Shown in pieces: positions 1 to 64,000 of a stretch of DNA of 64,000 bases. The notes beneath the pieces were generated by a model that was not told the DNA's origin, did no database searches, and saw only the letters and a list, made by a program, of their open reading frames with translations. Made by a program: the position numbers and the translations under genes. Numbering within the stretch: position 1 is the stretch's first letter; every line of letters begins with the position of its first letter. The stretch is from Streptomyces armeniacus (GTDB taxonomy: Bacteria; Actinomycetota; Actinomycetes; Streptomycetales; Streptomycetaceae): contig NZ_CP031320.1 in NCBI RefSeq assembly GCF_003355155.1, positions 6,384,287 through 6,448,286 on the forward strand, written 5' to 3'.

Positions 1-578
1 CGTCCCTCACACTGCTCGGGCGACATGTAGGCGACGGTGCCCAGGACCCTGTTGTTCTGGGTCAGCCGTGTCTGATCTGTCCTGAACACCTTGGCCACGC
101 CGAAATCCAGCACCATGACTCGGTGACGGTCGGTCAGCATGATGTTGGCGGGCTTGAGGTCCCGGTGGATGACGGGGATCGCATGGGTATGTTCGAGGAC
201 GTCGCAGATCTGGACAGCGAGGGACACAACCTCGTCCTCGGATAAGCGATGTCCGTCCGCGATGACCTGGGTGAGGTCCCGTCCGAGGACGTGGTCCATC
301 ACCAGATAGGCGTCGCTTGCGACGGAATCCACGCGTGCGTCGAGGAACGCCGGGATGCCCGGGTGCTTCCAACGTGCCAGGAGGTCGGCCTCGAGTGTGA
401 AGCGCTGGATGAGTTCCTCGGGGTGACGGGGGTCTAGCAGTTCCCGATGGATGCCTTTGACGGCAACTGCTCGCCGTGATCGGCGGTCGTACGCCAGCCA
501 GACGTCCCCCATGGCGCCACGGCCGAGTCGTCGGCGTAGCTCGTAGCGCTCGCCGAGAACGTGCCCGTCACTCCACAC
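1..578 (-). CDS. Serine/threonine protein kinase (C-terminus outside window)
   Basis: About 192 residues of a Hanks-type kinase domain are present; the rest lies beyond base 1. Visible landmarks are the glycine-rich loop LGRGAMGDV (residues 18-26), the ATP-anchoring lysine in AVAVK (Lys41), the catalytic loop HRDLKPAN (138-145), DFG (158-160) and an activation segment ending in SPEQ. All catalytic residues in view are intact. The GTG start overlaps the stop of the upstream AIPR gene, so the two are translationally coupled. Its place as last gene of the AICE cargo operon suggests a signalling or effector role in a defence module rather than housekeeping; that is inference. No membrane segment is visible in the part present. 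Confidence 0.85.
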   Translation of the reverse strand, partial: MWSDGHVLGERYELRRRLGRGAMGDVWLAYDRRSRRAVAVKGIHRELLDPRHPEELIQRFTLEADLLARWKHPGIPAFLDARVDSVASDAYLVMDHVLGRDLTQVIADGHRLSEDEVVSLAVQICDVLEHTHAIPVIHRDLKPANIMLTDRHRVMVLDFGVAKVFRTDQTRLTQNNRVLGTVAYMSPEQCEG

Positions 579-2703
579 CAGGACCGTCGCCCGACGCTTC
601 CACGTCCGCCAGCAGCTCGCTGGCGAGATCGGCCAGTGTGCCTTCGCCAGGTAGGTACCACCGCGTCGTACCCTGCACCGCCGCGGGCTGTTCGACCCAT
701 TTGGCTCTCTCCCAGATCTGCAGCACCAGTCCGGATGGCGAGTAGCGTCGGCCGTCCAGCGCCCAGATCAAGGGCTTGCGGGTGTCGTTGACCCAGGTGG
801 CCAAATACCGCTCAGGACCCCCGCCGAGCCACGCGCTCACGGCATCCCGCTCCACGATGCCTGGACGGTAGATCAGTTGGGCACCGTCGTCGATGAGCCG
901 GTGCTGGACGAGGAGGGGCACGGTGTTGGGACGCCGCCGACGATTCGGACGCGGCGGGGTGATAAGTCTTCTTCCAGCTCCGTGTCGCAGGGTCTGCAAG
1001 ACGTCAGAGACGAGGTGTCGGCAACTCTGCTCGTCGCGCAAGATCCGGGTGACGAAGGCGTGCTGGCCATAGCGAACGGCCAGGCTATCGGTGAGGGCGA
1101 CAAGGGTCTCGCCGGTCCGTTTCACGGCTCCGTGGCCGCGCGCATCCCAATCGTCCCCTGGCTCATCGATTCCGTCGCCGCCGATCAGCTGGAAGACCGC
1201 GTGGGCGACCAACAGTTCGGCTCGATCGGCAACCACGCGCTCGCGCCCTTCTAGACTGTCGGCCAGGATCGCCAGCTCGTCACGGACCTGGCGCAACAGA
1301 CTGACGGACCGCCAGATCTGCAACGCGCCCGGCCGGTTGTCGAAGAGCCGGGAGTAGAAGCCGCCCGAGGCGCTGCGCCACAGGACATCGCCGTCCGCCT
1401 GGTACCGGGCGAGCAGCGCGGCATTGGGGTAGGCACAGGTGAGGGCGAGCGCCGCCTCGGCCATGGTGCACCCTGCGGCCGGTGACGGCTCCGGGCTGCC
1501 GCGCTTGAGGACGTACGACTTGCCCAGCGACAAGGCTAGGTCCTGACGGATGAGCTCCTGCTGGGGATCTAGCGCGGCAAAGTCCTGCGCTTCGACGTGG
1601 TTCTGCGTGTTGGTCGCTCGTGTGATCCGCTGTGCCAGGTCGTTCGGGGCTCCGTCCAGGCAGATGAAGCGGACCGGAACGAGCGCTTCAGCGACCGCCC
1701 GCGGTTCCTGCTCGTAGGCCTGACGGGCAGCGGCCACCGTCTGAGCGCCGTTCACGACTCGTGCGTTGCCCAACTCCAGCCGAACCGGCTGGCCTTGAAA
1801 GGGTCGGGCGATATACGTAGTCCGGACAGAGTCGCACAACACCGTGATGCCGTTGTTGAGGTACCAGAATTCCTGCGGGGCGTTTAGCAGGCTATCAACC
1901 ATGGTCGCGTTGACGTCGGTCGCACCCAGCGCGAAGCGCACGTTCTGGTCAAAGAGCCGCGTGCCGTGCTGCTCATACCACCCGGCCAGTTCCTCGGCGC
2001 TCACCGTGCCGAGATACGTCTGGTAGGGGGTCGAGTTCATGTGCCAGCCGTCCGACAATGTGGCGGTGATCGTTGCGGGTTCGGGCAAGGACCCCCTCTG
2101 TACGATTGCGTGGAAGTCGGGAACGCCCAAAATCCGGAAGTCCAGCAGCTCCCCCCACTGGTTGAATTCGCTCACGCCTTCGTGCAACAGGTCGTCTGCC
2201 TCGGATGAAAGGACTTCGTCGCCCAAAGCGGCGAAAACCAGGTGGGCCCGAAGGGCTGGCTCGCGGAGCAACGCCTGGATCCTGGGGACCAGTTGTTGGA
2301 ACCTTGCGCTGAACTGGTCGTACCGGCAGTCGAAGAGTTGCTGGACACCGTGGAGCAACTGGTGGACGGCATTGCTATCCATCCGGGCGGCGGCTTGGTC
2401 GCTCCACTTCGCCTGGACCAGCCAGATCTCCATGGTTGCGGGTGAGACGAACACGGCGTCGATACCCTGGTCGTCCGCTCCGTCGACGACCACCGCAGCT
2501 GCCTCCGCTGCTGTAGCGTCCGCGACCAGCTGCACCGCCTTCGCGGCCAGGGCCCGCGAGAGAAAGACCCTCTCGCGCTGCACCGGGGATCCCGTCGTGA
2601 TGTCGTCCATGTCGAGCAGGCCGACGAACTCCCGTACCAGGGCGGTACGGATCTGCCGGACCTCCAGGGGAATACCGGGAAGGGCTTCAGTCCCGTGTTC
2701 CAT
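568..2703 (-). CDS. AIPR-family protein (abortive phage infection related) with PD-(D/E)XK-like N-terminus
   Basis: A 711-residue protein with the hallmarks of the AIPR family: NVRFALG (254-260), FWYLNNGITV (279-288) and NARVVNGAQT (313-322). The N-terminal third has a nuclease-like signature, a GID aspartate (residue 82) followed by VQAK (96-99) on the next strand, as in PD-(D/E)XK enzymes. Family members are linked to abortive phage infection and to restriction-type loci. I chose the ATG at 2703 because AAGGAG lies 6 nt upstream; a GTG at 2748 overlapping the previous stop would add 15 residues but has weaker support. The gene lies between a DUF7019-like gene and the kinase gene, and its stop overlaps the kinase start. 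Family assignment is strong; nuclease activity is inferred. Confidence 0.85.
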   Translation of the reverse strand: MEHGTEALPGIPLEVRQIRTALVREFVGLLDMDDITTGSPVQRERVFLSRALAAKAVQLVADATAAEAAAVVVDGADDQGIDAVFVSPATMEIWLVQAKWSDQAAARMDSNAVHQLLHGVQQLFDCRYDQFSARFQQLVPRIQALLREPALRAHLVFAALGDEVLSSEADDLLHEGVSEFNQWGELLDFRILGVPDFHAIVQRGSLPEPATITATLSDGWHMNSTPYQTYLGTVSAEELAGWYEQHGTRLFDQNVRFALGATDVNATMVDSLLNAPQEFWYLNNGITVLCDSVRTTYIARPFQGQPVRLELGNARVVNGAQTVAAARQAYEQEPRAVAEALVPVRFICLDGAPNDLAQRITRATNTQNHVEAQDFAALDPQQELIRQDLALSLGKSYVLKRGSPEPSPAAGCTMAEAALALTCAYPNAALLARYQADGDVLWRSASGGFYSRLFDNRPGALQIWRSVSLLRQVRDELAILADSLEGRERVVADRAELLVAHAVFQLIGGDGIDEPGDDWDARGHGAVKRTGETLVALTDSLAVRYGQHAFVTRILRDEQSCRHLVSDVLQTLRHGAGRRLITPPRPNRRRRPNTVPLLVQHRLIDDGAQLIYRPGIVERDAVSAWLGGGPERYLATWVNDTRKPLIWALDGRRYSPSGLVLQIWERAKWVEQPAAVQGTTRWYLPGEGTLADLASELLADVEASGDGPGVE

Positions 2704-2747
2704 GGCGTGCTCCTTCTGGAACGCTCCGGCTCCGCGCGGCCAGCACA

Positions 2748-3476
2748 CTAGTTGACGTACTCCACGATCAAGGGGCTCGCGACCAGACAGCCTCCCTCGG
2801 TGGCCGTCGCGGGCAACAGGGCACTCACCTTGGCGTAGCCGATCATGAGTGCGGAGGTGCTGACCTCGGTGCTCTCGGCGTCGAGGGCTGTGAGGAGATC
2901 GCGGATGCCAGCGCGGGACAGGGATGGAGCCGGTCCCGGCGAAGTATCGTCCTGTGCGTCGGGGCCGAGCGGCCCCTGGGCGCGGGCCAGTTCGGCAAGG
3001 ACATGTCCGGCCTGCGTGACGAAGAGCTTACCGGCGCTGTGGCCTCCGCCTTCTAGGTCTGTTAACGCGGGTCCGTCGACCTGGACGGGGGGACGACCAC
3101 TCAGGTGACGGGCCGACCCGTGGAGCAGCAAGCGACGGGTGACGCCAGCTTCGGGAGGGCTGGGGGGTGGGTCCACGAACAGCACGAGGTCCTGGAACCT
3201 GCCGCGGAGCGTGATCCAGCTCAGCGGGGCCTCGAACTGCACCCAGCGGCCGGGAGCAAGCTCGGGCTCCAGGTGTGAGAGCGCGCGCCGTGCCAGGTCC
3301 TTCTCCACCCGTTTGAGGTGGCGCAACAGGTCCCGTTGGAGGTCCGTCGCGGGGCTCTCCACGTTGATCCCGGCCATCGATACGCCCGCGTGCAGCTTGA
3401 TGGTGGGAACGGCCAGTCGAGGCTCCGGCAGGAACGCGCTCAGCTTGCCCTCGGACAAATAGACGATCTCACGCAC
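2748..3476 (-). CDS. DUF7019-like (SAVMC3_10250-type) protein
   Basis: A 242-residue soluble protein starting at GTG with the N-terminus MREIVYLSEGKLSAFLP, which I recognise from a Streptomyces family of unknown function annotated SAVMC3_10250/DUF7019. No catalytic motif, signal peptide or membrane segment is evident. The middle carries a Pro/Gly-rich stretch. It is the middle gene of the cargo operon, 80 bp after the acetyltransferase gene and about 45 bp before the preferred AIPR start. Its position beside AIPR and kinase genes suggests it is an accessory or sensor component of that module. Family recognition is from memory and moderate. Confidence 0.65.
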   Translation of the reverse strand: MREIVYLSEGKLSAFLPEPRLAVPTIKLHAGVSMAGINVESPATDLQRDLLRHLKRVEKDLARRALSHLEPELAPGRWVQFEAPLSWITLRGRFQDLVLFVDPPPSPPEAGVTRRLLLHGSARHLSGRPPVQVDGPALTDLEGGGHSAGKLFVTQAGHVLAELARAQGPLGPDAQDDTSPGPAPSLSRAGIRDLLTALDAESTEVSTSALMIGYAKVSALLPATATEGGCLVASPLIVEYVN

Positions 3477-3556
3477 TAGCGCTGCTCCCGGCTGTTCCGC
3501 TTCTCAGTCTGTCAGTCACACAACCAGGCGCCCATCTTGCCACCTCGCACCAACGG

Positions 3557-4105
3557 CTAGCGCCCGCGTTCCCACTCCGGGGCGAGGAGCGAGAACAGGA
3601 CGCTGTCCCGCCACGCTCCGTTCGTGAATACGTGGTCCCTCAGCGTCCCTTCCCGCGTGAAGCCCAGCTTCTCCACCACGCGGAAGGAGCTGACGTTGTC
3701 CGGGGCGATGGCGGCGCTGATGCGGTGGAGTCCGAGCTTCGTGAAGCCGAACTCGACCAGTGTGCGGGCTGTGTCCGTGGCGTAGCCCTTGCCCCACTCG
3801 TCCGCGGCGATGGCGTAGCCGAGCTTGCCCGCCTGTACGCCGCTCAGGCCGATTCGGCAGAAGCCGATGACCCGTTCGTCGGCGGGGCGCACGACTGCCA
3901 GGGAGTAGTCCGTACGCTGCTCCTCCGCGGCGAAGCCGATGATGCGCTTCACCATGGCACGCGCCGCGTCCAGGTCCCGGCTGTCGTACGAGAGCCAGTC
4001 CGTCACGCGGTCGTCGCCGACGACCTTGTGCACATCCTCGACGTCGGCCATGTCGAACTCCCGGATGGCAACCAGGTCCCCGGAGAGCTGGACACCCTGC
4101 GGCAT
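3557..4105 (-). CDS. GNAT family N-acetyltransferase (RimJ/RimL type)
   Basis: A 182-residue acetyltransferase of the RimJ/RimL subgroup. It shows the acetyl-CoA binding region LGYAIAADEWGKGYATDTA and the typical downstream motif GLHRISAAIAPDNVSSFRVVEKLGF. It probably transfers an acetyl group to an N-terminal or side-chain amine; the substrate is unknown. The ATG at 4105 is preferred because AAGGAG sits 6 nt upstream, inside the end of the preceding regulator gene (TGAAGGAG), giving translational coupling. An in-frame ATG five codons earlier would place the ribosome site inside the gene. It belongs to the same minus-strand operon as the HTH-TPR regulator. Confidence 0.85.
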   Translation of the reverse strand: MPQGVQLSGDLVAIREFDMADVEDVHKVVGDDRVTDWLSYDSRDLDAARAMVKRIIGFAAEEQRTDYSLAVVRPADERVIGFCRIGLSGVQAGKLGYAIAADEWGKGYATDTARTLVEFGFTKLGLHRISAAIAPDNVSSFRVVEKLGFTREGTLRDHVFTNGAWRDSVLFSLLAPEWERGR

Positions 4106-4116
4106 TTCGTGCTCCT

Positions 4117-5595
4117 TCATCGAGGGAGAGACTTGAGCGGAGTGCGCGTGAACAGCTCGATCTGCTCCTGTAGTTCGCCTGCCGACACGGCCAGATCCGA
4201 GCTGCTGAGAGCCTTGTGGACGCGCTGAGCGCTGGTGATGATGCCGTTGATCCGGTGTTCCGGATCAAGCTCAAGGATCGGTGCGACCGCCTCCGCGGCT
4301 CCCTCCAGTTCGCCGGCGGAGACGCGGGCGATAGCGAGGTCGGAGCGGCTTCCCGCCTGATCGCCGAATGCCCAGTCGGGGCTGCTCTCGTCCGCGTACG
4401 CATCGACCGCGCGCTGTGCGTACTCCTGCGCCGCCGATGATTCTGCGGGAAGCCAGGCGAGGGCGTCGGCCGCGTAGTAGATGGTCTTGTTCTGGTTGAA
4501 GGTGCAGAGCCCGCCCAGCTCGTCCACCTCGTCCGGCTGGATGTGGTCCCAGGCGTCCTCCGCGCGCCGGATGGCGGCGTACGCCTGCTCGGAGTTCCCC
4601 AGGGCGGCCCAGGAGCGGGCCTCGTTGATGGGCAGGGAAACGGCGCTGGTGCTCCTGCTGCGCAGCGCGTACTCCGTGCCGGACTGGGTGAAGTTGATCG
4701 CCTCGCGGTGCCGTCCGGCCCAGTAGGACACGAGGGCCTGGAGGCTGCGGATCCAAGCGCGGAGCCCGTTGTGGTCCGCGTGGTCGGCGCACAGGAAGGC
4801 GGTGCGGGCCTGGGCCATGGCGGCGTGCGGGTCGGCAAGATCGTGGCTCGCCTTGGCGAGCAGACCGCCGACGACGCCGGTCAGGAAGTAGACCTTCCGG
4901 GCCTGGTCAGGGCGCTGGCGGTTCTCCAGGATGTTGTAAAGGGTCTCCTGGGTCTGTACGAGGTCGCCCAGCAAGTCGGACAGGGGGCGCTGGGGGTAGT
5001 CGTAGGCCAGCCTGCGGACATCGTCATGAATCTGGTCCAGGGCCTCGGCGGTGAGGTTCCCCTGGTTCGCCAGCATGGCGAAGGACTTAGCGCGTCGAGC
5101 GGCCAAGCTGATCAGCTCCCTGTCGGCGTCGGGCTGGCCCGTCGCGACGACCAGACCAGAGGGCCGTTCCTCTGCGGCCGGCCCCAAAGGTCCCGGGGTC
5201 TGGAGCGTACGGGCGGGGGTGGAAAACCCCTGCCCTGAGACTGCCTGGGGGTCCTGTCCCGATGCCAGGGACACATGGCCGTTGGACACATGGGACTCGG
5301 GATTGGACACATGGACACGTGGTCCCACGGATCCATCGCGGTCGCCGAACAGCTCGCGGTAGCGGCGGATGAGCGAACCGTTCGCCCCTAAATGGTGATC
5401 GCAGGCAGTGATCAGATCCGCTGAGGGGCGCTGATCGGCACGCTCGCAGCGGGCGATGTAACCAGCGGAAAACCTGATCAGGCTCTGCAAGCCCTTGAGA
5501 GAGAGGCGTTGGCGTTCGCGCAGGGCTCGCATCTCCGCGCCCAGTTCGTGTTCCGGCCCCAAGTGCGGCGTCAGGATCTTGGGTTGTTGCCCCAT
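4117..5595 (-). CDS. XRE-type helix-turn-helix regulator with TPR-like C-terminus
   Basis: A 492-residue protein with an N-terminal HTH (residues about 17-75, including LKGLQSLIRFSAGYIARCER) followed by a long alpha-helical TPR-like region. This is the common Streptomyces architecture of a DNA-binding domain fused to a repeat-based sensor. The ATG at 5595 follows GGGAGGG; longer in-frame starts lack a ribosome site. It is the first gene of the cargo operon and probably regulates it. Odd feature: the linker after the HTH is encoded by three copies of GGACACATGG and one variant, and a 9-bp inverted repeat of related sequence lies just upstream of the start. Confidence 0.8.
   Translation of the reverse strand: MGQQPKILTPHLGPEHELGAEMRALRERQRLSLKGLQSLIRFSAGYIARCERADQRPSADLITACDHHLGANGSLIRRYRELFGDRDGSVGPRVHVSNPESHVSNGHVSLASGQDPQAVSGQGFSTPARTLQTPGPLGPAAEERPSGLVVATGQPDADRELISLAARRAKSFAMLANQGNLTAEALDQIHDDVRRLAYDYPQRPLSDLLGDLVQTQETLYNILENRQRPDQARKVYFLTGVVGGLLAKASHDLADPHAAMAQARTAFLCADHADHNGLRAWIRSLQALVSYWAGRHREAINFTQSGTEYALRSRSTSAVSLPINEARSWAALGNSEQAYAAIRRAEDAWDHIQPDEVDELGGLCTFNQNKTIYYAADALAWLPAESSAAQEYAQRAVDAYADESSPDWAFGDQAGSRSDLAIARVSAGELEGAAEAVAPILELDPEHRINGIITSAQRVHKALSSSDLAVSAGELQEQIELFTRTPLKSLPR
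5269..5322. repeat. GGACACATGG repeats inside the HTH-TPR gene
   Basis: Exact GGACACATGG occurs at 5269-5278, 5284-5293 and 5305-5314, and a one-base variant GGACACGTGG at 5313-5322. They encode a His-Val-Ser/Asn-rich linker of the regulator. Because the same core (CACATGGAC) occurs in the inverted repeat before its start codon, these could be binding sites for the protein itself. Confidence 0.6.
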
Positions 5596-5613
5596 GTCGC
5601 GCCCTCCCCGCGT

Positions 5614-5648
5614 GTCCATGTGACCGATTCGGTCCTGGGCACATGGAC
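5614..5648. promoter_or_regulatory. Inverted repeat before the HTH-TPR gene
   Basis: GTCCATGTG (5614-5622) and CACATGGAC (5640-5648) are perfect 9-bp inverted arms separated by 17 bp, immediately upstream of the start at 5595. The position and palindromic form fit an autoregulatory operator, or a hairpin in the mRNA leader. Confidence 0.45.
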
Positions 5649-5792
5649 AGTCTTCTGGACTCGCTACCGGCAGCCGTACAACTGACTCACACGCCGCAAA
5701 CAGCGTATCGACGCGGCGTAGTTGTCGCAGCAACGGAGAGGGGTGAAGGCGTGATGATAAGCCACGACGGAGTCGGGGCGGGGCTGAACGCT

Positions 5793-6170
5793 CTACGCGT
5801 CGGTGCGGCCGGTCCGTTCGGACTCAAGGGTCTGAACGCGTTGGGCGAGTTCGCGCAGTTGCGCTTCCAAGGTGGCGAACTGCTCCTGGGTGACAGGCGC
5901 AGCGGCCGGCCTGTTGGCCGTGTCCGAGTCGTGGGCGAAGCTGCCGCGCTGCGTCGTGAAGACCAGGCCCTCGTTCCGCAGGCGGCTCAGAGCCTTCTGA
6001 ACGGTCGCCGAGCCGAGGCCGGTGTCCCTGACCATCTCCCGGACCGAAGGAAGCTTCTGGCCGGGCTTGATGGCGCCGCTCCTGATCTGTTTACGCAGGT
6101 CATCGGCTAGCTGCTCGGAGGGCATGCGGGGGTCGTCCTCTGCACTCATCACCCTGCCGAGCGTACCCAT
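5793..6170 (-). CDS. GntR family transcriptional regulator (KorSA-like position)
   Basis: A 125-residue protein with a winged-helix GntR domain (residues about 18-80, including LADDLRKQIRSGAIKPGQ and VREMVRDTGLGSATVQKAL) followed by a short heptad-rich tail that may dimerise. It lacks the large ligand-binding domain of FadR/HutC types, as is usual for small AICE regulators such as KorSA of pSAM2, which control transfer and replication genes. Start choice is uncertain: ATG at 6170 or the ATG at 6149 (MSAEDD) are both possible. A perfect 30-bp palindrome lies about 45 bp upstream, between this gene and the divergent plus-strand transfer genes. Confidence 0.8.
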   Translation of the reverse strand: MGTLGRVMSAEDDPRMPSEQLADDLRKQIRSGAIKPGQKLPSVREMVRDTGLGSATVQKALSRLRNEGLVFTTQRGSFAHDSDTANRPAAAPVTQEQFATLEAQLRELAQRVQTLESERTGRTDA

Positions 6171-6215
6171 CCCTGATACGTCCTAGCGCAGAGCAGTACC
6201 GCCTACTTGCGGATT

Positions 6216-6245
6216 GATACGTAGAAGCACATGCTTCTACGTATC
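6216..6245. promoter_or_regulatory. Perfect 14+14 bp palindrome, candidate GntR operator
   Basis: GATACGTAGAAGCA (6216-6229) is followed after two bases by its exact complement TGCTTCTACGTATC (6232-6245). A half-site TGATACG recurs near 6174, at the regulator start. The divergent position between the GntR gene and the transfer operon makes it the obvious operator candidate. Confidence 0.65.
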
Positions 6246-6316
6246 CGTGAACGATGCCTCCACGAAGGGGGCGACGTGTGTGCAGCGCACGGAGGGCCCC
6301 GCGAAACGGGTCCGAA

Positions 6317-6351
6317 GGAAGCGCCGGTTCCTTGAGAACTCAACAGAGTGC
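6317..6351 (+). promoter_or_regulatory. rRNA-operon leader-like sequence upstream of AICE genes
   Basis: The stretch GGAAGCGCCGGTTCCTTGAG and the following AACTCAACAGAGTGC closely resemble the conserved 16S rRNA leader of Streptomyces rrn operons, as I recall it. It lies in the untranslated region before the first plus-strand AICE gene, about 135 bp upstream of its start. It could be a captured processing or antitermination element. The surrounding 6246-6484 contains no gene that I can support. Confidence 0.55.
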
Positions 6352-6484
6352 TGAAGCCGAGTGATTTTGGTCCGCGATGCCGCCTGAACTGCGGCGTCGC
6401 GGGTCATGACCACTCGTCTACGACGAGCGGTCTCCGGGCCAGGGGATGCCTGGCCCTCCGCCGTACGGAAAGGAGAACGAGCTC

Positions 6485-6841
6485 ATGATGCTTGCCCTTG
6501 GCGACGTCGTCCGCGTCCGCGGAGACAAAGAACTCGGCACCGTGGCAGGACTGGCGCCCGGTGCAGTCCTCCTCCGGACCAGCGGGGACACCGTCCGGAC
6601 CGCGCACCCGACGGACATCGAGATGGTGGCCCGCGGCTCGATGCCGAAGACCCAGACCACCGAAGTGACGTACCTCGTCTTCATCGCGGTCGGCGTCATC
6701 GTCGGCATGCTGACCGGCGTCACCGTCGGCCAGCTCGGGGCCGGCCTCGTGCTGAGTGCGGCGCTGACCCTCAGCTCCAGCGCCAGCGTCGTCAGCCTTC
6801 TGACGAGCCTTTTTCTGCGCCCCCGACGCATCCGCGTCTGA
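6485..6841 (+). CDS. Small membrane protein of the AICE
   Basis: A 118-residue protein beginning MMLALGDVVRVRGDKELG. The N-terminal half looks like a small beta-rich domain. The C-terminal half has two adjacent hydrophobic segments (about residues 63-80 and 84-105), ending in basic residues. The ATG at 6485 follows AAGGAG with a 9-nt spacer. I do not recognise the family. It opens the plus-strand transfer block, so a role in mating or in the membrane assembly of the Tra/Spd apparatus is plausible, as with other Spd proteins. Confidence 0.6.
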   Translation: MMLALGDVVRVRGDKELGTVAGLAPGAVLLRTSGDTVRTAHPTDIEMVARGSMPKTQTTEVTYLVFIAVGVIVGMLTGVTVGQLGAGLVLSAALTLSSSASVVSLLTSLFLRPRRIRV

Positions 6842-6939
6842 TCCAGCCAGCCAGCCAGCTTGCGGCCGACGGCCAACCGACCACGTTCCGCGTCGCCGCA
6901 GCTGCCTCCCTCTCCCAACCTGGAACCAGGAGTTCAGCC

Positions 6940-7257
6940 ATGGCAATGAAGCCGGTGAAGTCGTTCACCGTGGGGCAGGAGCGTGCCTCCGACGTCGATG
7001 CCCTCGAACTCGCCCTCGGCACCCCGCTGGACCTGTGGCTCGGCCCCGAGGACGGCGAGACCGCCGAGGAGCGTTCCGCCCGCGAGCACGCGGCGCGCGA
7101 CATCCTCACGGAAGAGCCGGAACTGTACGACCGCGTCACCGCGCTGGCGGCCGACGCCGTACGGGAATTCGTCGTGGGCCTGCTCGCGGCCGTACTGACG
7201 TCGCCCCCGCTCGTCCTTCCGATGCAGCGGATGTCAGCGGCGGAGGCGGCGCACTGA
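6940..7257 (+). CDS. Hypothetical AICE protein, 105 aa
   Basis: A 105-residue acidic protein (start ATG at 6940 with AGGAG 7 nt upstream). It reads as a short helical protein with the motif GPEDGETAEERSAREHAARD and a hydrophobic C-terminal region (residues about 78-98). No family recognised. Its stop overlaps the ATG of the spdB-like gene (TGATG), so the two are coupled. The upstream leader shares blocks with the leader of the replication gene (see the repeat at 12133-12194). Confidence 0.6.
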   Translation: MAMKPVKSFTVGQERASDVDALELALGTPLDLWLGPEDGETAEERSAREHAARDILTEEPELYDRVTALAADAVREFVVGLLAAVLTSPPLVLPMQRMSAAEAAH

Positions 7258-8225
7258 TGCCGGAGCCGCTGAGTCCTCAGCAACTGCGCTCCGTCGAGCG
7301 GACGCTGAGCCTCGGAACATGGACGATCACGGCGGGCGCCGTGCTCTTCTCCGTCCTCACGGTCACGCCGCTGGTCGAACGGGTCTCCCCGCCCGGCTGG
7401 GAATGGACCGCGCCCATCCTGCCGCTGGTGGTCGACGCCGCCGTGGTCATCGTGGTCCGCCTCGACGCCGTACTCGCCCGGCTGGGCGGCAACGGCGGAC
7501 CGTGGCCGGCCGTGCTCCGGTGGATGACCGGCCTGATGACCCTGCTGTTGAACACCGCCGACAGCGCCTTGAGGGGCGACATGGTCGGCACGGCAGTCCA
7601 CGCCGTAGCACCGCTGCTGCTGATCGTCACCGCCGAGGCAACACGCGCCTACCGAGAGGCACTTGCCCGGACGCTGGGCGAGATCGAGCGTTCACGTGCC
7701 GCAGCGGCGGCCGAGCGTGAACGCCAGCGACAGCAGGTGCGTGAACGGGAGCGGGAATCCCGTGAACGCACCCAGCGCGAGGCCCGTGAACACGCTGAAC
7801 GGACGGAGCGGGAACGCGCCGACCGTGAGGCGGCCGAGCGCCGCGAGGAGCGCGAACACGCTGCTCAGATGCGGCGCGAAGAGTGGGCACGCGAGGACCA
7901 ACGGCGTCAGGAACGGGAGCACGCCGAGCGCGAGTTGTGGGAGCGGAAGGAGCGCGCCCAGGCCACGCGCGCGGTTCGTGAACAAGCCCGCCCGGCGTTC
8001 GTGAACTCGACGAACGACGCCGTGAACGGTCATGAGTCCCGCGAGGACAACGCCGAGATCCCCGCTCCGGAAAAGCTCGCGGAGGACGACGCACGCGCGT
8101 TCATCCGCGACCACATGAACGGCGGCATCAGCGTCCGCCAACTCGCCGACGCGACCGGCTGGTCCGTCGGCTGGGTCGCCACGCGGCTCCAGGAGTTCCG
8201 CGGCTCAGACCGCGTCCCGTCCTGA
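7257..8225 (+). CDS. SpdB-like DUF2637 mobile-element spread protein
   Basis: A 322-residue protein with an N-terminal membrane domain of about four hydrophobic segments (residues about 17-130). A very long charged helix follows (about 140-240), dominated by Arg/Glu heptads such as RERERESRERTQREAREHAE, and the C-terminus is HTH-like (DDARAFIRDHMNGGISVRQL...GWSVGWVATRLQEF). This is the architecture of DUF2637/SpdB proteins, which act with the Tra translocase in intramycelial spread of the element. The start overlaps the stop of the previous gene. A hairpin follows the stop (8269-8312). Confidence 0.8.
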   Translation: MPEPLSPQQLRSVERTLSLGTWTITAGAVLFSVLTVTPLVERVSPPGWEWTAPILPLVVDAAVVIVVRLDAVLARLGGNGGPWPAVLRWMTGLMTLLLNTADSALRGDMVGTAVHAVAPLLLIVTAEATRAYREALARTLGEIERSRAAAAAERERQRQQVRERERESRERTQREAREHAERTERERADREAAERREEREHAAQMRREEWAREDQRRQEREHAERELWERKERAQATRAVREQARPAFVNSTNDAVNGHESREDNAEIPAPEKLAEDDARAFIRDHMNGGISVRQLADATGWSVGWVATRLQEFRGSDRVPS

Positions 8226-8268
8226 GCGATTCCCGCCGCCGTACGGCCCCACAGATCCCGTCTTCAGC

Positions 8269-8312
8269 CCGGAGCCCGGTCACGACCGACCAGAGCAGCG
8301 GCCGGGCTCCGG
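8269..8312 (+). terminator. Hairpin between spdB-like and tra genes
   Basis: CCGGAGCCCGG (8269-8279) pairs perfectly with CCGGGCTCCGG (8302-8312) across a 22-nt loop. There is no U tract. It may be a terminator or attenuator ahead of tra, whose GTG start follows at 8349. Confidence 0.5.
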
Positions 8313-8348
8313 TGACCTCTCAACCTCTCGATTGGAGGCACCGCCATC

Positions 8349-10583
8349 GTGTCTGAGACTCAGACGCACAGCCAGCCGGACCCTCGTGACCCGGACGACG
8401 AGGAGGCGCCCGGCACGGCGTACGACAACGTCGTTCCCCTGCGCAAGCAGTCGCCCGAGCAGGATCCGCCCGAGTCCGCGGAACCCGGCGAGTGGGAAGC
8501 CGAGTTGCCCGACGACACGCCGGACGACGAGGACCAGGAGGCGGAGGAGGGCGACTCCGTCGACCCGCCCCGCGACACCCTTCCGGTCTCTCTCCAGGAA
8601 TGGATGGAGGCCAGGGACAAGGCACGACGGCCGGTCCTCCCCCAATGGCTCCGCACGCCCAGGGAACGCCAAGCCGTGTGGAAGTGGGCGGTACGCCACT
8701 ACGCGGCGACCACCGGCTATCACGCCGTACGGCTCCCGATCGTCTACACGCCGAAGATCCTGGCGTACTCCCCGCGCGGTCTGTGGCGCTGGTCGTCGGC
8801 GGCCGGACGCTGGGTGTCCGATGCCGAGGGCAAGCCGCTGCGGCTGGCGGCCGTCCGTGACGAGGACGCGGCCGAATACCTCAAGCTCTCCCGCCTGCGG
8901 GACGCACGGGTCAAGCTCCGCACAGCGGTGGCCGGCCTCTCCAGCGTCATCGGGCTGACCGCGACACTCACGCTGTACGTGCTCGCGCCTACGTGGCTGC
9001 TGGCGCTCGCCGTCGCGGCGCTGACCTCGGCGTGCGGATTCGCCGGCGCCCCGGCGGACCGGCCGCTGATCGACCCGGCGAAGGTGACCTTCCGCAAACG
9101 GAAGCTGTCCAGCGACATCATCACTCGCGCGTTCATGGCGGCGAAGCTGACGACGAAGGATCAGGGCATCACCTTCCCCCGCCCCATCGGGCGGGACGGC
9201 GACGGCTGGCGGGTGGTGGTCGACCTCCCGTTCGGCAAGACCTTCGCCGATGCCATGAAGGCGCACGGCGCCCTCGCGTCCGGTATCGACATCGCGCCGA
9301 CGCAGCTCTTCCTTGATCCGGACGGGACCAGCAACCGCCGCGTGGTGCTGTGGATCGCCGACCGTGACCCGCTCGCCGTACCCGCCGGTCCGACACCCCT
9401 GCTGGGCGCGACGCGGGTGGACTTCTGGAAGCCGTTCCCGTGGGGCCTGGACGAGCGCGGCAACCAGGTCGACATCTCCATGCTGTGGACGTCGCTGCTC
9501 GTCGGCGCTGTGCCCCGGCAGGGGAAGACCTTCAGTGCCCGTACGATCGCGCTGGCCGCCGCGCTCGATCCACACGTACGGCTGATCGTCTTCGACGGGA
9601 AGGCGTCGCCGGACTGGCGGAAGTTCGAAAAGGTCGCCCACCGCATCGGGTTCGGCATCGTGCCGAAGAACGGCTTCGACCCGGTGGAGCACCTGCTCAA
9701 CTCCCTGCGAGAGCTGAAGGCGGACGTCGAAGACCGGTACCACCGGCTCTCCGAACTCCCGCTCCACATCTGCCCGGAGGGCAAGCTCACCCCGGAGATC
9801 TCGCGGGATCCCAAGCTGAACATGCCGCTGACGCTGGTCGTGGTGGACGAGGTACAGGAGTACCTGACCCATCCCACCCACGGGAAAGAGATCCTGGAAC
9901 TCCTGGTCTTCCTGGTACGGGTGGCCCCGGCCGTCGGCGTCTCGATGGAGACCTCGACGCAGAAGCCGGACGACAAGGCGTGTCCCTCCGAGCTGCGCGA
10001 CCAGCACCAAGCCCGGTTCGCACTGCGCGTGAGCGCCTACCAGGTCTCGGAAGCCGTCCTGGGCGCCGGCTCGCACGGTGAGGGCCTGGACGCGTCCAAG
10101 CTCCTCAAGTCGCACAAGGGCGTCGGCATCCTCAAGGGCATGTCCGACGAGGCGGGCAACGTCCGTACGTTCCTCGCCGACGGCCGCGACGCCGACCGCA
10201 TCCTCACCCGTGCCCGCAAGCTCCGCGAGGACGCGGGCACGCTCAGCGGCGACGCCGTCGGCGACGCTCCCGCAGCCGGAACGGACGTGCTCCTGCACGA
10301 CGTCGCCGCCGTCCTCGGCAGCGGCGCGACGGACGTCAAGGTGTGGTCCGAGGTCATCGTGGACCGCCTTGCCGAGCGCAAGCCCGAAACGTACGGCGCC
10401 TGGGCCGAGTTGGAGGGCCGCGCCAAGGCCGACCAGCTCTCCACCGCGCTCAAGCCGTACGGCATTCGCACCGAGCAGATCGGCCGCCGCATCGACGGCA
10501 AGACGGTCACGCGCCGCGGGATCGTCCGCGACCACGTCCATGCGGCACTTACGGAGCGCAACAGGAATCGCGCTTTGGACTAG
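8349..10583 (+). CDS. tra: FtsK/SpoIIIE-like conjugal transfer protein Tra
   Basis: A 744-residue DNA translocase. The order is a disordered acidic N-terminus (1-80), hydrophobic segments around residues 194-235, and a motor domain with Walker A GAVPRQGKT (about 386-394) and Walker B LTLVVVDEVQEYL (about 493-505). A winged-helix-like C-terminus follows (VWSEVIVDRLAERKPETYG onward, last 75 residues) that in TraB proteins reads clt repeats. Proteins of this type move double-stranded plasmid DNA between mycelia. The GTG at 8349 follows TTGGAGG. Directly downstream lies a cluster of CGCTAGCG repeats, the expected place for its recognition locus. Confidence 0.9.
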   Translation: MSETQTHSQPDPRDPDDEEAPGTAYDNVVPLRKQSPEQDPPESAEPGEWEAELPDDTPDDEDQEAEEGDSVDPPRDTLPVSLQEWMEARDKARRPVLPQWLRTPRERQAVWKWAVRHYAATTGYHAVRLPIVYTPKILAYSPRGLWRWSSAAGRWVSDAEGKPLRLAAVRDEDAAEYLKLSRLRDARVKLRTAVAGLSSVIGLTATLTLYVLAPTWLLALAVAALTSACGFAGAPADRPLIDPAKVTFRKRKLSSDIITRAFMAAKLTTKDQGITFPRPIGRDGDGWRVVVDLPFGKTFADAMKAHGALASGIDIAPTQLFLDPDGTSNRRVVLWIADRDPLAVPAGPTPLLGATRVDFWKPFPWGLDERGNQVDISMLWTSLLVGAVPRQGKTFSARTIALAAALDPHVRLIVFDGKASPDWRKFEKVAHRIGFGIVPKNGFDPVEHLLNSLRELKADVEDRYHRLSELPLHICPEGKLTPEISRDPKLNMPLTLVVVDEVQEYLTHPTHGKEILELLVFLVRVAPAVGVSMETSTQKPDDKACPSELRDQHQARFALRVSAYQVSEAVLGAGSHGEGLDASKLLKSHKGVGILKGMSDEAGNVRTFLADGRDADRILTRARKLREDAGTLSGDAVGDAPAAGTDVLLHDVAAVLGSGATDVKVWSEVIVDRLAERKPETYGAWAELEGRAKADQLSTALKPYGIRTEQIGRRIDGKTVTRRGIVRDHVHAALTERNRNRALD

Positions 10584-10615
10584 CCCCGGAAGTTGCTGGC
10601 GCCAGCGAGGCCACT

Positions 10616-10687
10616 CGCTAGCGCTAGCAACCTCGCTAGCGAAGAAAACACGGCTTGACCAGGTCGCTAGCGACTAGCGACCTGGTC
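10616..10687. repeat. clt-like CGCTAGCG repeat cluster after tra
   Basis: CGCTAGCG occurs exactly at 10616-10623, 10634-10641 and 10665-10672. The last copy lies in a perfect inverted repeat, GACCAGGTCGCTAG (10657-10670) and CTAGCGACCTGGTC (10674-10687), with a 3-nt loop. In pIJ101/pSVH1 the clt locus recognised by TraB is a set of short repeats at the 3' end of the tra gene, so position and form fit. It could also act as a transcriptional terminator. Confidence 0.5.
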
Positions 10688-10723
10688 TGCCTGACCCTTG
10701 AAATCGCCCTGAAAGGCGCTCTC

Positions 10724-10978
10724 ATGTCTTCCTTTGTGGCCGCTATACCCGGCCTCATCTTCCTCACCCTGTGTTACACGGCGCTATGCGCGGTCAGCCC
10801 GTTCGGCAACTGCCGGAAGTGCAAGGGCTTCGGCTTCCACCTCAAGCGCGGCCGTCTGACCGGCCACCTCAAGCCCGGCCGTACGTGCCGCCGCTGCCAC
10901 GGCGACCGCATCCGCATCCGTACCGGCCGCCACCTCTGGAACGTCGCCCGCCGCATCCACCGCGACGGCACCCGCTGA
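10724..10978 (+). CDS. Small protein with one membrane segment and a zinc-ribbon-like pair
   Basis: An 84-residue protein. A hydrophobic N-terminal segment (residues 4-26) is followed by CRKCKGFG (31-38) and CRRCHGD (56-62), two CxxC knuckles that could bind one zinc. The rest is strongly basic, as expected for a nucleic-acid contact. ATG at 10724 follows GAAAGG. Proteins like this are common between tra and rep in Streptomyces mobile elements and are usually called mobile element transfer proteins; the exact role is unknown. Confidence 0.6.
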   Translation: MSSFVAAIPGLIFLTLCYTALCAVSPFGNCRKCKGFGFHLKRGRLTGHLKPGRTCRRCHGDRIRIRTGRHLWNVARRIHRDGTR

Positions 10979-10999
10979 CCCCACCGAAAGGCACCCACC

Positions 11000-11194
11000 G
11001 TGAACATCTCCGTCTCCATCGCGCTCCTCCTGGGCGTCGCCCTCCTCGTCGCGCTGAAGATGCGCAGCCTCACCGCCGGGGGCGCCATCCTCGCGGTCCT
11101 CTTCGGCTTCTACCTCGCGTCCACCGACGCCGCGCCCGCCGTCCACGACCTGGTGAACAACTTCGCCACCGCCGTCGAAGACGCCGGCAACTAG
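11000..11194 (+). CDS. Small two-TM protein of the AICE transfer region
   Basis: A 64-residue hydrophobic protein starting at GTG (11000), with two predicted membrane segments (residues 4-20 and 26-42) and an acidic C-terminus. It lies 21 bp after the CxxC protein in what looks like one operon. Size and place fit the small Spd-type membrane peptides of Streptomyces elements. No enzymatic motif is present. Confidence 0.55.
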   Translation: MNISVSIALLLGVALLVALKMRSLTAGGAILAVLFGFYLASTDAAPAVHDLVNNFATAVEDAGN

Positions 11195-11253
11195 AAGCCG
11201 TTCCTCGTCCCCGCCGACATCGGCAAGTAGCCCATCCGAGAGGAGAAACCCGC

Positions 11254-11493
11254 GTGAGCTACGACCTCACTGCCCCCGGCGCCGTCTCCATGACCGCCGT
11301 CGGCCACTTCCGCGAAGCGCTGGAAGCGATGCAACACGGCGACCGTGTGGGAGCCGCCTCGGCACTCATGGCCATCGACCCGCAGTCCTGGCACGGCATC
11401 GAGACCCGGTTGGCCATCCTCGGCACGACCCTGCCCGCCTTCCTCGCCGAACTGGCGCCCCGCGGCGCTGACGAGACCGGTCAGCAGGCATGA
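11254..11493 (+). CDS. Hypothetical AICE protein, 79 aa
   Basis: A 79-residue soluble helical protein with GTG start at 11254 after GAGAGGAG. Family not recognised. Its stop overlaps a potential ATG (ATGA) of the next reading frame, although the next gene more likely starts 54 bp later. It lies within the rep-tra interval of the AICE with the same codon usage as its neighbours. Confidence 0.5.
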   Translation: MSYDLTAPGAVSMTAVGHFREALEAMQHGDRVGAASALMAIDPQSWHGIETRLAILGTTLPAFLAELAPRGADETGQQA

Positions 11494-11546
11494 ACCCACT
11501 CATCCGATCCGGCCGCCACGCGGCAACGTCTCAAGGAGGACAGCTC

Positions 11547-12116
11547 TTGTTCGAAATCCGACTCATCTGCGAGCCCGACGACGCAGAGCCGATCACCAAC
11601 GCCCTGTCCCGTACCTTCCTGATCGGTCCGGTACGGCAGACGGCCGCGCGGGACTCCAACCACGTACGGCTGTACGCCTCCGCGGAACTGCCCGCCGCCC
11701 AGCAGGCACCGCGTTCCGACCGGCTTCCTCCTGCTCCGGACGGCACACCGTACGCGGACGCCCCGTCCCTCCTGGCGGAGATCGACTGGTTGGTGGACGC
11801 GGCGCTCAGCGGCTCGTTCGGCAGGGTGCTGGAGCGGGAGTTCTGGCTTCGCAAGGCCGCCATGGACGACCGCATCGCGCTGGCTGACGAACGCGAGCCC
11901 GGATCCGGTAGGGCGACCGAGACGGCCGCGGAGGCGGAAGCCTCCGCCCACCGGCTCGCCCAGTTCGACCAGGACCACGGGTCCGCACGCGGGCCGGTGC
12001 CGCCCGCCGAGGTGAAGGGCGCTTCGTACCGCCCATACGTCCGCCAGGAATACGCGCTCTGGCGTGAGCGCACCGCCGAATCCGGTGCCGACGACCAGCA
12101 GCGCTCCGGCTCCTAG
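11547..12116 (+). CDS. Hypothetical AICE protein, 189 aa
   Basis: A 189-residue soluble, acidic protein. I place the start at TTG 11547 because AAGGAGG lies 7 nt upstream and the sequence from there (FEIRLICEPDDAEPITNAL) looks like a folded beta-alpha start. An ATG at 11490, overlapping the previous stop, would add 19 residues without a good ribosome site. No family recognised. It is followed by a strong hairpin, so it probably closes the tra-side transcription unit before rep. Confidence 0.55.
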   Translation: MFEIRLICEPDDAEPITNALSRTFLIGPVRQTAARDSNHVRLYASAELPAAQQAPRSDRLPPAPDGTPYADAPSLLAEIDWLVDAALSGSFGRVLEREFWLRKAAMDDRIALADEREPGSGRATETAAEAEASAHRLAQFDQDHGSARGPVPPAEVKGASYRPYVRQEYALWRERTAESGADDQQRSGS

Positions 12117-12122
12117 CTACGC

Positions 12123-12166
12123 CCGGAGGCGGCGGCCAACCGACCAAGGATTTCCGCCGCCTCCGG
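12123..12166 (+). terminator. Hairpin between hypothetical gene and rep
   Basis: CCGGAGGCGGCGG (12123-12135) and CCGCCGCCTCCGG (12154-12166) are perfect 13-bp arms with an 18-nt loop and no U tract. It may terminate the upstream unit or attenuate rep. Confidence 0.55.
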
Positions 12167-12194
12167 TCTCCCACTCCCAACCTGGAAACAGGAG
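12133..12194 (+). repeat. Leader sequence repeated before two AICE genes
   Basis: The rep leader contains CGGCCAACCGACCA (12133-12146) and CTCCCAACCTGGAAACAGGAG-like sequence (12174-12194). The leader of the gene at 6940 contains the same two blocks at about 6870-6883 and 6912-6932 (GGAACCAGG for GGAAACAGG). Both end with the ribosome site. A related layout precedes tra. Confidence 0.55.
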
Positions 12195-12203
12195 GCTCCC
12201 AGG

Positions 12204-14177
12204 ATGCCATCCGACCCGGCCGGAGCGCTGTACGGCAATGTGCGCGCTCTGACACAGCTGCCCGAACGCGGCGGTCCGCCTGCCGACTTGGAGGCGGAGG
12301 CCGCCGTCCTCGGCGCCATGATGCTCGCCGCCCGCGTGATCCCCGAAGTCGTCGCGACGATCAGCCCGGAGGACCACTACCGGCCCGCGCACGAGACCAT
12401 CCACCGCGCGCTCGTCGCCCTGCACGAGCAAGGCCAACCCGTAGATCCGATCACGCTCACGCACCACCTCGGCAAGCTCGGTGAGCTGAACCGCGTTGGC
12501 GGTCCGGGCTATATCCACAGCCTTGTGGATGCCGTACCGACGACGGCGAACGCCACGTACTACGCCGAGATCGTGCGCGAACTCGCCGAGCGGCGCCGCC
12601 TGATCGAAGCCGGTACGCGACTCGTACAGGCGGCATCCACGCCGGACGCCACAGCGGCCGAAGTGCGCGAAGCGCTCGCGCTGAGCGACGAGAAGTCCCC
12701 GGAGACGTGGCAGGAGCCCATCCCGCTCAGCTCCCGCCCTGCACTGCCCGCCTTCCCGCTGCACGCGCTGCCCGGCTGGCTGGCGGAGTTCTGCGCTGCG
12801 CTCGCGGAGGAGACGCAGACTCCGACGGGCCTGGCGGGCTCGCTGGCGTTGAGCGTGCTCGCCACGGCGGCGGGTGGCCGCAGCGTCGTGCATGTACGGG
12901 GCCGTTGGCACGAGCCGACGAACCTGTACGTGGTCGTGGCGCTGCCGCCGGCCAACCGCAAGTCGGCCGTGTTCTCCGCGATGACCGGCCCGCTGTACGA
13001 GGCGGAACGGAAGCTCGTCGACGAGGCCGCCGGCCGCATCGTCGAAGCGGAGCTGACGGCGAAGATGGCGCAGGAGGCTGCCGACAAGGCGGCGGCCAAG
13101 GCTGCGAACGCGGAGGGCCCGCAGCAAGACGCCCTCGTCGCGGAGGCCATCGATCTCGCGCAGACGGCGAAGTCGTTGGCCGTGCCGCCGTGCCCCCGGC
13201 TGCTCGCGGATGACGCCACACCGGAGACCGTCTCTTCCCTGCTGGCCGAACAGGGCGGACGGCTCGCCGTGATGTCGGCGGAGGGCGGCATCTTCGACAT
13301 CATCGCCGGGCGCTACTCCGGCACACCCAACATGGAAGTGTTCCTGAAGGGACACGCCGGGGACCGGCTACGCATCGACCGCCGCACGCGCGAAGAGTTC
13401 ATCGAGGCGCCCGCGCTCACCATGGGATTGGCTGTCCAGCCGAACGTGTTGGAGGACATCGGCAAGAACCGCGGCTTCGACGGCCGCGGGCTCCTCGCCC
13501 GCTTCCTGTACGCGCTCCCGGAATCCCTCGTCGGCTACCGGAAGATCAACCCGGCACCCGTACCGGACGCCGTCGCCGCCCGCTACGAGCGCAACGTCAT
13601 CGCCCTCACGCTCTCCCTCGCGGACCGGACGGACCCGGCCGTACTCCGACTCGATGAGGCGGCAGGCGCGTACCTCGTCGCCTACGAGCGGCACCTTGAG
13701 CCGCAGCTTCGGGCGAAGGGCGGCAAGCTCGGCCACGTCGGCAAGTGGGCGGGCAAGCTGGCCGGTACGGCAGCCCGTATCGCGGGACTCCTGCACATGG
13801 CTGCGCACCTGGAGGACGGCTACGGCCGGTCCATCGACGGGACCACGATGACGGCCGCGATCGAGGTCGCCGACTACTTCGCCGCCCACGCCCTCACCGT
13901 CTTCGACCTCATGGGCGCGGACGCCGCCCAGACCCGCGCCCGTTCGCTGCTGGACGTACTGGCCGCGAACGGCTGGGAGTCGGTGAGCCGTCGCGATCTG
14001 TTCGCGAAGCTGTCGCGCTCGGAGTTCCCCACGGTTGCCGACCTCGAACCGGCCGTCGCGCTCCTGGAGGAACACGGCTATCTGCGCGTCGACACGCCAC
14101 CCCGCAAAAACAAGCGCGGCCGGCCCCCGGCTCCGCGCTACGTCATCCACCCGCAGGTGCGGGAGGGGCACGCATGA
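12204..14177 (+). CDS. AICE replication protein: DnaB N-terminal domain fused to DUF3987
   Basis: A 657-residue protein. Residues about 20-145 resemble the N-terminal domain of DnaB helicase (LEAEAAVLGAMMLA, then IHRALVALHEQGQPVDPITL). Residues about 160-610 form a DUF3987/YfjI-type domain, with PPANRKSAV in place of a P-loop and LGHVGKWAGKLAGTAARIAG near the C-terminal end. It sits exactly where pSAM2-type elements carry rep, upstream of xis and int, so it is the likely replication initiator, although it differs from RepSA, RepAM and prim-pol types. ATG 12204 follows ACAGGAGG. Its stop overlaps the next ATG (ATGA). Confidence 0.75.
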   Translation: MPSDPAGALYGNVRALTQLPERGGPPADLEAEAAVLGAMMLAARVIPEVVATISPEDHYRPAHETIHRALVALHEQGQPVDPITLTHHLGKLGELNRVGGPGYIHSLVDAVPTTANATYYAEIVRELAERRRLIEAGTRLVQAASTPDATAAEVREALALSDEKSPETWQEPIPLSSRPALPAFPLHALPGWLAEFCAALAEETQTPTGLAGSLALSVLATAAGGRSVVHVRGRWHEPTNLYVVVALPPANRKSAVFSAMTGPLYEAERKLVDEAAGRIVEAELTAKMAQEAADKAAAKAANAEGPQQDALVAEAIDLAQTAKSLAVPPCPRLLADDATPETVSSLLAEQGGRLAVMSAEGGIFDIIAGRYSGTPNMEVFLKGHAGDRLRIDRRTREEFIEAPALTMGLAVQPNVLEDIGKNRGFDGRGLLARFLYALPESLVGYRKINPAPVPDAVAARYERNVIALTLSLADRTDPAVLRLDEAAGAYLVAYERHLEPQLRAKGGKLGHVGKWAGKLAGTAARIAGLLHMAAHLEDGYGRSIDGTTMTAAIEVADYFAAHALTVFDLMGADAAQTRARSLLDVLAANGWESVSRRDLFAKLSRSEFPTVADLEPAVALLEEHGYLRVDTPPRKNKRGRPPAPRYVIHPQVREGHA

Positions 14178-14695
14178 CTGTGATCACGCACCCTCAGCCG
14201 CAGAAACCGCAGAAGCAACAGAAATCAGGGTCCACTCACGTTGACCAGCAGCGGAGCACCCCGCACGGCGGAGTGGCCCGGCTGCCGCAGAAACAGGCGC
14301 AACCGCCGCACAAATCCACCGACGTGCCCCCGGCCCGCCCCGGCGCGGAGGCCCCAGGCGATTTCTGCGGCACTTCCCGTCCTTTCCGCGGCACGACCCC
14401 GCAGCACCCCAACTCCCCAGGTCAGAGCCCAGGTTCGCGCACTTCTGCGGATTCTGCGGTTTCTGCGGCGCGCACCCCTGTTCGTACGACCGAAAGGAGC
14501 GCTTTGCAGCAGCCGACGAGCACCGAAGTCTTCACCGTTCCCGAAGTGATGGCCGCGCTTCGGCTCAGCCGCTTCAAGGTCTACGACCTCATCCGCTCCG
14601 GCAAGCTGCCGAGCTTCACGGAAGGCCGGTCCCGTCGCGTCCCTGTGGATTCGCTCGCGACGTACATCCGCAACAAGATGGAGGGAGCAGCCTGA
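14174..14695 (+). CDS. Excisionase-like HTH protein with Gln/Pro-rich N-terminal extension
   Basis: A 173-residue frame. The last 60 residues (TEVFTVPEVMAALRLSRFKVYDLIRSGKL, split here only by position) form a MerR/Xis-type winged helix, as in AICE excisionases that work with the integrase next door. The first 110 residues are low complexity and coincide with the repeat array at 14198-14468. The ATG at 14174 has GGGAGGGG 5 nt upstream and overlaps the rep stop. A TTG at 14504 with AAAGGAG upstream would give a compact 63-residue Xis. Both could be used. The stop overlaps the integrase ATG. Confidence 0.7.
   Translation: MTVITHPQPQKPQKQQKSGSTHVDQQRSTPHGGVARLPQKQAQPPHKSTDVPPARPGAEAPGDFCGTSRPFRGTTPQHPNSPGQSPGSRTSADSAVSAARTPVRTTERSALQQPTSTEVFTVPEVMAALRLSRFKVYDLIRSGKLPSFTEGRSRRVPVDSLATYIRNKMEGAA
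14198..14468. repeat. Iteron-like array of CCGCAGAA / TTCTGCGG
   Basis: Exact CCGCAGAA lies at 14198, 14207 and 14285; exact TTCTGCGG (its complement) at 14363, 14443, 14452 and 14461. Near matches lie at 14306 and 14384. Tandem copies have a 9-bp period, and the two orientations face each other around about 14325. This looks like a replication origin or Xis/Rep binding array placed between rep and int. Confidence 0.65.
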
Positions 14696-15897
14696 TGGCC
14701 AAGCGCGCCAACGGAGAAGGAAGCATCACCCGTCGAAAGGACGGGCTGTACCACGGCCGTACGTACGTGACCACGGCCAGCGGCTTCCGCAAACGGATCT
14801 CCGTCTACGGCAAGACACGCGACGAGGTACGAACGAAGGTCACGGAGCTTCAGGCACAAGATGCCAAAGGCGTGCCCGTGCCTGACACGAACGCCAAGGT
14901 CGAGGAATACCTCACGTACTGGCTCGCGAGCGTGGTGAAGCCCAGCCGTCGACCGAAGACCTATCAGGGCTACGAGAGCGTTGTCCGCGTCCACATCGTT
15001 CCCGGCCTGGGTCGCAAGAAGCTGCGAACGCTCCGGGCGGCTGAGGTGCGGGCCTGGCTCGGCAGGGTCGCCGGCGAGTGCCAGTGCTGCAAGCACGGAT
15101 GGGACGCCGACCGCACCGAGCCCCGCTGCTGCGCGGCAGGGGAGTGCTGCCGCTCGGTCCTCTCGCGCCGCATGGTGCAGTCCATCCACGCGGTGCTGCG
15201 GAACGCTCTCCAGAACGCCGTACGTGAGGAACTGATCATGCGGAACGTCGCCCGGCTCGTACAGGTGCCGACCCCGACCTACGACACGGGGAAGGGCCTC
15301 AGCGTCGCTCAGGCCCGGCTGCTGCTGAAGACGGCGGCAGCCGACCGGCTCCACGCGCTCTACGTGCTCGCCGTCACGATGGGCATGCGGCGCGGTGAGC
15401 TGCTGGGGCTGCTCTGGGAAGCCGTCGATCTGGAACGCGGCACGCTCGTGGTCGAGCGGTCACTCCAGCGCGTCGAAGGTGAGCTGCGTCTCGTACGTCC
15501 CAAGACCCGGTCGTCGGTCCGCACGGTGCCCCTGCCGCCACTGGTGGTGAAGGCACTCGAAGATCACAAGGAGCGACAGGCGCAGGAGTGTGCAGCCGCC
15601 GGAGACGGTTGGACAGAGAACGGGCTCGTCTTCACGTCCCGCGTCGGCACCCCGCTGGAGCCGGACAACCTGCGGCGCAGTTGGTATCCGCTCCGTGAGC
15701 GTCTTGGGCTGGACATCCGGTTCCACGACCTACGGCACTCGTGCGTGACGCTGCTGCTGGACCTTGGCGTCCCGCCGCACATCGTGCAGCAGATCGCCGG
15801 ACACAGCGGTATCGAGGTCACGATGACCGTGTACGCGCATGCGTCGCTGGACGAGATGCGGAAGGGCCTGGACAAGCTCGGAGACAGCCTGAGCTGA
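14695..15897 (+). CDS. int: Site-specific tyrosine recombinase (AICE integrase)
   Basis: A 400-residue integrase. An N-terminal arm-binding domain (residues 1-60) and a SAM-like core-binding domain (65-170) precede the catalytic domain, with MGMRRGELLGL (first Arg), HDLRHSCVTLLL (His-x-x-Arg), GHS and the nucleophile region VTMTVYAH. The core-binding domain carries a Cys cluster (CQCCKHGW and CCAAGECC), common in AICE integrases. It integrates the element at the adjacent tRNA-Phe and excises it together with Xis. ATG 14695 overlaps the preceding TGA. The terminator at 15934 follows the stop. Confidence 0.95.
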   Translation: MAKRANGEGSITRRKDGLYHGRTYVTTASGFRKRISVYGKTRDEVRTKVTELQAQDAKGVPVPDTNAKVEEYLTYWLASVVKPSRRPKTYQGYESVVRVHIVPGLGRKKLRTLRAAEVRAWLGRVAGECQCCKHGWDADRTEPRCCAAGECCRSVLSRRMVQSIHAVLRNALQNAVREELIMRNVARLVQVPTPTYDTGKGLSVAQARLLLKTAAADRLHALYVLAVTMGMRRGELLGLLWEAVDLERGTLVVERSLQRVEGELRLVRPKTRSSVRTVPLPPLVVKALEDHKERQAQECAAAGDGWTENGLVFTSRVGTPLEPDNLRRSWYPLRERLGLDIRFHDLRHSCVTLLLDLGVPPHIVQQIAGHSGIEVTMTVYAHASLDEMRKGLDKLGDSLS

Positions 15898-15933
15898 ACC
15901 GTTGGCGTACGGGTTGGCGTAGAAGTGCAGAAG

Positions 15934-15965
15934 AAGGCCCCGACGGGCTCGCCCGTCGGGGCCTT
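15934..15965 (+). terminator. Strong hairpin terminator after int
   Basis: AAGGCCCCGACGGGC (15934-15948) and GCCCGTCGGGGCCTT (15951-15965) are perfect 15-bp arms with a 2-nt loop, followed by TTCGC. It separates int from the converging tRNA genes. Confidence 0.85.
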
Positions 15966-15983
15966 TTCGCTGTTCAGCGGCAG

Positions 15984-16057
15984 TGGCTGGGGCCGGGGTC
16001 GAACCGGCGACCTTCCGCTTTTCAGGCGGACGCTCGTACCAACTGAGCTACCCAGCC
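15984..16057 (-). tRNA. tRNA-Phe (GAA), AICE attachment gene
   Basis: The minus strand folds as a cloverleaf: acceptor GGCTGGG pairing with CCCAGCC, D-arm GCTCAG..., anticodon loop CTGAAAA giving GAA, and T-loop GGTTCGACC. CCA is not encoded. The 3' end faces the integrase gene, as expected for an AICE att site. Confidence 0.93.
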
Positions 16058-16061
16058 GCAG

Positions 16062-16136
16062 CGGTCCTGACGGGATTTGAACCCGCGGCCTCCACCTTGA
16101 CAGGGTGGCGAGCACTCCAAACTGCTCCACAGGACC
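16062..16136 (-). tRNA. tRNA-Asp (GTC)
   Basis: Acceptor GGTCCTG pairs with CAGGACC (discriminator G), the anticodon loop CTGTCAA reads GTC, and the T-arm is CGGGTTCAAATCCCG. It is the middle gene of a minus-strand Glu-Asp-Phe operon. Confidence 0.93.
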
Positions 16137-16178
16137 AAGCTTCATGCATGCGAGCACCAGTCTCGCACAGGTGTTGCG

Positions 16179-16251
16179 TGCCCCCAACGGGATTCGAACC
16201 CGTGCTACCGCCTTGAAAGGGCGGCGTCCTGGGCCACTAGACGATGAGGGC
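16179..16251 (-). tRNA. tRNA-Glu (TTC)
   Basis: It begins GCCCTCATCGTCTAG, the anticodon loop CTTTCAA reads TTC, and the T-arm is CGGGTTCGAATCCCG. It is the first gene of the tRNA operon, about 45 bp after the predicted promoter. Confidence 0.93.
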
Positions 16252-16295
16252 TGATGGCCCACCTGGGCGCCTGCCGGCGCCTCGGGGACGTGAGA

Positions 16296-16325
16296 AGCAT
16301 ATGGGATAGCGAGACAGATCGCCAA
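16296..16325 (-). promoter_or_regulatory. Predicted promoter of the tRNA operon
   Basis: On the minus strand TTGGCG (16325-16320) and TATGCT (16301-16296) are separated by 18 bp, a good sigma-HrdB-type match ending about 45 bp before tRNA-Glu. Confidence 0.6.
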
Positions 16326-16639
16326 AACACTTTCGGGGGGTGCGAGGGCGCGGGCGTCGCGGGTGGGGTACGCGCGGGCGGGCGGCCGTACGGGTGGGCG
16401 CCGTACGGGGGTGGACCCGTGCGCCCCGCCTCGTACGCCCGCCCACGCGCGGGCGGGCCGTACGGACCCCGGGCGGTGGGGGCGCGGGGGGGGCCGGACG
16501 CGGGCGCTCATACGCATCGCCCGCACCGGTCAACGCCTCCTCGCCCTGGCCACGGCCATCTGGCACAACTGGACCACCGGAGCCCGAAGCAAACGATCTC
16601 TCATCGCCTACGACCACTAAGAACATCGGACTCATTCAT
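16326..16639. other. Gene-free GC-rich spacer
   Basis: Apart from the tRNA promoter at its edge, this stretch is low-complexity G/C sequence with repeated GCGGGCGG and CGTACGG words. Open frames exist in several phases, but none has a ribosome site or protein-like composition. Confidence 0.6.
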
Positions 16640-17959
16640 CTAGGCTCCAGCCCGCTCCAAGGCGCCTCTGACCGTGGCCACGTCCCGGTGCTGGCGCAGT
16701 TGGGCCAGCACCGGGGCGAGCCGTTGCTTCGGGCGAACGGATGCCACACCGGCGGCCAGGTCCAGTGCTCGTGCGGTGACGACGCCGGCTTGCTCGACTT
16801 CGCCTGCGGTGAGGTATGCGGCGGCCAGCCATGACATGTACAGGGCTTTATCCCGTGCGTGGGCGTCGTCGTACCGGGAGAGGGCGTCCTCCAGAACCGG
16901 TACGGCTCGGAGCGGTCGACGCAGCTCCGTCCAGCACCGGCCCGACATGATGTCCAACTCTGTCCGGTCGACCCACGCCGCCCAGTCGGGCTGCTGCTCA
17001 CCGCTGGTCGCCTCGTCCAGCGCCGTGTATGCGGAAGCGAGTGCTGTTTCCGTCTCGTGCTTCAGCCCGGCGACGGCACACGCCCATGCCCTCCGCTCGT
17101 GGAAGAGGGCCTGAACGCCTGACGGGGTGCTGGTGCTGATGGTGTCGCAGGACCGGGCTGCGATCTGTACGGCGCCGGATCGGTCATCTGCGATGGCCTG
17201 GTAGGCGATGAATGCCAACGCGTTCCCCGCGAGGTTGCGATCGCCTGCTTCCTTAGCGGCGGCGTGGCTCTCCTTGTAGAGGCTGACGGCATCGGGTCCC
17301 CAGCCGGCATCGAATGCGGCCCAGCCTGCTTGCTGTGCTTGTTCGGCGAGAACGGAGAGGAGCCCGCGTTCTGCGGCCTCGGCGCAAGTAGCCGTCCGGA
17401 GCAACGACTTGGTGTGCTGGTATTCCCCCAGGTACACGCGGTAAGTGTCCGCGCCACCGAGAACATCGTCGAGCCGTCGCAGTCGTGCCGCTCGCTCCCT
17501 CAGCGCCTCGACCGCCGGGGTATCGATGCGCCGTGGCGTGTCCCGTTCCGTGAGCTTGGGGACAGCCACCGCGAGGCTCGTGATGGAGGCGTTGCCAACG
17601 AACGTCCGACGCCGCACCTGATCTCCATTCTGCGCGCTGGGCCCCTCCAGCAGACATTGCCCGCCCTCCACCTCCCACGGCCGGGGAGCCAGACCGACCG
17701 TGTGTCCGGGAAGGCGTAACGCGTCCGCGATGCGCACGATCTTGTCGAACGAACTGATCCTGCCTCGCCCGCGTGCAAGCGTTCCCACGCGCTCCGGCTT
17801 GATGTCGCACTCCGACGCGATCTTCGAGTAGCTGACGCCTGCGCGCTTCCGCGCCAGACGGAACACCGTCCCGAAGTCGTGCGCTTCAAGCGCGACAAGC
17901 ATTTCCGCGTCGTTGAGAAGATCCCGGGGCAGGGCGGTGGGTGGCTCGTAATCGATCAC
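16640..17959 (-). CDS. XRE-type HTH regulator with TPR-like sensor domain
   Basis: A 439-residue regulator. The N-terminal HTH (residues about 28-85: FGTVFRLARKRAGVSYSKIA and IKPERVGTLARGRGRIS) is followed by an alpha-helical repeat region of about 300 residues. The GTG at 17959 follows AAGGG with a 7-nt spacer; an upstream in-frame start would add eight residues. It is divergent from the 18140-20958 operon and probably controls it, the arrangement commonly found at Streptomyces small-peptide loci. It differs in sequence from the AICE cargo regulator at 4117-5595. Confidence 0.78.
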   Translation of the reverse strand: MIDYEPPTALPRDLLNDAEMLVALEAHDFGTVFRLARKRAGVSYSKIASECDIKPERVGTLARGRGRISSFDKIVRIADALRLPGHTVGLAPRPWEVEGGQCLLEGPSAQNGDQVRRRTFVGNASITSLAVAVPKLTERDTPRRIDTPAVEALRERAARLRRLDDVLGGADTYRVYLGEYQHTKSLLRTATCAEAAERGLLSVLAEQAQQAGWAAFDAGWGPDAVSLYKESHAAAKEAGDRNLAGNALAFIAYQAIADDRSGAVQIAARSCDTISTSTPSGVQALFHERRAWACAVAGLKHETETALASAYTALDEATSGEQQPDWAAWVDRTELDIMSGRCWTELRRPLRAVPVLEDALSRYDDAHARDKALYMSWLAAAYLTAGEVEQAGVVTARALDLAAGVASVRPKQRLAPVLAQLRQHRDVATVRGALERAGA

Positions 17960-18139
17960 GGCGTCACCCTTCCCTGCTCGCAAGAGTCTGCGGGGTCAAC
18001 TTCCCGGAATCGTACCCATCATGGGTATGCCCGTGGGCGGGAAGCGCTTCACGTCAGGACAGTTCGACCCTTGGAACAAGTCAACCCCGGCGGCCGTGCT
18101 GGGCCCCGGGGCGTGGACGACTTCCAAGGAGTCGACGTG

Positions 18140-18595
18140 ATGATGTTATCGCCGCACGACGCGGCCGCGCCCCTCTCGGCGGGGCATGCAGCCGCGTCCA
18201 AACCGTGGGCCCCTCCGCCCGGCCCGGATACCGAGATGCAGTCCGCGGGCGTCGCGTGGGATGCGGTGAAAGCGCCCGCGTATCTGGGGGATCGGGCGTT
18301 GTCGCGGCTCGGCGAAGGCTCGGGGGCGGTGATCCGTGACGGCTGGTCGCATCACCTGTACTGGCTCGTACGCACGGGCTCCGCGGTGGGCTGGGATCTG
18401 CTGCCGGTGACGGTGCTCGGCGCCGCGACGTACGTGGCGGTGCCCCCGGCCGGACGTACGCGGAGCTTCGGCGTGCACTGGGCGCTGCCACCCACCGCTG
18501 ACCGCCGGTTGACCGACGCGGCGCTGCTGCACGACGCCCTCGCCGCGGCGGTCGCTGTGTCCCTCGACCGGCACGGCGCGGGGGTGGAGCGGTGA
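18140..18595 (+). CDS. Hypothetical protein, first gene of small-peptide operon
   Basis: A 151-residue protein starting at ATG 18140 (AAGGAG 8 nt upstream; GTG 18137 also possible). The first 40 residues are Ala/Pro-rich. The remainder, with ALSRLGEGSGAVIRDGWSHH and a Leu/Val-rich core, looks like a small alpha/beta domain. No family recognised. Its stop overlaps the next start (GTGA). It is divergent from the XRE regulator, and conserved-looking genes of this size occur beside such regulators in Streptomyces. Confidence 0.6.
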   Translation: MMLSPHDAAAPLSAGHAAASKPWAPPPGPDTEMQSAGVAWDAVKAPAYLGDRALSRLGEGSGAVIRDGWSHHLYWLVRTGSAVGWDLLPVTVLGAATYVAVPPAGRTRSFGVHWALPPTADRRLTDAALLHDALAAAVAVSLDRHGAGVER

Positions 18596-19062
18596 CCGCC
18601 GTCGTGGAGCAGCTGGCCACGCTCGTAGCCGCGCTGCGTGGCACCGCGTGCGAGGATTGGCCAGACCCCAACGACGCGGCGGGAAGGGCGGGTCACGTGA
18701 TGCACACCGCCCTCACAGCCTGCGGCATGTGGGAGAAGACGTTGGCGGCCCACCGCGCGGCAGTCCTGACGGCGCACGCCCCGTTCCGCATGGCCAGGCC
18801 CGAGCTGGCTGAACTGGCCGAGTACACCGCGAAGGTGTGCGCCGGAACGGCGCGGCGCAGCCCGTACCGCACGGATTTGAAGAGCCAGTTCGACCAAGCC
18901 GAAGAAGTGCTGCATCGGCTGGAGGCCTTGCCGGAGGGGTGGCGGCAGGAGGCCGTACGCCTGGTGCTGCACGACCTGACCGTGGCCGTGGGCAGCGTGC
19001 AGATCACCCTCAACCGGCTGGACGCGCGCGGGATCGACACCGACGTCCACGCCGTCCACTGA
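18592..19062 (+). CDS. DUF6415-like helical protein
   Basis: A 156-residue all-helical soluble protein with no catalytic motif. Composition and context match the DUF6415-type proteins that accompany XRE regulators in Streptomyces; this is recognition by general resemblance. GTG 18592 overlaps the stop of the previous gene. A 207-bp gap follows before the first small peptide gene. Confidence 0.6.
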   Translation: MTAVVEQLATLVAALRGTACEDWPDPNDAAGRAGHVMHTALTACGMWEKTLAAHRAAVLTAHAPFRMARPELAELAEYTAKVCAGTARRSPYRTDLKSQFDQAEEVLHRLEALPEGWRQEAVRLVLHDLTVAVGSVQITLNRLDARGIDTDVHAVH

Positions 19063-19269
19063 CCGGCCCCGGCCGCGCCAGCTTCCCCCGGGGCGAGCGG
19101 CCAGGGTCTCCCCGGCGCCTCGCTGTGCCGACACGGGACGGCATCGCATGGCGCACCCCGCTCCGGGCTCCCTCCCGGGACGGGCCCCCGCGTCCCGGCC
19201 GCGTCACCGTCACGAGCGCGCGCGGCCGGGGCGCGGGACATCACCACCGACCGGAGACGAAGGAGCGGC

Positions 19270-19431
19270 GTGAGCAAGAACAACAAGGACCAGACTGTCA
19301 AGGCGGCGAAGGGCGAGATCCAGCGCGACAAGGGCAAGCCGACGCCGCAACGCACGCAGGGCACGCTGACCGACCGGTACACGCGGCAGCACACCCCTGA
19401 ACGGCTCTACGGCGAAGATAGCCAGAGCTGA
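19270..19431 (+). CDS. Short charged peptide, candidate RiPP precursor or carrier
   Basis: A 53-residue peptide, GTG 19270 after GAAGGAG. It is very rich in Lys, Gln, Asp and Arg (SKNNKDQTVKAAKGEIQRDK at its start) and ends GEDSQS, with no hydrophobic segment. It lies two genes upstream of the methyltransferase-like enzyme. Such short, soluble charged proteins next to isoaspartyl-methyltransferase homologues are candidate substrates. That role is inference. Confidence 0.55.
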   Translation: MSKNNKDQTVKAAKGEIQRDKGKPTPQRTQGTLTDRYTRQHTPERLYGEDSQS

Positions 19432-19496
19432 CCGACTCCCGCGCCGAGGCACGGCGCGGGCCACCGCAACACCGATACCGAGGAACGGAGACTCAC

Positions 19497-19619
19497 ATGA
19501 TCAACCACATGCTGCGCACCACACCGGGCGAGCCCTGGCCCGGACCGCCGGTGCGGCCCTCGCCCGACGGCGGCCCGACCAACCGGCGCCCCGACGACGA
19601 GATCCGGCCCGCCGCGTGA
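19497..19619 (+). CDS. 40-aa peptide coupled to the methyltransferase, candidate RiPP precursor
   Basis: A 40-residue open frame, ATG 19497 with ACGGAG upstream. It is rich in Pro, Gly, Arg and Asp, with PSPDGGPTNRRPDDEIRPAA at the C-terminus. Its stop codon overlaps the GTG start of the methyltransferase-like gene (GTGA), so translation is coupled one to one. Asp-Gly, Thr-Asn and Asp-Asp steps in the tail are plausible sites for aspartate methylation and aspartimide formation. It has no resemblance to FxLD lanthipeptides that I can see. Confidence 0.6.
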   Translation: MINHMLRTTPGEPWPGPPVRPSPDGGPTNRRPDDEIRPAA

Positions 19620-20791
19620 ACTGCGGGCAAGCGAGGGGCCAGGCCGCGGCGGCCTGGCCCCTGCCCGCCCCCCAAATCCCGCGCGCCGCCTTCCTGCCGG
19701 ACCTGATCTGGCCCTACGACATGAACACCGGCCAGTCGTTCGCCGTACGACGCAGCGAACGCCCCGAGGTGTGGGAGCAGTACGCCGCCGCAGACGTTCC
19801 GCTCGTCACGCAATGGGACGACGGGCAGCACGTCGGCCCGGACCCTGGCCGGGTGCCGACCTCGTCGGCGTCCATGCCGTCCGTGGTGATGCGCATGCTG
19901 AACGACTTGGACGCACAGCACGGCCAACGCGTCCTCGAGATCGGCACGGGCACCGGGTGGAACGCGGCGCTCCTGGCACACCAGCTCGGCAACTGGAACG
20001 TGGTGTCCGTGGAGGTGGACTCCGGCGTCGCCAACCAGGCGCGCTCGGCCATTTCCCGCGCCGGGCTCGGCGTGGAGGTCGTGAACGCGGACGGCGCCGA
20101 CGGGCACCCGCCGGGCTGCCCGTACGACCGCGTCATCGCCACCTGCGGGCTGCGGAGCATCCCGTACGCCTGGCTGCAGCAGTGCCGTCCCGGCGCCGTC
20201 ATCGTCGCGCCGTGGGGGAGCCGCTTCAGCAACCAGGACGCGCTCGTGCGCCTGGTCGTCGCGGATGACGGCCGCTCCGCAAGTGGACGGTTCACCGGCC
20301 CGGTGGAGTTCATGAAGCTCCGCAGCCAGCGGCAAACGTACGTCGACCACAGCGCGTACGTCACTGGCAGCGTGGCCGCGGGCGACCAGTCGGCGACCAC
20401 CGTCACCGAGGCGGAGGTGCTGGGCGAAGGCCGGTTCCCTGCGGTGCAGTTCGTGCTCGGGCTGACCGTCCCGCACTGCACGCGCATGGTCGCGGACAAA
20501 CGCGACGGTGCCCGGCCCGTCTGGTTCTACGGCCTCACCGACCGGTCGTGGGCCTGCGTCCTGTTCCGCGACGGCGAGCGCGAGGCCACGGTGTGGCAGT
20601 CCGGCCCCCGACGCCTATGGGACCAGGCCGAGTCCGCACTCGTCTGGTGGGCGGAAGGCGGGCGCCCCGGGCACGACCGCTTCGGGCTGACCACCACCGC
20701 GCGCGGACAGCGCGCCTGGCTGGACGACCCGGACAACAGCTGGGTGGTGCCATCCGCCCAGTCCCCGACCCAGAGGAGGCCGCACCAGTGA
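19616..20791 (+). CDS. Protein-L-isoaspartate O-methyltransferase-like enzyme
   Basis: A 391-residue SAM-dependent methyltransferase of the PCMT fold. Motif I is VLEIGTGTGWNAALLA (residues about 105-120), followed by VVSVEVDSGVANQA, a PYDRVIATCGLRSIPYAW motif-III region and the C-terminal extension typical of actinobacterial tailoring PCMTs, which are longer than the roughly 210-residue repair enzyme. Repair PCMTs methylate isoaspartate; RiPP-associated homologues methylate Asp to drive aspartimide formation. The neighbouring tiny ORFs, the XRE regulator and the translational coupling suggest the tailoring role. No ATP-grasp or lanthionine synthetase gene is present nearby. Confidence 0.8.
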   Translation: MNCGQARGQAAAAWPLPAPQIPRAAFLPDLIWPYDMNTGQSFAVRRSERPEVWEQYAAADVPLVTQWDDGQHVGPDPGRVPTSSASMPSVVMRMLNDLDAQHGQRVLEIGTGTGWNAALLAHQLGNWNVVSVEVDSGVANQARSAISRAGLGVEVVNADGADGHPPGCPYDRVIATCGLRSIPYAWLQQCRPGAVIVAPWGSRFSNQDALVRLVVADDGRSASGRFTGPVEFMKLRSQRQTYVDHSAYVTGSVAAGDQSATTVTEAEVLGEGRFPAVQFVLGLTVPHCTRMVADKRDGARPVWFYGLTDRSWACVLFRDGEREATVWQSGPRRLWDQAESALVWWAEGGRPGHDRFGLTTTARGQRAWLDDPDNSWVVPSAQSPTQRRPHQ

Positions 20792-20958
20792 AGATCCGGA
20801 GTGTGCGCGTGTGCCGGGCCCCGGAGTGCGCGGACATACCGCCGCACGAAGACGACGAGGGACTGCGGCTGCTCGGCGTGCCTTGTTGGCTGATCGCGTT
20901 CCTTATCGTCATCGGTCTCGGGGTGGCGCTGCTGGCGTACACCGCGTCTGTCCGCTGA
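20788..20958 (+). CDS. 56-aa single-TM peptide
   Basis: A 56-residue protein whose GTG start overlaps the methyltransferase stop (GTGA), with GAGGAGG upstream. The first 29 residues are polar with CRAPECADIPPH. Residues about 33-51 (WLIAFLIVIGLGVALLA) form one membrane helix. It could anchor or escort the modified product. No family recognised. Confidence 0.6.
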   Translation: MKIRSVRVCRAPECADIPPHEDDEGLRLLGVPCWLIAFLIVIGLGVALLAYTASVR

Positions 20959-21044
20959 CGCCGCCACGCTTCGGACCCCGATCAGGGGTGCTCGGCTCCC
21001 TAAGCTGTCCGCCTGCCCACCACCACTGCGAGGAGACCCCGCTA

Positions 21045-21574
21045 GCAGCTCTGCACGTTTCGAGACCTGGCCCCGCGACCTCATCCAGACGTCTGGACCG
21101 CAGGTCAAGGACGTGCAGACCATACGCGAGACCGGCTACGAGCGCCCCGATTTCGAGCGTTTCGCGGAGCATCTGGTGGCCGGCCATCACCAGCTGGGCG
21201 CCGACCTGCGCGAAGGGCGTTCTGCCTGTCGGGCGCCGCTTCAGCCCTGGACACCCTCGCCCGGGAGCAAGAGGCGATGCAGGCCGCCCTGACCGCCAAC
21301 GTCCGCCGCGTCGCTGAAATCAAGTTGGCGACGTTCGGGCTGGACCGGCACATCGTGGGAGGTGGGTGTGTACAGGGAAGACGACGACGTGCGCTCGCAG
21401 CTTGTGGAGGTCACCCTGGACCGGATTTCGCGACGAGCGGGCGCGCGTATCGGGCACAGCCCCGCCGCAGCTCTTCGCGCAGCGGGAGCGGACACAGTGC
21501 TGACCGACCTGCGGGACACCGAGGCCCTCGTTGCACACGTGCTACGACGGCAGCCCAACCAGCAGGCACGATGA
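21045..21574 (+). pseudogene. Degraded HAD-family hydrolase
   Basis: Pieces of a HAD phosphatase appear in order but in different frames: ERFAEHLVAGHHQLGADLRE, then ALDTLAREQEAMQAAL and NVRRVAEIKLATFGLDRH, then YREDDDVRSQLVEVTLDRIS and ALRAAGADTVLTDLRDTEAL. These match the usual order of vLTGN..p.AelKL..fGLD, GGYGeD and aGAd.VLpDL.dTeav in HAD enzymes. The nucleophile motif DxD and the GDTP motif are missing, and at least two frame changes are needed. It is a remnant. Confidence 0.6.
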
Positions 21575-21590
21575 GCCTCGGGTTCGTCGG

Positions 21591-22519
21591 TTACCTGGTG
21601 GTCGGTAATCGTGCTCCGGTGGTGTCGAGGGCGGCGACGCCGCTGGCAACGTAGGTGCGGCGCGGGTCGCGGTCGGCGAAGTACGGGGTCAGCTGCGCGT
21701 CGAGCTCCTCCGGGGTGAAGTGCCCATCCGTAGCGGTGAACTTCTGCTCTACGGTGGGGGCCGCCAGCAGCGCGACCATGTCGCCATAGACGACGAAGAC
21801 CTGGCCGCTGATCTTGTCGGCGGCGGGCGAGGCGAGATAATTGACGAACTCGCCAACGCGCTCCGGCGCGAGGAAATCGGGCTTGCCGTCGGCGTCAGCG
21901 GGCTTCAACGGGCCGAAAAACCATTCGGTCATGTCGGTGATAGCGCGCGGGCAGATGGCGTTGACCCGAACCCCATACGGGGCGAGGGTCTGCGCCATCA
22001 CCAGGGTGAACGAGATGATGCCGCCCTTGGCAGCGGCGTAGCCCGGCTCTACCACGGGGCCGTAAAGGAAGGATTCGGAGGAGCAGTTGATGACGCGTCC
22101 GTAGACGGGGCCTCCGGCCGCCTCGCTGGCCGCCCGCCAGTGCACCGCGGCCGCACGGGCGACGGCGGCGTGTCCCTTGAGGTGTACGCGCATCGTCTCG
22201 TCCAGCCGGACTCGTCGAGATCGGGCAGCGGTGCCCTGTCGCGCAGCACGCCCGCGTTGTTGACGAGGATGTCCAGACTGCCGAAGTGGTTCAGCGCGGC
22301 CTGGACCAAGCGGTCTCCCATCGACCAGTCCCCGACGTCCCCGATCACGGCGACCGCCTCCCCACCCGCGGCCGTGATCTCCGCGGCGACCTCCTCGGCG
22401 GTCGTGCCCACGTCGTTGACGACGACGTGGGCGCCACGCGCCGCGAGTGCCAACGCCTTGCTCCGTCCCAGACCCTTTCCGGCGCCGGTGACGATGGCGG
22501 TACGGCCGTCCAGGTTCAC
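21591..22519 (-). pseudogene. SDR oxidoreductase broken by one frameshift
   Basis: A short-chain dehydrogenase of about 310 residues. The N-terminal frame has the cofactor motif TGAGKGLGRS and DILVNNAG. The C-terminal frame has the catalytic region NCSSESFLYGPVVEPGYAAAKGG by position Ser-Tyr-Lys, then GVRVNAICPRA. The frames meet near 22201, where LPDLDESGW should run into DETMRVHLKG; restoring one base there makes one protein. The GTG at 22519 follows AGAGGGA. The break may be a real mutation or a sequencing error. The family resembles 17-beta-HSD4/MaoC-associated SDRs. Confidence 0.75.
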
Positions 22520-22964
22520 GCTCAATGTTCCCTCTTCCGTCCGTCGTGGTGGGTACACCAGCCCTTGACGCTAGCCTCCAGCTCGCCCTCCGTCCGGCCG
22601 GTGTCCCGTTGAGTAGGGAAATCCCTGCGCGCATGCGGACCCCGCGCGCGATCGTGGTCATGGGCGCGGTATATGGCGCCACCCGTCGCCCAACAGCCCT
22701 CAATGCGGAGAGGTTTACCCGAACGACTCCGCTGCCGCCGACGGGCCCCTGGCGCGGGAGACGTTGCAGCAGCCTTCCGGCACCTAAGCGCACACGCAGC
22801 GAGCACTGCAGGTGTCGGCGTTCATGACTGGGAGTGATGTTTCGCCGCTCTAACCGTTCGGTGCGACCTAGCTTCATCTGTGGTAGGGAGAGTTGGCAGT
22901 TGCCCGGGGTCTACTTGACCAGAGCCCCCGTGGCACGCTTTGTGACCAACGGACGGGGGTCCGA
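22520..22964. other. Divergent intergenic region, no gene
   Basis: 445 bp between the SDR pseudogene and the PucR-methyltransferase gene. It must carry the promoter of the latter. I see no convincing coding frame, terminator or repeat. Confidence 0.5.
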
Positions 22965-25808
22965 ATGCTGACGCTGGGTGAGCTGACAGCGGGGACGCAG
23001 CCGGAATATCAGACGGCCGCGTCCCATGCCGCTTACGTGACCGATGCCGCCATTGAAGAAGTGGTCCTGTGCGACGGGCAGTGGGAGCCTGCCCAACACG
23101 GCCAGCTCAGGTACGCGATCCTGGTCTGCCAGGGGCCGGCCGTGGTCAAGGACGGCGAAGTATGGACACGGTGGGCAGGAAAGCTCGCGCAGCGCGGGGT
23201 CGTGGCAATCGTGGTAGCCGGGCTCGCCCGGGGTGAGTTCCCCGCTGAACTCGTCACGGCGGCGAGCCGACACCGTCTGCCCCTCCTGGTGCCGACGGAG
23301 TACGGGAGTGCTGTCGAGGTGCGGGCCAGACTGCTGGAGCGACAGGTCAAGGCACTGGCCTCCGGCGCTGGGCAGTCGTACGCCCTGCTGCACGAGTTCG
23401 GCCGGTTGCACCGACAGGGTGAGGGGCCGCTCCCGTTGCTGAGGAACCTGGGAAAGCAGGTGGGCGGCCGGGTCCGCCTGTTGAGCGGCGGCGGTGACTG
23501 GGGGGACCTGGCCCAGCACACGGCGGTGCTCGATGACATCGCGGCAGGGCAGAAACACAGCGCCAAGGTCCTGGATGCGAACCCGCCGCTTCTGCTGCAT
23601 CCAGTGGGCAGCGCACCGCCCTACGAGGTGCTGGCCGCCGAGCGCCCTGGGGGTTGGCCCGCGCATTTGGCCACGTTGATACGGGAGTCGGTCGGCCTGG
23701 TACACCCATTGCGGCAGCCGCTGGCTCTGCGCGCGAGGGAGAAGCGCCTGGAGCACTCGGAAGCGATGATCCGTGTCAGCGTGCTGCAAGATCTGATGGC
23801 GGGCAAGGTGACGCAGGCCGCGCGTGCCGCGGCGCCCCTCCTGCCCGGCTTCCTTGCAGACGAGGAGAGCATCGCCGACGGCGGCGTTGAGCTTGGCGTG
23901 CTGCAGGTTGCGCCCGGTGAGGAGCGGATCGCGGTTGCGGCCGAAGTCGAAATGGCGCTCGGCTGGACGGCGCTCGTCGTGCTCTGCCCCGCCGAGTACG
24001 CGCACGTCATCATCCTTCTTCCATCCGCCGTAGGCACCGCCACGCGGCTGGCGGAGTTCCTGCGGCCCCTCGTCGAGCGGGTCCGCGGGCGGGCGCTGGG
24101 AGTCGGCCAGCCCGTCGCGTGGGGCAGCACCTCTCGCGGGTACACATGCGCCATCCACGCGTTGGCCCAGGCGACGGCACCCGGCGGCGACAACGTCGCG
24201 GTGCACGACGGCAGCGCCGCGTCCCTGGCACGCGAACTCCCTGACGATGCCTGGTACTGGGCGGCGGCCCTTCTGGACCGTTCGGAACTGAACGCCTTGT
24301 CGGACGCCGAGCGGCGACGTCTGTACGACCTGACGCAGTTGGCGCTCACCTTCGGCCCGACCCAGGCCTCCCGTCTGCTGGGCAGCGAAATCGACCCAGA
24401 AGCAGCCGCTGAGGTCGAGCGTGCAACGGCCATGCCCGCCCTGGAGGAGCACTGGAGTACGGCACTGACGCGGCTGCTGGAGAGTGACGTGGAACCAACG
24501 CACCGCAACACCGTCTCCCGCTACCGCGACATGCTGATGGACCTCGTCGGCCTGGACCCCGAGCGGCTCGGGGACCGTGCGGTGATGAGCCTGGCCCTGC
24601 AGCGATCCTGCCTGCCCAAGCCGGATCTCGAGCCGCTGGCCACACCGACACTGGCGGCCCTGTTCGCAACTCCTGAAGTGACGGAATGGGCCGATCACCT
24701 GCTCGTCCATCTCACCGACGAGCAACAGGAACTCCTGACGACCTGGCTGGACTGCGAAGCAGATACCACCATGACGGCTTTGGAGCTGGGGCTGCACCGA
24801 AATACGGTCAGGGAGCGGCTCAGGCGGTGCGGTGGCGCGATCTCGCGACCGCTGGTTCCCTGTCCGGACGCCGCCAAGAACGGTCGCGAACGGCAGGATT
24901 CCGGCAGCGCCCTCGACGATCTGTATTTTGCGCTCGCCATCAGCGACTCGCGGCCTGGGAGGCTGGCGCCGGATCCCGTCGCGAGCCGTATAACCCTGGA
25001 GCAGGATTGTCCCGACCCCGAGGCACCGCTGCCCCCGGGATCGCGCGTCGCCGGCGTGTACGACGCATCCATGTCCACCGGTGGAAAGGACGCTCATTCC
25101 AGCGATCGGCAGCTCATGGAGCGCATCCGGCGCATCTACCCCACGGCGACGGCGGCAGCGGACGAGAACCGCGGCTTCGTACGCCGATCCACACGCTGGC
25201 TCGCGCAAGAGCGGGGAATCCGCCAGTTCCTCGACATCGGCTGCGGGCTGTACTGCGCGCCGAACGTTCACGAGATCGCCGAGGAGATCCATCCCGACGC
25301 CCGGACCGTCTACGTGGACAACGAGCCCGAAGTCCGCAACCACATGCAGGTCTTCGCACAGAGCCCACCTCAGGGTCGCGTTGTGGTCCTCGACGGCGAC
25401 CTACGGGAGCCGAACGAAATCCGCACGCAGCTCACAGACACGCTGGACTTGGACCAGCCCGTCGCCGTCCTCCTCAACGCGGTGCTGCATTTCGTCGAAG
25501 ACCGGGCGCCTCTTCACCTCGTCCGTAGCCTGCTGAGTGGCATGCCCACGGGCAGTGCCCTGACCGTCACGTACGCCACCACCGCGTTCGACGCCGACAC
25601 ACCACCGCGTGTGGCCGCGCTCTACCGGGAGGCCGGCCACCAGTGCTCGACAGTCACCAGGGAGGAATTCCTCGAGCTGTTCGACGACTTGGAACTGGTC
25701 GACCCCGGCGCCGTGGCGGTACACCGCTGGCGGCCAGACAACTCCACCAGCACCGGCCTCGATGACAACCAGGTCAACATTGTGTGCGGCGTCGGCCTCG
25801 TACGCTGA
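22965..25808 (+). CDS. PucR-type regulator fused to a SAM-dependent methyltransferase
   Basis: A 947-residue two-part protein. Residues 1 to about 125 are the PucR N-terminal sensor domain (start MLTLGELTAGT). A central region follows, and residues about 583-630 hold the PucR C-terminal HTH (EQQELLTTWLDCEADTTMTA, then LGLHRNTVRERLRR). Residues about 690-947 form a DUF574/Methyltransf_19 domain with VYDASMSTGGKDAHSSDR, FLDIGCGLY (about 756-764) and VYVDNEPEVRNH. PucR proteins are activators of purine or amino-acid catabolism; Methyltransf_19 enzymes have unknown substrates. Fusion of the two is unusual. ATG 22965 matches the usual PucR start. The frame is uninterrupted across the joint. Confidence 0.85.
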   Translation: MLTLGELTAGTQPEYQTAASHAAYVTDAAIEEVVLCDGQWEPAQHGQLRYAILVCQGPAVVKDGEVWTRWAGKLAQRGVVAIVVAGLARGEFPAELVTAASRHRLPLLVPTEYGSAVEVRARLLERQVKALASGAGQSYALLHEFGRLHRQGEGPLPLLRNLGKQVGGRVRLLSGGGDWGDLAQHTAVLDDIAAGQKHSAKVLDANPPLLLHPVGSAPPYEVLAAERPGGWPAHLATLIRESVGLVHPLRQPLALRAREKRLEHSEAMIRVSVLQDLMAGKVTQAARAAAPLLPGFLADEESIADGGVELGVLQVAPGEERIAVAAEVEMALGWTALVVLCPAEYAHVIILLPSAVGTATRLAEFLRPLVERVRGRALGVGQPVAWGSTSRGYTCAIHALAQATAPGGDNVAVHDGSAASLARELPDDAWYWAAALLDRSELNALSDAERRRLYDLTQLALTFGPTQASRLLGSEIDPEAAAEVERATAMPALEEHWSTALTRLLESDVEPTHRNTVSRYRDMLMDLVGLDPERLGDRAVMSLALQRSCLPKPDLEPLATPTLAALFATPEVTEWADHLLVHLTDEQQELLTTWLDCEADTTMTALELGLHRNTVRERLRRCGGAISRPLVPCPDAAKNGRERQDSGSALDDLYFALAISDSRPGRLAPDPVASRITLEQDCPDPEAPLPPGSRVAGVYDASMSTGGKDAHSSDRQLMERIRRIYPTATAAADENRGFVRRSTRWLAQERGIRQFLDIGCGLYCAPNVHEIAEEIHPDARTVYVDNEPEVRNHMQVFAQSPPQGRVVVLDGDLREPNEIRTQLTDTLDLDQPVAVLLNAVLHFVEDRAPLHLVRSLLSGMPTGSALTVTYATTAFDADTPPRVAALYREAGHQCSTVTREEFLELFDDLELVDPGAVAVHRWRPDNSTSTGLDDNQVNIVCGVGLVR

Positions 25809-26093
25809 CCGCAAGCGGCGCCGGGTCATTCCCCCGATCGGTCGCTCCACGCGCGTAAGGCGGTCCTTGTCGAGGATTCGTTCGCTACCTGTCGCAGGAC
25901 GCGGACTCCCGGCGAACGAGTTCGGGAAGAGCGCCGGTGGCTTCGACAGTGATGGCTGGCCCCTGCTCGTCAATGAGTTTCGGCCCCCAGTTAGTGATCT
26001 CTGGGTCATGATCTGTCAGTGCGATTTGGCCCCCCGGGCCACGCGGATTGGCATGCGTGATGCTGTCCCTGACGCTGCCGGAGAGGGTGTCCC

Positions 26094-26468
26094 ATGTCAG
26101 ATCTTGCTGCCGAGCTCACGGCGTTCATGACGCGGTATGAGCAGGCCAATAACAGTCACGACATCAATCGTGTCGTGCCGTTGATCGTTCCGGATGCCGT
26201 CTACTGGTTCTCCGACGGTTCCTATCGGGGCCTGGAGGGGATCGCGAGAGCGATCGAGCAGACCTTCGCGGCCATCCAGGACGAGGTGTACGAAGTTAAA
26301 GATCTTGAGTGGGTTGCCGTGGCTGCCGACCACGCTGTCTGCCGGTATCGCTTCTTCTGGACGGGTCTGGTCGACGGCCAGCCTCGCTCCGGGCAGGGAC
26401 GGGGCACGAAGGTGATCGTGAAGCGGGACGGGGCATGGAAGATGCAGCACGAGCACTTGAGTTCCTGA
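26094..26468 (+). CDS. SnoaL/NTF2-like protein
   Basis: A 124-residue NTF2-fold protein (MSDLAAELTAFMTRYEQANN; PDAVYWFSDGSYRGLEGIAR; WKMQHEHLSS at the end), typical of the DUF4440/SnoaL-like group that includes small-molecule isomerases, cyclases and orphan binding proteins. ATG 26094 follows GAGAGGG. No neighbour suggests a pathway. The 285-bp gap before it contains nothing that I recognise. Confidence 0.8.
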   Translation: MSDLAAELTAFMTRYEQANNSHDINRVVPLIVPDAVYWFSDGSYRGLEGIARAIEQTFAAIQDEVYEVKDLEWVAVAADHAVCRYRFFWTGLVDGQPRSGQGRGTKVIVKRDGAWKMQHEHLSS

Positions 26469-26563
26469 TCTGCGGGTCCGCTCCCTGCGGTCGAGTCGGG
26501 GTCCTGGACTGTCGGAATCAGCCGGTGGCCTGCTGGGTCTTGGTGTGGGCGAGGCGGTAGGAG

Positions 26564-26870
26564 TCGGTGCCGATCCAGCCGTTTCGGTGGTCGTGGGGTG
26601 GGCGGAATCTCCCCGGGGGGTACTGGGCGACGAGGGGGCAGCACGTCGGTTTCGAGCCGTGGTTGGAGCGCGACCGGCTGGTGTTCATGGACTTCGATCC
26701 TGCTGTGATGGGGATGACGTCCCAGCCGTTCTGGCCTGCGCTGGCACCACGGGGCACGTGAGCGTCGGCATGCCCCGGACTTCTTCGTGCGTCGGGTGGA
26801 CGGCTCGGCGGTGGTCGTCGATGTCCGTGCCGACGACTGGATCGTTCCGCGGGATGCTGAAGTGTTCATC
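26564..26870 (+). pseudogene. TnsA-like transposon endonuclease remnant
   Basis: Two frames give HVGFEPWLERDRLVFMDFDP and MGMTSQPFWPALA, then RHAPDFFVRRVDGSAVVVDV and RADDWIVPRDAEVF. Together they match the TnsA-like heteromeric transposase endonuclease common in Streptomyces (ESWLERD...LDFDP...QPFW...HAPDFF...VVDVR). A frameshift near 26760 and missing N- and C-termini show that it is dead. It abuts an XdhC remnant. Confidence 0.7.
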
Positions 26871-27183
26871 CTCTCCTGCGCCGCGCGCCCACGCTGCCCG
26901 TCGGCTACGTCGGCGCGATGGGCTCCCGCCGCACCACGGGGAGCGCCAGCGCCTCCTGCGGGAGGGCCGGTTTCGAGGCGCACAGCAACTATTAGCCGTA
27001 TTGCATTCCCCCATCGGTCTCGACCTGGGAGCACGTACTCCCGAGGAGACGGCCGTGTCCATCACCACGGAGATCATCGCCCACGCCAACGGGACGAGTG
27101 GACTGCCGCTGTCTCTGCACACCGGCCCCATCCACCGTGCCACTGCCGGGACACTGCCGGCCGCAAGCACCTTGATCGAGTGA
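26870..27183 (+). pseudogene. XdhC C-terminal remnant
   Basis: The pieces LRRAPTLPVGYVGAMGSRRT and, in another frame, ERQRLLREGRF and LLAVLHSPIGLDLGARTPEE, TAVSITTEIIAHANG match the Rossmann half of XdhC/CoxI, the molybdenum-cofactor insertion factor for xanthine dehydrogenase. Only this C-terminal part exists, with a frameshift near 26940. No xdhA/B genes are nearby. Confidence 0.7.
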
Positions 27184-27298
27184 TTCCGTAACGCGTACGC
27201 TGACGGCCGTTACTGTGTGTGGCGCAGGGTGAACAGCCCGCTGAACGCGGTTCGTTCGGGTTGCCTGCGGGATGCGGGGGTGCAGGTTGGACAACTCC

Positions 27299-28261
27299 AT
27301 GCCGGTGGCAGCTGGTGTTCCGCCCATCCATTTTGGCGTGCACGAACTGCGGACCGGAAGCGCGGACGGGGCACGGGCCGACTTCGAGCAGATGCTCGCG
27401 CAGCTCGCCAGTGCGACCAATCCGAACGTCCGGATGATCGCGGTGAATCCGGGCGACTGGGGAATCGACGCTTTCGCGGGTGACCTCGGGGGCTCGATCA
27501 CGGTGTGGCAGTCCAAGTACTTCATGCCGAAGACCACAATTAGCCAGTCGGACCAGATTCGCAAGTCACTCACGAACGCGCTGAAAGCCGCGGCAGCCAA
27601 CGGTCACACCATAACGCTTTGGATCCTGTGCATCCCCTCCAGTATGGACGGTCCGGCAGCCAAATGGTGGGACGGCTGGAAGAAGCGCAAGGAAAGGGAG
27701 CACGGTCTCGTCATCGAGTTGTGGGACGAGACCACGCTCGTGAAGAAGCTGCAGAGCCCCGAAGGTGACCAGGTACGCCGCGCCTATTTCGAAGTTTTCA
27801 CGGCACCCGCCGCCCCCGCTCAGGAGCAGATGCGCCTCGTGCTGGACGTGGAGGAGGACAAGGCGGCGGCGCTCGACTCGGCCTTGTTCGTGCGCCAGAT
27901 GACCGAGGCCGGCCACGTCGAACTGGACTCGGCGAAACGGCAGTTCTTCAACGCCGACCTGGTGGCGCGCGAAGTCGCACACAAGGGCGTGCCGGCCGAG
28001 GTTGCCGCACTGAGCTCGGCTGACTCCACCCTTCACGGGGTGTGGGAGATGCAGTTCAACGAGTGCTCGGCCGAGGGCACTCTCGCAGCTCTGCACGGCC
28101 GGGTATGGCGCGAGGTGCGCGGTGAGCACGACAAACTGCCCAAGGTGCTGCGTCTGGAGGTGACGCACAGCTGGGGTCTGGTCCACCGCCTGGTCGACAA
28201 CCGGCGGGCGGGGTGGGTCAGGCACTGGCGGCAGATCGCGAGCGGTCATGCCGACGACTGA
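27299..28261 (+). CDS. ABC-3C system effector with PD-(D/E)XK-like nuclease domain
   Basis: A 320-residue protein. The N-terminal domain has the restriction-nuclease pattern DFEQML (Glu30), DWGIDAFAGD (Asp57) and TVWQSKYF (Gln71-Ser72-Lys73), as in Mrr-like PD-(D/E)XK folds. The C-terminal half (about 190-320) is helical and probably contacts the partners. It is the first of three adjacent genes followed by a small helical protein and a Rad50-like ATPase, the layout of ABC three-component conflict systems. I prefer ATG 27299; an in-frame ATG at 27272 lacks a better ribosome site. Nuclease activity is inferred from motif order. Confidence 0.75.
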   Translation: MPVAAGVPPIHFGVHELRTGSADGARADFEQMLAQLASATNPNVRMIAVNPGDWGIDAFAGDLGGSITVWQSKYFMPKTTISQSDQIRKSLTNALKAAAANGHTITLWILCIPSSMDGPAAKWWDGWKKRKEREHGLVIELWDETTLVKKLQSPEGDQVRRAYFEVFTAPAAPAQEQMRLVLDVEEDKAAALDSALFVRQMTEAGHVELDSAKRQFFNADLVAREVAHKGVPAEVAALSSADSTLHGVWEMQFNECSAEGTLAALHGRVWREVRGEHDKLPKVLRLEVTHSWGLVHRLVDNRRAGWVRHWRQIASGHADD

Positions 28262-28307
28262 GGTTTCGCGTCCGTCCGTATCGCTCGACCACTGATGAGG
28301 AGCTGCC

Positions 28308-28883
28308 GTGCAAGCAGACCGGCCGGTTGTGATGCCCGAGGACGAGGTACCTTTTCGTCTCGCTCAACTGCTTCTGCTCCTTGACGCCGTCGCCGCGCAG
28401 GACGCGAACGGGGCGACCCTGGAACGCATCGGGTACTACGACTTCCTGTCCGCGAACCCCTTCCTCGTAGTTCCCTCCGAGGGCCGGGACGCGAGCCTCC
28501 TCCGGCTGGCCGGATTCGACCCACAGGTCCTTGCCTACGCGTCTTCCTCACAGCGATTCACAAGCCGGCGAGAACGGATCCAGCACGACTTGGCGCTCCT
28601 GGTCGCCTATGGGTGCTGCCGGATCCGAAATAGCAACGGCTCCCTCACCTACTCGATCACAGAGGCCGGCCAGCACCTCGGCGGGCAGTTCACCGCCACC
28701 TACGCCACCTCCTTTGCTACCGCCGCGGACCTCGTCGTCCGCCAGCTCCGCAAACTCAGCGACAAAAGGCTGCGCGAGCAGACCGCACGGTGGCTCAGGC
28801 CGGACGGACCCGTCGGACCCGCGGCCGCCCTCATGAGCGTCCTGGGGCCAGGACCCTTGCTGGAAACGTCCTGGGAGGGATGA
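28308..28883 (+). CDS. ABC-3C system middle component
   Basis: A 191-residue protein starting at GTG 28308 after GAGGAG, 46 bp from the effector stop. It has an N-terminal helical part (FRLAQLLLLLDAVAAQDANG) and a winged-helix-like C-terminal half (RIQHDLALLVAYGCCRIRNS; YSITEAGQHLGG). Size, fold and position between nuclease and ATPase match the ABC-3C middle component, thought to link sensor ATPase and effector. Its stop lies 5 bp before the preferred ATPase start. Confidence 0.75.
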   Translation: MQADRPVVMPEDEVPFRLAQLLLLLDAVAAQDANGATLERIGYYDFLSANPFLVVPSEGRDASLLRLAGFDPQVLAYASSSQRFTSRRERIQHDLALLVAYGCCRIRNSNGSLTYSITEAGQHLGGQFTATYATSFATAADLVVRQLRKLSDKRLREQTARWLRPDGPVGPAAALMSVLGPGPLLETSWEG

Positions 28884-28888
28884 TCACC

Positions 28889-30904
28889 ATGGAGCCGCTA
28901 CCCGGCATCCGGATCCGCCGTCTGCGCCTGGTCGGCATGGAGCGGTCCTACGACGTCGACTTCACCGCCGAACAGCGAGTACGGAACCTCTCCGTCATCG
29001 CCGGGGCGTTCAGCTCCGGCAAAACAGCGGTACTGGAGTTCATCGCCTACGGGCTCGGCGCAAAACGGCACCCCCGCCACCAGGAGGTGCTGCGAAGGGT
29101 CCGTTCATGCCTCCTGGAGGTCGAGCTCTCCGGCGCCCCGCACGTGATCGAGCGGTCGGTCGGAGAGCCCTCGAAGGTCGCTTTCGTACGCCGCGGAACC
29201 CTGGACAGCAGGCCCGCAGCCAGGGCCGAGAGCAGGCCCATCGACCCGCCCGGAGAACCGGAAAGCCTGTCCTCCCTCCTTCTGAGCCACTGCAAGCTCG
29301 AAGGCGTCCAGCTACGCGAAGCGCCCACCAACAACGAATCCCGCACGGACCCGCTCAGCTTCCGCGACTTGATGTGGCTCGCCTTCCTTCCCAACGAACG
29401 CGTCGCGGACAAGAACTTCCTGTTCGAGAACGACTACATGCGCAAGCACAAACTGCGGCAAGTCGTCGACGTCGCCTTCGGAGTCCACGACGACCGCGCC
29501 GTCGAACTCGGCCAGCGCATCCAGTCACTCGGCGGCCGGCTCAACCGCGCCAAGGCCGAACTCGCAGCAGCCCGTACCTTCGTCGTGGAGCAGGCTCCCA
29601 CCGCACTGGATGATGAACCCGCACCTGCCGTTCACGAACGGGAGCTGGCTGACATCACGAGCCGGCTCAGGGAGTTGGACCGCCAGGCGCAGGCCGGAAC
29701 CGAATTCGCGGCCCAGCTGCGCCACCAGCACAAAGAGGCGGCCCAGACTTCGCAACGGGCGGCAGCGGTCCTGCGGGACTGCGAAACGCAGATCCAACGC
29801 CTGATGCCTCTCCGAGCACAGTACGCCGACGATCTCCTCAAGCTCGGCATGCTCGGCGAAGCACAACAGATCTTCGACCCCCTGAGCGTCACCACCTGCC
29901 CCGCCTGCCTGAACCGGCTGTCGGCTCCCCCCACCGCCGACAACGGACGCTGCAGCCTCTGCCACCACGAACTGACCGCAGAGGATGGGGCATTGGTCCT
30001 GGGCGCTGCCGACACCGGCAGCCAAGCCGGGGACAACCGGGTGGACGTCGCGGCCGAGACCCGGTCCACCAAGGCCCGCCTCAAGGAGATCACCAGCTAC
30101 ATCGACGAGCTCGGCGCCTCGCTCGCTTCACTCAAACTCCGGGCGGAAGAGGCGGCCGTTCGGGAAGAGGAAGCCGCTGCCGCGCTGGACGCCGCGACGT
30201 CGCCCTCCGTCTCACCGTTCCTCGCCGCCCGCGACGACCTCCACCGGAGGCGCGAACAGGTCCTGCGACAACTCGAACAGGCCGAGAGCGTGGTCAAACT
30301 CCGCGAAGGACTTGCCAAACGGGCCGACGCCGTGGAACGCCACGAAGCCCAGATCGCCCGTCTCCGCGAGGAACTCGCACGGCTCGGAGACGCCTCCCAC
30401 GACCGCGATCGGGTCATCGCCAAGATCAGCAGCCGGTACGGTGAGCTCCTGCGAGCCTGGCGCTACCCCAAGGTCAGTACGCCGTTCATCAATACGAACC
30501 TCACCCCCTTCGTGCGCGGTGAGCCTTACCAGGAAGCCTCTTCCGGCGCCCGCACCCTGCTGACCCTGGCCTGGCAGCTGGCCGTCTTCGAGATCGCCGT
30601 CGAAGCAGGGGCCGCACACCCGGGATTCCTCATGATCGATAGCCCCCAGAAAAACCTCGGCCACGGCGGCACCCTCGATGCCGTGATCGCGGACGCCGTC
30701 GCCATCGACGACTTCTACCACCACCTCTCCCTCTGGCTCGCAGAGCGCGGTAGCCGAGCACAGCTCATCGTCGCCGACAACAGCCCGCCACCGCTGGTGG
30801 AAGGCAGCGTGGTGGTGCGCTACAGCCGCAACGAGGACCGTCCGCCGTACGGGCTGATCGAGGACGAAACTAGCGCGGACGAAGAGGCAGAAGTCGACGC
30901 GTGA
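28889..30904 (+). CDS. ABC-3C system Rad50/SMC-like ATPase
   Basis: A 671-residue ATPase. Walker A is GAFSSGKT (39-46). A zinc-hook-like pair, CPAC (about 337-340) and CSLC (about 355-358), interrupts a long coiled coil (about 220-510). The ABC signature is SSGARTLLTL (about 550) and Walker B FLMIDSPQK (about 579). This is the Rad50-like type of ABC-3C/DUF3732 ATPases. It probably senses unusual DNA and licenses the effector. The ATG at 28889 follows GGGAGGG with a 9-nt spacer, overlapping the previous gene's end. All ATPase motifs are intact. Confidence 0.85.
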   Translation: MEPLPGIRIRRLRLVGMERSYDVDFTAEQRVRNLSVIAGAFSSGKTAVLEFIAYGLGAKRHPRHQEVLRRVRSCLLEVELSGAPHVIERSVGEPSKVAFVRRGTLDSRPAARAESRPIDPPGEPESLSSLLLSHCKLEGVQLREAPTNNESRTDPLSFRDLMWLAFLPNERVADKNFLFENDYMRKHKLRQVVDVAFGVHDDRAVELGQRIQSLGGRLNRAKAELAAARTFVVEQAPTALDDEPAPAVHERELADITSRLRELDRQAQAGTEFAAQLRHQHKEAAQTSQRAAAVLRDCETQIQRLMPLRAQYADDLLKLGMLGEAQQIFDPLSVTTCPACLNRLSAPPTADNGRCSLCHHELTAEDGALVLGAADTGSQAGDNRVDVAAETRSTKARLKEITSYIDELGASLASLKLRAEEAAVREEEAAAALDAATSPSVSPFLAARDDLHRRREQVLRQLEQAESVVKLREGLAKRADAVERHEAQIARLREELARLGDASHDRDRVIAKISSRYGELLRAWRYPKVSTPFINTNLTPFVRGEPYQEASSGARTLLTLAWQLAVFEIAVEAGAAHPGFLMIDSPQKNLGHGGTLDAVIADAVAIDDFYHHLSLWLAERGSRAQLIVADNSPPPLVEGSVVVRYSRNEDRPPYGLIEDETSADEEAEVDA

Positions 30905-31315
30905 AATGCCCTCCCAGCCACAGGGCCTTCCCTCGGTAGCAGGCTGCCCCCAAAGGCGCAGCGTTGCGGATCACTCACTCAGCGTTTGAAACGCGGACTC
31001 GACTCTGACGTCAGCCCGGCAGCCGCGTGTGGGTCAGCATCGGTGACTGCCGAGGCTCGGACAGGCGGGCGGACCATGGCGCGGTAGAGGGCGGCGGAGG
31101 CGAGAAGTGATGTCAGCTCCCAGAAACACCACCACTGGTTGACATCCAACCTAATCGGCCCAGATCAACAGGCTCCACACGACAAACTTCGCTGTCAAAG
31201 GACACCTGACTCAAACGCGGGGCCACGAACGGCTGTCAAAACCACGCCGGAAAGCGGCCGGGCAGGGCGCGCGGGAATCACCGTGCGCATCCTGCCCGGC
31301 CGGCTCCAATCGAGA
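30905..31315. other. Intergenic region, no gene
   Basis: 411 bp between the ABC-3C ATPase and a converging secreted-protein gene. I see no coding frame with a ribosome site. It contains no clear terminator stem or att-like repeat. Confidence 0.5.
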
Positions 31316-31648
31316 TCAGATGGGCCATTCCAGATGGTCGGCGTATGTCCATCCCCACTTACCGGAATTAGCGCCGCCGCGCACCTTTCCGTAGGACCAT
31401 CCGCTGTCTGTTTCGCAGTACCTGGTGAACTTTGTCCCGTCGGCGAGCAGCCCCTTTGACACGTACCGGGTGCTGGGGCCAGTACGCAGGTGGATTGTCG
31501 TCATCGCCCTGCTGCCCTGGGGGTTCTGCCAGGTGGAGTCGCACGCGCTCGGAAGCGCTGAGGCTGACGGCGCCGCAACGAGGGCACCTGTGGCGATCGT
31601 GGCGAGAGCAGCGGCCGCTACCGCGACGCGCTGGAGTGATGTACGCAA
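31316..31648 (-). CDS. Secreted SH3-like protein
   Basis: About 110 residues. A signal peptide (LQRVAVAAAALATIATGALV, then APSASA) precedes a short domain with two cysteines and the bacterial SH3 pattern THLRTGPSTRYVSKGLLADG-like (I read TIHLRTGPSTRYVSKGLLAD) and WSYGKVRGG. Such domains bind cell wall or protect secreted toxins and enzymes. I prefer TTG 31648 with CGGAG upstream; a GTG at 31672 would add eight residues. It is isolated, with no operon partner. Confidence 0.7.
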   Translation of the reverse strand: MRTSLQRVAVAAAALATIATGALVAAPSASALPSACDSTWQNPQGSRAMTTIHLRTGPSTRYVSKGLLADGTKFTRYCETDSGWSYGKVRGGANSGKWGWTYADHLEWPI

Positions 31649-31747
31649 GAATGTGTCTCCGTTCGCTCGCACGGCAGCGCCGTGCGGTGGATGGAACCGA
31701 GACCGGCCGGGTTGGACGCCGTGGACCGGGCTCGGGATGTGAGTCGG

Positions 31748-31781
31748 GCCGTTACGCGGAGTTCGTGCTTCGCGTAACGGC
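31748..31781. terminator. Hairpin in the 31649-32067 gap
   Basis: GCCGTTACGCG (31748-31758) and CGCGTAACGGC (31771-31781) are perfect 11-bp arms with a 12-nt loop. It lies between two minus-strand genes and may terminate the cupin transcript. The rest of the 419-bp gap holds nothing that I recognise. Confidence 0.5.
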
Positions 31782-32067
31782 CTGCCCGACGGGCAGGTGG
31801 CATCAGCGCTGCCGTCCTGCCCCAGGTATTCGCTTCAGCTGAGAACACGCGGGGTGGTGCTCGGGCTCGCCCCCGGCCGTTGAGGCTCTGCCCGGTCACC
31901 GCAGAGGCAGCGCGAGTGTGGGTCTGATCGGTCGACGCCGTACGCATCAGCGGCCCGGTCAGCGGGCAACTCGAAGGCCGTGGGCGCCGCCTCTGTGCTG
32001 GGCTGACACGGTGCGGATGCCGAGTCCATGCGTGGTTTCTCTCGGACTCGGGCCGGCAACTGTCGGT

Positions 32068-32775
32068 TCACCGGGCACGGACCGTCATATGCACGCGGCA
32101 GCCGATATCGCTGTAGGGCGTGTGAACGGAGCCGCGGGGCGCGTGGATCCGGGTGAATGGGTCGTAGGAGCCGTTCTCGTCGCGAAGCCTGCCGCCGAGC
32201 ACCAGGGTCTCCTTGGCAGCGTGGCGATGCTGACGCGGCTGCTCGAACCGGGCGCCTGCCTCGAAGTCCACGATGAGTTCCACCGGTTGTGGAGGACCGG
32301 GGCTCGGAGAGGACCAGGACAGGACGTACCCGGTGACTCCAGGGGAGAGAGCTTGCGGCTGGAACCGCTCCAGATCCTCCGGCCGTACGACATCCCAGCC
32401 GGAAAGGCTCGTCGTCGCGTCCTCGTCCGCGCCCATCTCCAGCGACCTGAAGTGCAGGAGACAGCCGATGGCGCTGTACGGGGAGTGGACGCAGCCGCGG
32501 GGGGCGTGGATCCGGGTGAACGGGTCGTAGGAGCCGCTCTCGTCCCGGAGCCTGCCGCTGAGCACGATGATGCGTGAAGGCCCGGTGTGGCGGAGAGGTT
32601 CCTCGAGGATGGTGCCTGGCTGGAACCGCATGACGGCCTCCGCCGGCTGCTGCGGCGAACCGTGGAACGGCGAGGACCAGTCCAGGACGTACGAGGTGAC
32701 ACCAGGGGCCAGGATTTGGGGTTCAAGGTGTGCCAGGTCCTCTGTGCGCACGACATGCCACTGGTTTACGAGCAC
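32068..32775 (-). CDS. Tandem two-cupin protein
   Basis: A 235-residue protein made of two similar halves. Both contain W[HD]VVR, LxPGVT[SG]YVL and the long shared block YDPFTRIHAPRG followed by VH[ST]PYS. Each half has the shape of a ChrR-like cupin, which may bind a metal or small ligand. The GTG at 32775 follows GGAGG; an open frame continues upstream without a better start. Duplication within one gene is clear. No enzymatic assignment is possible. Confidence 0.7.
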   Translation of the reverse strand: MLVNQWHVVRTEDLAHLEPQILAPGVTSYVLDWSSPFHGSPQQPAEAVMRFQPGTILEEPLRHTGPSRIIVLSGRLRDESGSYDPFTRIHAPRGCVHSPYSAIGCLLHFRSLEMGADEDATTSLSGWDVVRPEDLERFQPQALSPGVTGYVLSWSSPSPGPPQPVELIVDFEAGARFEQPRQHRHAAKETLVLGGRLRDENGSYDPFTRIHAPRGSVHTPYSDIGCRVHMTVRAR

Positions 32776-33211
32776 GGGTTCCTCCAACCTGCGAGTCGTG
32801 GGTCGGCAGGAAGTTACGGAGGGCCGCAAAGGGCTGTCGTTGTGCTGGTGCACCACGCGGATGTGCACGCTGCTGCATGGCTGTGCACGGTGCCGCCGCA
32901 ACGGTCAGCCGGTTGTGCACGCCGCTGCCGCCACGGTGCTGCGCAGCCCTCGGCGGGCCGTCCACCACAGCCTCTCGCGGCTCCCTCAGCTCTCTTCGGC
33001 GGGGCATCTGAGCTGCGACAAAGTGTCGGCGGCAGAACGGGGAAGCGGAGTGCACGACCGCGGGGACAGGCCCTTGAAGGGTGCGGTCATCGTCTTGGCG
33101 GCCATCTCGAACATCGTGTAGATCCGTCGTGATGCGGTGCGGTAGGCAGGTTGTGCGCCCACACAACGAGCGCGTCGTAACTGCCGTCTCGCATCTGAAA
33201 GAAGGTGTGCC
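32776..33211. other. Divergent intergenic region before the Tad cluster
   Basis: 436 bp separating the cupin gene and the first Tad-cluster gene. I see no supported gene. It must carry the promoters of both. I could not identify clear -35/-10 pairs. Confidence 0.5.
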
Positions 33212-33820
33212 GTGTCCGTGCGATTGGACGGTCTCCGGAGACAAGACCAGAGCCGGGCCGGTTGGTTGATCGTCGCTATGACGGCGGCGTCCTTGATCGC
33301 CTCGGGGTGCCATACGGGCGCGTCCGGTTCGGGACCGAAGCGCGCGGAGGATTCGTCCGCGACGCCGAGCAGGACGTCGGCCGAGTCGAGCCCCACGTCT
33401 CCAGCGGAGACGGCTCGTCGGCAGGCTACGGAGGCGTACGTGGGGATGTGGCAGACCATGGCGGAGGCCGGGAAGACCTCGGATTGGCGCTCGCCGAAGC
33501 TCTCCGAGTACGCCACCGGAGACGCACTGTCGGCCATATCACGCGGCATGTACGCCGATCACCTCAACGGGCTCGTTACCAAGGGGTCTCCGAAGAACTC
33601 GCCGAAGGTGACGTCGACAGATCCCAAGACGAATCCGGACACGGTGATGATCTCCGACTGCGGAGATTCCTCCCACTGGCTGAAGTACCGCAAGGACAGC
33701 GGTGAACTGGCCGACGAAGAGCCCGGGGGGCGTCAGGCGATCACGGCCGAGGTGAAGAAGCAGTCGGGTCAAGGGTGGAAGGTCACCCGCTTCGCCGTCG
33801 AGGGGGTGGACTCGTGCTGA
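33212..33820 (+). CDS. Lipoprotein at the head of the Tad cluster
   Basis: A 202-residue lipoprotein with a signal peptide and lipobox LIASGC (Cys about residue 33), a Ser/Thr/Glu-rich linker and a C-terminal domain with two cysteines (ISDCGDSSHW and the final VDSC). GTG 33212 follows AAGAAGG. Its end overlaps the next gene start. It belongs to the conserved leader pair of Streptomyces Tad clusters and may assist pilus assembly at the cell surface; the function is unknown. Confidence 0.75.
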   Translation: MSVRLDGLRRQDQSRAGWLIVAMTAASLIASGCHTGASGSGPKRAEDSSATPSRTSAESSPTSPAETARRQATEAYVGMWQTMAEAGKTSDWRSPKLSEYATGDALSAISRGMYADHLNGLVTKGSPKNSPKVTSTDPKTNPDTVMISDCGDSSHWLKYRKDSGELADEEPGGRQAITAEVKKQSGQGWKVTRFAVEGVDSC

Positions 33821-34857
33821 GGCGGACTGTGACCGTCGCGAGCCTGTCGCTTGCGATCGTGGGCGCGAGCGCGATTCCTGCCTTCGCTGACGGCGGCTGG
33901 GGCTCGGTCCAATGTGACCAGAACCCTCACCCGGGCTGTGAGCTGGGTGCGGGCCGTGAGGGAAGTGAGCGCGGTGTCCCGCCGAAGGGCCACGGCGAGG
34001 ATCCTGATCAGCGAAGTGAGGGCAGCGGGGGAAGCGGCGACAGGCGCCGCGAGGAGCCCGAGTATTCCAATCCTGATTGGAATCGGGCTGATTGCTCGTA
34101 CGAGCGCAGCGGATACAAGCCGCCGACGGATTCGCCGGCCGCCTACGAGGGTCCGTCTTCTGGCCGTGCTCCTGCGGTGCAGCCCGCCGTGTTCGAGTCC
34201 GCGGCCGAGCCGCCGACGGCCGAAACCGCTGCCGAGCCGAAGCCGGGTGAGAAGGGTGCCTGGTATGTGTACCGGTGCGAGGGGGGCGGGGTACGAGATG
34301 CGCTCTACCAGCCGCCGGTGTGGATTCCCGACGGCGAAGAGGAGGACGGCCCGGAGGTGTCGCCGACGGCGCTCGCCGAACAGGCCCGCAGCCAGCTGCG
34401 GTTGCCGTCCTTGTCGATCAAACGGAGTCCGGCTGCGGAGCAGTTGGTGAACCTGCCGACCTGGCTGTGGCTGGAGCGGGGGCGGTGGCGGAAGGTGTCG
34501 GCGACGGCCTCGGTGCCGGGGGTTTCGGTGACGGTGACCGCGCGCCCCACGGCGGTGGACTGGTCGATGGGCGATGGGAGTTCCCGCACCTGCAAGGGTC
34601 CCGGCACGCCGTACGGTACGGGCCCGGGTGCGAAGGGGGCTGCGCAGCCGAAGAACGCGTCGCCCGATTGCGGTCACACCTACCGCGCTTCGTCGGCGGG
34701 GGAGCCGGATGAGGCGTATCCGGTTTCCGCGACGGTGCGCTGGTCGCTGGCCTGGTCCGGGGCCGGGGAATCCGGCGCCTTCCCGGGGTTGACGACGACA
34801 TCGAGCGCCGCTTTCCGGGTCGAGGAGAGCCAGGCGGTCAACACCGACCGCCAGTAA
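33814..34857 (+). CDS. Secreted protein of the Tad cluster
   Basis: A 347-residue protein with a signal peptide (RRTVTVASLSLAIVGASAIP, then AFA). A low-complexity Gly/Glu/Pro stretch (about 30-150) is followed by a folded C-terminal part with VTVTARPTAVDWSMGDGSS and CGHTY, resembling a PKD/Ig-like domain. GTG 33814 overlaps the end of the lipoprotein gene. It is probably exported with or attached to the pilus machinery. Family known only as conserved hypothetical. Confidence 0.7.
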   Translation: MLRRTVTVASLSLAIVGASAIPAFADGGWGSVQCDQNPHPGCELGAGREGSERGVPPKGHGEDPDQRSEGSGGSGDRRREEPEYSNPDWNRADCSYERSGYKPPTDSPAAYEGPSSGRAPAVQPAVFESAAEPPTAETAAEPKPGEKGAWYVYRCEGGGVRDALYQPPVWIPDGEEEDGPEVSPTALAEQARSQLRLPSLSIKRSPAAEQLVNLPTWLWLERGRWRKVSATASVPGVSVTVTARPTAVDWSMGDGSSRTCKGPGTPYGTGPGAKGAAQPKNASPDCGHTYRASSAGEPDEAYPVSATVRWSLAWSGAGESGAFPGLTTTSSAAFRVEESQAVNTDRQ

Positions 34858-34975
34858 CCCCGCGCTCCGGCCCCGGTCTTGGTCGGGGCGAGAGGACAAC
34901 TTGCAGATCTGACCTGTGATCACCGTGCCCGGATGGGTGCGGTGCTGGATACCCCTTTGCCCGGAGGTGGCCGTG

Positions 34976-35680
34976 ATGAGGACCCGTACGCCCGCGCACC
35001 CAAAGAGCGCGCCCGCGCTGGGCGGGCCGCCGCCGGGCAGAAGCGGTGGTGGGGCGCCGTCTCGGGTGTCCGCGATGCGTCGGCGCCGACAGCTTCCGTA
35101 CCTGCTGCTGGGGCTGCTTTTGGTGCTGGGCTGCGCGGCCGGAGGGGTGGTGGCGGGCACGCAGCTGGGAGACCGGGAGGCGGTACTCGTGCTGGCGCAC
35201 CCGGTGGGCGTGGGGCAGGAGCTGTCCGCGAAGGACGTGCGCGAGGTCAGCGTGTCGGCGGACAGCGGCCTCACACCGATTCGGGCGGACGCGCTCTCGA
35301 GCGTGGAGGGACGTCCGTTCGCCTACAGCCTCCCCGCAGGTGCGGTTCTGACCCGCGAGGCGCTGGGGAAGGCCCAAGTGCCGCCAGATGGGCAGGCGGT
35401 GGCCGCCGTGGGGCTGGAGGACGGGCAGTTCCCCGCCGCGGTGAAGCCGGGGAACCAGGTGCTGGTCGTGATCGCCCCCGAGAACGAGACAGGAACCGGG
35501 GCGGACGGCGAGACCTCGTCACCGTCGTCGCACAGCGCGACGGTGACGGACGTACGGGCCAAGGACAGCAAGCAGACGACGGTGATCTCGCTGCAGCTGC
35601 CCGCGGACCAAGCGCAGCAGGTGGCCGCAGCGCCGCAGGGGCAGGTCAGTGTGGTCGTGGTCCCTGGGGGTGGGCAGTGA
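34976..35680 (+). CDS. SAF-domain protein, CpaB-like
   Basis: A 234-residue protein. A membrane segment (PYLLLGLLLVLGCAAGGVVA, residues about 42-62) precedes a SAF domain (AVLVLAHPVGVGQELSAKDV; AGAVLTREALG), as in CpaB/RcpC proteins that modulate the pilus basal body. The ATG at 34976 follows GGAGG with an 8-nt spacer. Its stop overlaps the next GTG (GTGA). Confidence 0.8.
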   Translation: MRTRTPAHPKSAPALGGPPPGRSGGGAPSRVSAMRRRRQLPYLLLGLLLVLGCAAGGVVAGTQLGDREAVLVLAHPVGVGQELSAKDVREVSVSADSGLTPIRADALSSVEGRPFAYSLPAGAVLTREALGKAQVPPDGQAVAAVGLEDGQFPAAVKPGNQVLVVIAPENETGTGADGETSSPSSHSATVTDVRAKDSKQTTVISLQLPADQAQQVAAAPQGQVSVVVVPGGGQ

Positions 35681-36504
35681 CGCTGGTGACGGTGTGCAGC
35701 GTGAAGGGCTCGCCCGGGGTGACCACGGCGTGTGTGGCACTGGCGGCGCGATGGCCGGATGCCGAGCAGCCGGTGGTGGTGGAGACCGATCCGGCCGGCG
35801 GGGATCTGCTGGCGCGGTGGCGCCTGGAGTTGTCGCCGGGGCTGGTGAGTCTGGCGGCGGCGGCCCGGCGTACGGCGGAGCCGGGGCTGGTGTGGCAGCA
35901 CACCCAGCGGCTGCCGGGCGGGCTGCCGGTCGTGGCCGGGCCAGCCGGTGCCCGGCAGGCGCACGGCGCGCTGCACGCGCTCACCAACGCGCCCCTGCCG
36001 GTGTTGCGCAGCGCTGCGGACCGGGCCGGAGTGGTGGTCATCGCGGACTGCGGCCAGATCGGCCCGGACTCCGCGGCACTGCCTGTGCTCCGCTCGGCGG
36101 ATGTGATGCTGCTGCTGGCCCGCGCCCGCGATGACGCCCTCGCGCATGTCGCCACCCGGTGGGAGGAGGCGACCCGTTGGTCGCACAGGTCCTGCTTCGT
36201 GCTCGTCGGCGACGGCTACCCGAGCGCCGAGATCTCCGCGGAACTGGGGATCGAGGTCCTGGGCCGTATCCCCGAGGATGCCAAGGGCGCCGGGGCGTGG
36301 TCCGGGCAGCCCGGATCGCGCACGAGGCCGGGGCGCTCGGCCATGGGCAGGGTGATGGCCGAGCTTGCCGCCCGGGTCAGCACCCGCAGTCGTGCGCCGA
36401 GCGCGGGTGAGCACGTTCCGCCGACCCCGTCACGCCGGGGCGACGTCCATCCGGTGCCGGGACAGATCCCGTCAGTGTCCTCGCCGAACGGGATGCCCCG
36501 ATGA
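35677..36504 (+). CDS. CpaE/TadZ-like ParA-family ATPase
   Basis: A 275-residue protein with a deviant Walker A near the N-terminus (VKGSPGVTTACVAL), VVVETDPAGGDLLAR and VIADCGQIGPDS, the pattern of TadZ/CpaE proteins that position Tad machines at the membrane. The classical lysine-threonine of the P-loop is replaced by VTT, so ATPase activity may be weak. The start overlaps the SAF gene and the stop overlaps the tadA gene. Confidence 0.75.
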   Translation: MTLVTVCSVKGSPGVTTACVALAARWPDAEQPVVVETDPAGGDLLARWRLELSPGLVSLAAAARRTAEPGLVWQHTQRLPGGLPVVAGPAGARQAHGALHALTNAPLPVLRSAADRAGVVVIADCGQIGPDSAALPVLRSADVMLLLARARDDALAHVATRWEEATRWSHRSCFVLVGDGYPSAEISAELGIEVLGRIPEDAKGAGAWSGQPGSRTRPGRSAMGRVMAELAARVSTRSRAPSAGEHVPPTPSRRGDVHPVPGQIPSVSSPNGMPR

Positions 36505-37952
36505 ACCGACACGAGAACGATCCGGCTCTGCCCGCCTTCGGCGTGATCGGCACCCAGGAGTACGCCGCCACTGCGCGGCACGACCCCGGAATGCGGCTGC
36601 CGGGGCCGGCCGACCTGGCAGGTGCCGGAGTGCCGGTGGACTCCACGGTGGAGCAGCTGCAGCGCCGACTGCGCCAGGAGCTCTCGGCCCGGCTCTCCGA
36701 GCGCATCCGCGCGCGGGAGGATGCCGGGCAGCCGCCGATGACACCAGCGGAACGCCGCAGCCAGGCGGAAGCGATCCTGAGCGAGGCAGCCGAGGCGCAC
36801 GCCCAAGCCGAGCTCGCCGCCGGTGGCACTGTCGTCGCGCCGGAGACCGAACAGCACCTCATTGCGCAGGTGCTGGATGAGGTCTTCGGCCTGGCGGGGC
36901 TGGAGCCGCTGCTGCGCAACCCGCAGATCGAGAACATCAACATCACGGGCGACCGGGTCTTCATCCGCTACGCGAACGGCCACCGCGAACAACTGCCGCC
37001 CATCACCGGATCGGATACCGAACTGATCCAGCTCATCCGTGATCTGGCCGCCCGCTCGGGCGTGGAGGAGCGGCGGTTCGACCGCGGCACCCCGGGGGTG
37101 AGTTTTCATCTGCCCGGCGGGGAGCGGGCGTTCGCGGTGATGGCGGTCACCGCCCGCCCAGCGCTGTCGATCCGCCGGCACCGCTTCCGCACCGTCACGC
37201 TCGCCGAACTGCGCCGCATCGGCACCATCGATGTGCGGCTGGAGGGCTTCTTGCGAGCGGTGGTGCGGGCGCGGAAGAACGTTCTGGTCACCGGGGGCAC
37301 AGCGATCGGGAAGACGACGATGCTGCGGGCCCTGGCCAGCGAGATCCCTCAGTGGGAGCGGCTGATCACCATCGAGGACACCTTCGAACTCGGATTGAAC
37401 ACGGACCCCGAGGCGCATCCGGACGTGGTGGCGATGCAGGCGCGGGAGGCGAACGTCGAGGACCAAGGCGCGGTTAACCAGGCGGAGTTGGTGCGCTGGG
37501 CACTGCGGATGTCTCCGGACCGGGTGATAGTCGGCGAGGTCCGCGGGCCGGAGGTGATCCCGATGTGCAACGCCATGAGCCAGGGCAACGACGGCTCGAT
37601 GGGCACCCTGCACAGCAGCAGCAGCCGTGGCGCGTTCACCAAGCTCGCGGCGTACGCCGCGCAAGGCCCCGAGCGGCTGCCGCTGGAGGCCACCAACCTC
37701 CTGGTCGCCTCCGCGCTCGACTTCGTCGTGCACCTGGACACCCCCCGCCACGGCGGCCGGGTGGTCGCCTCCGTCCGGGAAGTCGTGGACGCGGATGAGA
37801 AGCAGATCGTCTCCAACGAGGTCTTCCACCCGGGCCTGGAAGGCCGGGCGGTGCCCGATGTGCCGCTGCGCACCGAAACCCTTGAAGACCTCGTCACGGC
37901 AGGGTTCGACCCCGAGACGCTCCACCACACAGAAGGCGGGTGGGATGTGTGA
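36501..37952 (+). CDS. tadA: TadA/CpaF secretion ATPase
   Basis: A 483-residue type II/IV secretion ATPase. Residues about 120-250 form the N-terminal domain (LLRNPQIENINITGDRVFIR). The motor shows Walker A GGTAIGKTTML (about 266-276; canonical is GGTGSGKT), an Asp box TIEDTFELGL, Walker B RMSPDRVIVGEVRGPE, and the His box region GTLHSSSSRGAF. It powers pilin assembly. It overlaps genes on both sides (ATGA, GTGA). Confidence 0.93.
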   Translation: MNRHENDPALPAFGVIGTQEYAATARHDPGMRLPGPADLAGAGVPVDSTVEQLQRRLRQELSARLSERIRAREDAGQPPMTPAERRSQAEAILSEAAEAHAQAELAAGGTVVAPETEQHLIAQVLDEVFGLAGLEPLLRNPQIENINITGDRVFIRYANGHREQLPPITGSDTELIQLIRDLAARSGVEERRFDRGTPGVSFHLPGGERAFAVMAVTARPALSIRRHRFRTVTLAELRRIGTIDVRLEGFLRAVVRARKNVLVTGGTAIGKTTMLRALASEIPQWERLITIEDTFELGLNTDPEAHPDVVAMQAREANVEDQGAVNQAELVRWALRMSPDRVIVGEVRGPEVIPMCNAMSQGNDGSMGTLHSSSSRGAFTKLAAYAAQGPERLPLEATNLLVASALDFVVHLDTPRHGGRVVASVREVVDADEKQIVSNEVFHPGLEGRAVPDVPLRTETLEDLVTAGFDPETLHHTEGGWDV

Positions 37953-38851
37953 ACGGCTACGTGGCCCTGTTGGGCCTGTGCGGTCTCGGACTCGGCATGG
38001 GCCTGATTCTCCTTGTACGGGCCTGGCGCGGCACGCTCCCCGCCGCCCGGCCCGCACCATGGCAGGGCTGTACGGCAGTACGGCGTCCGCGCCCGCGGCG
38101 GTGGCGGCTGCTGGCCGCGGCTGCGGGAATCGTGACGGGGGTCGTCACCGGCTGGGTGGCCGGGGCTCTGCTGGTGGCGCTGGCCGCCTGGAACCTGCCA
38201 CACGTGTGGAATACCACGGCGGTCGATCAGGAGAAGGCCGCTCAGGTCGAAGGCATCGCGGGGTGGGCGGAGATGCTCCGGGACACTCTGTCGGCCGCGG
38301 CCGGTCTGGAGCAGACCATCATGGCCACCGCGCATACCGCGCCGCAGGCCGTCCGCTCGCACATGCAGGGGCTGGCGGCCCACCTGGCCGCCGGAGAACG
38401 TCTGAGCACCGGGCTGCGGCGGCTGCAGGCCGACCTGCGTGACCCGAGTGCGGATCTGGTGATCGCCGCGCTGCTGCTGGCCTCGCAGCACCAGGCCCGT
38501 CAACTCGCCCCGCTGCTGGGCGAACTGGCCGCCACCGCACGGGCGCAGGTCCAGATGCGGCAGCGGATCGAGGCCAGCCGCGCCCGGATGCGCACCACCG
38601 TGCGCACCGTGATGGCCACCACCCTCACTTTTGCCGGAGGGCTGACCGTGCTGAACGCGGAGTTCCTGCGCCCCTACGACACCGCGGCCGGGCAGCTGAT
38701 GTTGCTCGTGGTCGGAGCGATCTTCGCCGGGGCCTTCGTCTGGCTGCGCCGGATCGCGCGGATCGAGGAACCGCAGCGCTTCCTCGCCGACCTGGACACC
38801 GTCGGCCACGGCCTGGCCGAGGCCAGCGTAGGCGGGGAGGTGAAGCGGTGA
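37949..38851 (+). CDS. tadB: TadB-like inner-membrane platform protein
   Basis: A 300-residue protein with hydrophobic segments at both ends and a central T2SSF domain (GWAEMLRDTLSAAAGLEQTI; ISAL-type helices; RTVMATTLTFAGGLTVLNAE). GTG 37949 overlaps the tadA stop. It forms the membrane platform with TadC. Confidence 0.85.
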   Translation: MNGYVALLGLCGLGLGMGLILLVRAWRGTLPAARPAPWQGCTAVRRPRPRRWRLLAAAAGIVTGVVTGWVAGALLVALAAWNLPHVWNTTAVDQEKAAQVEGIAGWAEMLRDTLSAAAGLEQTIMATAHTAPQAVRSHMQGLAAHLAAGERLSTGLRRLQADLRDPSADLVIAALLLASQHQARQLAPLLGELAATARAQVQMRQRIEASRARMRTTVRTVMATTLTFAGGLTVLNAEFLRPYDTAAGQLMLLVVGAIFAGAFVWLRRIARIEEPQRFLADLDTVGHGLAEASVGGEVKR

Positions 38852-39744
38852 CGCTGCTTCTGCTGCTGTCCGCCGGCATCGGCGCGGGACTGTGGGCGGT
38901 CACGGTGTGGCTGATCCCGCCCCGGGAGCCGTTGGCCGCGCTGATGGGCCGACTGCAGGCCGAGCCCGCCCCGCCGCCGCCCATTCTGCCCGCCGACCAC
39001 GGAGGCTGGGCCCAGCACCTGGGCAAGCCGTTCGTCGGCGCTCTGCGTGCCTCGGGTCTGCCGGGCCGTGCTCTTCACCGGGATCTGGCGATCACCGGAC
39101 GGTCGGTGGAGGTCCATCTCGCCGAGAAGGCGGCACTGGCACTGACCGGCCTTCTGATGCCCGCGGCCGTCGAGTTCGCCCTCGTCCTCGCCGGTCGCCC
39201 GCTGCCCTGGGTGATGCCGCTGGGGGGCTCCCTGGCCCTGGCCGCCGCCGGTTTCGTCCTTCCCGATGCGACGGCACGTCGTGAAGCCGCCCGGCGCCGC
39301 GCCGAGTTCCGGCACGCGCTCGGCGCCTACCTGAACCTGGTCCACTTGCTGCTCGCCGGTGGAGCCGGAGTCGAGGGCGCCCTGCACGCCGCGTGCAGCG
39401 TCGGCAACGGCTGGGCCTTCCAGCAACTGCGCCGCGCACTGGAGACCGCTCAGGTCACCCGCACCTCACCCTGGCAGACCCTGGGACAACTCGGCGAGGA
39501 ACTCCACGTTCCTGAGCTGTCCGAACTCGCCGCCGCGCTCTCGCTGGCCGGCACCGAGGGCGCCAAAGTCCGCGCCTCCCTGAACGCGAAAGCGGCAGCG
39601 CTGCGCCACCAGGACGCGAGCACAGCCGAGGCGGACGCGAACGCGGCGACCGAGCGGATGACACTGCCCACCACGCTGATGGCGGTCGGCTTCATCCTCT
39701 TCGTCTTCTACCCCGCCCTGACCCAAGTCACCACCTCCCTGTGA
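38848..39744 (+). CDS. tadC: TadC-like inner-membrane platform protein
   Basis: A 298-residue T2SSF-type protein: membrane segments near the N-terminus and around residues 95-140, a cytoplasmic helical domain (FRHALGAYLNLVHLLLAGGA, GVEGAL), and a C-terminal membrane helix (LPTTLMAVGFILFVFYPAL). GTG 38848 overlaps the tadB stop. Confidence 0.85.
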   Translation: MTLLLLLSAGIGAGLWAVTVWLIPPREPLAALMGRLQAEPAPPPPILPADHGGWAQHLGKPFVGALRASGLPGRALHRDLAITGRSVEVHLAEKAALALTGLLMPAAVEFALVLAGRPLPWVMPLGGSLALAAAGFVLPDATARREAARRRAEFRHALGAYLNLVHLLLAGGAGVEGALHAACSVGNGWAFQQLRRALETAQVTRTSPWQTLGQLGEELHVPELSELAAALSLAGTEGAKVRASLNAKAAALRHQDASTAEADANAATERMTLPTTLMAVGFILFVFYPALTQVTTSL

Positions 39745-39784
39745 AAGGGCCGGACCACGCCGATGAACGAGAAGGAGACCCGCC

Positions 39785-39973
39785 GTGCACCCGCTGTTGA
39801 ACAAGATCCGCGCCCGCATCGCCGCCGCACTCCACGAACTGGCCCACAACGACCTCGGCTACACCTCGGAGACCGTCATCTGGACCGCCGTGCTCTCCGG
39901 ACTCGCCCTGACAGTCGGCGGAATCTTCGGCCCGGAGATCCTGGACGCCGCGCGCTCCGTCAGCTTCGAATAG
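39785..39973 (+). CDS. flp: Flp-like pilin or short TadE-type peptide
   Basis: A 62-residue protein with a single hydrophobic segment (TVIWTAVLSGLALTVGGIFG) preceded by GYTSE, so a Glu sits directly before the helix, as in Flp/TadE class-III signal sequences. GTG 39785 follows AGAAGGAG. Position after tadC and before the TadE genes is where Flp pilins lie in Streptomyces clusters. Confidence 0.7.
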   Translation: MHPLLNKIRARIAAALHELAHNDLGYTSETVIWTAVLSGLALTVGGIFGPEILDAARSVSFE

Positions 39974-39984
39974 GCCCGGCCGCC

Positions 39985-40461
39985 ATGCGCTCCCTCGCGG
40001 CCGTACGGCCGCCGTGGCGACTCCTGCTCCGGATACGCCGCCTGCATCCACATCTGCGACGCCTTGCCGCGCGAGCGCGGGAGGACCGGGGGTCGGTTAC
40101 GGCCGAGCACGTGATCGTCGTGCCGCTGCTGTTCACCCTGATCCTGCTGATCACGCAGGCCGTCGTGTGGGGGCACGCGCTGCACGTCGCGCAGGCCACC
40201 GCCGCGCACACCCTGGCCGCCACCCGCGTCGAAGGCGGCACCGAAAGCGCCGGACACGCTGAAGCCCAACACGTCCTGACCGAACTCGGCGACGGACCGC
40301 TGCGCGACGTACGCGTAGGCGTGGAGCGCGGCGCGGACGAAGCCTCGGTCCGCGTGGAGGGAACCGCCAGCAGCGTCGTTCCCTTCCTCCGCCTGCCCGT
40401 CCGCGCGGAGGCGGCCGGGCGCGTGGAGAAGTTCCGCCCCGCCGGCCAGGTCACACCGTGA
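39985..40461 (+). CDS. TadE-like minor pilin
   Basis: A 158-residue protein with a class-III-like signal EDRGSVTAEHVIVVPLLFTL followed by ILLITQAVVWG. A soluble domain of about 100 residues completes it. Start ATG 39985. The stop overlaps the next gene. TadE-like proteins are processed minor pilins or assembly factors. Confidence 0.75.
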   Translation: MRSLAAVRPPWRLLLRIRRLHPHLRRLAARAREDRGSVTAEHVIVVPLLFTLILLITQAVVWGHALHVAQATAAHTLAATRVEGGTESAGHAEAQHVLTELGDGPLRDVRVGVERGADEASVRVEGTASSVVPFLRLPVRAEAAGRVEKFRPAGQVTP

Positions 40462-40958
40462 ACAGCCTGCAGCTGTGGCAGGCATGCGCCGGTCGGCTGC
40501 GCCGTGGGCGCGCCGATCGTGGATCGGCGACCGCCGAACTGGTGATGCTCATCCCGGTGCTGCTGCTGGAGTTCCTCTTCGTCGTCTACTGCGTCCGGCT
40601 GCCCGATACGCGGCTTCGCATCGACGACGCGGCCCACCAGGCCAGCCGCGCCGCCAGCCAGGAACGCGACCCCACAGCCGCAGCCAGCCAGGCCCGCACC
40701 ACCGCCGCCGCGGCCCTGGACGAGGCCGGAATCAGCTGCCAGTCCTTCACCGTGCACACCCGCGGCAGCCTGAAACCCGGCTCCACCGTGACCGTCACCC
40801 TCTCCTGCACCGTCGGCCTCCACGACCTCACGCTGCTCCAAGTCCCCGGCACCACCGCCGTGAAGGCCCAATCCGCCGCGCAGGTTGACCTCCACCGCGG
40901 AGCGTCCCCCAGCCACGCGTCAGCCGTCTCCGCCGAGCCCGGCAGGGAGGCCCCGTGA
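40458..40958 (+). CDS. TadE-like minor pilin
   Basis: A 166-residue protein with DRGSATAELVMLIPVLLLEF at residues about 21-40, the same processed-pilin signal as its neighbour, and a Cys pair (ISCQSF and LSCTVG) in the soluble domain. GTG 40458 overlaps the previous stop. Confidence 0.75.
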   Translation: MNSLQLWQACAGRLRRGRADRGSATAELVMLIPVLLLEFLFVVYCVRLPDTRLRIDDAAHQASRAASQERDPTAAASQARTTAAAALDEAGISCQSFTVHTRGSLKPGSTVTVTLSCTVGLHDLTLLQVPGTTAVKAQSAAQVDLHRGASPSHASAVSAEPGREAP

Positions 40959-41410
40959 TCCCGGCCACCCCATGCCGCCGCGCCCGCTTCCGTCGCCTGA
41001 CGGGACGGGACCGGGGACAAGTCACCGTGTTCGTCGCCCTCTTCGCGACCGTCGTCGTGCTCTTCGCCGGACTCGCCGTCGACGGCGGTCTCGCGCTCTC
41101 CGCGAAGGTCCGCGCCCTGGGCGAAGCCCAAGAAGCCGCCCGCGCCGGAGTCCAGGCCATCGACCTGGCCGCCTACCGCGCCGACGGCACCGTACGCCTG
41201 CGGCCCGAGCAGGCCCGCACCCTGGCGCAGAACTACCTGGCGGCCACCGGCGATACGGGCACCGTGACCGTCACCGAGCAAGAGGTGACCGTCACCGTCA
41301 CCGCGCACCAGAGCACCCAACTCCTCCACGTCGCCGGGCTCGACACACTGACCGTCACCGCCTCCGGCACCGCCCACCCCCGCCACGGCGTCAGCGCCCC
41401 AGAACCCTAG
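40955..41410 (+). CDS. TadG-like pilus assembly protein
   Basis: A 151-residue protein with DRGQVTVFVALFATVVVLFA and GLAVDGGLAL, the TadG/TadE_F N-terminal signature, and a short beta-rich domain (TVTVTEQEVTVTVTAH). GTG 40955 overlaps the previous stop. Confidence 0.75.
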   Translation: MIPATPCRRARFRRLTGRDRGQVTVFVALFATVVVLFAGLAVDGGLALSAKVRALGEAQEAARAGVQAIDLAAYRADGTVRLRPEQARTLAQNYLAATGDTGTVTVTEQEVTVTVTAHQSTQLLHVAGLDTLTVTASGTAHPRHGVSAPEP

Positions 41411-41420
41411 GCCGACAGCT

Positions 41421-42271
41421 ATGGCTCAGCGCTCCCGCCCACAACGCAGCTCCCAAAGCAGGCAGTTGCACCGGACCGGCGAGCTTGTCCGCGCCCTGCT
41501 GGCTGCGCTCCTGCTCGTGGCCGTGACGGCCGGCATCCCCTGGGCACTGACGGTCTACATCGGCTGGCCCCTCCCAGACCACTGGCCGACCTGGAACGAG
41601 ATCCAGACCGTCCTGCTCACTCCGCTCAGCACCAGCGTGCTGCTCCACACCCTCGCGTGCGCGCTGTGGCCCACCTGGACGGCGTTCGTCGTCGACCTCG
41701 CCCGCACCGCCGTCGAGACCGTACGCACAGCCCAATTGCCCCTCGCGCGCCCCGCCAGTCCCCTGCACACCCTGGCCGCCGCACTCCTGACGACGGTCCT
41801 CCTGGCCTTGACGAACAGCCGTGCCGCTCAACCCGCCGCGCCCGCAGGCGCTACCACCGCGGCTGAACACCCCGCTGCCATCACGCGCACCGTTCTCCCG
41901 GAACGACCGTCTCCGCCGACGACCGCCGTCCACGACGGGCAACGAGCCGGGACGGCGCCGCGAACACCACCGCAGGAGCCGGGGACCGTCGTGGTGCGCC
42001 CACCCCACAACGGCATCCACGACAGCCTCTGGCGCATCGCCGACCGCGAACTGGGCGACGGAACCCGCTGGCCCGCACTCTTCTCCCGAAACGAAGGCCG
42101 CCCCCAATCGGACGGCCGCACCCTGACGAACCCCAACCTGCTCCGGCCCGGCTGGATCCTCCACCTCCCCGACACACCACAGCCTCCCGACCATGACGAT
42201 CACGTCCCGCCACGGCCCCCGAAACCTCCTCCCTCGCCAACTCCCGGCCCCCCACACCTCCACCTAGCCCT
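41421..42271 (+). CDS. LysM-domain membrane protein, truncated at an artificial junction
   Basis: The N-terminus has two membrane segments (residues about 22-45 and about 110-132). A Pro-rich linker follows, then a LysM-like domain with HNGIHDSLWRIADRELGDGT, WPALFSRNEG and LLRPGWILHLP. In Streptomyces Tad clusters the equivalent protein usually continues for many hundred residues, often with a BTAD regulatory domain. Here the frame runs into adapter sequence at 42272 and reads QMCIRDT, a known translation of Nextera adapter contamination. The real C-terminus is missing. Start ATG 41421. Confidence 0.8.
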
Positions 42272-42303
42272 GCGTCGGCAGACTCAGATGTGCATAAGAG
42301 ACA
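42272..42303. other. Nextera/Tn5 mosaic-end-like adapter sequence (assembly artefact)
   Basis: The block CGTCGGCAG (42273-42281), TCAGATGTG (42284-42292) and ATAAGAGACA (42294-42303) matches the Nextera Read-1 transposase adapter. I count about 28 of 33 identical positions, and 17 of 19 in the Tn5 mosaic end. Genes on both sides lose their natural ends here. Confidence 0.85.
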
Positions 42304-43588
42304 CGCCCCCGTCCGTGTCTCCGCCCCCGCCCTCCTCCGGGGACGACGGCATGCCGCGCAGCAGCCCGTAGCCGACCGCCATCACCGTGCCGAGCAGCGC
42401 GGAAAGGCCCCACAGGGCGTCCGGGCCGAAGCGGTCGATGACGAAGCCCCCGAGCAGCGGCGCGAGCAGGGAGGCCAGCGACCAGGAGAGCACGTACACG
42501 CCCTGGTACCGGCCGCGCCCGTGCGTCGGCGACAGGCGGACGACGAGTCCCATCTGGGTGGGGGAGTTGATGACCTCGCCGAGGGTCCAGACGGACACCG
42601 CGACGAGGTAGAACGCGACGGAGTCCGCGAACGCGTGCAGCCCGAAGCCGTAGCCGGTGAGGAGGGCGGAGACGACCAGCATGCGGGCGGGGTCGCGGCG
42701 CTGGATGACACGCGTGATCGGGATCTGTACGAGCACGATCAGCACGCCGTTCGCCGCGATCACCAGCCCGAAGTCGGAGCTGGAGAAGCCCTCCATGCCC
42801 ATCGACACCGGCAGCGCGACGAACGCCTGCTGGATGAGCAGCGCCATCACCAGGTTGAGTGCGACGACGGTCATGAAGCGTCCGTGCCTCAGCACCGTCC
42901 AGATCGAGACGGCCGTCGGGGCGGTATGTGAGACGGCGGTGTCTTCCGCCTCCGTACGGTCGCTGTTCCGCGCACCCTCGGGATGCTCCGGGCGGGTCTC
43001 CGGCAGTTTCACGAAGACGACGACCGCGCAGGCCAGCACCATGACGGCCTCGCCGAGGAACAGCAGTTGGTAGCTGTACTGCGCGATGAGCCCGGCCGCC
43101 GTGGAGGAGACGGCGAAACCCATGTTGATCGCCCAGTAGTTGAGCGCGAAGGCCCGCACCCGGTCCTCCGGGGCGACGATGTCCGCGATCATCGCCTGTA
43201 CGGCCGGCCGCGAGGCGTTGGTGGCCAGGCCGACCGTCCAGGCCAGCGCCGCGATGGCCACCGGGTGCTCGACGAAGCCGAGTGCCGCCACCGAGAGCGC
43301 CGTCGAGGTCTGTGCGAGCAGCAGGGTGGGGCGCCGCCCGAGGCGGTCGGCGAGGACGCCACCGCCGACGGAGGAGACCACGCTGCCGAGCCCGTAGAGC
43401 GCGCCGATCAGGCCGGCGTACGAGGCGGAGTAGCCGCGTTCGACGGTCAGATAGAGCGCGAGGAAGGTGGCGACGAAGGCGCCGAGCCGGTTGACGAGCG
43501 TGCTCGTCCACAGCCACCAGAACCGGCGCGGCAGGCCGCCCACGCTCTCCGAGACCGCCCGCCGCAGCCTGGCACCGGACATGCCCAT
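42284..43588 (-). CDS. MFS transporter (C-terminus altered by adapter)
   Basis: About 434 residues, 12 hydrophobic segments, with the major facilitator motif GLGSVVSSVGGGVLADRLGR, then RRPTLLLAQ, after TM2. It probably exports a drug or metabolite by proton antiport; the substrate is unknown. The ATG at 43588 follows a G-rich site (GGGGGG, 8-nt spacer). The last residues VSLMHI are read from adapter sequence, so the true end lies near the Glu-Gly-rich tail just before them. It is divergent from gpmA. Confidence 0.85.
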   Translation of the reverse strand: MGMSGARLRRAVSESVGGLPRRFWWLWTSTLVNRLGAFVATFLALYLTVERGYSASYAGLIGALYGLGSVVSSVGGGVLADRLGRRPTLLLAQTSTALSVAALGFVEHPVAIAALAWTVGLATNASRPAVQAMIADIVAPEDRVRAFALNYWAINMGFAVSSTAAGLIAQYSYQLLFLGEAVMVLACAVVVFVKLPETRPEHPEGARNSDRTEAEDTAVSHTAPTAVSIWTVLRHGRFMTVVALNLVMALLIQQAFVALPVSMGMEGFSSSDFGLVIAANGVLIVLVQIPITRVIQRRDPARMLVVSALLTGYGFGLHAFADSVAFYLVAVSVWTLGEVINSPTQMGLVVRLSPTHGRGRYQGVYVLSWSLASLLAPLLGGFVIDRFGPDALWGLSALLGTVMAVGYGLLRGMPSSPEEGGGGDTDGGVSLMHI

Positions 43589-43762
43589 CGCCCGCACCCC
43601 CCTGACCGTAAGCAGCCCACCGGCATACGCACGTTACGTAGCGCCGCGTGCGCGGAGCCACCGGATTGACGGGGAGCGTCAATCGGCCGCGGCACGGGCC
43701 CCGTACGGGCACGGTCGAGGGCCCGGAACCGGTCCCCCGTACGGGTCCATTAGTCTCGGAGC

Positions 43763-44524
43763 ATGGCCGACGCACCGTACAAGCTGATCCTCCTCCGCCA
43801 CGGCGAGAGCGAGTGGAACGCGAAGAACCTGTTCACCGGCTGGGTGGACGTCAACCTCAACGAGAAGGGCGAGAAGGAGGCGGTCCGCGGCGGTGAGCTG
43901 CTGAAGGACGCCGGCCTGCTGCCCGACGTCGTGCACACGTCGCTCCAGAAGCGCGCCATCCGCACGGCGAACCTCGCCCTCGAGGCCGCCGACCGGCACT
44001 GGATCCCGGTGCACCGCACCTGGCGGCTGAACGAGCGGCACTACGGCGCGCTCCAGGGCAAGGACAAGGCGCAGACGCTCGCCGAGTTCGGCGAGGAGCA
44101 GTTCATGCTGTGGCGGCGCTCGTACGACACCCCGCCGCCCGAGCTGGCCGACGGCGCCGAGTGGTCGCAGAGCGACGACGCGCGCTACGCCGACATCCCG
44201 AGCGAGCTGCGGCCGCGCACCGAGTGCCTGAAGGACGTCGTCACGCGGATGCTGCCGTACTGGTACGACGGCATCCTCCCGGACCTGCTCACCCGCCGTA
44301 CGGTGCTGGTCGCGGCGCACGGCAACTCGCTGCGCGCGCTGGTCAAGCACCTGGACCGGATCTCGGACGAGGACATCTCGGGCCTCAACATCCCGACGGG
44401 CATCCCGCTCTCGTACGACCTGGACGCCGACTTCCGCCCCGTCAACCCGGGCGGCACCTACCTCGACCCGGACGCGGCGAAGGCCGCGATCGAGGCGGTC
44501 AAGAACCAGGGCAAGAAGAAGTAG
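43763..44524 (+). CDS. gpmA: 2,3-bisphosphoglycerate-dependent phosphoglycerate mutase
   Basis: A 253-residue enzyme interconverting 3- and 2-phosphoglycerate in glycolysis. The catalytic signature is LRHGESEWN (His13 nucleophile), followed by [11 protein letters not shown], the proton donor region [15 protein letters not shown] and [13 protein letters not shown]. Length and motifs are those of the complete family. It converges with a Cys-rich small gene across a hairpin terminator. Confidence 0.96.
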
Positions 44525-44538
44525 AGCCCACGGGCGGT

Positions 44539-44564
44539 GCCCGGCCGTTCCGTCACGGCCGGGC
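44539..44564. terminator. Bidirectional hairpin between gpmA and the Cys-rich gene
   Basis: GCCCGGCCG (44539-44547) and CGGCCGGGC (44556-44564) are perfect 9-bp arms with an 8-nt loop, between converging genes. Confidence 0.75.
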
Positions 44565-44572
44565 TCCGTACG

Positions 44573-44722
44573 TCAGCCGCAGCATCCGCCGCACTGGCAC
44601 GGGCCCCCGGACTGGCAGCCGCAGCGGCAGCCGGGGCCGCAGCCGCAGGCGCCGAGCACGGGCAGCCGGGGGCGGTCTTCGGAGGGCGCGGGGGACGCGG
44701 GCTGGTTCGGGGAGTCGGCCAT
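44573..44722 (-). CDS. Small cysteine-rich peptide, metallothionein-like
   Basis: A 49-residue peptide. The first 25 residues are polar; the last 25 hold nine cysteines in CGCGPGCRCGC and CQCGGCCG. The density of C-x-C and CC pairs suggests a metal-binding (metallothionein-like) role, or a Cys-rich peptide of another kind. The ATG at 44722 follows GAGGAGG. I know of no characterised homologue. Confidence 0.65.
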   Translation of the reverse strand: MADSPNQPASPAPSEDRPRLPVLGACGCGPGCRCGCQSGGPCQCGGCCG

Positions 44723-44865
44723 GAATTCCTCCTCGGCAGGCGTGTGCCCATTGCACAGCCGCCCGCGCGCCGCATCAACGGCGCGTCGGCGGCGCATCGT
44801 CCGCGCTCGGATGCACCCGGGCGCTCCCGGGCGCCCCTGCGTGGCTCACGCGCCCCCGGCCGCCC

Positions 44866-45561
44866 TCACGCGCTCTCGACCGGCGCCGTTCCGTCCGTGG
44901 TGGCGACGCCGTCCAGCTCGTCGGCGTAGTCGCCCGTGACCAGGTAGACGACGCGGCGGGCGACGGACACGGCGTGGTCGGCGAACCGCTCGTAGTAGCG
45001 GCCGAGCAGCGTGACGTCCACGGCGGTCTCGATGCCGTGCTGCCAGCGGTCGTCCATCAGGTGCTGGAACAGCGTCCGGTGGAGGTCGTCCATCTTGTCG
45101 TCGTCCTGCTCCAGCTGGAGCGCGAGGTCGACGTCCTTGGTGATGATGACCTCGCCCGCCTTCGCCATCAGGCGCTGCGCCAGCTGCCCCATCTCCAGCA
45201 GCGTGGCCTGCAGGTCGCGCGGCACGGGGGAGGCGGGGAAGCGCAGCCGGGCGACCTTGGCCACGTGCTGGGCGAGGTCACCGGAGCGCTCCAGGTCGGC
45301 GCTCATCCGCAGCGAGGTGACGACGATCCGCAGGTCCGTGGCGACCGGCTGCTGCCGGGCCAGCAGCTGGATGGCCCGGGTCTCCAGGTCGCGCTGCAGG
45401 TCGTCCACCTTCTCGTCCGCCGCGATCACGTTCTCGGCGAGATTCAGGTCCGCGTCCAGCATCGCCGTCGTGGCGCGCCCGATCGCGGAGCCGACGAGCC
45501 GGGCCATTTCGACCAGGCTGTCGCTGATGGAGTCCAGCTCCTCGTGGTACGCGTCCCGCAT
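44866..45561 (-). CDS. phoU: Phosphate transport regulator PhoU
   Basis: A 231-residue all-helical protein built of two PhoU repeats (each with a metal-binding E/D pattern, for example DEKVDDLQRDLETRAIQLLA and DDDKMDDLHRTLFQHL). It dampens PhoR signalling when phosphate is sufficient. ATG 45561 gives the standard N-terminus MRDAYHEELD. It is divergent from phoR-phoP, with a PHO box in the shared region. Confidence 0.95.
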   Translation of the reverse strand: MRDAYHEELDSISDSLVEMARLVGSAIGRATTAMLDADLNLAENVIAADEKVDDLQRDLETRAIQLLARQQPVATDLRIVVTSLRMSADLERSGDLAQHVAKVARLRFPASPVPRDLQATLLEMGQLAQRLMAKAGEVIITKDVDLALQLEQDDDKMDDLHRTLFQHLMDDRWQHGIETAVDVTLLGRYYERFADHAVSVARRVVYLVTGDYADELDGVATTDGTAPVESA

Positions 45562-45649
45562 GAGTGTCCTTCCCTCGCATGGCGTAATCATGGGAGCACG
45601 GGCCCCCGACGCTTCCACGTTCGGGGCGTAATGCGTCCGCTTCCGTCCT

Positions 45650-45682
45650 CCTAAGTGAATCAGCCCCGACACCAAGGTGAAC
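45650..45682 (-). promoter_or_regulatory. PHO box between phoU and phoR
   Basis: On the minus strand GTTCACCTTGG (45682-45672), a weak middle unit (45671-45661) and ATTCACTTAGG (45660-45650) form consecutive 11-bp direct repeat units of the Streptomyces PhoP consensus G(G/T)TCAYYYRGG-like. The site probably controls phoU and phoRP. Confidence 0.7.
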
Positions 45683-45755
45683 TCTGGGGGACGAGTGTTC
45701 GAGTCCACGCAGGAAGGGCTGGGGCGGTGTCCCAGATGCCGCATAACCTGGACGC

Positions 45756-47048
45756 ATGGACGTGAACGCGGCGGTTGCCGCAGCGGCAGCGATCGCCGGT
45801 GTCTGCACCGGTGTGATCGCCATGCTGGCGTTCCGCTGGAGTGAGCGCGAGCAGGCCCGGCCGACGCGGACCTCGCTGCACTCCGAGGCCGTGCTGCCGC
45901 CCGGCGTCGACACCGTCCTGTCCGTGCTCCGCTCCTCGGCCGTCGTGCTCGACGAGTCCGACGCCGTGGTCAAGGCCAGCTCCGCCGCGTACGCCCTGGG
46001 GCTGGTGCGCGGCGGGAAGCTCGCCGTGGAGCCGATGCTCCTGATGGCCCGCGACACCCGTCGGGACGGGGAGATACGCCAGATCGAGCTGGACCTGCCC
46101 CGGCGCGGCTCCGGCCGCGGCGACGCCCTCGCGGTGTCCGCCCGGGTGGCCCCGCTCGGTTCCCGTCTTGTGCTGCTGCTGGTCGAGGACCTGACCGAGG
46201 CCCGCCGCATCGAGGCGGTCCGGCGTGACTTCGTGGCGAACGTCAGCCACGAACTGAAGACCCCGGTCGGCGCCCTGTCCCTGCTTTCCGAAGCGGTGTC
46301 GGACGCGGCCGAGGACCCGGAGGCGGTGACGCGCTTCGCGGGCCGTATGCAGAACGAGGCGACCCGGCTCACCAGCCTCGTACAGGAGCTGATCGACCTC
46401 TCCCGGGTGCAGAACGACGACCCGCTGGAGGACTCGGAGCCGATCTCCGTGGAAGGGCTGGTCGACGAAGCCATCGACCGGTGCCGGCAGACGGCGAGCA
46501 GCAAACAGATCACGCTGGCCTCGGGCGGCACCGCCGACCTGCACGTATGGGGGAACCGCGGCCAGCTCGCGGCGGCGCTCGGCAATCTCGTCGAGAACGC
46601 CGTGAACTACTCCCCGGCCCGTACGCGGGTCGGGATAGCCGGGCGCCGGATAGCGGCGCCAGGCGGCGACCTGATCGAGATCGCGGTGACCGACCAGGGC
46701 ATCGGGATCTCGTCGGCCGACAAGGAGCGGATCTTCGAGCGGTTCTACCGCGTCGATCCCGCCCGCTCCCGCGCAACCGGCGGGACCGGCCTCGGCCTCG
46801 CCATCGTCAAGCACGTGGCCGCCTCGCACGGCGGGGAGGTCACCGTATGGAGCGCCGAGGGACAGGGCTCCACCTTCACCCTGAGGCTGCCGGAAGCAGG
46901 CAGTGCACGGGAGAGGGCCGAGGCGAACCGGCGCGGCCGGAACAGCCTGAGCGGCGCATTGCAGGATCCCGCCGACTTCGACGACGAAGACGGCGACGAG
47001 ACCTTCACTTCTGAACAACACCTTTCTGCCCCGGAGGTCCTCCCGTGA
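45756..47048 (+). CDS. phoR: Sensor histidine kinase PhoR (SenX3-like)
   Basis: A 430-residue kinase. A short N-terminal membrane segment (residues about 4-25) and a PAS-like domain precede the DHp domain with FVANVSHELKTPVG (phospho-acceptor His165). The ATPase domain has NLVENAVNYS (N box), DQGIGIS (G1), FERFYRVD (F box) and GGTGLGLAIVKH (G2). It senses phosphate status with PhoU and phosphorylates PhoP. The stop overlaps the phoP start. Confidence 0.95.
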   Translation: MDVNAAVAAAAAIAGVCTGVIAMLAFRWSEREQARPTRTSLHSEAVLPPGVDTVLSVLRSSAVVLDESDAVVKASSAAYALGLVRGGKLAVEPMLLMARDTRRDGEIRQIELDLPRRGSGRGDALAVSARVAPLGSRLVLLLVEDLTEARRIEAVRRDFVANVSHELKTPVGALSLLSEAVSDAAEDPEAVTRFAGRMQNEATRLTSLVQELIDLSRVQNDDPLEDSEPISVEGLVDEAIDRCRQTASSKQITLASGGTADLHVWGNRGQLAAALGNLVENAVNYSPARTRVGIAGRRIAAPGGDLIEIAVTDQGIGISSADKERIFERFYRVDPARSRATGGTGLGLAIVKHVAASHGGEVTVWSAEGQGSTFTLRLPEAGSARERAEANRRGRNSLSGALQDPADFDDEDGDETFTSEQHLSAPEVLP

Positions 47049-47725
47049 CCCGAGTGCTCGTCGTCGAGGACGAGGAATCGTTCAGCGACGCACTGTCGTA
47101 CATGCTGCGCAAGGAAGGCTTCGAGGTCGCCATCGCGGCCACGGGGCCGGAAGGGCTCGATGAGTTCGAGCGGAACGGCGCCGACCTGGTGCTGCTGGAC
47201 CTGATGCTGCCGGGGCTGCCGGGCACGGAGGTGTGCCGCCAGCTGCGCGGCCGCTCCAACGTACCGGTGATCATGGTGACGGCGAAGGACAGCGAGATCG
47301 ACAAGGTCGTCGGGCTGGAAATAGGGGCCGACGACTACGTGACGAAGCCCTTCTCCTCCCGCGAGCTGGTCGCGCGGGTACGCGCGGTGCTGCGGCGCCG
47401 CGGCGAGCCCGAGGAGGTCACCCCGGCCGCGCTGGAGGCGGGGCCGGTCCGCATGGACGTGGACCGGCACGTCGTCACCGTCTCGGGTGGGAAGGTCGAC
47501 CTGCCGCTCAAGGAGTTCGACCTGCTGGAGATGCTGCTGCGCAACGCGGGCCGCGTGCTGACCCGTATGCAGCTCATCGACCGGGTGTGGGGCGCGGACT
47601 ACGTAGGGGACACGAAGACGCTCGACGTCCACGTGAAGCGGCTGCGCGCCAAGATCGAGCCGGACCCGGGCGCGCCGCGGTATCTGGTGACGGTGCGCGG
47701 CCTCGGCTACAAGTTCGAGCCCTGA
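47045..47725 (+). CDS. phoP: Response regulator PhoP (RegX3-like)
   Basis: A 226-residue OmpR-type regulator. The receiver has the acidic pocket EDEE, phospho-acceptor Asp52 in LVLLDLMLPG, and the conserved Lys in VTKPFSS. A winged-helix DNA-binding domain follows (about 130-226, with MQLIDRVWGADYVGDTKTLD). It binds PHO boxes to control phosphate-starvation genes. GTG 47045 overlaps phoR. Confidence 0.96.
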   Translation: MTRVLVVEDEESFSDALSYMLRKEGFEVAIAATGPEGLDEFERNGADLVLLDLMLPGLPGTEVCRQLRGRSNVPVIMVTAKDSEIDKVVGLEIGADDYVTKPFSSRELVARVRAVLRRRGEPEEVTPAALEAGPVRMDVDRHVVTVSGGKVDLPLKEFDLLEMLLRNAGRVLTRMQLIDRVWGADYVGDTKTLDVHVKRLRAKIEPDPGAPRYLVTVRGLGYKFEP

Positions 47726-47802
47726 GCCCGCCGACCCCCGACCCCGACCCCCGGGGCCGACCCGGTGGGGCCGACCTCTTGAGGCAGCCGCGTACGCGCT
47801 GA

Positions 47803-47830
47803 CGCGCCCGCCGTACGCGGGGCGGGCGCG
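47803..47830. terminator. Bidirectional hairpin between phoP and the lipoprotein gene
   Basis: CGCGCCCGCC (47803-47812) and GGCGGGCGCG (47821-47830) are perfect 10-bp arms with an 8-nt loop, between converging genes. Confidence 0.7.
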
Positions 47831-47846
47831 CCTGCGTGCTGAGCTG

Positions 47847-48623
47847 TCAGTGACCCGCGTGCTCGCCGTCGGTGCCCGCCGCGGGCTCCTCCGCGCCGCC
47901 CTCGGGCGCGCCCGAGGCGCCCGGCTGGGCCGACTCGTCGGCGCCGGGCTGCCGCTCCTCGTTGCCGGCGCCCTCGTTGGCGCCGCCCTCGGTCGCAGCT
48001 TCGTCGGCGCCGCCCTCGTTCCCCGCGGTGTCCGTCGGGGAGGGCGAGCCCCCGGGCTCGCCGCTCGGCTGCCCGGACGGCGACGTCTCGGCGGGCTCGG
48101 ACGGCCGGACGCTGGGCCCGAACGGCTTGTAGTCGGTGTGCGTGTTGGGCACCACCAGGGCCCGCAGCTTGACCCCGCCCGTCGAGCTGAAGTCGAACGT
48201 GACCGCCTGCGCCGCGCCGTTCTTGAGCGCGGACGTGCCCTCGGTGATGACGGCGGACGCGTTGTCCTTGCCGCCGAGCGCCAGCTCACCGCCGGCCGGC
48301 ACGCGCAGGGTCTTGCCCCGCTCGCCCTTGGCCGGGCTCAACTCCACCTTGAGACTGGTGCCGTTGATGCGGATCTGCTCCAGCGTCTGCGCCTTCTTGC
48401 CGGCGTTGAAGATGCGCGCCGTGACGGACGCGGGTCCGGCGCCCTCGCCGGACGTGATGACGTTGACGGCCTGGACCTCGATGTCGCCGACGGAGGTCGC
48501 GGCGTTGTCCGGCTGGACGCCCAGCGTCTGGGCGTTGTTCCCGGCGCCACAGGCGGTGAGGGCGGCTACGGAGAGTGCGAGGGCGCTGGCGGCGAGGGTG
48601 CCGCGTCGAAGGCTGCTGCTCAC
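47847..48623 (-). CDS. DUF461-like lipoprotein
   Basis: A 258-residue lipoprotein with a signal peptide and lipobox ALTACG (Cys about residue 25). A beta-rich domain follows (VQAVNVITSGEGAGPASVTA; FNAGKKAQTLEQIRINGTS), then a Pro/Gly/Glu-rich tail of about 80 residues ending DGEHAGH. The fold resembles PCuAC/DUF461 copper-chaperone-like proteins, but I see no conserved Met/His copper set. It is conserved at this locus beside phoP in Streptomyces. Confidence 0.7.
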   Translation of the reverse strand: MSSSLRRGTLAASALALSVAALTACGAGNNAQTLGVQPDNAATSVGDIEVQAVNVITSGEGAGPASVTARIFNAGKKAQTLEQIRINGTSLKVELSPAKGERGKTLRVPAGGELALGGKDNASAVITEGTSALKNGAAQAVTFDFSSTGGVKLRALVVPNTHTDYKPFGPSVRPSEPAETSPSGQPSGEPGGSPSPTDTAGNEGGADEAATEGGANEGAGNEERQPGADESAQPGASGAPEGGAEEPAAGTDGEHAGH

Positions 48624-49076
48624 GGCGGCGGCATCTCCTTGGACGAGCTCTGGCGGCCGAACGGCGTGCCCGGTCGCGGACGGTGGTGATCTGCTGGCGG
48701 GCTCAGGTTACCGACCCCGGGCGCCGTTCCCGCACCCACCCCTCCCGGGCCGCGCGGGCGGCGGCGCGCGGCCGGTCGAATATCGGGGGGAACATCCTTG
48801 CGTGTGATTCTCCGGAAAGAATGTGAGCACGTGGCTGAATTGATCAACTCGAACGCTGATCAATTCTCGGGAACAGCCGAACGGACGCCACCCGCTGTAT
48901 GGACAAAACGGGCAAAACGCACGGCGAAACAAGGTTTACTCTCACATGACCCGCGCGTTTGATGCCGTACGCAGACCGGTCCCGACCTGCGAATACCATG
49001 CCCCGCGCGCCGTCCGCAGCACGATACGGGCCCGCTTGTCAAGCCCCGAAATATGCCCTGACCTGCGAAAACGTCA
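48624..49076. other. Long divergent spacer before carD
   Basis: Most of a 510-bp gap between the lipoprotein gene and carD. It has no supported gene. Its main landmark is the AT-rich inverted repeat at 48837-48866. GC content is clearly lower than in the flanks. Confidence 0.5.
48837..48866. promoter_or_regulatory. AT-rich inverted repeat in the carD upstream region
   Basis: GAATTGATCA (48837-48846) and TGATCAATTC (48857-48866) are perfect 10-bp arms separated by 10 bp. It is unusual in composition for this genome and likely a repressor or activator site. Confidence 0.5.
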
Positions 49077-49105
49077 TTCAGAACGGGCCGTTCCCGTGTT
49101 AGCAT
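49077..49105 (+). promoter_or_regulatory. Predicted carD promoter
   Basis: TTCAGA (49077-49082) and TAGCAT (49100-49105) with a 17-bp spacer, 29 bp before the carD start. The -10 is good and the -35 moderate. Confidence 0.45.
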
Positions 49106-49133
49106 GGATAGTCACGGAAGGGGTACCTGACAC

Positions 49134-49616
49134 ATGACGTTCAAGGTTGGCGACACCGTGGTCTATCCCCATCACGGGGCCGCGCTGATCGAGGCTATCG
49201 AAACTCGCCAGATCAAAGGCGTGGACATGACCTACTTGGTTCTGAAGGTTGCGCAGGGCGACTTGACGGTGCGTGTCCCGGCGGACAATGCGGAGTTCGT
49301 AGGCGTTCGGGATGTTGTCGGTTCGGACGGTCTGGACAGGGTCTTCGAGGTGCTCCGCGCACCGTACGCCGAAGAGCCGACCAACTGGTCCCGGCGCTAT
49401 AAGGCGAATCTCGAGAAGCTCGCCTCCGGTGATGTCATCAAGGTGGCCGAGGTCGTCCGCGACCTGTGGCGCCGCGAGCGGGAGCGCGGGCTGTCCGCGG
49501 GAGAGAAGCGCATGCTCGCGAAGGCGCGTCAGATCCTCGTGAGTGAGCTTGCTCTGGCGGAGAAGACCAACGAGGACAAGGCCGAGGCCCTGCTCGACGA
49601 GGTTCTCGCTTCCTGA
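49134..49616 (+). CDS. carD: CarD-family RNA polymerase-binding regulator
   Basis: A 160-residue CarD/CdnL protein. The N-terminal RNAP-interaction domain ([20 protein letters not shown]) is followed by a helical DNA-binding domain with W and Arg-rich helices ([19 protein letters not shown]). It binds the RNAP beta lobe and stabilises open complexes at rRNA and many other promoters. ATG 49134 follows GGAAGGGG. It lies directly upstream of ispD, the standard actinobacterial order. Confidence 0.96.
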
Positions 49617-49969
49617 TACCCGATGGCTGACGCCCGACGTCGTGTCCGACCGACTCGTCTGAAGGTCCGAAGCCGTCACGTGCCCAACAGCACACATATA
49701 CCGTGGTGCCCGGGGACCGAAGGTCCGTAACCGGGCCCCTCGGTATGTCCGGGCTCGGTCGGCATGTCTGCTGGTACGGCCGCGTCCGCGTGGACTGCCG
49801 TCGGTATTGCTACGGGCGCCTGGGTAAGGTGCGCTGTGCTCTGCCTCTTCTGCTGGTGTGCCGGGCCCGGGCTGCTGGCTCGACCGGTCGTCACGGAAGG
49901 GGCCGATCGAGGCATCGCGCCCGGCACGCTGAGGCCATACCCATCTCGGCTGAGGAAACAAACCTGAAC
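49617..49969. other. Spacer between carD and ispD, no gene
   Basis: 353 bp without a supported gene. It includes a small G/C hairpin near 49705-49740 that may terminate carD. The ispD ribosome site lies at the right end. Confidence 0.5.
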
Positions 49970-50737
49970 GTGCAACCAATGTCATCCGAGTCGCCCAACT
50001 CCCGTACCGCAGCCGTGATTCCAGCAGCGGGCCGAGGCGTGCGACTGGGCCCCGGCGCCCCCAAGGCCCTGCGCGCGCTGAACGGCACGCCCATGCTGGT
50101 GCACGCCGTACGCGCCATGGCGCGCGCCCGTGCCGTCTCCCTCGTCGTCGTGGTCGCGCCCCCGGACGGCGCCGCCGAGGTCCGAACGCTGCTGGACGGG
50201 CAGCTGCTGCCCGAGACCCTCGAGGGTGTCGAGGTGCTGGTCGTGCCCGGGGGCGGCACACGCCAGGACTCGGTACGGCTCGGCCTCGCCGTCCTCCCCG
50301 ACGACATCGGCACCGTCCTCGTCCACGACGCCGCCCGGCCGCTGGTGCCGGTCGAGACGGTGGACGCGGTGGCCTCGGCCGTACGGGACGGCGCGCCCGC
50401 CGTCGTTCCGGCGCTGCCCGTCTCGGACACCGTCAAGGAGGTGGCGCCCGAGGTGCCGCAGGGCGAGCCCGAACCGGTCGTCGGCACGCCCGACCGTGCG
50501 CTGCTGCGCGCCGTACAGACCCCGCAGGGCTTCGCGCGCAAGACGCTGGTGGAGGCGCACGAGCAGGTCGCCCGCGAGGGCGAGGGTGCGACGGACGACG
50601 CGGGGATGGTCGAACGGCTCGGGGTGCAGGTCGTGGTCGTGCCGGGGCACGAGGAGGCGTTCAAGGTGACCAGGCCGCTGGACCTCGTGCTGGCCGAGGC
50701 CGTGCTCGCCCGCCGCAGGATCACCGATGGCTTCTGA
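49970..50737 (+). CDS. ispD: 2-C-methyl-D-erythritol 4-phosphate cytidylyltransferase
   Basis: A 255-residue enzyme of the non-mevalonate isoprenoid pathway that couples MEP to CTP. Motifs are the nucleotide-binding [20 protein letters not shown], the [11 protein letters not shown] block and [15 protein letters not shown] 49970 is preferred over ATG 49979 because GAGGAAA lies nearer to it. Its end overlaps the ispF start within a short tandem repeat. Confidence 0.93.
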
Positions 50738-50762
50738 ACCGATGGCTTCTGAACCGATGGCT
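50726..50762 (+). repeat. 15-bp tandem repeat across the ispD-ispF joint
   Basis: GATGGCTTCTGAACC is repeated directly at 50726-50740 and 50741-50755, followed by a partial third copy. Each copy supplies an ATG in the ispF frame and a TGA in the ispD frame. Confidence 0.8.
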
Positions 50763-51278
50763 GCCCGGCCGACGGGCGCCGGGCCGGCCGGCCCCATGCC
50801 CCCGCTGCCGCTCGTCGGCGTCGGCACCGACGTGCACGCCTTCGAGCGCGGGCGGGAGCTGTGGTGTGCCGGGCTGCTGTGGGAGGGCGAGGAGTACGGG
50901 CTCGCCGGCCACTCCGACGGCGACGTCGCCGCGCACGCCGCCTGCGACGCGCTGTTCTCCGCCGCCGCCCTCGGCGACCTCGGCGCCCACTTCGGCACCG
51001 GCCGCCCCGAGTGGTCCGGCGCCTCCGGCGCCACGTTGCTCGCGGAGGCGGCGCGGATCGTACGGGCCGAGGGCTTCCGCGTCGGCAACGTGGCGATCCA
51101 GGTGATCGGCGTACGGCCCAAGATCGGCCGCCGCCGTACGGAGGCGCAGCGCGTCCTGTCGGACGCGGCCGGCGCGCCCGTCTCGGTGTCCGGCACCACC
51201 ACGGACGGCCTGGGCCTCACGGGCCGGGCCGAAGGGCTGGCGGCCGTCGCGACGGCGCTGCTTGTACGGGCGCACTGA
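50727..51278 (+). CDS. ispF: 2-C-methyl-D-erythritol 2,4-cyclodiphosphate synthase
   Basis: A 183-residue enzyme forming MEcPP. Metal and active-site motifs are [10 protein letters not shown] (Asp-x-His), [20 protein letters not shown] and [11 protein letters not shown]. The first 20-25 residues ([17 protein letters not shown]) are an expansion from the tandem repeat; ATG 50727, 50742 or 50757 could all start the protein. It overlaps ispD. Confidence 0.94.
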
Positions 51279-51393
51279 CCGGCCGCTGCCCGTACGGTCG
51301 CGTCACCGCGTGGGAACACAGCGTGCACGCGTGTGGTTCGCATAATCGCGGTACCCGAAGCGTCAGCAGCAACCTCCCGAGAGGACCCCACAC

Positions 51394-51798
51394 GTGTCAG
51401 CCACGCTCTCCGACAGCCTGAAGAAGATCCTCGACGACCGCACTTTCGTCAGCATCGCCACCATCCAGCCCGACGGCAGCCCTCAGGTCTCCCCGGTGTG
51501 GGTGAAGCGGGACGGCGACGACCTGCTGATCTCGACCACCGTCGACCGCCGCAAGACCGCCAACCTGCGCCGCGACCCCCGCGTGTCCGTCGTGGTGCAG
51601 CCGGCCGACGAGCCGTACAGCTACGCGGAGATCCGCGGCACCGCCTCCCTGACCACCGAGGGCGGCCAGGAGCTGATCAACGAGCTGGCGCAGAAGTACG
51701 TCGGCAAGAGCTACGCCGAGTTCAACCCGCAGTCCGCCCAGGACGCGGAGCGCGTCGTCGTGCGCATCACCCCGCGCAAGGTCGCCGGCCGCCTCTGA
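51394..51798 (+). CDS. PPOX-class F420-dependent oxidoreductase
   Basis: A 134-residue split-barrel protein (FVSIATIQPDGSPQVSPVWV; DLLISTTVDRRKTANLRRDP), the pattern of F420H2-dependent reductases (FDOR-B). It probably reduces an unknown substrate with deazaflavin. GTG 51394 follows GAGAGGA. It is monocistronic, between ispF and cysS. Confidence 0.85.
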   Translation: MSATLSDSLKKILDDRTFVSIATIQPDGSPQVSPVWVKRDGDDLLISTTVDRRKTANLRRDPRVSVVVQPADEPYSYAEIRGTASLTTEGGQELINELAQKYVGKSYAEFNPQSAQDAERVVVRITPRKVAGRL

Positions 51799-51874
51799 CC
51801 GGCGCCTCCGAAGTGCCGCGGGGTACGGGCGGGAAGGGGCGCGGGGGGCGCCCCGCGCCCACTACCCTTGACGC

Positions 51875-53290
<1,416 letters not shown>

Positions 53291-53526
53291 GGCGGACCGC
53301 CTCGGACGGACGGCGGGCGGCGGCGCCCGTACGCGTACGGGGCCGGTGCCCGTACGCGGTCCGGGACCGCACTCGTACGCGTACGGGGCCCGGTCGCCTT
53401 TACGCTTGTACATCCGGGACCCCGCCCGGCAGCGACCGGACGGGCGCCCGTCCGTCCCGTACGGCATCGCCTCCGGACGGCCGTGGGCGGCACGAAGCAG
53501 CAGCAAGCAGAGAAGTGGGTGGCCTC

Positions 53527-54489
53527 ATGGCCGGGAACAGCCAGCGCCGCAACCGGCGCACGTCCAACAAGAAGGGCGCGCAGGTCGGCAGCGGCGGCCA
53601 GCGCCGCCGCGGGCTGGAGGGCCGCGGCCCGACGCCGCCCGCCGAGATGCGCAAGGGTCACGCCAAGCAGCGCGCGGCCCAGGCGAAGGCGCGCCGCGCC
53701 CAGGGCGGCAGCGGCGGCCGTACGGCGGGGCGGCGCGGCCAGAAGTCCCCGTCCGAGCTGGTCGTCGGCCGGAACTCGGTCATGGAGGCGCTGCGCGAGG
53801 GCGTGCCCGCGAGCACGCTCTACGTCCAGCAGTTCATCGACAACGACGAGCGCGTACGCGAGGCCCTGCGCCTCGCGGCCGAGCGCGGCGGCATCCATCT
53901 GATGGAGGCCCCGCGCCCCGAGCTGGACCGCATGACGAACGGGCTCAACCACCAGGGCATGGTGCTGCAGATCCCGCCGTACGAGTACGCGCACCCGGAG
54001 GACCTGGTCGCCGCGGCGTTCGACGACGGCGAGGACCCGCTGATCGTCGCACTCGACGGGGTGACCGACCCGCGCAACCTCGGCGCGGTCATCCGCTCCG
54101 TCGCGGCCTTCGGCGGCCACGGCGTCGTCATCCCAGAGCGGCGTGCGGCGGGCATGACGGCCGGCGCGTGGAAGACCTCGGCCGGCGCCGCCGCCCGTAC
54201 GCCCGTCGCACGCGCCACCAACCTGACCCGCGCGCTGGAGTCGTACCAGAAGGAAGGGCTGCTGGTCGTCGGGCTGGCCGCGGACGGCGACGCCACGCTG
54301 CACGACCTGGCGGCGCTGGACGGGCCGGTCGTGGTGGTCGTCGGTTCGGAGGGCAAGGGGCTGTCGCGGCTGGTCGGCGAGACGTGCGACATGCGCGTAC
54401 GTATCCCGATGCCGGGCGGCGCGGAGTCGCTGAACGCGGGCGTCGCGGCGGGCGTCGTGCTGTACGAGGCGGCGCGGCTGCGGGGTTGA
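53527..54489 (+). CDS. rlmB: 23S rRNA 2'-O-methyltransferase RlmB
   Basis: A 320-residue SpoU-type enzyme. A basic disordered N-terminus (1-80) precedes the substrate-binding domain ([20 protein letters not shown]) and the knotted SAM domain with [35 protein letters not shown] and [20 protein letters not shown]. It methylates the ribose of the peptidyl-transferase-loop guanosine. I chose ATG 53527 because it starts the conserved basic tail. The upstream region has duplicated GTACGCGTACGGGGCC blocks. Confidence 0.92.
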
Positions 54490-54618
54490 GCGGGTGCCGC
54501 GCGGCGTCGGGTGGCCGTCGCGGGGTGCGCGGCGTGAGGTGCGCGGCGTGAGGTGCGCGGCGTCGTCGCAGCGGGCGCGGCGCGGGCTCGGAGCGAGTAA
54601 TTCCGGCCGGGCGCCGGG

Positions 54619-54655
54619 GCCTTGACGGGCCTCGGACACTTCGGGCGGTCAAGGC
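54619..54655. promoter_or_regulatory. Inverted repeat before the DoxX gene
   Basis: GCCTTGAC (54619-54626) and GTCAAGGC (54648-54655) are perfect 8-bp arms, 21 bp apart, 30 bp upstream of the DoxX gene start. Possible operator. Confidence 0.4.
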
Positions 54656-54684
54656 AGTGTCTTAAGCGTCCATCACTCGGTTAG

Positions 54685-56562
54685 ATGAGTGTGGACACCA
54701 GAACACCCCGCACATCCGTCCCTCCGGGCTCTCCCCCTGGGGGAGCGCCGCGCGGCTTCACCGACGACGAGACCGTACTGAGCACGGTCAAGGTCCCGTG
54801 CGACCCCGCGCAGGTCATCGTGAACCACGCGAGTTTCCGGGTGCGGCTGGCCGCGCCCGTCCCCCCGAACGACGCGCTCGACGCCGCCGCCCGGCGGCGT
54901 GCGGCCGCGGGCGCCGGGGCGCCCGCGGGCAGAGCGGGCGCGGGCGCGGCTGCGGGCGCGGCCGCCGGGGCGGGGGCGCGCGGTGGTACGCGGCGGCGCG
55001 CGCCGGTCGTGTGGAGCGGCCACACGGGACCCGAGGACACCGGGGCGACGCGGCTGCTCCAGGCCGTACGGACGCCGCCCGCCGGCACCGGCCTCGACAC
55101 CCTCGACACGGAACCCGGGCTGGTCGGCACGGTCATCAGGCAGCACGACCCCGAACCCGCCAACGCCTCCACGCAGACACTCCCCCGCATCGAGGACCCC
55201 GGACCCGGCCGGGACCCCGGGCCCGGCCGGGAACGCACCGGCCGCGGCGGCCCGTTGGTCGTCGGGCCGCGCGACCCGCGCCCGCCCGAGAGCACCCAGC
55301 CGCTGCTCTCCGGGGTGCGGCCGGTGCGCGGGGCGTACGACGACGGGGCCGCGCCCGGCGGCCCGTACGACAGCCCGCGCGAGGACCCGTACGACGGTCC
55401 GCACGAGGGCTCGTACGAAGGCGACGGCCCGCGCGGCGACCGTACGGGCGCGGGCGCGGACCCCGGCGCGTCCGCGCGTGCGCAGCGCCGCGCGGAGGCC
55501 GTGCGGCACGCGTACTACCCAGGGCGGCGGATGAACCTCGGGGTGGTGCTGCTGCCCCTGCGGATCTTCCTCGGCTTCATCTCGATCTACGCCGGGATGG
55601 GCAAGCTCTGCGACCCCGTCTACTTCGACGGCGGCAGCCGCGGTTCGATGGTCACCTGGCTCAACTCGCTGGAGCCGTGGACAATCGCCACGCCACTGCA
55701 CGACTTCGCGCTCGCGCACCCGGTCGGCTCCGGGCTCACGGTCGCGTTCCTGCAGGTGATCGTCGGCGTACTCACGATGTGCGGGCTCTGGCAGCGCGTC
55801 GCCGCCGGGTTCGGGGCGCTGCTCTCCGCCGCCCTGATCATGACGGTGAGCTGGCGTACGGTGCCCGCGTACGACGCGCCGGACATCATCTACCTCGCCG
55901 CGTGGAGCCCGTTGATCATCGCGGGCGCCCCCGTCTACTCGATGGACGCCCGCCTCGCCGGCGAGGCCTGGCGCACGCTCGGCCCGCGCGTCGAACTGTG
56001 GGACCTGCGGCGGCGCGTACTGCGCCGCGGCACGGCGCTCGCCACCGTCGTCCTCGGCTCGGCGCTGCTCCTCGGCGCGCTCCTCGGCGGCGCCGTACGC
56101 TCCTCGCAGACCGTCACCGTGCCCGACCCGGGCGAGCCGCCGACCAACGAACTGCCCGGCTCCCCGCTCCCCGGCGAACCCGGCAAGCGCAAGGACCGCG
56201 ACGGGCAGACGCCCGGCTCACGCGTCCCGGACGCGAGCCGCTCGGCCAACCCCTCGGCGTCCAGCTCCGGTTCGCCCAGTGCCCCGGGCGGCGAACCGGC
56301 CACCCCGAGCCAGCGGCAGACCGTACAGGCACCGCAGCAGTCCGCGCCCCCGGAAGCGGAGCCGCCGGCGGCGACGGAACCGTCGGCGGGCAGCACGAGC
56401 ACGGGCAGTACGGGCAGCACGGGCACACCGAGCGGCCGCAGCACGGCGGGGGGCAGCACGGGCGGTTCGTCCTCGGGCGGCTCCTCCTCCGGCGGGAGCG
56501 GCGGCGACGGTGGGGGCGGCACGAGCGGGGGCCGCGGCGCGCTGGGAGGGCTCCTGGGGTGA
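54685..56562 (+). CDS. DoxX-family membrane protein with long disordered ends
   Basis: A 625-residue protein. Residues 1-280 are low complexity, rich in Gly, Pro, Arg and Asp. Residues about 285-470 are a four-TM DoxX domain (PLRIFLGFISIYAGMGKLCD; VAFLQVIVGVLTMCGLWQRV). The C-terminal 140 residues are a Ser/Gly/Pro tail after one more hydrophobic stretch. DoxX proteins take part in membrane redox processes. ATG 54685 has no clear ribosome site, so it may be leaderless. It is conserved downstream of rlmB in Streptomyces. Confidence 0.8.
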   Translation: MSVDTRTPRTSVPPGSPPGGAPRGFTDDETVLSTVKVPCDPAQVIVNHASFRVRLAAPVPPNDALDAAARRRAAAGAGAPAGRAGAGAAAGAAAGAGARGGTRRRAPVVWSGHTGPEDTGATRLLQAVRTPPAGTGLDTLDTEPGLVGTVIRQHDPEPANASTQTLPRIEDPGPGRDPGPGRERTGRGGPLVVGPRDPRPPESTQPLLSGVRPVRGAYDDGAAPGGPYDSPREDPYDGPHEGSYEGDGPRGDRTGAGADPGASARAQRRAEAVRHAYYPGRRMNLGVVLLPLRIFLGFISIYAGMGKLCDPVYFDGGSRGSMVTWLNSLEPWTIATPLHDFALAHPVGSGLTVAFLQVIVGVLTMCGLWQRVAAGFGALLSAALIMTVSWRTVPAYDAPDIIYLAAWSPLIIAGAPVYSMDARLAGEAWRTLGPRVELWDLRRRVLRRGTALATVVLGSALLLGALLGGAVRSSQTVTVPDPGEPPTNELPGSPLPGEPGKRKDRDGQTPGSRVPDASRSANPSASSSGSPSAPGGEPATPSQRQTVQAPQQSAPPEAEPPAATEPSAGSTSTGSTGSTGTPSGRSTAGGSTGGSSSGGSSSGGSGGDGGGGTSGGRGALGGLLG

Positions 56563-56620
56563 CCGTCACCTCAGCGCCTCCCGTCACCTGACGGACGCTC
56601 CGCGGCCATCCCCACCACCT

Positions 56621-56823
56621 CCGTCCGGCACTTGAGGGCGCACAGCAGCCCAAACCAAGCCCGTCCGGCACTTGAGGACGGTCTCAGCCCGGCACATCCA
56701 AGCCCGTCCGGCGTTTGAGGACGGCCCTCAGCCCGATGGGTGGGAGTGTCGGCCGATTCGGGCCTGCCCACGTGGCGTTGCCGCGGCCCGTGGGCGGCCG
56801 GGGTCCGTCCTCAAACGCCGGAC
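56621..56823. repeat. Cluster of Streptomyces intergenic repeat (CCGTCCGGCRYTTGAGGAC)
   Basis: Copies on the plus strand at 56621-56640, 56661-56680 and 56703-56724 (CCGTCCGGC[AG][CT]TTGAGG), and one inverted copy at 56805-56823. This word is widely repeated between Streptomyces genes. The inverted copy can form a stem that would terminate the converging DoxX and nucleotidyltransferase genes. Confidence 0.75.
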
Positions 56824-56854
56824 GCGCTGGGGGCGCCGGAGGGGCTGAGGCGCG

Positions 56855-57586
56855 TCAGTCGCCGCCGCCAAGCTCCTTCGCGGCTTCCGTCAGATCCTTC
56901 GCCGTGTCGATCGCCCGCCAATACGCCCCCTGCGGCAGCGGAAAGCCCGCCAGCCGCCGTTCGCGGGCGAGCCGCGGGAACGTCGTACGTTCGTGGTCGC
57001 CCCGGTCCGGCAGCAGGCCGGCGAACTCGGCCGAGAACACGTACACACCCGCGTTGATCAGATACGGCGACGGCGGCGACTCGATGAAGTCCAGTACATG
57101 CCCGAACTCGTCCGTCTCCACGGCCCCCCACGGAATCCGCGGCCGGGCCAGCGCCAGCGTGGCCGTCGCGTCGCGTTCGGCGTGGAAGGCGGCGAACTCG
57201 CGGAGCGAGAAGCGGGTCCAGATGTCGCCGTTCGTGGCGTACCACGGCTCGTCGGGCCGCGGCAGCGACGCGGCGGCGTACTTGAGTCCGCCGCCCCGCC
57301 CCAGTGGCTCGTTCTCGATCACGGTGCTGACCCGCAGCGGGAGTTCGGTGCAGGCGAGCCATTCCTGCAGCACCTCGGCGAGGTGTCCGCACGAGACGAC
57401 CGCGTCCGTGACGCCCTCGGCGGCGAGCCAGGCCAGCTGGTGGCCGATGATCGGCATGCCGGTGCCGGGGATCTCGACCATCGGCTTGGGACGGTCGTCG
57501 GTGTAGGGCCGCAGCCGCGAACCCTGGCCTCCGGCCAGGACCACGGCTTGGCTCGGGTACGTCTCGTCATGCGGGTCACGGGTCAT
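56855..57586 (-). CDS. Nucleotidyltransferase (NDP-sugar pyrophosphorylase family)
   Basis: A 243-residue enzyme of the NTP_transferase fold: VVLAGGQGSRLRPYTDDRPK (nucleotide signature), ATNGDIW, LINAGVYVFS. It probably activates a sugar-1-phosphate for cell-envelope or secondary metabolism; the sugar cannot be told. ATG 57586. It is conserved between the DoxX gene and msiK. Confidence 0.85.
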   Translation of the reverse strand: MTRDPHDETYPSQAVVLAGGQGSRLRPYTDDRPKPMVEIPGTGMPIIGHQLAWLAAEGVTDAVVSCGHLAEVLQEWLACTELPLRVSTVIENEPLGRGGGLKYAAASLPRPDEPWYATNGDIWTRFSLREFAAFHAERDATATLALARPRIPWGAVETDEFGHVLDFIESPPSPYLINAGVYVFSAEFAGLLPDRGDHERTTFPRLARERRLAGFPLPQGAYWRAIDTAKDLTEAAKELGGGD

Positions 57587-57680
57587 GGTGGGCACCCTAT
57601 GGCCCGTGACGGCACGGGCCATGGCCGTACGCAGGTCGCCGCGGCCGTACGACGCGTACGCCGCCCGCACCCCGCAGCGA

Positions 57681-57760
57681 CGCGGTGGCGCAGCACCGCA
57701 GCACCGCAACACCGCTGCACCGCAGCACCGCTGCACCGCAGCAGCGCGGCACCGCACCCC
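57681..57760. repeat. GCAGCACCGC-type simple repeat
   Basis: A run of imperfect GCAGCACCGC / ACCGCTGCACC units occupies the gap between the nucleotidyltransferase start and the small secreted-protein gene. It has no spacers and is not a CRISPR. Confidence 0.7.
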
Positions 57761-57765
57761 GTACG

Positions 57766-58185
57766 TCAGCGCAGCTGCGCGACCCCGGTGGCGAACGCCG
57801 TGTCGCAGACCGGGCGGGCGAACGCCTGCGCGCGGTGCACGGCGCCGTACTTCTCGACCGCCGCGCGGCCCAGCGCCTTCGCGATGGACTTGCAGTGCCG
57901 GGCGAGCGACGGCTTCCGGTTCATCTCCTTCTGGAGGCTGGTGAGCGCGACGCCCGGGTTCTCCTCCTGGAGTTCGGCGACGAGGCGGTCGCGCAGCACC
58001 TCCTGCGGCGTACGCGGCTCCGTCTGCTGCGTGGAGGCGCCGTCCGCTGACGCGGTGAGCGCCTGCGAGTCGGAGGGGGCGGTCGCCCACGGGACGCGGG
58101 CGACCGCGAGCGTCCCGGACAGGACCAGGACGACCGGGAGGACGAGTGCGAGGGATCGGCCGATACGGCGGGCTACGTGGTTCAC
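57766..58185 (-). CDS. Small secreted protein
   Basis: A 139-residue protein with an N-terminal signal (RRIGRSLALVLPVVLVLSGT) and a helical mature domain containing two cysteines (RHCKSIAKALG and RPVCDTAF). GTG 58185. No family recognised. The conserved pattern NPGVALTSLQKEMNRKPSLA may be a recognition element. It converges with nothing and is probably monocistronic. Confidence 0.65.
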   Translation of the reverse strand: MNHVARRIGRSLALVLPVVLVLSGTLAVARVPWATAPSDSQALTASADGASTQQTEPRTPQEVLRDRLVAELQEENPGVALTSLQKEMNRKPSLARHCKSIAKALGRAAVEKYGAVHRAQAFARPVCDTAFATGVAQLR

Positions 58186-58291
58186 GGAGGCGATCGTAGC
58201 GAACAGTGATGATTTGGCGACATTTGGTCACCATGTCGAGCGACAAGAACTTGTGCCGTTCGAACCGCACGTTGACGTACGGGATCGAAAT

Positions 58292-58330
58292 GGGGCCGCA
58301 CCTCCCGGTTTGCGCGGGAGGTGCGGCCCC
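58292..58330 (-). terminator. Terminator of msiK
   Basis: GGGGCCGCACCTCCC (58292-58306) and GGGAGGTGCGGCCCC (58316-58330) are perfect 15-bp arms with a 9-nt loop just after the msiK stop. Confidence 0.85.
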
Positions 58331-58389
58331 AAGTCGCTTGCGCGAAACGGCTCGTACGGCTCCGTACGGACAACCCGTACGGCGAAGAC

Positions 58390-59529
<1,140 letters not shown>

Positions 59530-59704
59530 GGTGTTGTCTCCTTCACCGGCAGGTACGTGCCGGACGATCCGTAGTAAAGGGTCTAGTCCTCTTCCGAAGA
59601 CGTTGCGTGGACGTTAACCCGGGGGCAGCTTCTTTGTCAGTAGTCGCGCGGGGAGGAAACTCCCCGTCGTCGCGCCGTCGCGGCCGGGTACACTGCTCGG
59701 GCAC

Positions 59705-59778
59705 GCCGCCTTAGCTCAGCTGGTTAGAGCATCTGTCTTGTAAACAGAAGGTCGTCGGTTCGAATCCGACAGGCGGCT
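59705..59778 (+). tRNA. tRNA-Thr (TGT)
   Basis: Acceptor GCCGCCT/AGGCGGC, D-arm GCTCAGCTGG, anticodon loop TCTTGTAAA reading TGT, T-arm GTCGGTTCGAATCCGAC. CCA follows at 59779-59781. A degenerate copy of its 3' part lies at 63091-63134. Confidence 0.95.
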
Positions 59779-59901
59779 CCAACCGCCGCACTCCGGGCTC
59801 CCGGCAGGGGAGCCCCGCTGTTCGGCAGCAGCCGCCGCTCAGCCCGGTCGTACCGCGGACTCTGCGTTCCCTGCCGCTCAACTTCACGGTGCCGTGTGCT
59901 T

Positions 59902-61236
59902 TCACGGTGCCGCGCGCTGGTCCGCCGCCGGAGCCTCGGGGGCCTTGTCCTTACGGGTGTCCAGCTCCGTCGGCGGGGCGTTGAAGACCTCCTTCTCGAG
60001 TGACTTGTCGGCCGCGCTGACGGTTGCAGTGCCGGTCAGGTCTCCGGTGACGTTCAGTCCGGTGTGGCCGATGTCGAGGATCGGCCAGATGGCCGCGAGC
60101 AGCGGCACTATCTCGAGGGGGAGCCCCAGGCTCTTGAGGAGTACCGCCGACATCACGATGCCCGCGCCGCGCACTCCGGCCGCGCCGACGCTCATCACCA
60201 GGCCCAGCAGGACGATCTGGAGGATCAGGGCGGGCGTGATGTCCATGCCGTGGGCGTCGGCGGCGAAGACGGCGATCACTCCCAGCGCCACGGCGAAGCC
60301 GTCCATGTTGGCGGTCGCGCCGAACGGGATCGTGAAGCCGAAGATCCTCTTCGGGGCTCCGAGGTCGTTCTGCGCGATCTTCATGGAGACGGGGATCGTC
60401 GCGGCGCTGCTGGCGGTGGTCATGGCGAACAGGGACGCCGGCCAGACCTTGCGGTAGAAGCGGAACACGTTGAGGCGGGCGACGAGTCCGATGACGAGGG
60501 GATACACCACCAGCGCCATCACGATGAGCGCGAGGTAGTCCACCACGATGAACTTGACCGCTGCCGAGAGCGAGTCCGTGCCGGTGGTGCCGACGAGCAC
60601 GGCCATCAGCGCGAAGATCCCGTACGGCGACGCCTTGATGATGATGCCGGTGAGCCGGAGGACCACCTCCGAGGATTCCCGGATGAGGGCGTAGATGCCG
60701 GGGATCTTCTGCTCGCCGATCAGCAGGATGGCCGAACCGAAGAGAATGACGCCGACGATGATCTGGACCATCGACATCTCGGCCATGGAGGCAACGATGT
60801 TGGACGGGACCCATTCCTGAATCTGGTCGAGGAACGAGAACTCTCCGGTCGCCTCCTCGGGTGTCCCCTTTTCGACCGACCCGACGTCGAATCCCCGCCC
60901 GGGGCGGACGATCAGCGCGATGCCGACACCGATGGCGGAGGCGCACAGTGAGGTGACGACGAGGTAGGCGAAGAACCTGCCGCCGATGCCTGCCAGGTCG
61001 CGGGCCGAGGTCATCTGGATCATGCCGGCCAGCAGCGTGACGACGACCAGGGGAACGACCAGGAACTGCAGCAGCTGCAGGAAGATCTGGCCGACCGGGT
61101 CCAGATGGCTCGCGTCGTCCTGGAGGATCAGGCCGACGACGATCCCCAGGGCCGCCCCGATGACCACCTGGGTGTGGAGCTGGAGTCGGAACCTCTTCCG
61201 AGCGGTACGAGGGGGCTCTCGGGTCTCGGTACTCAT
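59902..61236 (-). CDS. Dicarboxylate/amino-acid:cation symporter (DAACS)
   Basis: A 444-residue GltP/DctA-type transporter. Family motifs are TTASSAATIPVSM (serine-rich re-entrant loop), IPFGATANMDG and DIGHTGLNVTGD. About eight membrane helices and two re-entrant loops can be placed. It imports glutamate, aspartate or C4-dicarboxylates with cations. ATG 61236 follows AAAGGG. Its upstream region shares the palindrome TCTCATCTGAGA with the aminotransferase gene. Confidence 0.92.
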   Translation of the reverse strand: MSTETREPPRTARKRFRLQLHTQVVIGAALGIVVGLILQDDASHLDPVGQIFLQLLQFLVVPLVVVTLLAGMIQMTSARDLAGIGGRFFAYLVVTSLCASAIGVGIALIVRPGRGFDVGSVEKGTPEEATGEFSFLDQIQEWVPSNIVASMAEMSMVQIIVGVILFGSAILLIGEQKIPGIYALIRESSEVVLRLTGIIIKASPYGIFALMAVLVGTTGTDSLSAAVKFIVVDYLALIVMALVVYPLVIGLVARLNVFRFYRKVWPASLFAMTTASSAATIPVSMKIAQNDLGAPKRIFGFTIPFGATANMDGFAVALGVIAVFAADAHGMDITPALILQIVLLGLVMSVGAAGVRGAGIVMSAVLLKSLGLPLEIVPLLAAIWPILDIGHTGLNVTGDLTGTATVSAADKSLEKEVFNAPPTELDTRKDKAPEAPAADQRAAP

Positions 61237-61461
61237 GGCTTTCAGCCCTTTCTCTGGGGACGGGCAGGCTGAGCTGATTCACGCCGCTTCCGGCGTGCCG
61301 GATTCGATCGCCGTATTCCGGTGATCGTCGCGTGCTGCCCCTTTCTCGAGGACCGTCCGCAGGTGCTCCGCTGCGCCGTGGGGAGGGCGCGCCGTCGGAG
61401 GGGGAGTCTCCGAGGCCGGATGTCGTTCGTGGAAGGCTGCGGATCGCAGACGATAACACGG

Positions 61462-61473
61462 TCTCATCTGAGA
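61462..61473. promoter_or_regulatory. TCTCATCTGAGA operator-like site upstream of the symporter
   Basis: A 12-bp palindromic word in the 346-bp gap 61237-61582, next to a TATATT (-10-like) on the minus strand. The same word lies at 62878-62889. No gene is supported in this gap. Confidence 0.55.
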
Positions 61474-61582
61474 ATATAGACTCAGTTTCATAGGGATCGG
61501 GCAACGCGAAGGGTCCGGCAGGGCCGTGGTGGCAGGGCCCTGCCGGGCCGGGTTCACGGGGCGTCCGCCGCTGCCGCGCCTG

Positions 61583-62863
61583 CTACTTGGCGATCATCTC
61601 GGTGACGCGGAGGAAGTGCTCCGCTTCCTCCGGGGTGTGGCAGTGCAGTGGTGACACGCGCACCACGCCCTCGAGCCCGAGCGAGCGAAGGATGCGCTCG
61701 GAGTAGTGGCTGGTCGCGACCCGCTCGTACACGGTCACGCCGTTGTCCTCGTAGGCGCGGACCGCGTCGGCGCAGGAGAGCCCGTCGAAGGTCAGCGGCA
61801 CGATCAGGTCGCGGGGCGACGTGGCCGCCGTGTCGGCGAAGTGGATGTGGACTCCCGGGAGCCGGCGGAGCCCGGCCTGTCGCTCCGTCCCGTTCAGCAA
61901 GGTGTGCAGAAGCGCTTGCTCATGCCGCTGGACGGCGTGCATCCCCGCGACGATGCCGTCGCGACGATCGGTGGCCGGTGACGCACCGCCCACAGTGACG
62001 AGATAGTCCATGATCGCCGAGAACCCGGCAAAGACCGCGGGAGCGGAGCTGCCCACGCTCCAGGTGCGCGAGCTCGCCTTGGTGAGCCGGTCGTGGCCGA
62101 GTTCCGCGAGCCTGGGCGAGAGGTAGGTGAACGCGTTCCCGCGGTCCCCGAACATCTTGTACGGCGCGATGTTGACGCCGTCGACTCCCCACCCCTGGGC
62201 GTCGAGGACGCCGTGCGGCGCGTACTGGACCGCGTCCACGATCACGTGAACGCCGGGGTTCTTCTCGCGGACCGCCTCGACCAGTGCGGGGATGTCCGTG
62301 ATGGCACCGGTGATGTTCGAAGTGGCGATGACCGAGACGAGGGAGGTCTCGGCGTCGACCAGTTCGGCGACCGCCGAGGGGTCGATGCCGCCGGTCGTCC
62401 GGTTGGGCGCGGCCGTACGGAGTTCCTGTCCCGTGCGCCGCGCGTACTGCTCGCAGGCGTCGTAGGACGAGGGGTGTTCGAGGGCGGTGGTCACGATGTT
62501 GGTGCCGGGGACGTTCTCGGTGATCGTCCGTACCAGAACGAACATCGCCTGCGACGCGGTCGCGGTGGGCAGGAGCGCGCCGTCTGGCGCACCTCCGAAG
62601 AAGGCCAGGAGGTCGGACTCGCCCTGCTGCTCGATCCGGGCCAGGTCCCGGGCGACTTTGCCGGGGCGTGAGGGGGCCTCGGGGAAGAGGGAGATCTCCA
62701 GCGCGCGTTCGGAGGCCGCCCGTAGCCGGAGCGAGCCGCCGGAGTTCTCGAAGAAGAGGCGGCTCGTGCCGCGCGCGTCGTGTTCCAGGTGCGCGAACTG
62801 GCCTCGTACGTACCGCATGGTCTCCGGTGCGAAGGCCTCGGCGTCGTGGGTGGTGAGGGTCAT
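61583..62863 (-). CDS. Class-V aminotransferase-fold PLP enzyme
   Basis: A 426-residue PLP enzyme of the Csd/NifS/isopenicillin-epimerase fold. Landmarks are FFENSGGSLRL, TTALEHPSSYDACE, VIVDAVQYAPHG (PLP-ring Asp) and the Schiff-base lysine in NIAPYKMFGDRG. Cysteine desulfurase, epimerase and amino-acid lyase activities are all possible; I see no conserved desulfurase Cys loop. Start ATG 62863 (MTLTTHDAEA) lies 7 nt after a -10 box, so the mRNA is probably leaderless; an ATG at 62875 is the alternative. Its pairing with an acidic amino-acid transporter suggests the transporter's substrate. Confidence 0.82.
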   Translation of the reverse strand: MTLTTHDAEAFAPETMRYVRGQFAHLEHDARGTSRLFFENSGGSLRLRAASERALEISLFPEAPSRPGKVARDLARIEQQGESDLLAFFGGAPDGALLPTATASQAMFVLVRTITENVPGTNIVTTALEHPSSYDACEQYARRTGQELRTAAPNRTTGGIDPSAVAELVDAETSLVSVIATSNITGAITDIPALVEAVREKNPGVHVIVDAVQYAPHGVLDAQGWGVDGVNIAPYKMFGDRGNAFTYLSPRLAELGHDRLTKASSRTWSVGSSAPAVFAGFSAIMDYLVTVGGASPATDRRDGIVAGMHAVQRHEQALLHTLLNGTERQAGLRRLPGVHIHFADTAATSPRDLIVPLTFDGLSCADAVRAYEDNGVTVYERVATSHYSERILRSLGLEGVVRVSPLHCHTPEEAEHFLRVTEMIAK

Positions 62864-62870
62864 ACGCGAG

Positions 62871-62901
62871 AGCATACTCTCATCTGAGATGAATCTATCA
62901 A
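62871..62901 (-). promoter_or_regulatory. Promoter with internal operator for the aminotransferase
   Basis: On the minus strand TTGATA (62901-62896) and TATGCT (62876-62871), 19 bp apart, with TCTCATCTGAGA (62878-62889) filling the spacer. This is a typical repressor arrangement. Confidence 0.6.
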
Positions 62902-63090
62902 TCTTGTGGCAGATCGCACCAGCGGCCGCCGGAAGGGCGGCGGGTGCGAGCGGCCGCGTGTACGGAGGTCACCGCAACTCGCAGGCGTGGCAAGGGTCTT
63001 CCGGAGTGGGCCCGGCCCGCTTCCCTCGCCCAGAGGGTGTGAGCGGGGCTGTTAGAGTGGGCCAGAGCTGACCAGCGTCGTAGCTGCCGA

Positions 63091-63134
63091 CTTGTCAACA
63101 GAAGGTCGTCGGTTCGAACCCGGCAGGCGGCTCG
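63091..63134 (+). repeat. Degenerate copy of the tRNA-Thr 3' end
   Basis: 44 nt matching 59737-59780 at 40 positions (CTTGT.AACAGAAGGTCGTC and GGTTCGAA.CCGRCAGGCGG). It cannot fold as a full tRNA because the 5' half is absent. A short hairpin (63137-63156) follows. The rest of the 62902-63208 gap contains no supported gene. Confidence 0.75.
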
Positions 63135-63208
63135 AGCAGACGGTTCGATCCGTCTGAGCCGCTTCCTACGGGCGGCTTGATCCTTCCGTGCGACCAGGAG
63201 ACTGCCCG

Positions 63209-63961
63209 GTGACCGTTCTCGCGCTCGGGCCAAGCTGGCTCGACCCGGACTACCTGATCCAGACCTTCGGGCTGATCGGCATCCTCACCATCGTGTTCGC
63301 CGAGTCGGGCCTGCTGATCGGGTTCTTCCTGCCGGGCGACTCGCTGCTGTTCACGACCGGACTGCTGGTCACGACCGGCCAGTACCTGCACTACCCGCTG
63401 TGGCTGGTGTGCCTGCTCATCGTGATCGCGGCGGTGGCCGGCGACCAGGTGGGCTATCTCTTCGGCCGCAAGGTCGGCCCCAGCCTCTTCAAACGGCCAG
63501 ACTCGCGCCTCTTCAAGCAGGAGAACGTGGAGAAGGCGCACGAGTTCTTCGAGAAGTACGGCCCCAAGTCGCTGGTGCTGGCGCGGTTCGTGCCGATCGT
63601 GCGGACGTTCACGCCGATCATCGCGGGCGTCAGCCGGATGAACTACCGCACCTTCGTGATCTTCAACGTGGTCGGCGGCATCCTCTGGGGCGCCGGTGTC
63701 ACGCTGCTGGGCGCCAGCCTGGGGAAGGTCGACTTCGTCCACGCACACATCGAGAGCATCCTCATCCTGATCGTGCTGCTGTCGGTGCTGCCGATCGTGA
63801 TCGAGTACCTCCGTGCGCGGCGCTCCTCCGCGAACGCCGCGGCAGCGGACACCTCGGCGAACGCGGCCGGGGACGGCAGCGGCCCGGACGGCGCGGGCCC
63901 GCCCCAGGGAGGCACGGGCGGCCGGAAGTCGCGGCGCAAGGGACGGCACGCCATACGCTGA
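63209..63961 (+). CDS. DedA-family membrane protein
   Basis: A 250-residue membrane protein of the DedA/VTT group: FAESGLLIGFFLPGDSLLF, GDQVGYLFGRKVG, FFEKYGPKSLVLARFVPIVR (the conserved F/Y..R..P core) and GGILWGAGVTLLG. These proteins act as undecaprenyl-phosphate or lipid transporters in some bacteria. GTG 63209 follows AGGAGA; an upstream in-frame GTG lacks a site. The C-terminal tail is disordered and basic. Confidence 0.88.
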   Translation: MTVLALGPSWLDPDYLIQTFGLIGILTIVFAESGLLIGFFLPGDSLLFTTGLLVTTGQYLHYPLWLVCLLIVIAAVAGDQVGYLFGRKVGPSLFKRPDSRLFKQENVEKAHEFFEKYGPKSLVLARFVPIVRTFTPIIAGVSRMNYRTFVIFNVVGGILWGAGVTLLGASLGKVDFVHAHIESILILIVLLSVLPIVIEYLRARRSSANAAAADTSANAAGDGSGPDGAGPPQGGTGGRKSRRKGRHAIR

Positions 63962-64000
63962 CGCGGCGCGCGTGCGTACGGAGGCGCGTACGGACGGCGG

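Follow-up and report, generated by a model that had tools for sequence, protein, structure and literature searches.

The junction between the Tad-gene side and the phoU side of the window (the whole 64,000-nucleotide stretch of Streptomyces armeniacus DNA analysed here) is almost certainly an assembly artefact: an error-rich Nextera adapter would have formed the end of a contig, and the pieces would later have been strung together. The initial annotation had read this site as a probable chimeric contig joint, and our analysis supports that reading, the right-hand partner being located by DNA and protein and the left-hand partner by protein. The join has no biological function and, as far as the organism's own genome can tell, the two flanks are not neighbours in the organism.

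Adapter sequence at the joint

What is the foreign sequence at the joint? As a query we used the Nextera i5 (Read 1) adapter, which we slid without gaps along the whole window in both orientations. The best placement, at 42272-42304 on the plus strand, matches at 28 of 33 bases, and the runner-up anywhere in the window, on either strand, matches at 20 of 33. Within this placement the 19-base Tn5 mosaic end at 42286-42304 (plus strand) agrees at 17 of 19 bases; it is the only occurrence in the window at up to three mismatches, and the mean across 100 dinucleotide shuffles is 0.01. The first reading had put the matches at about 28 of 33 and 17 of 19, and both counts were reproduced, as were the two translations that it had singled out: the plus-strand frame reads ...RRQTQMCIRDT and the minus-strand frame ends ...VSLMHI. 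Upstream of the mosaic end the sequence agrees with the i5 arm (Table 1), whereas the i7 arm tested at the same site matches at 3 of 15 bases. The last mismatch to the adapter, a C at 42304, probably belongs to the genome, since it opens a 21-base stretch that is found again at the end of the mshA-ybjN piece described below.

The adapter match may continue leftward at the expected spacing into the index position, where the best fit is to CTAAGCCT, the i5 index S508. Further left, the P5 sequence at its expected offset matches at a level that 0.9% of window positions attain, and the interval that separates the adapter from the left contig is possibly a degraded P5 tail or junk.

Table 1. Features at the joint, at the true partner of the right flank and elsewhere in the window. 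Coordinates are window positions unless marked as genome positions.
Feature	Position	Strand	Remarks
Tad-side protein, open frame	41421..42371	+	truncated near codon 270
Possible degraded P5 tail or junk	42235..42263	+	14/29 to P5; left edge of foreign sequence uncertain
i5 index position	42264..42271	+	6/8 to CTAAGCCT, best among 18 i5 indices
i5 (Read 1) arm of Nextera adapter	42272..42285	+	11/14 matches
Tn5 mosaic end	42286..42303	+	17/18 within these bases; 19th base, 42304, differs
MFS transporter gene	42284..43597	-	PF07690, E 8.7e-64; last residues VSLMHI are adapter
Overlap with true neighbour	42304..42324	+	21 bases identical to genome 8,018,350-8,018,370, where the mshA-ybjN piece ends
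MFS-frame tail	genome 8,018,198-8,018,370	opposite to ybjN	same frame as window MFS gene
AIPR family protein	568-2748	-	PF10592, E 1.1e-31
DnaB-N/DUF3987 protein, then tyrosine integrase	12204-15897
947-residue frame	22965-25808	+	PucR-type helix-turn-helix region; C-terminal S-adenosyl methyltransferase domain (PF04672)

The partner of the right flank and the probable partner of the left

The right flank begins with the MFS gene, followed by genes for a phosphoglycerate mutase, PhoU and a sensor kinase. We compared 91 loci around this MFS gene, from Streptomyces or the same genus, 80 of them with up to 10 kb of flank and 11 with about 1.5-2.8 kb. The right-flank genes are matched widely among these loci (mutase in 91, PhoU in 63, kinase in 59). 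On the other side, in the close relatives S. gossypii and S. oceani, the 3' end of the MFS gene faces a YbjN-family gene, which is followed by mshA. Of the 71 Streptomyces loci that have at least 9 kb of flank beyond MFS, 56 have mshA downstream in the facing orientation, and the remaining 15 have no facing mshA. A ybjN gene faces MFS in 61 of the 91 loci, is matched elsewhere in 3 and is absent from 27, of which 12 have more than 9 kb of flank; where ybjN is present, its distance from MFS ranges from adjacent to more than 8 kb and is at most 500 bp in 17 of 64 loci. The window's open reading frames of at least 90 residues between 20.8 and 42.26 kb have no match in the 91 loci (E 1e-8, within the available flanks), and a few frames to the left of 20.8 kb have weak matches in some of them.

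In the S. armeniacus genome itself, mshA (TIGR03449) and ybjN are found at 8,016,345-8,018,181, 1.59 Mb from the window joint, and an adapter stands directly before mshA at 8,016,329 (4 mismatches; i5 arm 13/14). Past the ybjN stop codon, 56 codons can be read on the opposite strand in the MFS frame before a stop that is close to that of ybjN. The 21-mer at window positions 42304-42324 occurs exactly at only two places in 8.08 Mb, the next best match having three mismatches. The MFS-frame tail and the unique 21-base overlap together identify the mshA-ybjN piece, and not the Tad region, as the natural left neighbour of the right flank, which continues at genome position 8,018,350 by the evidence of both DNA and protein. 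The warning in the initial annotation that synteny across the joint should not be trusted is thus well founded, since the true neighbour of the right flank lies 1.59 Mb away and is not the Tad side. Two further genes of this neighbourhood, one for polyphosphate kinase and one for a conserved protein without a Pfam or NCBIfam match, are at 7,815,451 and 7,974,643 of the same genome. In S. oceani or S. gossypii these two and mshA are no more than 8 kb from MFS, whereas in S. armeniacus they are spread across some 0.2 Mb close to the record's end.

The Tad genes of the left flank were confirmed by Pfam. The gene that abuts the joint on this side had been called a LysM gene, and it and the MFS gene were both said to lose their natural ends; both are indeed cut, the MFS identity is upheld by Pfam, and the LysM name is not, no Pfam family and hence no LysM domain being found in the cut Tad-side protein at E 0.01. 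The codons of its frame from somewhere after 42231 are adapter or junk, followed by MFS-side DNA read on the wrong strand. The best matches of the cut protein come from open frames mostly of about 950-1150 codons, and the window piece corresponds to roughly the N-terminal quarter of such a protein. In one homologue, from the genome G012, a BTAD domain lies at the C-terminus.

When the C-terminal part of the G012 homologue was searched against the organism's own genome, it had no match. The C-terminal half of a homologue from a second genome, G033, found two places. One is an intact paralogue of 952 codons at 6,349,663-6,352,518 (minus strand), about 32 kb to the left of the window. The other is the candidate partner, a frame of 696 codons about 185 kb from the window joint, which matches the C-terminal part of the family. 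This frame opens at 6,241,512, within the closing bases of the adapter copy that occupies 6,241,500-6,241,518, and a reverse copy lies at 6,241,339-6,241,357; the two mosaic ends of this joint have five mismatches each, and a recognised arm accompanies only one of them (12/14). Aligned to the paralogue, the window piece covers residues 72-294 and the piece at 6,241,512 covers residues 449-615 and 704-952, so that the two do not overlap. The protein matches on this side are at about 30% identity. An overlap sought between the DNA of the two left pieces was not found, the longest string in common being 7 bases; some sequence is therefore missing between them, and the partnership rests on the protein matches together with the position behind an adapter. 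We propose that the left flank most likely continues at about 6,241,519.

Farther into the left side of the window, the protein with DnaB-N and DUF3987 matches and the tyrosine integrase beside it are listed in Table 1, and this side is consistent with the presence of an integrative element. The window also encodes an AIPR family protein (abortive infection phage resistance) and a large frame that combines a PucR-type region with a methyltransferase domain.

Adapter relics across the record and the weighing of alternatives

The S. armeniacus genome (G000) consists of one record, 8,083,249 bases long, with a completeness rating of 100% and a contamination rating of 0.31%. It contains 92 mosaic ends at up to three mismatches, 51 forward and 41 reverse and none of them exact, and a reversed-pattern control over the same record gives no match. 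Ten pairs of sites are less than 300 bp apart, and all ten are oriented reverse then forward, which looks like contig, adapter, junk, adapter and contig in a row, with two contig ends both running into adapter. When the 92 sites are merged into 82 joints, the spacing between joints declines along the record (Spearman -0.88, p 5e-27). The density of sites rises from 2 in the first megabase to 38 in the eighth, and 15 of the 92 are within the last 83 kb. On the simplest reading, contigs or scaffolds would have been set in a row roughly from large to small, in an order that is not strictly by size. Among the small contigs at 7.94-8.04 Mb there are runs of N of 3,033 (across the neighbouring loci L032 and L033), 4,334 and 1,328 bases, which may be estimated gaps or withheld stretches.

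Arms were typed at 74 of the 92 sites with up to three mismatches, namely those within the stretches fetched, and 41 are of i5 type, 11 of i7 type and 22 of neither, N hiding the arm at some of the arm-less ones. An earlier typing of 85 sites had admitted sites with four or five mismatches only if they carried an arm and so favours arms; the 74-site counts are therefore used here. The 8 bases preceding the i5 arm, which played no part in the typing, have the consensus CTAGGCCT across the 41 i5-type sites, the fourth base being G in 18 and A in 14, and no more than 20 of them agree with CTAAGCCT at 6 or more of its 8 bases. Probably one library index is common to the i5 sites of the genome. Mismatches to the mosaic end number 166 and are unevenly distributed, with 59 changes of A to G, 35 of T to G and 31 of A to C; this skew suggests poor base calls rather than evolution.

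How did adapter come to lie inside a single record? The adapter's identity, its recurrence, its orientation, the gradient of piece sizes and the partners of the flanks (right by DNA and protein, left by protein) are observations; the sequencing and trimming errors and the concatenation step are inferences. Reads of a Nextera library would have run through short inserts into the adapter, and adapter copies with base-calling errors would have slipped past trimming. Contig ends, or gap-fill, would then have been extended into error-rich adapter, and the pieces would afterwards have been strung together, in a rough order of decreasing size, to give one record of 8.08 Mb. At the window joint the adapter at 42264-42303 (perhaps from 42235) would be the start of the right-hand contig, with the MFS, phosphoglycerate mutase, PhoU and sensor kinase genes, and the left-hand contig, with the integrase, replication-type and Tad genes, would have been placed ahead of it without a true physical link.

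Contamination with Nextera (Tn5) adapter has the same makeup as the sites described here, a mosaic end with i5 or i7 arms in the expected order, and it recurs in the genus. Mosaic ends at up to two mismatches are present in 42 of the 295 genus genomes sampled, S. armeniacus included, and with the reversed pattern as a control each strand of a genome gives at most one match. Among the matches listed for 18 multi-contig genomes of the genus there are 63 forward ends, and 62 of these are in the first 150 bases of a contig; adapter relics are thus independently shown to mark contig ends. In S. armeniacus the adapters lie in the interior of a single long record, presumably because adapter-ended pieces were joined afterwards. 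The record resembles a pseudomolecule of concatenated contigs in that its joint spacing decreases along its length and in that the genes neighbouring MFS in relatives are scattered over 7.8-8.02 Mb. The joins of a pseudomolecule are usually marked by a fixed linker of N; here, by contrast, N occurs within about 100 bp at 8 of the 74 adapter sites and is absent from that distance at the other 66.

Those 8 sites are one of the points that would fit a different history, in which the contigs were correctly ordered by read pairs and the adapter is only a filler, the gap having been closed with adapter-bearing reads. Several other joints do have the look of a filled gap, with reverse and forward adapter 49-195 bp apart, and the length of the MFS-ybjN stretch varies in relatives. 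Yet 1.59 Mb away the MFS-frame tail stands beside ybjN in a piece that has 21 bases in common with the window, and the other half of the left gene is most likely 185 kb away behind another adapter; with both partners elsewhere, neither flank continues into the other, and we regard a correct order with a badly filled gap as very unlikely. That the 19 bases could instead be the end of a real insertion, a natural transposon of the Tn5/IS50 type, is suggested by their 17 agreements with the mosaic end. This explanation is extremely improbable given that the match runs on through the synthetic i5 arm, that 92 ends are scattered through one genome and that the MFS tail is found elsewhere in it; a transposase family sought in the nine nearby proteins (37.9-47.0 kb) was not found. 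Chance similarity in GC-rich DNA, with both genes simply ending at the joint, has nothing in its favour beyond the imperfection of the adapter match, and the shuffle expectation, the poor second-best placement in the window and the empty reversed control over 8.08 Mb make its probability negligible. On this evidence we reject all three explanations and retain the end-to-end joining of adapter-ended contigs.

Consequences for synteny and for records rated complete

A second genome of the genus, G012, is likewise a single record (9,034,319 bases) and carries 102 mosaic ends at up to two mismatches. Only 17 of those among the matches listed lie below 4.5 Mb, and runs of N adjoin two of the four loci read (L182-L185); G012 resembles the same kind of concatenation because of these few ends below 4.5 Mb and the adjoining N. 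It is very probable that some single-record genomes of the genus rated complete, G000 and G012, are concatenated draft contigs with adapter relics at their seams. In a literature search we recognised nothing on the S. armeniacus genome or on adapter seams in Streptomyces records, a result that we do not offer as a claim of absence.

The artefact matters because the S. armeniacus record looks closed. Its 82 adapter-marked joints make long-range synteny of the record unreliable, the order itself having been examined at the window joint only. At these joints users can be misled about gene order, the boundaries of islands, position on the chromosome arms and which genes are truncated, and the link in the window between the integrase and Tad side and the phoU side is among those liable to mislead. 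If the concatenation that we propose for such records is true, adapter relics could serve to locate seams that are false and to clear comparative data sets of spurious synteny.
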